34,236 nucleotides of DNA from a bacterium (GCA_030647265.1 JAUSJM010000018.1:1-34236), one strand, 5' to 3'; counted from the stretch's first letter, positions 1-34,236 are shown. Notes: a model not told the origin generated them from the sequence alone. Translations and numbers: made by a program.

Positions 1-342
1 GCCACCCGTAGGTGTATGGGCCGTGTCGCAGTCCCATTGTGGCTGACCATCCTCTCAGACCAGCTACCCGTCGTCGCCTTGGTAGGCCATTACCCCACCA
101 ACAAGCTGATAGGAGGCAGGCTCATCTTAAAGCGTCTTGCGACTTTGACCTTGCGGTCACATGGGAGATTACCCCCGATTTCTCGGGGCTATATCCCACT
201 TTAAGGAAGATTCCCACCTATTACTCACCCGTCCGCCGGTTATCTCGTCCGCCTCTTGCGAGGCGAGACGGACCCCCTTGACTTGCATACATTAAGCACG
301 CCGCCAGCGTTAATCCTGAGCCAGGATCAAACTCTCAAATTA
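1..342 (-). rRNA. rrs: 16S ribosomal RNA, 5' portion (runs off the left edge)
   Basis: Reverse complement contains AGAGTTTGATCCTGGCTCAG (316-335), GCGGACGGGTGAGTAA, GGTAATGGCCTACCAAGGC and GGACTGCGACACGGCCCATACACCTACGGGTGGC; 5' end extrapolated from E. coli numbering. Confidence 0.97.
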
Positions 343-448
343 AATGAGTAAACTTGTATCCGGCTCTACTTAAATTTTAACTCAAGCAAAGCTTTCAACA
401 AGCTTTACTCAAAAGAAACTGACAAGAATTTACACTCTTGTCATTTGC

Positions 449-521
449 CAGCTATCAGCTTTCAGTCTTCAGCTTTCCCGATAAAATCGGGGCGACTGAT
501 GACTTAGTACTGATGACTGAC
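449..521 (+). repeat. Two heptameric degenerate arrays separated by the hairpin CCCGAT-AAA-ATCGGG, in the 16S leader
   Basis: CAGCTAT CAGCTTT CAGTCTT CAGCTTT (449-476); hairpin 477-491; GACTGAT GACTTAG TACTGAT GACTGAC (494-521). Confidence 0.8.
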
Positions 522-726
522 TTTACCCACCACTTTTTCAAAATTAATTAAGTGGTTATAAAAACGAAGTTTTTTCAAGCTTCGCTTATTTATTTGTTAA
601 GGTGCAAAAGGAATTTGGAATGTAGAATTAAGAGCAGAGAATTAAAAATGAGTAGACCTAAAATTTGTCATCATCATAGAAAAATTCCAAACTCCGGAAC
701 TCCACACTCTTCATTCAAACACTAGT

Positions 727-755
727 ATTCTATCTGATTCAGCTTGAAGTGTCAA
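727..755 (-). promoter_or_regulatory. Predicted sigma70-type promoter for the rRNA operon
   Basis: Minus strand reads TTGACA (750-755), 17-bp spacer, TAGAAT (727-732), pointing at the 16S gene. Confidence 0.7.
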
Positions 756-1375
756 TCAGCACAAACTGTCTTTTCTAAGGCCTTATATAAAACTATTGCC
801 AGACTTACCATAACGTTTAAACTGATATTTACCCCGAACATAGGGATCTCCACTACCCCGTCTACCATCTCCAAAACTTCCTTGGACACTCCATATGTCT
901 CATGCCCTACCACCAAAGCCAAGGGCAAATTATAGTCAAACTTATTATAAGGGACGGATTTCTCGCTTTGCTCTACTGCCACAATCTGTATCTTTGGTAC
1001 CTTCTCCCTTATCTCCCTAATTACCCCAACCACATTCTCAGAGTAGCTCCACTCCACCCACTCGGTAGTATTAATGGAGGCCTTTTTAATCCTGGGATTG
1101 GGAGGAGTACTTGTACTACCACAGAGATAAACTTTCTTTGCTCCTACCCCATCAGCCAGTCTAAAAATAGAACCTACATTATAAGTATCTAAAACGTTAT
1201 CCAAAATAATATAAATTTCGTTCTTTGCTATTTTCTGACGACTGACAGCTGATGACTGATGACTTCTTAACTGTTTAGCATTCAGTTTAACCATATCTGG
1301 TATTTTATCATTCCCCAAACTCTCCTGCCCTTGACACTCTCTAAAGAAGATAGCTATGATGGGGTTAGTGTCCAT
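752..1375 (-). CDS. TrmH/SpoU-family RNA methyltransferase (start possibly at 1294)
   Basis: ILDNVLDTYNVGSIFRLADGVGAKKVYLCG...LALVVGHETYGVS...VEIPMFGVNISLNVMVSLAIVLY matches SpoU MTase motifs. Confidence 0.92.
   Translation of the reverse strand: MDTNPIIAIFFRECQGQESLGNDKIPDMVKLNAKQLRSHQSSAVSRQKIAKNEIYIILDNVLDTYNVGSIFRLADGVGAKKVYLCGSTSTPPNPRIKKASINTTEWVEWSYSENVVGVIREIREKVPKIQIVAVEQSEKSVPYNKFDYNLPLALVVGHETYGVSKEVLEMVDGVVEIPMFGVNISLNVMVSLAIVLYKALEKTVCAD
1237..1264 (+). repeat. Heptameric degenerate tandem repeat in the TrmH-like gene
   Basis: GACGACT GACAGCT GATGACT GATGACT; encodes RSHQSSAVSRQ on the minus strand. Confidence 0.85.
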
Positions 1376-1817
1376 CCCTAAGCTTTTTCTGGTTATCCTT
1401 ATTCCCCTGGCTCTGCTGGCAGCTGCCTACGGGGGTTTCTGGTACGGATCAAAGTTTGCCAGCCAACAGGGCTTGGGAACCCTTCCCTCCTTTAACCCCT
1501 CCTCCATCTCCACCTCTGATCTGAAATCTTTAGTAAAGAGCCAGCAGACTATTATGGAAGGGGTTGTTGTTAAAAAAGATTCTACCAGTATTACCCTGCA
1601 GGCCTCTGACAAAAAAGAAGCTACTATTAAATTATCACCCACTTTAATTATTTATCCGGCTCCGGCAAAACCTAATTTACCAAGCAGGGCCACCTCGGAT
1701 ATAAGTGCCATCCAAACAGGGAAAAATGTCCTGATTACTTTAGAGTCCCAAGGGTCAGAGTATCTGGTAAAAACTATCACTTACTCAACAGCCAGTTCAT
1801 CAGCAACCAAAAAATAA
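1356..1817 (+). CDS. Hypothetical membrane-anchored/secreted protein
   Basis: N-terminal hydrophobic segment LFLVILIPLALLAAAYGGFWYG; no confident family. Confidence 0.7.
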   Translation: MMGLVSIPKLFLVILIPLALLAAAYGGFWYGSKFASQQGLGTLPSFNPSSISTSDLKSLVKSQQTIMEGVVVKKDSTSITLQASDKKEATIKLSPTLIIYPAPAKPNLPSRATSDISAIQTGKNVLITLESQGSEYLVKTITYSTASSSATKK

Positions 1818-1818
1818 C

Positions 1819-3216
1819 ATGGACCCAAGAAAACTTTTAATGAAGATTAAACCCCTCCAGACAGCAGTTCTGGTCCTTTCCCTTGTAGTCCTCTCTTTAG
1901 GAGGCTATCTCCTTTATCAAAAAGCTATTTCTCCCCACCCTCAAGTAGCAGGAGTCTCTTCTCCTTCCCTTCCCGGGAAGTTTGATGATGATTCCTTTTT
2001 TGATGTCCTAGAAGCAGGAGCAGTAGTTAATCCCACTTACCAGGATATCCAATCTGATGTTAATATCTCAGGCATAGTTCAATTAAACCAAAATACTGCT
2101 CCTTCTCCTACTACAGATAAGTTATATAATGTGGCCGGAGACCTTTTTTGGAATGGCATTAAACTTAACTCTGGAGGTTATTGGACACTCTCCGGCAACA
2201 ACTTATATCCTACCACCATAGGTAACAACGTCGGCATCGGAACAGCGGGACCGGGAGCGAAACTACATGTTTCCGGAGGTTCTAGTTCTTCGGATAGACC
2301 ACTGAAACTTCAGTCGACGTCTCAATATGAAGTAGCTGAACTGATAGGGCCTTTATGGACATCTCTGTTGCTTACTAATTCGGGTGGTACTACATCCTTT
2401 ATATCAAATTCTGGTAGTGGCTTAGCTTTTGGTGCAGATAGCACGACGTGGAGTACTACTGATTTGTTTATTGCAAATGCAGGCAACGTTGGCATCGGGA
2501 CGGCGAGTCCAGCAAATAAGTTGGATGTTAATGGTGATGTTGCTTTATCAGGTAAACACGCCTTCAGAAGCAGCGACAGCTGGTTAAGACTTAATCAAGA
2601 TGGTGCTTTTACTTCTGGCGTACACACTCCAGGAGTGTTTGCTCCAGGGTCGTTAAATGTCGGAGGAGCCGGTGGTTGGGGTAATCCAGGCTTTGGTAAT
2701 GCCTGGTTTGTCGGCAACGTCGGCATCGGGACAACAAACCCTTCTCAAAAGCTGGATGTCGCAGGTTATGTCAAAGGTCAGAGTGGGCTTTGTATGAACA
2801 ATGATTGTAGAGCTAGCTGGCCGTCAGGAGGAGATGGAACTTTAAGCGCAATCAAAACTTGGAACTGGTATGCCGCCGGCACTGCGTGGGGAGATGGGAA
2901 TGATTCATATCATGAGCTGGCAGGATGGACTTTTACTGCTCCTGTTGCCGGTGTAGTGGAAGCCAATGGTCAATGGGGACTACAAGATGATGATGACAGT
3001 CATATCGCCATGAGACTTGCTGTTGATTCTCAATACGGGCCAGAAGGTGTTTCTGATAATCCGGCATCATTTAGAGGTGGTATCTCTCAACAATTCTTAG
3101 TAGGTGCAGGTTCTCATCGATTTGCACTGCAGTGGCGCTCCAATGGAGGCTGCTGTAATTACTATAGAGGTGTTTCAGTGTCTGCCAAATTCCTTCCTTC
3201 ACAGGCGAGGAACTGA
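1819..3216 (+). CDS. Membrane-anchored surface protein with tail-fibre/adhesin-like NVGIGTxxPxxKLxVxG repeats
   Basis: N-terminal TM segment; three NVGIGT..P..KL.V.G repeats followed by a C-terminal beta-rich domain. Confidence 0.8.
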   Translation: MDPRKLLMKIKPLQTAVLVLSLVVLSLGGYLLYQKAISPHPQVAGVSSPSLPGKFDDDSFFDVLEAGAVVNPTYQDIQSDVNISGIVQLNQNTAPSPTTDKLYNVAGDLFWNGIKLNSGGYWTLSGNNLYPTTIGNNVGIGTAGPGAKLHVSGGSSSSDRPLKLQSTSQYEVAELIGPLWTSLLLTNSGGTTSFISNSGSGLAFGADSTTWSTTDLFIANAGNVGIGTASPANKLDVNGDVALSGKHAFRSSDSWLRLNQDGAFTSGVHTPGVFAPGSLNVGGAGGWGNPGFGNAWFVGNVGIGTTNPSQKLDVAGYVKGQSGLCMNNDCRASWPSGGDGTLSAIKTWNWYAAGTAWGDGNDSYHELAGWTFTAPVAGVVEANGQWGLQDDDDSHIAMRLAVDSQYGPEGVSDNPASFRGGISQQFLVGAGSHRFALQWRSNGGCCNYYRGVSVSAKFLPSQARN

Positions 3217-3405
3217 GATAACCACTTCAGTTACTATTTGGTACGGAGCCATTAGTGGTGCAAGGTCTGGTCATGGTTGTGATGGAGGTCGTCTTCCCGG
3301 CCAATTAAGAACTTATAAAGCTTCTGTCGGTACCGGATCACACAGTTTTTGGATTAATGTTTGGACCGGACCTTCCGTATGTAGAAAGTTGACTTGGGAG
3401 TAGGA
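3217..3405 (+). pseudogene. Orphan C-terminal fragment of a second surface-protein domain, in a different frame from the upstream gene
   Basis: Frame of ORF 3104..3403 reads TSVTIWYGAISGARSGHGCDGG...YKASVGTGSHSFWINVWTGPSVCRKLTWE*; GTGSHSFWINVW resembles VGAGSHRFALQW of the upstream protein. Confidence 0.5.
3385..3403 (+). repeat. 19-bp direct repeat, left copy (AAAGTTGACTTGGGAGTAG)
   Basis: Identical copy at 4758-4776; brackets the ATPase gene. Confidence 0.9.
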
Positions 3406-3428
3406 AGTTTTATCCTGAAAAGTTTTCA

Positions 3429-3457
3429 TTGACAATGAAAACAATTTATGATAAGAT
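3429..3457 (+). promoter_or_regulatory. Predicted promoter for the DUF4143 ATPase
   Basis: TTGACA (3429-3434), 17 bp, TAAGAT (3452-3457); likely ATG at 3468. Confidence 0.6.
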
Positions 3458-3467
3458 TTCACTTAGA

Positions 3468-4757
3468 ATGAAATTCTCTGATGAGATACGCGCCTTATTA
3501 ATAGAGCAGCGGGAAGAAATTCTCCATAAAGACTTAGGAATAGAGAGAAATAAACTTGCCGAGATCGCGTCATATAAGAACACGCCATTTCCGGTAGTGA
3601 TATCCGGCTTACGTCGAGCAGGAAAGTCAACACTACTGGCACAACTGGCCCACCAATTCTATCCGGATAATAACTATTTCTATGTTAATTTTGAGGATGA
3701 GAGGTTTCTTAGCTTTACAGTAGCAGATTTTACTAAACTGCACGAGCTTTTAATAGAACTTTTTGGAAATCAACAAGTCTTCTTAATGGATGAGGTACAG
3801 AATATAAAAGGGTGGGAAAGCTTTGTTAATAGAATGATCAGAGCAGGATACAAATTTTATATTACCGGCTCTAACGCCTCGCTTCTTTCCAAAGAACTCG
3901 GCACAAAGCTAACCGGACGCTATGTTCCGGTTGAGCTTTTTCCCTTTTCTTTCAAAGAGTACTTAAAGTTTAAAAAGTTGGACCTGCCGGATTTAAAACT
4001 TTTAACAACCGTCCAGAAAGGTGAGCTAAAAAAGGCTTTTAGAGATTATTTACAGGAAGGCGGAGTACCACAAGCCCTACAATATCCCCAGGTGCCAATA
4101 TATAAGACTCTCTATGACGATATTATAAGTCGGGATATTGGAGAAAGGTATAAATTAACCGATACTAAACCACTCCGGGAACTGACATTTTATCTTCTGA
4201 GTAATATTTCCTCCCTTGTTTCTTATAACAAGCTTAAAGGGCTGTTACAACTTGGGAGTGTTAATACTATATCCAGCTACATAGATTATTTAGAGGCCAG
4301 TTGGATGCTTTTGGTGGTTTTCCGTTACGCCTTTTCGGTTAAAAAACAACAGATTGCAAATAAGAAAGTCTACTGTATTGATACGGGACTTGTTAAAGCG
4401 GTGGCGTTTTCTTTTTCCGAGGATAAAGGCAAATTTTTAGAAAATTCTGTCTTTCTAAAACTGCGCAGACTATATGAAGATGACATTTACTATTATAAAA
4501 CAGAGACAGATAAGGAAGTTGATTTTTACCTTCCTAAAGAGAAAACCTTTATCCAGGTTTCTCAAACTATAACCGAACCTACTGCCAGGGAAAGAGAGAT
4601 ACAGGCTTTACTTGAAGCGATGAATGAGGTAGAAAAAAGCACCGGAATAATATTAACGGAAGATGACAATGAGACTCTTGAGTTTGGGGATAAAATAATA
4701 ACTGTATTACCGGTATACAAGTGGTTGTTAGATGAAAAACAAATTAGTTCACTTTAA
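3468..4757 (+). CDS. AAA_14/DUF4143-family ATP-binding protein (ORF track extends to a TTG at 3429)
   Basis: Walker A GLRRAGKST, Walker B VFLMDEVQ, ITGSNASLLSKELGTKLTGRYVPVELFPFSFKEYL, C-terminal EVDFYLPKEKTFIQVS nuclease-like segment. Confidence 0.93.
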   Translation: MKFSDEIRALLIEQREEILHKDLGIERNKLAEIASYKNTPFPVVISGLRRAGKSTLLAQLAHQFYPDNNYFYVNFEDERFLSFTVADFTKLHELLIELFGNQQVFLMDEVQNIKGWESFVNRMIRAGYKFYITGSNASLLSKELGTKLTGRYVPVELFPFSFKEYLKFKKLDLPDLKLLTTVQKGELKKAFRDYLQEGGVPQALQYPQVPIYKTLYDDIISRDIGERYKLTDTKPLRELTFYLLSNISSLVSYNKLKGLLQLGSVNTISSYIDYLEASWMLLVVFRYAFSVKKQQIANKKVYCIDTGLVKAVAFSFSEDKGKFLENSVFLKLRRLYEDDIYYYKTETDKEVDFYLPKEKTFIQVSQTITEPTAREREIQALLEAMNEVEKSTGIILTEDDNETLEFGDKIITVLPVYKWLLDEKQISSL

Positions 4758-4776
4758 AAAGTTGACTTGGGAGTAG
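4758..4776 (+). repeat. 19-bp direct repeat, right copy
   Basis: AAAGTTGACTTGGGAGTAG, identical to 3385-3403; begins at the base after the ATPase stop codon. Confidence 0.9.
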
Positions 4777-4800
4777 TATTACCCCTATATTTAAAGAAGG

Positions 4801-5631
4801 ATGATAACTTCTACTAAAGCCTTCTCCCTAATTTTTAGCCTTACCATTCTAGCTGTCCTCTTTTACCCTCAACCCACTAAAGCTGAACTGGCTACCTCTT
4901 ATGACTGGATGGGGTTGTTTATAGTGGGAACTGAAGATACTGATGCCAGTGATATCCCCCTCACTAATAACGCTGTCATGCAAAAAGCTTTACTCTGGAA
5001 AACTACCGGCAACAACCCCGGCAGCCCTTGTTTAACTTCTTTACCCAGCACCAGGCCATGGCTTGCCGGAGGCTGTTCTCTCCAACTCCCCAGCTCCATG
5101 GATCCCGGAGCCTATGAGTTCCGTCTTTATGGCAACTACCGCTCTGACAACTTGGTCTTCCTTCTCTCCCATTCTAAACAATTTTGGATTGACTGGCCCA
5201 ACCCAGCCCTTACTGCCACCTGTGCCTTTAACGGCGACAGGATCAATATTGACCTCTCCTGGCCTACGCTGCTCGGTATTTACCCCTTAATCTACCCCCT
5301 CACTGACCACTACAAAATCTATGATAACGACTCCTTCCTCGATATCAGCTACATTAACACCTACCGAGATGTGGTGAACCCCAATACCAACCATAGCTAT
5401 TACGTAATAGGTTATAACAGTTTTGGTTCATCTCCTCGTTCTAATATCGTCCCCGTTGCTGCTAACTCTGCCAACTGCCCGGGAGGATTAATGGCCACCC
5501 CTACCCCTACTCCCAGTGTTGCCCCCACCTCTACTCCTACTCCCACTACAGCCCCTACTGCTACCCCCACTCCCGGTGCTAACAGCCCCTGGCTGAAAAC
5601 TTCCGGCGGTGATGTTCATTCCAACCAATGA
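4801..5631 (+). CDS. Secreted protein with PT-rich C-terminal linker
   Basis: Signal peptide-like N-terminus; ATPTPTPSVAPTSTPTPTTAPTATPTPG linker; ends SPWLKTSGGDVHSNQ. Confidence 0.8.
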   Translation: MITSTKAFSLIFSLTILAVLFYPQPTKAELATSYDWMGLFIVGTEDTDASDIPLTNNAVMQKALLWKTTGNNPGSPCLTSLPSTRPWLAGGCSLQLPSSMDPGAYEFRLYGNYRSDNLVFLLSHSKQFWIDWPNPALTATCAFNGDRINIDLSWPTLLGIYPLIYPLTDHYKIYDNDSFLDISYINTYRDVVNPNTNHSYYVIGYNSFGSSPRSNIVPVAANSANCPGGLMATPTPTPSVAPTSTPTPTTAPTATPTPGANSPWLKTSGGDVHSNQ

Positions 5632-7055
5632 AGGCACAAAAATTTCTAGTTTTCGTCGTCGGCCTGGCAATTGCCATTGTTGTTTCATCTTTTTATCTTT
5701 GGCCCGGATCCAATATTTTAGCCCAGAGTTGCCCTACCGGTACTAATGCCATTCAGATTGACAGCGGTTTTTTAAGCGTTACCAATCCCAACTCCGCCAC
5801 TAACTTTTCTCTTGACCCAACCTTTTCCTGTATTATTAACAGTGAAGCCCAAATTCCCCAGTTCTCCATTCTTTCCTATGAGGAACTAAAGTCCCTTTAC
5901 TATGACCAGTCCAAAGTAATCAGCAGTTATAAAACGGAGTTCACAGGTTCGATAACAGAATCTCTGACCTCTTTCCCTCTCACAGGTTATCCGGGAAACA
6001 CTATTAATCAATATATCGAAGCAGAGGCATGGACAGATCGAATTAATGGTGCTCAGGGGTCCCAATTCTCCACTCAGCCCGGACCGCCAATTCATATTAC
6101 TCCCAGCAAAACAGCCTCTCCTGGCCCTCGGGTAGGTTACTCAATTTACATTCCTACCCTAGGAGACTACCAAATCTATGCTTATGTTAATACTACCGCC
6201 ACTACTAACAATACCTTCCTCGTTGATTTTGACACCGACCCCTACACAGACATAACAAAAGCCTGGGATATTCCTTCCACAGGGGGAGCTTTTGTGGAAA
6301 AAATTGCTTCCTGGAGAGGCACAACAGGAAGTGATACTAACCCACCTATAGCACAATACTCTCCCAAAATCTGGACTAATTTATCTGCTGGAACTCACAC
6401 TCTTTACATAAGAGGCGCCGAGATAAATGCCAAGTTAGACAAATTTAAGATTGTTCCAGTTTCAGGTGGATCTCAACCTACTCCCCTGCAAAGTAACGAT
6501 CCCTACCGCCTATTTCATATCAGTAAGAATGGAGTAGACCCTGGTAACCTCACTATTGATACCAAATGTCTCTTTCTAAACAACAATGATCAACCAGCCT
6601 GTTCCGGAGATAAAACTACCAATAATGGCACAGTTATTATTTTTGTAGACGGGGATTTAACTATTAACGGTAATATTACCTATGGAGGAGCTGTTGATGC
6701 CTCACTCAACAACACTAAAACCTACGGCACCATCTTTATTGTCAAAGGGAACATTTATGTGGCCACCACTGTCACAGAATTAGATGCTGTTTTCATTACT
6801 GCCGGACCAACCAGCCAATTTTGTGATGCCGCCTCATCCAGTCCCTGTCCCACCTCCGTGGTCTCAGCCAGTGCTTTAATCATTAATGGAGCAGTCATCG
6901 CTTTAAATCCCTCTTATCCTCCCCAATTCATGCGCACCTTGGGAGCCATTAACGGCACTACCCCTGCAGAAACAGTGAAATACCAACCTAAATATTTGGT
7001 AAATTTCAAGGATATCTTAGGAAGAAACCTTTCCATCTGGAACGAGGTTCCTTAA
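5628..7055 (+). CDS. Secreted/surface hypothetical protein, ATGA-coupled to the previous gene
   Basis: N-terminal TM/signal FLVFVVGLAIAIVVSSFYLWPG; ATGA overlap with the upstream stop; IIFVDGDLTINGNITYGG C-terminal region. Confidence 0.8.
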   Translation: MKAQKFLVFVVGLAIAIVVSSFYLWPGSNILAQSCPTGTNAIQIDSGFLSVTNPNSATNFSLDPTFSCIINSEAQIPQFSILSYEELKSLYYDQSKVISSYKTEFTGSITESLTSFPLTGYPGNTINQYIEAEAWTDRINGAQGSQFSTQPGPPIHITPSKTASPGPRVGYSIYIPTLGDYQIYAYVNTTATTNNTFLVDFDTDPYTDITKAWDIPSTGGAFVEKIASWRGTTGSDTNPPIAQYSPKIWTNLSAGTHTLYIRGAEINAKLDKFKIVPVSGGSQPTPLQSNDPYRLFHISKNGVDPGNLTIDTKCLFLNNNDQPACSGDKTTNNGTVIIFVDGDLTINGNITYGGAVDASLNNTKTYGTIFIVKGNIYVATTVTELDAVFITAGPTSQFCDAASSSPCPTSVVSASALIINGAVIALNPSYPPQFMRTLGAINGTTPAETVKYQPKYLVNFKDILGRNLSIWNEVP

Positions 7056-7056
7056 A

Positions 7057-7764
7057 CTATTTACCAAAATTTCTCTTTTGGGCTTGATACCACAAAATAG
7101 CCTTCTTTAAATCTGCTGCTCCAAAATCAGGCCAGAGTGTCTTAGTAAAATATAATTCCGAATAAGCTGTCTGCCAAAGCAGAAAATTAGAAAGCCTGAT
7201 ATATCCACCCGTTCTGATTACCAATTCCGGATCTTTCTGACCATTCGTATAAAGGCTTTTATTGATGATCTCCTCGTTTAATTTCTCCACATCAATCCCT
7301 GATTTCATAATACTTTTAATAGCTTCCAAAAGCTCTTTTTTCCCTCCATAATTTAAAGCAATATTTAATTTTATGGATTCGCTGGCAATATAGGTTTTCC
7401 GTATCTCCTCCACAATCTTTCGGATAGTACTTGGTAGCCCGTTTAACTCCCCCAAAATATCCACCCTGACTCCTTTTTGCATCATCTTTTTTAGCTTAGT
7501 GCGGTAACCGCTGCGCATAATCTGGAATACAGCCCTCACCTCACGCTTGGCCCGCTCGGTAATATTCTCAGTAGAAAGAGCATAAACAGTAACTGTTTTA
7601 ATGCCCATCTTCTCTGCTGCCTCAACAATTTTTTCCAGGGCCTCAGAACCTGCTTCGTGCCCCTTATAATCCGGCAACCCCCGGAACCTGGCCCAGCGGC
7701 GGTTACCGTCCATGATGATGGCAATATGAGAAGGCACATAATCAAGGTTAGTCTTTTTCTTCAT
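7057..7764 (-). CDS. uppS: Isoprenyl transferase (undecaprenyl diphosphate synthase family)
   Basis: HIAIIMDGNRRWARFRGLPDYKGHEAG, YALSTEN, ELVIRTGGYIRLSNFLLWQTAYSELYF; start assigned to internal Met (track 7800). Confidence 0.95.
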   Translation of the reverse strand: MKKKTNLDYVPSHIAIIMDGNRRWARFRGLPDYKGHEAGSEALEKIVEAAEKMGIKTVTVYALSTENITERAKREVRAVFQIMRSGYRTKLKKMMQKGVRVDILGELNGLPSTIRKIVEEIRKTYIASESIKLNIALNYGGKKELLEAIKSIMKSGIDVEKLNEEIINKSLYTNGQKDPELVIRTGGYIRLSNFLLWQTAYSELYFTKTLWPDFGAADLKKAILWYQAQKRNFGK

Positions 7765-7830
7765 GCCTGACAGGTTATCAAAAAAAGATAACTTTAGCAA
7801 TAAACAAGGTAAATAAGGTAAAATTAGTCC

Positions 7831-9132
7831 ATGAGGATAGCTATTTTAGGAGCTGGCTTTACGGGACTTACTGCGGCGTTAAGGCTTACCCAACAGGGGC
7901 ATGAAGTGGCTGTGTTCGAAAAAGAGTCCCAGGTGGGCGGCTTAGCCGTTGGTTTTAGTAAGCCGGAATGGGAGTGGACCTTAGAAAAAGCTTACCATCA
8001 TTGGTTTACCAGTGACGATTATGCTTTAAATTTAGCTAAAGAGTTAAATTACCCGGTAATAGTGAAACAACCACAAACCAATGTTTTTGTGGACAACAAA
8101 TCTTTGCCTTTTGACTCGCCGCTCTCAATTCTAAGGTTTCCTTATCTGCCTTTTGTGGACCGGATCCGGATGGGACTGGCCGCTTTTTACATGAAACTCA
8201 CTCCCCGCTACCAAAAATTTGAAGGCCAAAAAGCTCTTCCCTGGATCAGGAAATATATGGGTGAAAAAGCAACTAAGCTCGTTTGGGAACCTTTATTTAC
8301 CGGCAAATTCGGAGATTATAAAGACAACATTGCCTTAACGTGGTTTTGGTCCCGCATTAAAAAAAGAACCTTTAAATTAGCTTACCCCCAAGGTGGCTTT
8401 CAAAGTTTTGCGGACAGGTTAGCTCAGGAAATAGAAAATCTGGGTGGAAAAATATTACTTAATACTGAGATTTCAGGTCTTACTAGTGGTGAGAATAAAA
8501 TTAGTCTTACCATCAACCACAAACCATCAACTACCCACCAATTTGATAAAGTGATTGTTACCCTACCTTCTCCCATCTTTACTAAAATTACCTCTGGCTT
8601 ACCCCATGATTACATCCAAAGGATCTCCTCTATCCCTCACCTTCATGCTCTTAATTTAATTCTCATTTTAAAAAAGCCTTTTTTAGGTGACATTTACTGG
8701 CTAAACGTCACTGATACTTCTTTCCCTTTTTTGGTTTTAGCCGAGCATACTAACTTTATGGACTCGAAATATTATGGTAACCACCATATTCTTTATATCG
8801 GCAATTACTTGCCATCCGACCACCCTTATCTGAAAATGACCGCCACACAACTGCTTCAGATTTTTGATCCTTTCTTAAAACAGATTAATCCAACCTACCA
8901 CTCGTCTCTTATCACTTCCCACTTATTTCTCTCCCTTTTTGCTCAACCTATCGTCACCGCTGACTATCCCAACCTTATCCCCACCATGGAAACACCCATA
9001 AAAAATGTCTACCTGGCTAATATGGACATGGTCTATCCTTGGGACCGTCAAACCAACTATGCCATGGAGATGGGAGAAAAAGTGGCGCGAAGCGCCATCC
9101 TGAGCGAACGGAGTGAGTCGAAGGATCTATAA
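7831..9132 (+). CDS. NAD(P)/FAD-dependent oxidoreductase (amine oxidase/protoporphyrinogen oxidase-like)
   Basis: N-terminal MRIAILGAGFTGLTAALRLTQQGHEVAVFEKESQVGG dinucleotide-binding motif. Confidence 0.9.
   Translation: MRIAILGAGFTGLTAALRLTQQGHEVAVFEKESQVGGLAVGFSKPEWEWTLEKAYHHWFTSDDYALNLAKELNYPVIVKQPQTNVFVDNKSLPFDSPLSILRFPYLPFVDRIRMGLAAFYMKLTPRYQKFEGQKALPWIRKYMGEKATKLVWEPLFTGKFGDYKDNIALTWFWSRIKKRTFKLAYPQGGFQSFADRLAQEIENLGGKILLNTEISGLTSGENKISLTINHKPSTTHQFDKVIVTLPSPIFTKITSGLPHDYIQRISSIPHLHALNLILILKKPFLGDIYWLNVTDTSFPFLVLAEHTNFMDSKYYGNHHILYIGNYLPSDHPYLKMTATQLLQIFDPFLKQINPTYHSSLITSHLFLSLFAQPIVTADYPNLIPTMETPIKNVYLANMDMVYPWDRQTNYAMEMGEKVARSAILSERSESKDL
8509..8540 (+). repeat. Heptameric degenerate tandem repeat
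   Basis: ACCATCA ACCACAA ACCATCA ACTACCC ACCA; in frame, encodes INHKPSTTHQ. Confidence 0.6.
9084..9126 (+). repeat. Dispersed CCTGAGC..GTCGAAGG repeat at the 3' end of an ORF, with an adjacent GGCGC-GAA-GCGCC hairpin
   Basis: ATCCTGAGCGAACGGAGTGAGTCGAAGGAT (9097-9126); related copies at 25641-25668 and 34175-34193. Confidence 0.75.
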
Positions 9133-9137
9133 AAACC

Positions 9138-10844
9138 ATGTCACTTTTGAAAATTAAAACTGAATTTACTTTTATAGTTCTACTTCTCTTCGCAGGAGGT
9201 TTTCTTAGGTTCTATAATCTTAATTGGGATTCTGGGCATTATTTCCATCCCGATGAAAGAAATATTGCCAGTACTGTCTCCAGAATCCATTTTTTTGATA
9301 ATCTGGACCCCCAATTTTTTGCTTATGGGGGCCTGACTATTTATCTTTACCGGGTCTCCGGAGATTTATTGGTAAAGTTTACCCACAATCCTGCCTGGGT
9401 TTCTGACTGGGGACAAATTAATCAGTTAGGAAGATTTTTCTCCGCTCTTTTTTCCACCCTCACCATTATTCCCCTCTATCTTTTAGCTAAAAAGAGTTTT
9501 AATAAAGAGACGGCTCTGCTTTCTGCCCTGGTTTTTACCTTTGCTGCCGGCTCTATCCAAACAGCTCACTTTGATACCACCGAGGGTATTCTGGCTCTTC
9601 TGGCAGTTTCCCTGGCCTTGTTTTCCATAGATTTTTTGGGAAAACCCGGAATTAAAAATATAGTCTGGGCAGCAGGAATTTTGGGGCTTTCTGCTGCAGC
9701 AAAAACCACCGCTGCCTCCTATATCATTTTTCCTTTGACAGCCTTTTTATTTTTTATTCTCTCTAAAAAAAAGTTTCTTCAAGCCGGTTTTTTTCTGCTC
9801 ATACTTTTCATTTTAGGAGCTGTAGTTTTTACCATCCTTTCCCCCTACACCTTCCTTTCTTGGGATAAGTTTCTAGAATCCATGAGGTATGAGTCCGGAG
9901 TAGCTACTGGTTCTCTAGCAGTTCCCTATACTTTACAGTTTGACCACACTATCCCCTATCTTTTCCAACTCCAAAATCTCCTTTGGCAAATAGGGCCCCT
10001 GGCCCTTTTTATTATTCCAGGAATCCTTCTTACTATCTGGGAAGGGGTGAGGAAAAGGGATCTTAAACTGATAGTACTTCTTTCTTTCCCTCTGGTTTAT
10101 TTTGCTTATGTGGGAACCTGGCATACTAAATTTATCCGCTACATGATGCCAGTGATTCCTTTCTTTATTATTTTTGCCAGCTTCTTTTTATATCGCTTTG
10201 CTCAAGCCCTTCATCATAGTGCCCACCAGGTCCATCAACTGCCCCATCTGCTAGTTTATTTCTTAAGGGTTATTTCCTCTACCTGGAAAGTGATGATAGT
10301 TGTCTTGATTACCCTCAGTATTCTTTGGGGCTTAGCCATTTTTTCCATCTATACCAGGGAACAAACCAGAATTAGTGCTTCCCTCTGGATTTACAGCCAT
10401 ATCAGGGAGGGGAGTATTATCTATAATGAGCACTGGGATGATGGTTTACCCCTCCCTCTTAAGAATCTTGATCCAAACCTTTATCAAACCGAGTCTCTAA
10501 CCATTTATGATGCAGATAACGGGGAAAAGCTTGATTATTATGCCCAAAAACTATCCTCCGGAGATTACATTATCTTAGGCAGTAGAAGACTTTATGGAAC
10601 TTTAATTAATTTATCGGAAAAATACCCTCTCACCAGCAAATATTACCAGCTGTTGTTTTCAGGCCAACTTGGTTACCAAAAGGTAGCAGAATTCTCTTCC
10701 TACCCTTCCCTTTTGGGCTGGGAAGTTAATGATGATTTAAGTGAAGAAACTTTTCAAGTCTACGATCACCCCAAAGTCATAATTTTTAAAAATACAAGCA
10801 GACTAACTGCTGATGACTATTTGCAAATCCTCGGCAATGATTAA
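9138..10844 (+). CDS. GT39-like integral membrane glycosyltransferase
   Basis: Multi-TM; N-terminal GGFLRFYNLNWDSGHYFHPDERNIAS with the acidic loop motif after TM1. Confidence 0.85.
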   Translation: MSLLKIKTEFTFIVLLLFAGGFLRFYNLNWDSGHYFHPDERNIASTVSRIHFFDNLDPQFFAYGGLTIYLYRVSGDLLVKFTHNPAWVSDWGQINQLGRFFSALFSTLTIIPLYLLAKKSFNKETALLSALVFTFAAGSIQTAHFDTTEGILALLAVSLALFSIDFLGKPGIKNIVWAAGILGLSAAAKTTAASYIIFPLTAFLFFILSKKKFLQAGFFLLILFILGAVVFTILSPYTFLSWDKFLESMRYESGVATGSLAVPYTLQFDHTIPYLFQLQNLLWQIGPLALFIIPGILLTIWEGVRKRDLKLIVLLSFPLVYFAYVGTWHTKFIRYMMPVIPFFIIFASFFLYRFAQALHHSAHQVHQLPHLLVYFLRVISSTWKVMIVVLITLSILWGLAIFSIYTREQTRISASLWIYSHIREGSIIYNEHWDDGLPLPLKNLDPNLYQTESLTIYDADNGEKLDYYAQKLSSGDYIILGSRRLYGTLINLSEKYPLTSKYYQLLFSGQLGYQKVAEFSSYPSLLGWEVNDDLSEETFQVYDHPKVIIFKNTSRLTADDYLQILGND

Positions 10845-12405
10845 AGTTCCCTTTAAACTGGAATACTTACTACTTGCTGCTATTTTAATACTAGGGTTAT
10901 TCCTTCGTCTTTACAAACTCGATGCAGTTCCCGCTGGGTTTTTTGCCGATGAGGCCTCTATAGGCTATAACGCTTTTACCATCCTTACTCAAGGAAAAGA
11001 TGAGCATGGTATTCCTCATCCTATTTTCTTTAAAGCTTTTGGAGAGTATAAAAATCCCCTGCAGATTTATTCCACAGTTCCTTTCGTAGCCCTCTTTGGC
11101 CTAAATGAGTTTTCCGTCCGTCTTGCCTCAGTAGTCTATGGAGTTTTAGGGATACTGGCCCTTTTTTTATTAGTCCGGGAGCTCTTTCCCCAACAAGAAG
11201 GGGAAATGATAGCCCTCTTGTCTGCCTTCTTTTTAGCCATCTCACCCTGGCATATCCATATAAGCCGGGTGGCTTTGGAAGGAATTGCAGCTTTTGTCTT
11301 TTTTACCACTCTGGCTGTCTATTTTTTCCTCAAATCTAAAAACTCTCCCCTCTACCTGCTCCTCAGTGTTATAACCTTTACTGTTAGTCTCTACAGCTAT
11401 TTTCCGGCCCGGGTTTTTGTACCCTTACTGACTCTAAGTCTGGCCTTTTTATACCGCAGATTTTTCCTAAAACATCGAGTTCATACCATGGCAGGCCTCT
11501 TCATATTATTCCTATTGATTTTCCCCTTTTTCCAAGCTCTTGCTTCTCCTTCCGGCTGGGCCAGATGGGAACAAGTGAGTATTTTCTCTCAACCTCCTGC
11601 TTCCAAAACTGCCACCCAGCACATCATAAAAAACTATTTTAGCCATTTCTCCCCTGACTTCCTCTTTTTGAAAGGAGACATTGGTATGCCGGGGAGTTTT
11701 ATCACCCGCCACTCTGTAAAAGGCATCGGTGAGCTTTATCTTTTTCAGCTGCCACTCACCCTTCTAGGTATTGTTTTTATTATCAAGAATAAACAAAAAG
11801 CGACTCTCTTTCTTTTAGGAGTGTGGCTTGTTTTGTACCCTTTAGGAAGTGCTTTTACTGTTGATGAGAGTGCTCGAGCTACCAGATCAATTATTGGGGT
11901 TATCCCTTGGCAGATTCTTTCTGCGGCTGGCTTATTTTATCTTCTGACTCTTTTTAGCAAAAATTTTATTAAAATTCTCCTGACCTTCCTTTTGACTGTA
12001 ATTATTTTCCTTTCTTTTCAAATCTTCCTGCAGAAATACTTCCAGGACTATCCTCTTTATTCTTCAGACTATTGGGGATGGCAGTATGGACCCAAAGAGA
12101 TCATGGGTTACTTTCTAAGCCACAAAGATAATTTTGACGATCTTTATCTAAGCGGGGAGTTTAACGCCCCGGAGATCTTTTTAAAATTTTATGATCCCGG
12201 GGGGAAGTGTTTGAATAAATGCCGTATCGGGAACTTAACCAGCTATAACCCTGCCCGAAAACAGCTCTTTGCTGTGAGTTCAAAAGATCTGTCCAATTCT
12301 CCTTTGAGAAACTATTTTGATATTTACCAAACTATTTATTATCCCAATAAAAATCCAGCTTTCTATCTTGGAGAAATTCATCCTAACAATTCCTTATCTC
12401 TTTGA
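10837..12405 (+). CDS. GT39/ArnT-like integral membrane glycosyltransferase
   Basis: LILGLFLRLYKLDAVPAGFFADEASIGYNAF; multi-TM; start overlaps the upstream stop (track 10813). Confidence 0.85.
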   Translation: MIKVPFKLEYLLLAAILILGLFLRLYKLDAVPAGFFADEASIGYNAFTILTQGKDEHGIPHPIFFKAFGEYKNPLQIYSTVPFVALFGLNEFSVRLASVVYGVLGILALFLLVRELFPQQEGEMIALLSAFFLAISPWHIHISRVALEGIAAFVFFTTLAVYFFLKSKNSPLYLLLSVITFTVSLYSYFPARVFVPLLTLSLAFLYRRFFLKHRVHTMAGLFILFLLIFPFFQALASPSGWARWEQVSIFSQPPASKTATQHIIKNYFSHFSPDFLFLKGDIGMPGSFITRHSVKGIGELYLFQLPLTLLGIVFIIKNKQKATLFLLGVWLVLYPLGSAFTVDESARATRSIIGVIPWQILSAAGLFYLLTLFSKNFIKILLTFLLTVIIFLSFQIFLQKYFQDYPLYSSDYWGWQYGPKEIMGYFLSHKDNFDDLYLSGEFNAPEIFLKFYDPGGKCLNKCRIGNLTSYNPARKQLFAVSSKDLSNSPLRNYFDIYQTIYYPNKNPAFYLGEIHPNNSLSL

Positions 12406-12432
12406 TATAATCAAAACAGATTCAATTTTTAA

Positions 12433-14577
12433 ATGTTTACTTCAGACCTTTTATATATCTTTCAATGGTGGATTATCCTTTTTTCTTTAGGGCTGATTTT
12501 TTTCCCTCTCACTTCTCTCCTTTTTAAATCCTTTTTTGATAAAGGTTATATCTTTTCTAAAATCTTAGGAGTATTACTGCTCAGTTATTCTATTTGGCTT
12601 TTAGGAAGTTTAAAAATCCTCAACTTCAGTGTTATTTCTCTGCTGATAGTTTTAGCCTTATTTTTAGTTGTTAATACCTATCTGGCCTACCAGAGGAAAA
12701 CTTCAGAGGCAGTTTTACCAAACCTGAAATTATTTATCTTTGAGGAGGTTCTTTTTACCTTTGGGCTCATCTTTTGGGCCTGGGTGAGGGGTCATGAACC
12801 CTCCATTCATGGTTTGGAAAAGTTTATGGATTTTGGCTTTATCAACTCCATTCTTCGAGCTGATTATTTTCCACCCAAAGATCTTTGGCTGACCCCGGAT
12901 TCTATCAACTATTACTATTTTGGACATTTGGTAACAGCAGTGTTGACCAAACTTTCCGGCATTGATTCCATTATTACCTATAATCTGATGTTAGCTACTC
13001 TTTTTGGTTTAACGCTGGCTGCTTCTTTTTCTCTCGGGGCTAACCTTTACCACAAGTTCACAGTTCACAGTTCACGGTTCACAGTTTTAGCAGGCCTTCT
13101 TAGCTCTTTTCTGGTCACCCTGGGAGGGAACCTTCATACCATCTATGCCTTTTTTCAAACTTATACTCCTGCCGACCAAGCAGTACCTTTTTGGACCCTT
13201 CCTCTAAAGTGGAACTTTTCCGGTTACTGGTATCCCAATGCCACCAGGTTTATCCCCTTCACCATCCACGAGTTTCCTCTCTATTCTTTTGTAGTAGCAG
13301 ATTTACATGGCCATGTCCTGGGTATCCCCTTTATTCTCCTAGCCCTGGCTCTTTTGCTTGTTATTTTCTTCTCCTCCAAACTGCATATTACTCACTACTT
13401 ACTACTTTCACTTCTTATAGCCACTTTTTTGATGACCAACGTTTTAGACGGGCCGATTTATTTATTGGTCATCTTTTTGGTGCTCCTTATGAAAGAAAAA
13501 CAAACCTTGAAGTGGGGTAAAGCCTTTTCAGAAAGCATCCAATCTATGGTAATTATCGTTTTACTGACAGCTGTTTTTTCCCTCCCTTTCTGGCTGGCTT
13601 TTAAACCCTTTGCCTCGGGAGTGGGAGTGCTTTGTGCTCCCCAGTTCTTAGTCAACCGGGGACATCTCGGACCTTTCTTATTTGAAGCTAATCATTGTGC
13701 CCGTTCTCCCCTTTGGATGCTGGCAATACTTTGGGGCTTTCCCTACTTCGTGCTGTTTGGTTTTCTTACCTTTGTTCTCCCTACTAAAAAATTCCTTCAC
13801 TCCATCTTTAGAAAATTACCATCTACCATCTACCATCTACCATCTACAGATTTGCTAGTTCTCACTCTGATCCTCTCTGCCACCATCCTCATCTTCATCC
13901 CTGAGTTTTTCTATGCCAAAGATATCTATCCTGCCCACTACCGGGCTAATACTGTTTTTAAGTTTGGTTACCAAGCCTTTATTATCTTAGGTCTGATATC
14001 TGGTTACATGATCACTAGAATTCTTACCCTTCCTAATAAAACTTTACGCTTCACCCTTTACGCTACACCCTTATTTCTACTTTTTTCCCTGGTAGCCATT
14101 TATCCTAATTTTGCCGTTAACTCCTTCTATGGAGAGCTAAAGACTTACCAAGGACTTGATGGCTTAAGTTACTTAAGTGAGTTATATCCAGCAGATTACC
14201 AGGCAATTCTTTGGCTGAGCCAAAACGTTCCGGGCCAACCGGTTATTTTGGAAGCCCAGGGAGATTCCTACACTGATTATGCCCGGATCTCTTCCAACAC
14301 CGGTCTGCCTACAATAATTGGCTGGCCGGTTCATGAGTGGCTGTGGAGAGGTTCTTATGATGAAGCAGGCAAAAGATCTACTGAAGTCACAATCCTATAT
14401 GAAAGCCAAGACTCAGAGGCCACTAAAAACCTGCTTAAAAAATATAACGTTTCATATGTTTATATTGGAGATTTAGAAAGACAAAAATATCCTAATTTAA
14501 ATGAAACAAAGTTCCAAACCCTGGGAAAAGTGATCTTCCAATCAGGAAACACCAGAATCTACCAGATAAACCCTTAA
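12433..14577 (+). CDS. DUF2298 (Chlor_Arch_YYY) family membrane protein
   Basis: PDSINYYYFGHLVTAVLTKLSGI, FSGYWYPNATRFIPFTIHEFPLYSFVVADLHGHVLGIPF, KDIYPAHYRANTVFKFGYQAFI. Confidence 0.88.
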   Translation: MFTSDLLYIFQWWIILFSLGLIFFPLTSLLFKSFFDKGYIFSKILGVLLLSYSIWLLGSLKILNFSVISLLIVLALFLVVNTYLAYQRKTSEAVLPNLKLFIFEEVLFTFGLIFWAWVRGHEPSIHGLEKFMDFGFINSILRADYFPPKDLWLTPDSINYYYFGHLVTAVLTKLSGIDSIITYNLMLATLFGLTLAASFSLGANLYHKFTVHSSRFTVLAGLLSSFLVTLGGNLHTIYAFFQTYTPADQAVPFWTLPLKWNFSGYWYPNATRFIPFTIHEFPLYSFVVADLHGHVLGIPFILLALALLLVIFFSSKLHITHYLLLSLLIATFLMTNVLDGPIYLLVIFLVLLMKEKQTLKWGKAFSESIQSMVIIVLLTAVFSLPFWLAFKPFASGVGVLCAPQFLVNRGHLGPFLFEANHCARSPLWMLAILWGFPYFVLFGFLTFVLPTKKFLHSIFRKLPSTIYHLPSTDLLVLTLILSATILIFIPEFFYAKDIYPAHYRANTVFKFGYQAFIILGLISGYMITRILTLPNKTLRFTLYATPLFLLFSLVAIYPNFAVNSFYGELKTYQGLDGLSYLSELYPADYQAILWLSQNVPGQPVILEAQGDSYTDYARISSNTGLPTIIGWPVHEWLWRGSYDEAGKRSTEVTILYESQDSEATKNLLKKYNVSYVYIGDLERQKYPNLNETKFQTLGKVIFQSGNTRIYQINP
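13055..13086 (+). repeat. Heptameric tandem repeat AGTTCAC x4 (in ORF)
   Basis: AGTTCAC AGTTCAC AGTTCAC GGTTCAC AGTT; encodes FTVHSSRFTV. Confidence 0.9.
13818..13847 (+). repeat. Heptameric tandem repeat ACCATCT x4 (in ORF)
   Basis: Four perfect ACCATCT units; encodes LPSTIYHLPST. Confidence 0.92.
14042..14069 (+). repeat. Heptameric degenerate tandem repeat (in ORF)
   Basis: CTTTACG CTTCACC CTTTACG CTACACC. Confidence 0.75.
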
Positions 14578-14654
14578 AGTTCTTCTATTTCTTCCAAAGG
14601 ATAAATCCAGATTTGGACTGTTCTTTGTCTAATGGGATTTTTACCAGCAAAGAA
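14574..14654 (-). pseudogene. 3'-terminal fragment of a YjbQ-family gene (duplicate of the 3' end of the gene at 15020-15556)
   Basis: Minus strand reads FAGKNPIRQRTVQIWIYPLEEIEEL*; 50-bp perfect identity 14596-14645 = 15045-15094. Confidence 0.9.
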
Positions 14655-14696
14655 TATTACATCCTTCATATGTGCTTTGTGTTACAATTTAGTAGT

Positions 14697-14831
14697 ATGA
14701 ATCCTAAGGTTGTTACTAAGGCCAGAGAATACACTAAAAAACATCCTAAAAAAGCTGCTCTGATTAAGCGGGCAGTTAAGCGTGGTCTCAAAGAATATGG
14801 CGAAACCTTCAAACTTCTTGCCAACTCCTGA
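14697..14831 (+). CDS. Small basic protein, candidate antitoxin of a Doc module
   Basis: 44 aa MNPKVVTKAREYTKKHPKKAALIKRAVKRGLKEYGETFKLLANS; TGTTACAAT -10-like box just upstream; immediately precedes the Doc remnant. Confidence 0.6.
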   Translation: MNPKVVTKAREYTKKHPKKAALIKRAVKRGLKEYGETFKLLANS

Positions 14832-14833
14832 AA

Positions 14834-15028
14834 GCAAATGGTAATAAAAGAATTGCAGTTATGTCCTTAATAGTCTTTCTCTACATAAATAATAAGTGGA
14901 TTTCTGTTCATCCTGTCGATCTATACAAATTAGCCTGCGAAGTTTCCGAGTCCTCTCCCTCTATAAAAGCCAGTCAGCTAAAGAGTATTGAGAAATTTGT
15001 TGAAGAATCTACCTCTTACCTAGTCTAA
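14834..15028 (+). pseudogene. C-terminal remnant of a Doc (Fic/Doc family) toxin gene
   Basis: Open frame ANGNKRIAVMSLIVFLYINNKWISVHPVDLYKLACEVSESSPSIKASQLKSIEKFVEESTSYLV*; contains the NGNKR core, but the upstream HxF half-motif and N-terminal half are absent. Confidence 0.75.
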
Positions 15029-15556
15029 CATCTCAACCTCTTCTAAAGGATAAATCCAGATTTGGACTGTTCTTTGTCTAATGGGATTTTTACCTGTTCC
15101 ATCCCTGCCATCAAACTCCAAAGCTGCCACCTCCTGATATTTTCCCAGCACAGGCTTATTGTCTTGGATAGGAATAAACACAGAAGGGTGACCATAAAGC
15201 ATCGATCTGATATGGGAAGGAGCATTGTAGTCTTCATCGATCTCATTACAATATGGGTTATCCTGACAACGGTGAGTATAATCACAGGTAGGATAGGTGA
15301 AACCCTCTTTTTTAGCCTGCCAAGCTCTTCTGTCTGTGGGTACTAAATGAAAGGCAAAATTGAGCATGTCTTTTAGTAAATTGGGCTCAGAAATTTCCTG
15401 GATCACTACCGTTAGGGTGGTATGTTTGGAGTTTACCACCACCAAACCTTGTTTAACTTTGGACTTTTTAACAGCTTTTTTTACTTCATCGGTAAGGTTT
15501 TTAAAGTGGGCATAATCTGTGGAAGGAAACTTGATCTCTTTAAGGTAAGCTTTCAT
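15020..15556 (-). CDS. YjbQ/UPF0047 family protein
   Basis: GLVVVNSKHTTLTVVIQEISEPNLLKDM...GKYQEVAALEFDGRDG...RTVQIWIY. Confidence 0.9.
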   Translation of the reverse strand: MKAYLKEIKFPSTDYAHFKNLTDEVKKAVKKSKVKQGLVVVNSKHTTLTVVIQEISEPNLLKDMLNFAFHLVPTDRRAWQAKKEGFTYPTCDYTHRCQDNPYCNEIDEDYNAPSHIRSMLYGHPSVFIPIQDNKPVLGKYQEVAALEFDGRDGTGKNPIRQRTVQIWIYPLEEVEMLD

Positions 15557-15574
15557 ACAATAAATTCCATTTTA

Positions 15575-16606
15575 CTACTTTTTCCTGGTCACTAAAAAGT
15601 CTGCCATTTGAGAAAGCAACTCTTTATGATTTGGAGAAATTACCATCTTTTTAATCACCTCTTTGGCTTCATTAACCAGCTCCTCTGCCCTGCTTTGAGA
15701 ATACTCCAAAGCCCCGGTGCTTATAAAGATCATCTTAATTTGCTCCAACTGGGCGGCACCAATTTGACCTTTACCGTAATATTTACTCAACACAGTTCTT
15801 TGCTTAGGTGAAGCATGTTTCAAAGCATAAATAATAAGCAAGGTGTTTTTTCCCTCCTCAATATCCGAAGTCACCGATTTTCCTAAGGTCTTTTCATCCC
15901 CAAAGACACCTAAGATATCATCCTGAATCTGAAAAGCTATCCCTAAAGCCTCACCAAATTTTCTCAAATGATCCAAAAATACAAGGTCTGTTCCGGCTAG
16001 AATTGCCCCCAACTGTAGAGGCCCCACTAGGGTGTAAAAAGCAGTTTTTAATAAAAATATCTTTAAGGCATCTTCCTCTGTCCCCTCTCCTAAATGGGGA
16101 ATCTCCACATCTAACATTTCTCCTAAAGCAGTTTGGATCGTGGAATTAGCAAAGCAGAGAATTGCCTGATTTTTTTTCTTGGCAGGAATATCAGATTCAG
16201 AAATTAATTTAAAGGCCAGAAAAAAGCCGATATCTCCCAGACAAATAGTTTGAGAAACACCATAATGGTTACCACCTAAAGCCTGATAAATAGTTGGCTT
16301 CCCTCTTCTTATAGGACTTTGATCAATAATATCATCGTGGGCCAAAATTGCAGTCTGGAAGATTTCAAAGGCCACAGCCGCCTTGAGGATATCCGCATTT
16401 TCCTTCCCTCCCGCCATCTCGTATCCCAGTTTAACCAAAGCTCCTCTTAGCCTTTTTCCTCCTTCTGAAGCCTGGATAAAAGCTTTATTCAAACCTATAA
16501 GTTTGGGGCTCACTGAGGCTACTTCCTTACTCCACTCAGCAAAGAACTTCTCCATCTCCTCATTAATTTCAGAAGCTGAAGTTTTTAAATAACTTTGAAA
16601 GTCCAT
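15575..16606 (-). CDS. Polyprenyl synthetase family protein (GGPP/FPP-type trans-prenyltransferase)
   Basis: GGKRLRGALVKL, AHDDIIDQSPIRRGKPT (first DDxxD-like), GIAFQIQDDILGVFGD (second). Confidence 0.95.
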   Translation of the reverse strand: MDFQSYLKTSASEINEEMEKFFAEWSKEVASVSPKLIGLNKAFIQASEGGKRLRGALVKLGYEMAGGKENADILKAAVAFEIFQTAILAHDDIIDQSPIRRGKPTIYQALGGNHYGVSQTICLGDIGFFLAFKLISESDIPAKKKNQAILCFANSTIQTALGEMLDVEIPHLGEGTEEDALKIFLLKTAFYTLVGPLQLGAILAGTDLVFLDHLRKFGEALGIAFQIQDDILGVFGDEKTLGKSVTSDIEEGKNTLLIIYALKHASPKQRTVLSKYYGKGQIGAAQLEQIKMIFISTGALEYSQSRAEELVNEAKEVIKKMVISPNHKELLSQMADFLVTRKK

Positions 16607-16673
16607 GTAATCGTAAATTTAGCATAGAAATTTAGGTTTTACCACCTCTGCTAACACTATCTCAGACTTGTTG

Positions 16674-16679
16674 TATAAT
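16674..16679 (+). promoter_or_regulatory. Extended -10 box (TGTATAAT) 6 nt before the ATG of the IPK gene
   Basis: TTGTATAATTCACCCATG. Confidence 0.6.
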
Positions 16680-16685
16680 TCACCC

Positions 16686-17489
16686 ATGAATAAGGGACTT
16701 ATCATCATAAAAATTGGCGGAAGCATAGTAAGTTACAAAGATAGCGCATCACCTAAGGCTAAGACAACGGTCATAAAGCGTTTAAGCAGAGAAGTTCGCC
16801 TAATTTTAGAAAAGAAGAAATATCATCTTATTGTTGTTCACGGAGTGGGATCTTTCGGCCACCCATCTGCCAAAAAACATAACTTAGTAAACGGCATGTT
16901 CACAGACGAACAAAAACTGGGTTATTGTCTGACTGAAAATGATGAGCTAAATCTTCATAATCAAATAATCTCTTCCCTTTTAAAATTCAATGTTCCAGCA
17001 ATTGGCTTACCGCCTCGATCTTTTATTAAAACCAACGCTAAAAATTTCTCTGGTTTTAATCTGTCAATTATCAAAGGTTTTTTGAACCAAGGGCTAGTAC
17101 CAGTTTTATTTGGAGATATTGTTTTCGACTACAAACAAGGATGCGCTTCCGTTTCAGGTGATCTTATCCTTCCCTATTTAGCAAGAAAGTTGCATGCAAA
17201 GCAGGCTATTTTCCTTTCTGATGTTGATGGAGTCTTTGACAGTAATCCAAAGCAAAATTCTCACGCTAAACTCATCTCAAATATCAATGACGAGAACTTA
17301 GAGCAGGTCATGAAAGGGCTCACTTCGAGCAATAAATATGATGTCAGCGGTGAGATGAGAGGGAAAGTTCTAAAAATCAAGAGTCAGTCGGTTGGTATAC
17401 CAATTTATATTATAAACGGTTTGAAACCAAAAGCGCTACAAAAAGTTATCGACGGAAAAGTTCGAGGAACGCAGCTCATCTTCCGCTAA
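16686..17489 (+). CDS. Isopentenyl phosphate kinase (amino acid kinase family)
   Basis: IIIKIGGSIVSYKDS...HLIVVHGVGSFGHPSAKKHNL...PVLFGDIVFDYKQGCASVSGDLILPYLARKL...AIFLSDVDGVFD...DVSGEMRGKV; His in HGVGSFGH as in IPKs. Confidence 0.9.
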   Translation: MNKGLIIIKIGGSIVSYKDSASPKAKTTVIKRLSREVRLILEKKKYHLIVVHGVGSFGHPSAKKHNLVNGMFTDEQKLGYCLTENDELNLHNQIISSLLKFNVPAIGLPPRSFIKTNAKNFSGFNLSIIKGFLNQGLVPVLFGDIVFDYKQGCASVSGDLILPYLARKLHAKQAIFLSDVDGVFDSNPKQNSHAKLISNINDENLEQVMKGLTSSNKYDVSGEMRGKVLKIKSQSVGIPIYIINGLKPKALQKVIDGKVRGTQLIFR

Positions 17490-17491
17490 AA

Positions 17492-18031
17492 TTATCCTAG
17501 TTTACCTGACCAAAAATCATTAACTAACCCCAAAGAGATCTCCTCAATCTGGGCTCCGCTTTTTACTTTTTCAACAAGATCGAATTGAGATAAAAAAACA
17601 GCTTGTTCCACTTCAGCTTTTTCTATTTTAATTTCCTCACCACTATATTTTCCAATGTAACAATAATGAAATTGGGCCTGATTTGGCATTTTATTAAATC
17701 TTTTATCGACAAATTTCAACTCCGTATCAAAACCCAGTTCTTCTTCTAGCTCCCGATGAGCCGTCTTATCTGAGTCTTCCCCTTTGATAACATAACCTGC
17801 ACAACTGATTGTCCATTTTAAAGGATTCACAACTTTGTGACGACTTCTTTGTTGGAAAAGAATTTTCTTTTGATCGTCATGAATTAAAATAGCAATTTCC
17901 CGATGAATTAAGTTTGGATTTTGTCGCGCTTCTTTCCGAGTAGTCTCGCCGATGATTTGATCATTTTGATCAACTAAGTCAAGCGTCTCGTCCGAAGAAT
18001 TTGTTTTATCCACTCTCATATGTTTCGGCAT
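17492..18031 (-). CDS. NUDIX hydrolase, isopentenyl-diphosphate isomerase-like
   Basis: LVDQNDQIIGETTRKEARQNPNLIHREIAILI...LFQQRSRHKVVNPLKWTISCAGYVIKGEDSDKTAHRELEEELGF. Confidence 0.8.
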   Translation of the reverse strand: MPKHMRVDKTNSSDETLDLVDQNDQIIGETTRKEARQNPNLIHREIAILIHDDQKKILFQQRSRHKVVNPLKWTISCAGYVIKGEDSDKTAHRELEEELGFDTELKFVDKRFNKMPNQAQFHYCYIGKYSGEEIKIEKAEVEQAVFLSQFDLVEKVKSGAQIEEISLGLVNDFWSGKLG

Positions 18032-18101
18032 CTAGATTATACACAAATTAATTAACATAAGCTTGACCTATACGAGAAGAATACATACAATTAACTTCAA
18101 A

Positions 18102-19277
18102 ATGACTCAAACTTCTTTTCCTCGTTTTAAAACACGTCCTGTCAAAGTCGGCAATGTTATCATTGGCGGAGACAATCCTGTTGTAGTGCAAACGATGTGT
18201 ACTGAGCACACAGAAAATGTACCGGCTGTTGTAAAACAAATCATAGAGCTTCATAAAGCTGGGGCAGAGCTTGTCCGAGTCACTGTTCCCTCTTTAAAAG
18301 ATGCTGAGCATGTAGCCAAGATTAAAAAACTGCTGAAGATTAAATACCAGGATGTTCCTTTAGTGGCTGATGTTCATCATTTTGGCTCGGACATTGCCAT
18401 TAAAACTGCCAAAGTTATGGATAAAATCCGGATTAATCCCGGTCTGTTTGTCTTCAAAAAACCTTCCGGAAAACTGGAATATTCTAAATCAGAAGTTGAA
18501 GCAGAGTTAGCAGAGATTGAAAAAGCCCTTCTTCCAGTTTTGGAAACTTGTAAAAAACATGACACTGCCATGAGAGTAGGAGTAAACCACGGCAGCCTAT
18601 CGGAAAGATTAAAAGTGATGTATGGAGATACCCCGGAAGGCATGGTGGAATCTGCTATGGAATATCTAAAAATTTGTGAGAGGAATAACTTTCAAGAGCT
18701 GGTAATCTCTTTGAAGGCAAGTAAGGTGAGAGTGATGATTGAGGCCAATAGATTAATGGTGAAAAGAATGGAAGAGGAAGGAATGAATTATCCTCTACAT
18801 TTAGGAGTCACAGAAGCTGGTGCTGGACAGATGGGCAGAGTAAAAGGGGTTGTAGGCATTGGGACACTGCTGGCAGAAGGAATTGGAGACACCATCAGAG
18901 TTTCCCTTTCTGAAGATCCCATAAACGAGCTTAGTGTTTGTTATGACCTGCTTCAATCACTGGGACTTAGGAGAACTAAATTAGAGTTAATCGGTTGTCC
19001 CACTTGTGGGAGAACCCGTTTTGACTTACCACCCATGCTGGAAAAGGTGGAAAAGGAGTTTGGACATTTAAGCAATCTTTCTATTGCTGTCATGGGTTGT
19101 ATTGTTAACGGACCGGGAGAGATGGCAGATAGTGACTACGGCATAATGGGCCAAGGTGAAAAAACAGTGGCTATTTTTAGGGGCCAGACTTTGATTAAAC
19201 CTCATGTTCCCCAAACCCAGGCTTTAACAGTTTTAAAGGAGCTTATTCAAGCTGATGGTAGATGGATTAAAAAGTAA
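18102..19277 (+). CDS. ispG: 4-hydroxy-3-methylbut-2-en-1-yl diphosphate synthase
   Basis: PLVADVHHFGSDIAIKTA, KIRINPG, GVNHGSL, IGCPTCGRTRFDL...VMGCIVNGPGEMADSDYGIMGQG; internal Met at 18102 (track 18063). Confidence 0.96.
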   Translation: MTQTSFPRFKTRPVKVGNVIIGGDNPVVVQTMCTEHTENVPAVVKQIIELHKAGAELVRVTVPSLKDAEHVAKIKKLLKIKYQDVPLVADVHHFGSDIAIKTAKVMDKIRINPGLFVFKKPSGKLEYSKSEVEAELAEIEKALLPVLETCKKHDTAMRVGVNHGSLSERLKVMYGDTPEGMVESAMEYLKICERNNFQELVISLKASKVRVMIEANRLMVKRMEEEGMNYPLHLGVTEAGAGQMGRVKGVVGIGTLLAEGIGDTIRVSLSEDPINELSVCYDLLQSLGLRRTKLELIGCPTCGRTRFDLPPMLEKVEKEFGHLSNLSIAVMGCIVNGPGEMADSDYGIMGQGEKTVAIFRGQTLIKPHVPQTQALTVLKELIQADGRWIKK

Positions 19278-20211
19278 CTTTCCTAAAAAACTTCTTTTAG
19301 CCTCACCTAGGGGTTTTTGTGCTGGGGTAAAGAGGGCTATCGATACCTTAAACCAATTAGTAAAAACCCATCCCGGGCAAACCATTTATTGTTACCACCA
19401 GATCGTCCATAACACTCATGTAGTGGCTGAGTTTGAAGAAAAGGGGGTGAAGTTTGTTAACTCTATAGATGAAGTCCCAAAAGGAAGTATTATAGTTTTT
19501 TCCTCCCATGGAGTCTCTCCATTAGTTCGTCTGAAAGCTGAAGACCGACGACTGACGACTATTGATGCTACCTGTCCCTATGTCATCAAAACCCACCTCG
19601 AGGTTAAAAAATATGCCTCGGAAGGAGATAAAATTATCTATATCGGTAAGCCCCAACATGATGAGGCAGTAGGAACCACCGGGGAAGCTTTGGAAAGTAC
19701 TGTCATTGTCCAGACTCCAGAAGAGGTAGAATCTCTAGAAATTTCCCCCACTGAGAAAGTAGCCTTAGTTACCCAAACCACTCTTTCCTATGATGAAACA
19801 GAAGATTTAAGAAAAGCCATGAGAAAAAAATTTCCTCAACTAATTGAACCCCTAAAATCTGATATCTGTATGGCTACCCAAAACAGACAAAATGGAGTCA
19901 AAGAGCTAGTTAAAAAAGAAGCAGAGCTAGTGATAGTTTTAGGTTCTGCTAACAGCTCCAACTCCAATAAATTAAAAAAGGTAGCTGAGAATATGGGAGC
20001 CAAGGCAGTGTTAATTGATGATATCTCTGAACTGGATCTTAATTTGCTGGAAGGTATAAGTTGTGTAGGCCTAACAGCAGGAGCATCTTTACCGGAACAA
20101 CTTATTACTGAGGCTATCACCTGGTTTAAAGAACATGGCACAAAAACAGTTGAAGAAGTAGTTACAGCAAAAAAATCTTTTGTCTCTTCCCCTCCAGTAA
20201 AAATTACTTAA
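19255..20211 (+). CDS. ispH: 4-hydroxy-3-methylbut-2-enyl diphosphate reductase
   Basis: LLASPRGFCAGVKRAID, HQIVHNTHVV, FSSHGVSP, IDATCPYV, QTTLSYDET, VLGSANSSNS, GLTAGASLPEQLI. Confidence 0.97.
   Translation: MVDGLKSNFPKKLLLASPRGFCAGVKRAIDTLNQLVKTHPGQTIYCYHQIVHNTHVVAEFEEKGVKFVNSIDEVPKGSIIVFSSHGVSPLVRLKAEDRRLTTIDATCPYVIKTHLEVKKYASEGDKIIYIGKPQHDEAVGTTGEALESTVIVQTPEEVESLEISPTEKVALVTQTTLSYDETEDLRKAMRKKFPQLIEPLKSDICMATQNRQNGVKELVKKEAELVIVLGSANSSNSNKLKKVAENMGAKAVLIDDISELDLNLLEGISCVGLTAGASLPEQLITEAITWFKEHGTKTVEEVVTAKKSFVSSPPVKIT
19540..19560 (+). repeat. Short heptameric repeat in ispH
   Basis: GAAGACC GACGACT GACGACT; encodes EDRRLTT. Confidence 0.65.
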
Positions 20212-20239
20212 GCCAAAGTGAGAACTTTTTAATTTTCCT

Positions 20240-20944
20240 TCAAAAGTATCTTTCAAAATATATCTTATCATGGGGAAAATCTATTTTAGCTAAACTTTCC
20301 CTGACATCATAAACCATCTCACTGCTGCCACAAAGATAAACACTAGTTTTATCTTTTGAACTCTTCCCAACCATCTCTATGACACATTCTGTCACATGAC
20401 TACTCTCCCCTTCCCAACCTGCTTCTGGTTTTGATAAGACAATCTTAAAATCAAAGTTGGGGTAATCTTTCTGCCATTTCCCAAGAATATCTTCTAAAAA
20501 AATCTCACTTCCATATCTCAAACCCCAAAAAAGGCAGACCTTCTTTTTTTCTGAACCAGAGAGCAACTCTTCAATCATGGGTTTTAAAGGAGAAATTCCA
20601 CACCCCGTAGCTCCTAAAATGACCGTCTCTGCCCCATCCTCCTGGAGGGTAAAAACACCCCGGGGACTGGTGGTCTCTACTGTTTCCCCAGGTTTTAATT
20701 GTTTTAAATAAGTTGTTCCTGGACCACCAGGGGTAACATCAACTACTATCTCCCATTGGGGTAAGGCTTGAGGAGTGCTGGCTAGAGAATAGTCCCGGTA
20801 AAGATCTTCCCCTACTTTAAGCACCACAAACTGCCCTGTTTGGAAAGCAAAGGTATCCCCCTGTAGCTTAAACTTAAGTTGATGAAACTTTTGATTTACC
20901 TGTTTATTTTCCAGGACTTTCGATTGGTAAAGGTTAGTCATCAT
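20240..20944 (-). CDS. FAD-binding oxidoreductase (ferredoxin-NADP reductase-like)
   Basis: FQTGQFVVLKVGEDLYRDYSLAST, GATGCGISPLKPMIEELL, YLCGSSEMVYDVRESL, C-terminal YFERYF. Confidence 0.88.
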   Translation of the reverse strand: MMTNLYQSKVLENKQVNQKFHQLKFKLQGDTFAFQTGQFVVLKVGEDLYRDYSLASTPQALPQWEIVVDVTPGGPGTTYLKQLKPGETVETTSPRGVFTLQEDGAETVILGATGCGISPLKPMIEELLSGSEKKKVCLFWGLRYGSEIFLEDILGKWQKDYPNFDFKIVLSKPEAGWEGESSHVTECVIEMVGKSSKDKTSVYLCGSSEMVYDVRESLAKIDFPHDKIYFERYF

Positions 20945-20952
20945 TCGAGCCT

Positions 20953-20986
20953 ATTGACAATAACCGATATATAGATCTTTGTCAAT
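20953..20986 (-). promoter_or_regulatory. Predicted promoter within an inverted repeat upstream of the FNR-like gene
   Basis: ATTGACAA/TTGTCAAT inverted repeat (20953-20960, 20979-20986); minus strand TTGACA-17-TATTGT. Confidence 0.5.
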
Positions 20987-21037
20987 ATATGTCTTGTGAA
21001 AATCCACTATTTAGTACTGGCTGATGAAGTTTTAAAG

Positions 21038-21784
21038 CTAGAAGATATTTTCCTGGTTTTGGAAGACTAAATCATGATATTCCCAGTACTTCCCCTGGTC
21101 TCCAGCACAGCGGGCAGCCTCAGCCCCCTTTTCTGCCCCCGGGTGAATTTGGGTCAAAGGATAATCCCGGTAGTAAAACTTTACCTTACCTGTATCAATA
21201 TATTCTTTTTTAATTTGGGCTTCAGCGTCTTCGTAAAATCTGCCACAGAAAGGACATTGATAGTCAGAAAACTCCACAAAGGTTACTGCAGCACTACTAC
21301 TGCCTAGTACCGGTAAATTCCCCACCGCCACAGTTTTCCTTTCAGTACCGGCGGGAGCACTCCCCGAAAGCTCCTCATCGATAACCTTTTTAAACTGGGC
21401 AAAGGGCGAAGCTCCGATAAAAAGAGGCCTGCCGTTAACAAAAAAAGAGGGGGTCCCCCCGACTCCTAAATCATTACCTTCTTTTTGATCTGCAGAAACT
21501 TGTGAGGCCTTCTCCCCCGAGTCCAAACATTGATTAAACTTATTTTGGTCCAAACCTAATTTCCCGGCATAAGTTTTGAGGTTAGCCACAATATCAGCTT
21601 CCGTTTTTTGTTGGGGCTGCTGCTGAGGCTGAGGAGTGGGTTGGACTTGAACTACAGCAGAATCTTTAGAAGTTTTGGCAGATTTTAAGCTGATCACCCC
21701 TCCGGAAACAAGTATGGAAAGACTAATAAGAATACTGCCGATGATAATAGCAGTCGAAGGATTAAGCCCCCCTTTTTTATCCAT
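21038..21784 (-). CDS. Membrane-anchored DsbA-family thiol oxidoreductase with circularly permuted domain order
   Basis: TM anchor + PQ-rich linker, then LKTYAGKLGLDQNKFNQCLDSG...GTPSFFVNG...FKKVIDEEL (normally the C-terminal half), then NLPVLGSSSAAVTFVEFSDYQCPFCGRFY...YWEYHDLVFQNQENIF* (normally the N-terminal half); track start 21808. Confidence 0.93.
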   Translation of the reverse strand: MDKKGGLNPSTAIIIGSILISLSILVSGGVISLKSAKTSKDSAVVQVQPTPQPQQQPQQKTEADIVANLKTYAGKLGLDQNKFNQCLDSGEKASQVSADQKEGNDLGVGGTPSFFVNGRPLFIGASPFAQFKKVIDEELSGSAPAGTERKTVAVGNLPVLGSSSAAVTFVEFSDYQCPFCGRFYEDAEAQIKKEYIDTGKVKFYYRDYPLTQIHPGAEKGAEAARCAGDQGKYWEYHDLVFQNQENIF

Positions 21785-21831
21785 GCCACCCAGTCTACAA
21801 ACAAACATCTACCTTTGTCAATCCAACGTGG

Positions 21832-22593
21832 TTACTTTAAACCGAAGGTGGCAAGAAGCCGGGAGGTGAGATAAAAAAGGACTACTCCTAAGAGGAAAAA
21901 CCAAATGCCTTTTTTGTCTTTCGTACCGGAGATAAATGGTACTAACTCCGAAGAGGCAATATAGGTAAAAGAGCCTGCAGCCAGTCCCAAAAAGACCAAA
22001 CTAAACTGGGTTTGCTGGGTAAGGTAAACTACTAAAGCTCCGAAGATGGTGGAAAAACCCAAAGTTACAGCTGCCAAAAAAGAACGGGATCGGGCTGATC
22101 CTCCCGCCAGAAAAATCGAAGCCATGGAAAAACCTTCCGGTACTTTGTGAGATAAAACAGCAATAAAAACCAAAATCCCGGCTGCCGGTGAAGCGAGTAT
22201 CCGCGCCGAGATAGCTGCCCCGTCAAAAAAAGTATGAATAAGTAACCCCAAAAAGGCTGCCCATACCGAATGCTCCTTTAAGACATCGTCCTCAAAATGC
22301 CTGCCTAAAAGGGTGTGCTCATGCTCATGAGCTCCTTCGTGAGCCGTATTAGCAAAGAGGTTTTCCATCATAAAAATAGCCACAAAGCCGACTAAAATCA
22401 ACAGCGGCCCACTCTCTATACCGCTCACTACTTCAGGATAGAGGTCTAAAATAGTTACCGCCAGAATAAAGCCTGCCGAAGTGGAGATAAAATAACGCAA
22501 AGTTTTTTGATCAACCTTTTTGGCAACCGACAAAAATCCTCCTAAAACATCGGCAAAACCGGCAATCAGTGATAAAAATAAAGCTAAAATCAT
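21832..22593 (-). CDS. ZIP-family metal transporter
   Basis: GLLIHTFFDGAAISA, IAVLSHKVPEGFSMASI, His-rich loop HEGAHEHEHTLLGRH. Confidence 0.93.
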   Translation of the reverse strand: MILALFLSLIAGFADVLGGFLSVAKKVDQKTLRYFISTSAGFILAVTILDLYPEVVSGIESGPLLILVGFVAIFMMENLFANTAHEGAHEHEHTLLGRHFEDDVLKEHSVWAAFLGLLIHTFFDGAAISARILASPAAGILVFIAVLSHKVPEGFSMASIFLAGGSARSRSFLAAVTLGFSTIFGALVVYLTQQTQFSLVFLGLAAGSFTYIASSELVPFISGTKDKKGIWFFLLGVVLFYLTSRLLATFGLK

Positions 22594-23181
22594 TTAATTA
22601 AATTGGTTTTGAGCTTCCTCCACACTACTTTCCAACAGCAGCTCTAAAGCCTCCACTCCCCTTTTTAAAAGTTGTTTTACTTTAGAAGATTCTGAAGGCA
22701 AAAAAGTTTCCAGGACAAAATGTTCAGCATTAAAACTTCTCACTTTGTGTTCCCCGAGTTTGGCCAGCCCCGAGGAAGGAGCAATACCTGCTCTGATTCT
22801 CACAAACTTATCATCTCCCAAAGAGGCAATGATTGATTCTACTCCGTGGTGACCGGCAGCTGAACCTCCCGTTCTTACTTTAATCTTCCCTAAAGGCAGA
22901 TCAAGCTCATCATGGATGACGATAATCTCATCCAAAGGAACCTTGAAGTAGTTTGCTAAAATGCTTACCGATAATCCGGAGTTATTCATAAAAGTCTGGG
23001 GTTTAACAAGTAATACTTCTCCCACTTTTAAAGTTTCTGCCTTAAACTTATCTTCTCTGGTCCAGAAAATTTCTGAACCAAGAACTTTTCTGGCATATTC
23101 ATCCAAAATGGCAAATCCCAGGTTATGCCTGGTTCGGTAATATTTTTCTCCGGGGTTTCCTAACCCTACTACTAGCTTCAC
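22594..23181 (-). CDS. pth: Peptidyl-tRNA hydrolase
   Basis: MKLVVGLGNPGEKYYRTRHNLGFAILDEY, KPQTFMNNSGLSV, VIHDELDLPLGKIKVRTGGSAAGHHGVESI. Confidence 0.97.
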   Translation of the reverse strand: MKLVVGLGNPGEKYYRTRHNLGFAILDEYARKVLGSEIFWTREDKFKAETLKVGEVLLVKPQTFMNNSGLSVSILANYFKVPLDEIIVIHDELDLPLGKIKVRTGGSAAGHHGVESIIASLGDDKFVRIRAGIAPSSGLAKLGEHKVRSFNAEHFVLETFLPSESSKVKQLLKRGVEALELLLESSVEEAQNQFN

Positions 23182-23261
23182 CCTTTAATTCTACCTCACT
23201 TCTCCTCCTCAAAAAAGTAGTTACTGTTGAAATTCCCTAGGATTAGCCATAAGATTAATTA

Positions 23262-23612
23262 ATGCCTAAATCTGCCCGGATTATTATTGATCACCGAGTA
23301 GCTGAATTGGAAGGAATTAACTTTAAGCTGTTAAACAGTAAAAAGAAGCTTCTCCAGGCTGCTGCCAATATTACTGAGGCTCTTCAGCTCACCGTAGTCA
23401 ACTCTTTTGTCCACCGCTTTAAGCCCCATGGGATTTCTCTGGTACTGGTAATCTCCCAATCTCATCTGGCCATCCACACCTGGCCCGAGTTTGGCTATCT
23501 TCATATGGATGTCTTAAGCTGCTCTCAAAATACCAGGTTAGAAAAGTTAGCAGAAGTTTTAAAAAAGGAGTTTTCCCCTACCAAAATCAGAACCAGGGAA
23601 ATTTCCTACTAA
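23262..23612 (+). CDS. speD: S-adenosylmethionine decarboxylase proenzyme family (SpeD/SpeH, small form)
   Basis: VISQSHLAIHTWPEFGYLHMDVLSCS aligns by eye with the SpeD processing-site motif. Confidence 0.88.
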   Translation: MPKSARIIIDHRVAELEGINFKLLNSKKKLLQAAANITEALQLTVVNSFVHRFKPHGISLVLVISQSHLAIHTWPEFGYLHMDVLSCSQNTRLEKLAEVLKKEFSPTKIRTREISY

Positions 23613-24166
23613 ATCAAAGTAAAGGCTGCTGCTGAGGACATGGCAACGTAAGAGCCAATGATTAGAGCTTTTATCAAAGTCTCATTCCAACCGGGAAAGT
23701 TGTTAAACAGTACCAATCCTAAAAGCTGGACTAGTATAGCTATAAAGTATAAAGTGAGTAATTTTTGTCCGATATAAATAAAGCCGTTAGTTCTGGAGGG
23801 AATCTGATCCTTATCATGCTTGTAGATTAAAATACCTACTAAAATCAGAATAAAGAGTAAAATACCCAGGGTATTTATCCAAGGCAATAATTTAGCTAAA
23901 TCCACACTTCCTCCTAAAGCCTGGCCTAATCCTACCCCCAGGAAAGCTCCTGCTGCTCCCCTGGCCAGTTCCAGCAGTTGAGATCTTTTGACAGTCAGCT
24001 TTCCAACTTGAAGTAGAGATTTTTCTAACTTTCTCTCCTCCTCTTCTACCTCTTCAATTTCTTTAACCTCTTTTTCCACCAAACCCTCTAGTCTCTCCTC
24101 CACCCTCTCCACAACTTCCAGTTTTTTATCCAAAGCCTCAATTTTTCCCAAAATTTTACTGGACAT
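23609..24166 (-). CDS. Hypothetical protein: N-terminal coiled coil plus four TM segments
   Basis: Glu/Lys-rich coiled coil followed by hydrophobic helices. Confidence 0.65.
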   Translation of the reverse strand: MSSKILGKIEALDKKLEVVERVEERLEGLVEKEVKEIEEVEEEERKLEKSLLQVGKLTVKRSQLLELARGAAGAFLGVGLGQALGGSVDLAKLLPWINTLGILLFILILVGILIYKHDKDQIPSRTNGFIYIGQKLLTLYFIAILVQLLGLVLFNNFPGWNETLIKALIIGSYVAMSSAAAFTLI

Positions 24167-24187
24167 AAATTAAGAATAGCATAAAAT

Positions 24188-25948
24188 TTACTTTTGAGTT
24201 TTGACCTTTGAATTTTGATATTGCTGTTGGTACATCTCTACTAACTCTTTAACACTGGTCGCATCTTCCGGCTCTTTATCTTCCCTAAAGGTGATTAATC
24301 TGGGGAATCTCAGAGCATAACCTGGCTCTTTGCCAGCTTTGCCTGCAGTATGAACCGGTGATCTGGTGATCTCATCAGCCAACACTTCTATCACAATCTC
24401 TGGCTTAATCCACACTGAAGGCTCTAAGATAGAGTTTACTCTGGCAGGTCTTTGTTCTACCTTAATTTTGTCAGCCTGGGCATGAATCTCCCTCCACTCT
24501 ATATCTGTCAGCCCGGTACCAATTTTAGAAACGGTTACAAACTCATCTTTTTCCTGGTCATAAACACCTACCAAAAGTGCTCCTGCTCCAAATTCTGCCC
24601 TTTTACCTCTACCAAAGATATATCCTAGGATCACCACATCTATCGTGTCTTTTAGCTCCCCTGAAGAGTGTCTTTTTAATTTCACCCAGTTAAAGTTTCT
24701 GGCCCCGGCTTCATATTTGGAATCAGGCCTTTTGACCACCAAACCCTCTAAACCTTTAGTTAAAGCATCATTGAAAAGTTCATTTAGTCTCTCCTCCCGG
24801 GTAACAAACTCTCCCGGCTGAGGGATCAGCACCCCGTCTCCCAAAACAACCTGCTTAAGCCTTCCCATCCTTTCCCGAAGCGGCAGGTCTACCAAAGATT
24901 CCCCCTCAAGATACATCACATCAAAGACAAAAGCCTTTAAAGGGATTTTCCGGCTCATCTCTTCCACATTATATTTTCTTCTTCTTTTGGTAGTTTCCTG
25001 AAAAGGCAAGAACTCATCAGACTCCGGGTTAAAAGCTAAAGATTCGGCATCCAAAATAGCTATTTTGGCCTTCACTTGTTTCAAAACTCCAGCCACAATA
25101 TCAGGTAAGCTGGCGGTTGTTTCTTCTAAGTTCCGAGAAAAGATTCTTACCTTTTCTCCATCTTTATGAATTTGGGTGCGAAAGCCATCATATTTATATT
25201 GAGCATGAACCTCTCCCCCAAACTTTTCTAAGATGGCTTTGGCATCTGGCAACCTTTCACAAAGCTGAGATCTGATGGGCCTGCCCACTGTCACATCAAG
25301 CTTCCTTACCCCTGCCAACCCTTTTTCCCAGAGGGTTTCTCCTATTAACCCTAAGTCTGAAATTTTATTGTAGGCTTCTTCCAGCTCTTTCCTGTTTTTT
25401 CTGTCTCCTAATTTAGCCTGGGCAAAAGCATCTAAAACTGTAGGATCTCCTACTCCTAACCTGCTTACTCCCAAAGGAATCCTCACTAAGTGTTTTGCTC
25501 CTATAGGATCAACCTTTTTTAAAAGCTCGGCTAGAGCACCAACCTTCTTCTCCACTGTCCCCTCACCAAAAGTCTGAGCAATCTGCCTTAAAATTCCAAA
25601 GACTTCCGATACAGTAAGAGTGGATAATTTATGGGGGTTACCCTGAGCGAGCGCAGCGAGTCGAAGGGCCACCTTGCCTAAATCCCCCACTTGGCCATAC
25701 TCCTTGAGCACTTCTTCCCGCTCTACTTTACAGTCTCGAGCTATGGCCAGGGCAACCAGTTTTTCACTCATTCCCATCTCTATAGGTTCATAAAAAGGCC
25801 CTACCCTTCCCTGAATCAGATAAGCCACCTTAGCTATTTCCTTAGCCTCAACCTCTCCAAAAAGCTGGGCTAAAATATTAATTAAAGCCAGCCTGGAAGA
25901 GGTCTCTTCTAATTTTTCTAAATACCGGGAAAACTTAGCAAAAGTCAT
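24188..25948 (-). CDS. lig: ATP-dependent DNA ligase, archaeal/LigB-like
   Basis: Motif I AQYKYDGFRTQIH; VRIFSRNLEETTASLPDI; ILDAESLAF; EGLVVKRPDSKYEAGARNFNWVKLKR. Confidence 0.95.
   Translation of the reverse strand: MTFAKFSRYLEKLEETSSRLALINILAQLFGEVEAKEIAKVAYLIQGRVGPFYEPIEMGMSEKLVALAIARDCKVEREEVLKEYGQVGDLGKVALRLAALAQGNPHKLSTLTVSEVFGILRQIAQTFGEGTVEKKVGALAELLKKVDPIGAKHLVRIPLGVSRLGVGDPTVLDAFAQAKLGDRKNRKELEEAYNKISDLGLIGETLWEKGLAGVRKLDVTVGRPIRSQLCERLPDAKAILEKFGGEVHAQYKYDGFRTQIHKDGEKVRIFSRNLEETTASLPDIVAGVLKQVKAKIAILDAESLAFNPESDEFLPFQETTKRRRKYNVEEMSRKIPLKAFVFDVMYLEGESLVDLPLRERMGRLKQVVLGDGVLIPQPGEFVTREERLNELFNDALTKGLEGLVVKRPDSKYEAGARNFNWVKLKRHSSGELKDTIDVVILGYIFGRGKRAEFGAGALLVGVYDQEKDEFVTVSKIGTGLTDIEWREIHAQADKIKVEQRPARVNSILEPSVWIKPEIVIEVLADEITRSPVHTAGKAGKEPGYALRFPRLITFREDKEPEDATSVKELVEMYQQQYQNSKVKTQK
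24191..24218 (+). repeat. Heptameric degenerate tandem repeat at the 3' end of the ligase gene
   Basis: CTTTTGA GTTTTGA CCTTTGA ATTTTGA; encodes the tail QNSKVKTQK*. Confidence 0.8.
25641..25668 (-). repeat. Dispersed CCTGAGC..GTCGAAGG repeat inside the DNA ligase gene
   Basis: CCCTGAGCGAGCGCAGCGAGTCGAAGGG; encodes ALRLAALAQG in the ligase frame. Confidence 0.75.
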
Positions 25949-26013
25949 CGTAAGAATTGTAATCTATCCCTCCCACCTTGTAAAATATTTTTTTCTGCAC
26001 TAAGCTTTAAAAA

Positions 26014-26697
26014 ATGGAGCAGACAGAACGAGAACAAACCTCAACTCAACAGCCTCCTTTGCCTCAACGAAGGCGAGCCGCTCACGAAGAATATTTAAAA
26101 TCATATTTTCTGAGACAACTTAAAAAATTTCAAAAGGGAGAGGTAGAAGCAGAACCGCTGGCAGTAAAACTTACTAACATCCGCTTGGCTGCAGAAAGAC
26201 AAGCTGAACGTGATGCTCTGCTAAGGAAATTTTTAGATCAAGGTACTTTCCCTAAAGACTTAGAGGAATCACTAGCCATCATCCAAGAAAATGGCCTAGA
26301 TGGCACTCTGCTCTATTTAGACATCGATCAGTTTAGCAGATTTAACAACACCTTCGGGCATCCTGCTGGAGATAAACTGCTGAGACTTTATGGGAGAGCT
26401 ATCATCAGCTCTACCCGATTAACTGATCTGTGTGGGCGAGTAGGCGGAGATGAGTTGGCAATTTTCTTGCCTGCCACTGATCTTGAAGGAGCAAATGTAG
26501 TGGTAGAAAAAATTAGAACGGCTATTTTGGAAGAAGTTCAAAAGGAGCTTCCCAACCTACCTTGGCAACAAACAATTAGCATTGGTACAGCTGAGGTTCA
26601 AAGAGATGATACCGTCACCAGTCTTCTGGACCGCGCTGATAAAGCTTTATATGAGGCCAAACGAGAAAAAGCAAATTGCAATAACGCGCCCCTTTAA
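26014..26697 (+). CDS. GGDEF-domain protein (putative diguanylate cyclase)
   Basis: LLYLDIDQFSRFNNTFGHPAGDKLLR...CGRVGGDELAIFLP...ISIGTAEV...ADKALYEAKR. Confidence 0.92.
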   Translation: MEQTEREQTSTQQPPLPQRRRAAHEEYLKSYFLRQLKKFQKGEVEAEPLAVKLTNIRLAAERQAERDALLRKFLDQGTFPKDLEESLAIIQENGLDGTLLYLDIDQFSRFNNTFGHPAGDKLLRLYGRAIISSTRLTDLCGRVGGDELAIFLPATDLEGANVVVEKIRTAILEEVQKELPNLPWQQTISIGTAEVQRDDTVTSLLDRADKALYEAKREKANCNNAPL

Positions 26698-26700
26698 AGA

Positions 26701-27777
26701 TCACTTTAAAACATAAACTGCATTTTTAGTGCCGCCGGTTTTCTTAAGCAGGTCTTTTTGCTTTAAGAACTTGATCTCCCGAAGCACTGTATCATCGGAA
26801 AAATCAGGGAAAATTTTCCTAAAGTCTTTATTTCTCATCTCTTTGTGACGGTGTAGGTACTCCATAATAAGCATCTGCCTTTCATTTAACTCCACCTGCT
26901 CCCCTAACTTATCCTTCACCCGAGAATCCATAGAAATTCTTCTGACCCTTTCTTTGATTTTATTAAGTTCAATGGCTACTCCCTCTACAAAATATTCCAG
27001 CCAGGGAGTTAAATCCCGGTCTTTATTATCCAAAACCAGCTGGTTGGAAACAGCCTGTAGATTGGTGTAATAATCCATAGGGCTGGAATCAAAGTACTCC
27101 TCTAAAGAAAAGAGCTTCCTAATATCATAACCATCTAAAAACATGATTAAGGTAGCCACAGCCCTGGCAGTTCTACCATTCCCCTCTACAAAAGGATGAA
27201 TTCTAGCCAGTTCATAGTGGACAATTCCAGCTTTTATAATTGGATGGACTTCTAATATTTCCTCAGAGTTAATCCAATTTAACAAGTCCTCTACCTGATA
27301 TGGCACTTCAGCAGCAGGAGGTGGAGTGTAAGAAACCTCTCCGGTGAGGCTGTTTTTTAAAACCACCTGTTTTGTTCTGAAGGCTCCTGCTTTTTCAGGA
27401 ATAACAAGTTTTTCCACCACCAGGCGGTGAATATCACACAAAATTTCCGGGGTTAGAGTATATCTTCCTTCAGCTTTAATTTGGGAAGCTAAATCATCTA
27501 AAAACTTTAAAACATTTCTATAATTTATAACCTCCTGGATATCCCTTTCTCTGGCCACCACTTCCTGTCCATCTAACACCTCCTGGGCCTCTTCAAAAGA
27601 GAGTCTGTTTCCCTCCAAATGGGTTCCATGATGGACTGATCTTTCTAAGGCTTCTTTTCTGAATTTAGCCTCCCAGGCAGGAATTAAAGGAGAGTTTAAG
27701 ATCACCTCTCTTGAGGCATCAACAACACCGATGTTTTTGAGAATCTTGTTGGTAATAATATACTTAGGCAGAAACAT
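26701..27777 (-). CDS. Fic-family protein (start at internal Met; track 27885)
   Basis: ARIHPFVEGNGRTARAVATLIMFLDGYD; GTHLEGN inhibitory-helix-like motif; C-terminal winged-helix-like region. Confidence 0.93.
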   Translation of the reverse strand: MFLPKYIITNKILKNIGVVDASREVILNSPLIPAWEAKFRKEALERSVHHGTHLEGNRLSFEEAQEVLDGQEVVARERDIQEVINYRNVLKFLDDLASQIKAEGRYTLTPEILCDIHRLVVEKLVIPEKAGAFRTKQVVLKNSLTGEVSYTPPPAAEVPYQVEDLLNWINSEEILEVHPIIKAGIVHYELARIHPFVEGNGRTARAVATLIMFLDGYDIRKLFSLEEYFDSSPMDYYTNLQAVSNQLVLDNKDRDLTPWLEYFVEGVAIELNKIKERVRRISMDSRVKDKLGEQVELNERQMLIMEYLHRHKEMRNKDFRKIFPDFSDDTVLREIKFLKQKDLLKKTGGTKNAVYVLK

Positions 27778-27834
27778 CACCCTATTCTTGCATATTTCCC
27801 GCAAAAGAGAAAGAGTGATACAATAACTACAGGT

Positions 27835-28116
27835 ATGGCCAGAAAAACCAGGGCTCAAAGACAAGCAGAAGAAAAAACCTTTCATGGAGAGCTTTTTACT
27901 CAGCTTTTGACTCTTTCTACCTCAGGTTTTGGACTGGTAGCAGCTTTAGCCTGGAACGATACTATCCAACAACTGGTAAAAGAATTTATTGAACCAAGGA
28001 TCCCAGGTTCCGGACTTTTATCCAGGTTTATTTATGCTTTGATTGTGACCCTCTTTGCAGTGTTGATAACCTATCAACTATCCCACCTGGCAGCCAAATT
28101 TCAGACAAAAAAGTAA
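27835..28116 (+). CDS. DUF5654-like small membrane protein
   Basis: TLSTSGFGLVAALAWNDTIQQLVKEFI...IYALIVTLFAVLITYQL. Confidence 0.7.
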   Translation: MARKTRAQRQAEEKTFHGELFTQLLTLSTSGFGLVAALAWNDTIQQLVKEFIEPRIPGSGLLSRFIYALIVTLFAVLITYQLSHLAAKFQTKK

Positions 28117-28117
28117 T

Positions 28118-29194
28118 TCATTCTGAAAATAGTTTTCCCTCTTCCACCTTTATTACCTGGGCTGACTTAAGGAAATCTTTGGGGATAGGCTCAGTTTCTA
28201 CAGCAGATAAAATAGTTTGCTGGCCAAAGACCAAGGAGATAACATAATCCCGGTGTTTTATATCCAGCTCTGAAAAGATATCATCTAAAAGTAACACCGG
28301 CCTTGAGCCTTTGACTTCGCTGACAAACTGCAACTCTGCCAGTTTCAGCTCCAAAACTGCTGTCCTTTGTTCCCCTCTAGAACCAAAAAAGGCTAGATCA
28401 TGCCCATCCATCATAAAGGTGAAATCATCCCGGTGCGGACCAATTAAGGTAGCAGCTGCTCCTATCTCCCGAGGCTGATACTCCTTTATCCTGCCCTCAG
28501 AGATCGTGTTCTCCTCGTAAACAAACTTAAACTTGCCCATGGAACCGGGGATAAGCCGAAGTTTATGTATCTGCTCATTCAAACTGGTAAAAAGATCTCT
28601 TCTTTTAGCAGAAATAATACTCCCCCACTTTACCAACTCGGTAGTCCAAAACTCCAGCTCGGAAATTTTAGCTTGGCCTTCCTGAATCCTTTTTAACAAC
28701 CTATTCCGGGAAATTAAAGTGGCTATGTAGCTTCCTAGGGCTTTTTTATATTCCCGATCTACTTGAGACAAAGCGTTATCCATAAAGTTACGGCGGAGTG
28801 TTGGAGGTCCAGCCACTAAAAAAATATCCTCAGGAGCAAAATAAACTGCTACCAGATTCCCCACATAATCCATAACTCTTCTTGGTATCCCATTAACCTT
28901 GACCCTCTTTTCCAAACCACCTTCAGCTTTTAACTGCATCCCAATCTCCAGTTTAGTGACCTCTCCACCCTCCTCTATCTCACCTTCCAGTAAACAATAA
29001 CTTTCTCCCTGTTTAATTAACTGCTGTTCAGTTTCTGCCCGAGTAGATTTAGTGGTAGCCAGGAAATATACTGCCTCCAAAAGGTTTGATTTTCCCTGAG
29101 CATTCTTGCCTCTAAATAAAGTGACTGGAGAAAAGTCTAAATTAACTTTGGAGAAATTTCTGAAGTTAATAAGTTTCAGGTTTTTAAGAAACAT
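28118..29194 (-). CDS. recF: DNA replication and repair protein RecF
   Basis: LKNLKLINFRNFSKVNLDFSP, GKNAQGKSNLLEAVYFLATTKS, LIGPHRDDFTF, GSRGEQRTAVLELKLAE, VLLLDDIFSELD. Confidence 0.96.
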   Translation of the reverse strand: MFLKNLKLINFRNFSKVNLDFSPVTLFRGKNAQGKSNLLEAVYFLATTKSTRAETEQQLIKQGESYCLLEGEIEEGGEVTKLEIGMQLKAEGGLEKRVKVNGIPRRVMDYVGNLVAVYFAPEDIFLVAGPPTLRRNFMDNALSQVDREYKKALGSYIATLISRNRLLKRIQEGQAKISELEFWTTELVKWGSIISAKRRDLFTSLNEQIHKLRLIPGSMGKFKFVYEENTISEGRIKEYQPREIGAAATLIGPHRDDFTFMMDGHDLAFFGSRGEQRTAVLELKLAELQFVSEVKGSRPVLLLDDIFSELDIKHRDYVISLVFGQQTILSAVETEPIPKDFLKSAQVIKVEEGKLFSE

Positions 29195-29197
29195 AGC

Positions 29198-30577
29198 CTA
29201 TCTTTCCCAATGACCCAGCCCTAAAAACTCCTGAATTCTAAAAGGTAGCTTCCCCTGGCGAAAGAAAAGGTCCGGGCGAAGTGAAATAAGACCCAATAAA
29301 AAGATAAGACTCCCTAAAGCTACAAAAATGGGAGTGATGCCTAAAAGATCAGCTAAGACTCCGGTTAAAACAGCAGTCACCGCGGAAAAAGAGGTCATGA
29401 TGACAAATAGAAAAGCAAAGATCTTTCCTCTGTCTGCCTCGGGAGTATTCTCCTGCAAGGCTGTTTGGCTGGGGATGATAATGGCTACCGTCGCCAAACC
29501 GGTCAAAAAGGCTAACACCGCAAAGAAGGAAGAAAGAGATGGGGCCCGGAAAAAGTAACGGGGATGAGTGATATAACTTGGCAGCTCCGTCGACTGAAAG
29601 ATCTGGGCAAAAAAAGGCACCAAACCGATCAGCAGTAACATCAATCCTGCCAAAAGGATGGCCGGACGAACCAGTATTCTCCTAGGCAAATGCTGGAAAA
29701 AACGGCCGATCAGTAAAGCTCCCGAGACCATCCCCAACCCCAGAGGCAGCATCACAAAGTAGGAAGCATCGGTGGCATGAATACGCAACACCCTCTCTAA
29801 ATAAGCCGGGGTAACCACCGCTAAAATGCCCACCATCCCCTGCACTGCTGACAAAAGCCCGATGGAGGTCATTACTGAAACCTTACCTCTAATAAACCTG
29901 AGAGTATCTGTAGCCTCCTCAAAGGTAAAATCCAACATCTTCCCCACCACAGAAAAAGATACTTTTCTGCCAAAGGTGTGGGCAGCTTTGCGAGAAACCT
30001 TGATCACCGGTAAATTCCGGGCCAAAATAAAGGCTAAAAAGAGCAGCCCCGCTCCCAGGTAAAAAAGGGTGTTGATGCCAAAATGGTTTAAGACTGGTCC
30101 TCCCAGGGAAAAACCAAGCATAAAAGATCCATATAAAGTCAGGGAAAATAAAGAGTTGGCTAAAAAGAGTTGTTTTTTAGAAACCAGCATGGGGATAGAG
30201 GAAGATTCTGAAGGCATAAAAAATTGAGCCAGGGAGTTGACAATAAAGGTGTTTACTAAAATTAAAGGATAAGAGCGTTTTATAAAAACAAAGAAGATAA
30301 AAGAGATAGCTAAAAACAAGTCGATTAAGATGATCAGTTTTTTGCGGTCCACAATATCCACAAAAACCCCGGCAAACATGCCAAAAATAATGGCCGGCAG
30401 AAAAACTGCCAACATATAAGCTGAAACAGCAAAGTTGGAGCCGGTTAGCTTATAAACCCAGATGATGAGGGCAAAATTTAAAGCATTGTAGGAAAGCTGG
30501 ACTAAAATTTGGTTAAACCATAAGTACCTAAAACCATGGTTAGAAATTACTGAAGAAAAGCTCACCTTTTGAGACAT
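29198..30577 (-). CDS. MFS transporter
   Basis: About 12 hydrophobic segments; GFRYLWFNQILVQLSYNALNFALIIWVYKLTGS, GMFAGVFVDIVDRKK. Confidence 0.9.
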   Translation of the reverse strand: MSQKVSFSSVISNHGFRYLWFNQILVQLSYNALNFALIIWVYKLTGSNFAVSAYMLAVFLPAIIFGMFAGVFVDIVDRKKLIILIDLFLAISFIFFVFIKRSYPLILVNTFIVNSLAQFFMPSESSSIPMLVSKKQLFLANSLFSLTLYGSFMLGFSLGGPVLNHFGINTLFYLGAGLLFLAFILARNLPVIKVSRKAAHTFGRKVSFSVVGKMLDFTFEEATDTLRFIRGKVSVMTSIGLLSAVQGMVGILAVVTPAYLERVLRIHATDASYFVMLPLGLGMVSGALLIGRFFQHLPRRILVRPAILLAGLMLLLIGLVPFFAQIFQSTELPSYITHPRYFFRAPSLSSFFAVLAFLTGLATVAIIIPSQTALQENTPEADRGKIFAFLFVIMTSFSAVTAVLTGVLADLLGITPIFVALGSLIFLLGLISLRPDLFFRQGKLPFRIQEFLGLGHWER

Positions 30578-30621
30578 AGATTAAGCCCTGGCAGAGAGGG
30601 CTAAAAAGTATTATACAACTA

Positions 30622-31674
30622 TTAAGTCTTGACCTTTTTTTCTAGAAGATGTGTATATTTTTTTAAGGCTCGATCAATTGACCTTTGTCCTAAAATATCA
30701 ATCAGACGCAACCCTTTTCTCCCTACTAACCTGCTATCCTTATTCCACAACCACCTAGTATCAATAAAGAAGACTCCTCCACTATTAGTATCCACTAACA
30801 CATTGGCAGTCTTTTTAAACCACTCCCAGGGGTGTCTGGCTACCTCTTCCGGACGGGTGTCAATCAATCTTCCGGTATCAAAGTACATTTTCTTGGCCAA
30901 AAGCGCAAAAACCAGAAGTTTCTCGACAACTTCGGGATGTTGTTGCATCTGGTCATCGTTTAACTTTTCTAAAGGAACAATCCCCTCGCCAGTAACCGGC
31001 TTCTGAATAATATAGTAGGTAGAAGGCAACCTTTTACCCTGCGCTTTCAATTCCTCCGCGCGTTCCCAAGTTAATTTTAGGGGGTGGCCAATAATCGCTC
31101 CTTCTCCCTTTAGGAAGCTATCGTCTTCATGCCTTTGAAAAACTCCAGCAATGCAGGTAATTGTCTCCTCGCTTCCTAAAACTTTTAGTAACTCCTGGTG
31201 GAATGGATCAGCGGGATCTTTTAAAGATTTTAGTACTTCTGCTCGAACCGGCGATTCTCCTTCGGGGTAAAGGGTAACTTTTCCTTGAAAATTCTTCTCA
31301 TACTCTTTAACTGGATAATCGGCCAGGCTATTTTGTTCTGATCCACTGAAATATTTTCTGATTAGAAGGTATTCTGCAACCCCATTTTTTATGAATTCCT
31401 GATCTGGGTAAATTTTAAATTCTGGACCTAATACTCTGGCCAAAAAATTACTGGCTAATTTCCTAGGTACAACCAATCTAAGCATCTTGAGTATAGGGAG
31501 AGGGAAATTCTCCACCATACCCATTTTGATATAGAAATCCGGTGTGGGTGACAAACTCTCCGATTTCCTAGCTTCAAAAACTTCAGCGTGAGAACCATCA
31601 GTAACCTTATTTAAAGACATCCCTGGATTAAAAGGCGATAAATCCTGTAATCCTTCTCTCGACTCCCCTGCCAT
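30622..31674 (-). CDS. Hypothetical protein, possible divergent protein-kinase-like fold
   Basis: HAEVFEARK...DFYIKMG...AEYLLIRKYF...TYYIIQKPV...NVLVDTNSGGVFFIDTRW follows kinase-like motif order. Confidence 0.45.
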   Translation of the reverse strand: MAGESREGLQDLSPFNPGMSLNKVTDGSHAEVFEARKSESLSPTPDFYIKMGMVENFPLPILKMLRLVVPRKLASNFLARVLGPEFKIYPDQEFIKNGVAEYLLIRKYFSGSEQNSLADYPVKEYEKNFQGKVTLYPEGESPVRAEVLKSLKDPADPFHQELLKVLGSEETITCIAGVFQRHEDDSFLKGEGAIIGHPLKLTWERAEELKAQGKRLPSTYYIIQKPVTGEGIVPLEKLNDDQMQQHPEVVEKLLVFALLAKKMYFDTGRLIDTRPEEVARHPWEWFKKTANVLVDTNSGGVFFIDTRWLWNKDSRLVGRKGLRLIDILGQRSIDRALKKYTHLLEKKVKT

Positions 31675-31704
31675 AGTTCGATTCTAACACATTCATTTCA
31701 AATT

Positions 31705-32352
31705 CTATGAGCAGAAATGCTGCCAAAAATACTTTGGAGAGTGAACCAGCCAGTTATGATCCATTCCCTCTAAAATAAACATTTTAGAGTTAGAAATTAG
31801 GTGCTGGAGAGCCCTTCCTTGGTTAAGAGGTGTAACCCGATCTTTCTCACCCCAAATTAACACAGTTGGAACATTTATAGCTTTTGCTTCTTTTTCCAAG
31901 TTAGCATTTTTGGCATAAAATCCCAGCTTTGAATGGAAAATGGGCCTTCTTAAAAACCTCCCAGGGAAACCTAAACCCATACCTATTTTTTTGTTTGTAT
32001 GATTAAACCAGTCCTGAAACTGCTTAGAAAGCGCTTGCCAGATATTCTCGCGATAATCAACACCTTTAGTATCTATTAAATAAAGTTTGTTGACTTTCTC
32101 TGGATGGTGACTAGCAAAAGCCAAAGCTAATACCCCACCCAAGGAATGACCAATTAAATTAGCTTTCTCTAAATTATTTCTTTTTAAAAAATGAAGAAAA
32201 TTTTCTTCAAACAACTGAGGGTTACCATCCGGTACCACTAATTCTAAAGGAGCCACCAAGACCTTTGTATCTGAAGGTGCAGATTTAATCAGTTTTTTGT
32301 AAAAGCCTTCATTTAACGTCCAAGCTGGAATAACAACTATTGATTGTTTCAC
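31705..32352 (-). CDS. Alpha/beta hydrolase
   Basis: NLIGHSLGGVLALAFASHHPEKVNKLYLID, VLIWGEKDRVTP, MDHNWLVHSP. Confidence 0.92.
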   Translation of the reverse strand: MKQSIVVIPAWTLNEGFYKKLIKSAPSDTKVLVAPLELVVPDGNPQLFEENFLHFLKRNNLEKANLIGHSLGGVLALAFASHHPEKVNKLYLIDTKGVDYRENIWQALSKQFQDWFNHTNKKIGMGLGFPGRFLRRPIFHSKLGFYAKNANLEKEAKAINVPTVLIWGEKDRVTPLNQGRALQHLISNSKMFILEGMDHNWLVHSPKYFWQHFCS

Positions 32353-32361
32353 ATTAATCCT

Positions 32362-32772
32362 TTAGCTTTCTAAGAGATTGTGGTTGTCAAAAAGCCACTT
32401 AGCGCTACTTACCAACTGAAGATTTGGAATCTCCTCTGGAGAGAAGAAGCTAGCTTCTAAAATTTTCTTCTCCTTTTTGGAAAGTTTAGGCTTCCCTTCT
32501 GTTTCTGCCAGAAAGAAAAAGATGATGGTATGGTAATCAAAATTAGGAAAGATAGCCTGATGATGGTTAATTAACTTAAGATTTTTTAATTCCAAACCCA
32601 CCTCTTCTTTTAATTCTCTTAGGGCTGCCTGTTCTAAACTCTCCCCAAACCTTACTCCTCCACCTGGAACAATCCAGTACTCTTTTTCATCTTCCAGTTT
32701 CTCTTTGATGAGCAGAAACTTCCCATCCTTTTTAGCCACCACACTCACCACCACTCTTGGTCTTTTTTCCAT
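32362..32772 (-). CDS. NUDIX hydrolase
   Basis: WIVPGGGVRFGESLEQAALRELKEEVGLE. Confidence 0.93.
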   Translation of the reverse strand: MEKRPRVVVSVVAKKDGKFLLIKEKLEDEKEYWIVPGGGVRFGESLEQAALRELKEEVGLELKNLKLINHHQAIFPNFDYHTIIFFFLAETEGKPKLSKKEKKILEASFFSPEEIPNLQLVSSAKWLFDNHNLLES

Positions 32773-32775
32773 AAA

Positions 32776-33636
32776 TTATTTTTGGCAAAATGGACAAAAG
32801 TAGGTTCCTCTACCTGCCTGAGTAATTTTGACTACTTTATCTGGGCAGCCCCGGCAAGCTTGACCCTCCTTACCATAAACATTGGCAAAGTTTAAAAAGT
32901 AACCCTTTTTACCTTCAGCATCTACAAAGTTTGAAAGAGTTGAACCTCCGTGTTTTAAAGAGGTTTGTAAAGATTCAACAATTCCCTGATGGAGCTTTTT
33001 AAACTCGCCATCAGTGATAGTATTTACCAATCTTCTGGGATCTACTCTGGCTAAAAATAAGCTTTCTGAAGCATAGATATTACCAATACCAGCTATTAAA
33101 CTTTGGTCCATTAAGGCCACCTTGATTGGTGTTTTCTTCCTTTTCAAAATGTTGTCTTTCAGCACCTGCCAGGTAAAGTCTTTTTCTAAAGGTTCAGGCC
33201 CCAACTCCCCCAAAAGCTTCTTTTCTTCAGCTTCAATCCGAGAGGTAGGAATAACCTTCACCCAGCCAAACTGACGTTGATCATTAAAGTAAAGGTGAGA
33301 CCCATCATCAAAAGAAAAGATCACTACAGTACTTTTATTGGGCATCGGACCAAGCATATCCTCTGTGGGATGTCCCCCGATGATTTTTTCCTTGCCCTTT
33401 TCAAAGATTAATTGTCCGGTCATTTTTAAGTGGAAAAGGAGAGTTAAATCCGAAGTTAAGTCTATGCCTAGCATCTTAGCTCTTCGCCATACATTGAGTA
33501 CCTTTTTACCCCATAGGTTTTTCCTATCTCCCTGGAAGGTTTTAGGGCGAATAACCTCAATATTTTTAATTTCCAGGCCAACAATTTTTTCCTCTAGGCC
33601 ACGCCTTATAATTTCTACCTCAGGAAGCTCTGGCAT
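32776..33636 (-). CDS. mutM: Formamidopyrimidine-DNA glycosylase
   Basis: MPELPEVEIIRRGLEEKIVG, IAGIGNIYASESLF, C-terminal zinc finger CRGCPDKVVKITQAGRGTYFCPFCQK. Confidence 0.97.
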   Translation of the reverse strand: MPELPEVEIIRRGLEEKIVGLEIKNIEVIRPKTFQGDRKNLWGKKVLNVWRRAKMLGIDLTSDLTLLFHLKMTGQLIFEKGKEKIIGGHPTEDMLGPMPNKSTVVIFSFDDGSHLYFNDQRQFGWVKVIPTSRIEAEEKKLLGELGPEPLEKDFTWQVLKDNILKRKKTPIKVALMDQSLIAGIGNIYASESLFLARVDPRRLVNTITDGEFKKLHQGIVESLQTSLKHGGSTLSNFVDAEGKKGYFLNFANVYGKEGQACRGCPDKVVKITQAGRGTYFCPFCQK

Positions 33637-33949
33637 GAAGATATTTTACTACAGCTCGTACAGGAGTAAAGGGATCTTGCTGCTGACTTCTAATCTGTCT
33701 TGCTAATGATAACGATCCAATTTGAAGAAGCCCCTGTATCGCAATCTTAACTATTTCTGAAGTAATGTGAGGACCGCCTTGGAGTACTTCTACCATCTTT
33801 TCAGCTGTCATTTTATTCTCCCCCGTACCATCTTCCCCTTCGTCTGTTGAAGGATAAATCACAGTTATTCCCCTGTCGGGGCAATCGCAAACAGGCATAC
33901 CAGTTACACGCTCTGGAAAACGATCAGAGGAAAGCAACTCTCTAGCCAT
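33620..33949 (-). CDS. Hypothetical protein
   Basis: 109-aa ORF overlapping the mutM start by 17 nt on the same strand; no recognised family. Confidence 0.5.
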   Translation of the reverse strand: MARELLSSDRFPERVTGMPVCDCPDRGITVIYPSTDEGEDGTGENKMTAEKMVEVLQGGPHITSEIVKIAIQGLLQIGSLSLARQIRSQQQDPFTPVRAVVKYLHARAS

Positions 33950-33982
33950 ATATCTATATATAGAAGTTTTAAGAAAGAAAAG

Positions 33983-34236
33983 TCAACCCCTTAAATTTTT
34001 GGCAATGAGATCTAAAATTTCTGCTTTAAATCTTTCTTTGGAAAATTTGGCAGCTTGCTTCTGACAATCCTCTACCTTATATTTCTCAGGATGAAAATTT
34101 TGGAGCACCTTCATCAAACTTTCCCCTTCACCCCTCCCCTTTTCCCCTCCAAAGAATTCTCCAGTCGCTTCGCGTCCTGAGCTTGTCGAAGGATTGCTTT
34201 CCACTATAGTTTCCTAATACCCTCCCTCTCTTTAAG
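33983..34236 (-). pseudogene. C-terminal part of a GT4-like glycosyltransferase, with apparent frameshift and repeat insertion at the right edge
   Basis: ETIVES[NPSTSSGR]EATGEFFGGEKGRGEGESLMKVLQNFHPEKYKVEDCQKQAAKFSKERFKAEILDLIAKNLRG; an in-frame TAG upstream is resolved by removing one base near 34213. Confidence 0.55.
34175..34193 (-). repeat. Dispersed CCTGAGC..GTCGAAGG repeat inside the glycosyltransferase fragment
   Basis: TCCTGAGCTTGTCGAAGGA, encodes NPSTSSG; adjacent CGCTTCGCG matches the CGCGAAGCG beside the 9097 copy. Confidence 0.75.

Follow-up and report, generated by a model that had tools for sequence, protein, structure and literature searches.

The window, the whole 34,236-nucleotide stretch of DNA that was analysed, is part of a 785-kb genome (G000; other G numbers denote related genomes). 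The host is one of the Patescibacteria, and its genome was by all appearances assembled from a metagenome. In the window, a DUF2298 membrane protein gene and an intact YjbQ/UPF0047 gene are oriented towards each other on either side of an insert of approximately 0.4 kb, which contains a complete antitoxin gene and a remnant of a Doc/Fic toxin gene (Table 1). The YjbQ/UPF0047 protein was identified with Pfam PF01894 (5e-26, score 91.5 against a cut-off of 27) and also scored above the TIGR00149 cut-off (81.0 against 67.75). Its nearest relative was found in Candidatus Daviesbacteria GW2011_GWA1_41_61 (G016), which is the basis for placing the genome in the Patescibacteria.

Table 1. Features of the yjbQ/Doc locus, numbered from the first nucleotide of the window
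Feature	Position	Strand	Evidence or remark
DUF2298 membrane protein gene, native convergent neighbour of yjbQ	12433–14577	+	PF10060, 1.6e-100
Displaced native yjbQ 3' end, encoding GKNPIRQRTVQIWIYPLEEIEEL and a stop	14574–14645	-	4-bp overlap with DUF2298 stop
Left direct-repeat copy, 56 bp	14590–14645		50 bp exact from 14596
Antitoxin gene, 44 aa, full length	14697–14831	+	39–53-aa homologues precede intact Doc genes in relatives
Doc/Fic toxin remnant, starting at NGNKR	14832–15028	+	Lacks the N-terminal ~75 residues and HPF
New 3' terminus of intact yjbQ (E-VEMLD-stop)	15020–15044	-	Apparently brought in with the insert
Right direct-repeat copy	15039–15094		Within intact yjbQ
Intact YjbQ/UPF0047 gene, 178 aa	15020–15556	-	Putative hybrid of native body and donated tail

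The insert is bracketed by a direct repeat of the yjbQ 3' end. Positions 14596–14645 and 15045–15094 were identical at 50 of 50 bp, exactly as given in the preliminary description, and the repeat could be extended to 55 matches in 56 bp (one mismatch) with a start-to-start spacing of 449. ORF reading agreed with that description in assigning the right copy to the 3' end of the intact gene (IYPLEEVEMLD-stop) and the left copy to a gene-end fragment of 72 bp on the minus strand, whose stop (14574–14576) meets the DUF2298 ORF tail to tail. The Doc stop had likewise been said to overlap that of yjbQ, and the ends of these two genes do overlap tail to tail, by 9 bp. Near direct repeats are rare in this genome; a scan of all of G000 in tiles, for every direct repeat of at least 22 bp within 5 kb of its partner, returned only 19 pairs, so the yjbQ repeat is far beyond chance.

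Comparison with relatives distinguished the native end from the new one. In G007 and G017, DUF2298 and yjbQ converge directly with a 4-bp stop overlap, which is the empty site that had been predicted, and collapsing the repeat in silico in the window produced the same arrangement. The stranded tail, ggaagaaatagaagaactttaa, resembles the yjbQ tail of the nearest relative, ggaaggaatagaggaactttag (G016), both being of the EIEEL-stop type. The tail of the intact gene, agaagaggttgagatgttagactag, differs at most positions and is still YjbQ-like beyond the repeat (LEEVEMLD vs LEEIEEL). Because of the empty sites, the collapsed repeat and the match between the stranded tail and that of the relative, the left copy is, on sequence grounds, the old native end and the intact gene carries a new one. 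The interval itself, whose conservation in relatives was also checked, was not conserved among 57 relatives, with only a weak Doc match in G023. The yjbQ/DUF2298 junction of G023 (G023:C35, 2034–2947) is also interrupted, by a 54-aa ribbon-helix-helix-like ORF and a 197-aa ORF, with no recognisable second yjbQ end.

The toxin gene within the insert is incomplete. In intact relatives (G023, G003, G249, G169 and G289) an antitoxin of 41–53 aa is followed by a Doc protein of 141–150 aa with the motif HPF.NGNKR. Full-length Doc/Fic proteins are recognised by the HPF..GNKR motif together with full length, and in the window only the part from NGNKR onwards is left, directly after the antitoxin stop. 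The remnant matched positions 69–117 of the 122 in TIGR01550 (E 1.7e-4) with a score of 21.7, below the cut-off of 38.65, and showed a 53 % match to the intact Doc of G023 over residues 76–133. The toxin is almost certainly dead, and since it has lost its N-terminal half, addiction at this locus is probably gone. The very short antitoxin (39–53 aa, with the motif ...NPKKA..IKKAV..G.KQY..TF.KLA) defines a branch of Doc/Fic loci (L315–L325; L315 1142–1698, reverse strand; window 14697–14831), and in L315–L325 its stop overlaps the toxin start. In another Doc/Fic branch (85 aa) an HTH-like domain precedes the same antitoxin C-terminal part. The 44-aa form seems to be a neutralising peptide that lacks a DNA-binding domain.

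Repeat-bracketed inserts were found elsewhere in G000. Most of the other near repeats were coding repeats or paralogues, plus one tRNA-adjacent repeat, and most of the remaining pairs bracket compact inserts. These are an AbiEii gene (26/26 bp), an MNT-HEPN pair (27/26), a Fic gene at the GAPDH 5' end (27/27), a PIN-MazE pair at the GAPDH 3' end (74/64) and an unknown 242-aa ORF at the end of a Rad50-like gene (27/26). Visual checking of these inserts detected no terminal inverted repeats. The stranded GAPDH 3' end still adjoins its native neighbour, as in G016, and the neighbour that the intact gene now faces is the PIN-MazE pair. A start codon is missing from the stranded copy at the GAPDH 5' end, which donation of a gene end does not account for.

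Three further sites in G000 were recorded. At the Rad50-like gene (G000:C15, L087/L115, 19564–21053) two stranded gene ends lie in series, the first after the 242-aa ORF (no Pfam match in the part scanned) and the second after a 94-aa ORF and a DUF5674 gene, an order that suggests repeated insertion at one gene end. The 3' end of rpsJ, encoding ribosomal protein S10, is duplicated 59 bp downstream with no cargo (G000:C29, L100, 1635–1697 and 1753–1812; 13 synonymous to 2 non-synonymous differences), and is apparently what the same process left behind once the insert had been lost. Finally, AbiE insertions of two genera (G000:C5 9075–9126, and L308 in G016:C3 6810–6861) may occupy the same site, since they share 52 bp of homologous flank (83 %).

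Among the 57 relatives, repeats bracketed 26 of 70 toxin-antitoxin (TA) loci (HEPN 7/16, AbiEii 12/27, Doc 7/27), an upper figure that includes some dispersed intergenic repeats, as against 0 of 43 control loci (L35 0/25, YjbQ 0/18; Fisher p 4e-7), the controls being conserved genes rather than other accessory genes. A search for other TA genes beside duplicated gene ends had been proposed in the preliminary description, and many were found; at least 13 TA loci in 10 genomes, read in detail, proved to be of this kind. The ends concerned belong to yjbQ and both ends of GAPDH (G000), the SpoU 5' end and an epimerase-like gene (G032), an ABC ATPase (G010), infB (G015), a 145-aa gene (G028), a 406-aa gene (G054), the GAPDH 3' end (G020, G030 and G016) and, around a Phd-PIN pair, a penicillin-binding protein (G039). 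GAPDH 3' ends are thus stranded beyond TA genes in four genomes (G000, G020, G030 and G016), with breakpoints that differ by more than 20 bp. G039, whose assembly is a single contig of 1.02 Mb, has in addition an AbiE gene flanked by 59/56-bp repeats.

A fixed length of target duplication, considered when four repeats measured 26–27 bp, was dropped because repeats in other genomes span 21–112 bp (56 bp at yjbQ). The displaced pieces are always short, approximately 20–115 bp, and so shorter than the single-crossover products obtained in the laboratory. At the HEPN loci the homologous unit is just the operon, 15–20 bp inside the repeats. Cargo other than TA genes is also present, at the Rad50-like gene of G000 and at the ends of a 117-aa and a 495-aa gene of G039; in the former of these two (L303, 9520–10314) the 3' end of the 117-aa gene occurs twice (24/23 bp), on either side of a 234-aa lipoprotein-like ORF. 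Locus L236 (G016:C6) contains two GAPDH copies (2943–3863 and 5661–6575), each frameshifted by a different small deletion shortly before the IFAWYDNE segment, the usual starting point of stranded GAPDH ends, and a third GAPDH 3' fragment lies there between two TA loci.

Codon positions were used to distinguish donated ends from copied targets. A plain target duplication would leave the stranded copy free to drift, with differences at all codon positions. In repeats found by DNA identity alone, differences numbered 7, 5 and 26 at codon positions 1, 2 and 3, and codons inside genes contained 27 synonymous and 10 non-synonymous differences between intact and displaced ends. Drift predicts 6–8 synonymous differences, and 27 was reached in 0 of 4000 simulations. 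All six differing sites at the infB end (G015) are synonymous, and in the ABC gene of G010 a stretch of 29 identical bp is followed in both copies by K, F and stop, written AAA TTT TAA in one and AAG TTC TGA in the other. Ends found by protein comparison gave synonymous to non-synonymous counts of 8 to 1 (penicillin-binding protein, G039), 13 to 2 (rpsJ, G000) and 12 to 6 (GAPDH, G020), which are not independent evidence because such a search favours conserved protein. The second Rad50-like end disagrees, at 2 to 15. Comparing the two GAPDH ends with other genera by nucleotide distance was not informative; the codon-level test was decisive. Because the differences are mostly synonymous, the two ends are in many cases, as far as codons can tell, alleles with separate histories in functional genes, joined only later. 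At yjbQ, 50 bp are identical and the tail differs, whereas the diverged repeats elsewhere carry synonymous allele differences; a single parent must have supplied the 50 identical bases, the change to the foreign allele falling within the last codons, unless the copies were converted later.

These observations are probably best explained by entry of a TA pair together with a donor gene end through homology on one side, the new end being donated and the old end stranded. The preliminary description had proposed that incoming DNA with the antitoxin, Doc and a YjbQ end donated a new C terminus in this way, and the native stranded tail and the homologous new tail bear it out. It gains further support because many other TA loci have the same structure and synonymously diverged gene ends. 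The donor would have been a related bacterium with the TA pair tail to tail with yjbQ, and the incoming piece would have comprised the antitoxin gene, Doc and the last codons of the donor yjbQ. A homologous anchor is present on one side only, on the right through the yjbQ tail, with none past the left junction. Recombination with the recipient yjbQ may have used homology at the gene end alone. Across the cases, one side shows homology at a gene end and the other a non-homologous joint, a combination that both homology-facilitated illegitimate recombination and a single crossover with a small circle are known to produce. Here the crossover could have been a single one with such a circle; alternatively, one-sided homology could have been paired with illegitimate joining at the other end. 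The intact yjbQ would have kept its body and taken the last ~7 codons of the donor, while the recipient's own last ~70 bp would have been stranded past the insert, still abutting DUF2298; the toxin would have lost its N-terminal half later. Pilus and competence genes are reported to be prevalent in Patescibacteria (PMC12455944), which makes transformation a plausible route of uptake.

As neither neighbouring gene is broken, a compact genome may tolerate such insertions. Recombination between flanking direct repeats would easily remove an insert unless its loss were harmful, and since cells are punished for losing a TA pair, repeat-flanked inserts that contain one would persist; retention of this kind would be the simplest explanation for the strong association with TA genes. 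Several points weigh against this explanation: the identical 50 bp at yjbQ, a new tail of only ~7 codons, the GAPDH 5' copy, the shortness of the displaced pieces, the choice of conserved genes as controls, the dispersed repeats among the 26, the non-TA cargo and the metagenomic assemblies. In addition, no donor was found. The Doc-remnant search across 374 genomes of the class returned only TA-pair relatives and no genome with yjbQ beside this Doc. Plasmids showed no DNA similarity to the interval, tblastn with YjbQ gave no match in phages or in IMG/VR viral contigs, and the exact 50-bp pattern was absent from GTDB contigs. For GAPDH, a candidate donor-like arrangement was detected in G023, in which the gene is followed by a related MazE-PIN pair.

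Strict long target duplication, in which an unknown end-joining or transposition-like mechanism would insert the TA unit and copy 20–110 bp of the target, leaving two copies that both stem from the recipient, would give the same outer anatomy. It would suit the perfect or near-perfect repeats (27/27, 26/26, 29/29, 21/21), the HEPN unit that consists of the operon only, 15–20 bp inside its repeats, and the lack of inverted terminal repeats. It is nevertheless an unlikely explanation, as homologous coding continues past the repeat with synonymous changes (G010 and yjbQ), diverged repeats differ mainly at synonymous sites, and the GAPDH 3' end has been used repeatedly in different genera.

Integrative elements may use and restore gene 3' ends, supplying the new end. 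The preliminary description had drawn this analogy, and a tyrosine-recombinase element now reduced to its TA cargo, with the yjbQ 3' end as the restored attachment site, would leave a duplicated, restored gene end with an identical core, as in the textbook mark, and could favour one site repeatedly, as at the GAPDH 3' end. However, the yjbQ insert contains only the antitoxin gene and the Doc remnant and no recombinase gene, no integrase was found among the genes read in other inserts, and no fixed attachment site was seen. Many unrelated genes were targeted, at 5' and 3' ends within one genome, and the GAPDH-end breakpoints vary; the analogy is not supported, and such an origin is improbable.

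Diverged gene ends would also result if yjbQ had been duplicated in tandem, one copy had decayed and the TA pair had come in independently. A full tandem YjbQ paralogue was looked for and none was present in the genomes searched, the paralogue would have to have been reduced to its last 72 bp, and the same pattern occurs in genes usually present only once per genome, rpsJ and infB among them, which makes this history very improbable. Joining of two strains at a common word of ~50 bp during metagenome assembly is hardly credible here, even with a repeat length near common word sizes, as it would need both junctions and other cases have mismatched repeats; an assembly artefact in general is unlikely because cases occur in the single contig of G039.

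Acquisition of TA pairs with a donated gene end shares features with several known systems. Restriction-modification genes have been described as inserting with long target duplication (Nobusato et al. 2000, as described in PMC1643837, PMC3031569 and PMC3874152); as far as these accounts go, the genes lie between long, variable target repeats, are unlinked to a known mobile element and were found by comparison of close genomes. Both cases have addictive cargo, long variable direct repeats of the target (21–112 bp here) and relatives with a single copy and no insert. Unlike those insertions, the present ones involve TA pairs in Patescibacteria, and what is repeated is a gene end, often with a diverged allele as the copy next to the insert; the 'duplication' is therefore at least partly donated. 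In an Escherichia coli conjugation experiment, most products of a one-anchor design were partial gene-end duplications of 109–950 bp (PMC3240628). The single homologous anchor at a gene end is common to such homology-facilitated illegitimate recombination or single crossover and to the present loci, but the latter are natural and recurrent, with much shorter pieces and TA cargo, and are known from genomes only. C-terminal displacement at Rhs/T6SS effector loci leaves serial stranded 3' ends and orphan immunity genes (PMC5361080). There too a homology-anchored incoming toxin module pushes the old 3' end downstream, with serial remnants like those at the GAPDH end; here, in contrast, the anchor is an unrelated housekeeping gene that is kept functional, not the toxin gene itself. 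As with integrative elements, the 3' end of a host gene is duplicated and the new end comes from the incoming DNA, but there is no integrase and no fixed site, and the inserts consist of approximately 0.4–1.5 kb of one or two TA operons. The literature searched contained no description of a TA-pair version, its frequency in these bacteria or codon-level evidence for donated ends.

How chromosomal TA pairs move without a mobile element has been an open question, and the results point to their spreading simply among these ultra-small bacteria, with neither transposon nor integrase. Possibly, though this is doubtful, TA pairs are themselves recombinase-free mobile units, in which recombination between the repeats frees a small circle of the TA pair and one gene end, and homology lets this circle integrate at the corresponding gene end in other cells. 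If so, a short piece of a housekeeping gene would be the attachment site and addiction the maintenance system. Each stranded gene end records one acquisition as a footprint that has a direction and can be dated, showing the native and the foreign copy and a rough donor distance, and any genome can be scanned for such ends. Should the pattern hold, it would explain TA turnover in streamlined Patescibacteria and would mean that housekeeping genes silently swap their last codons.
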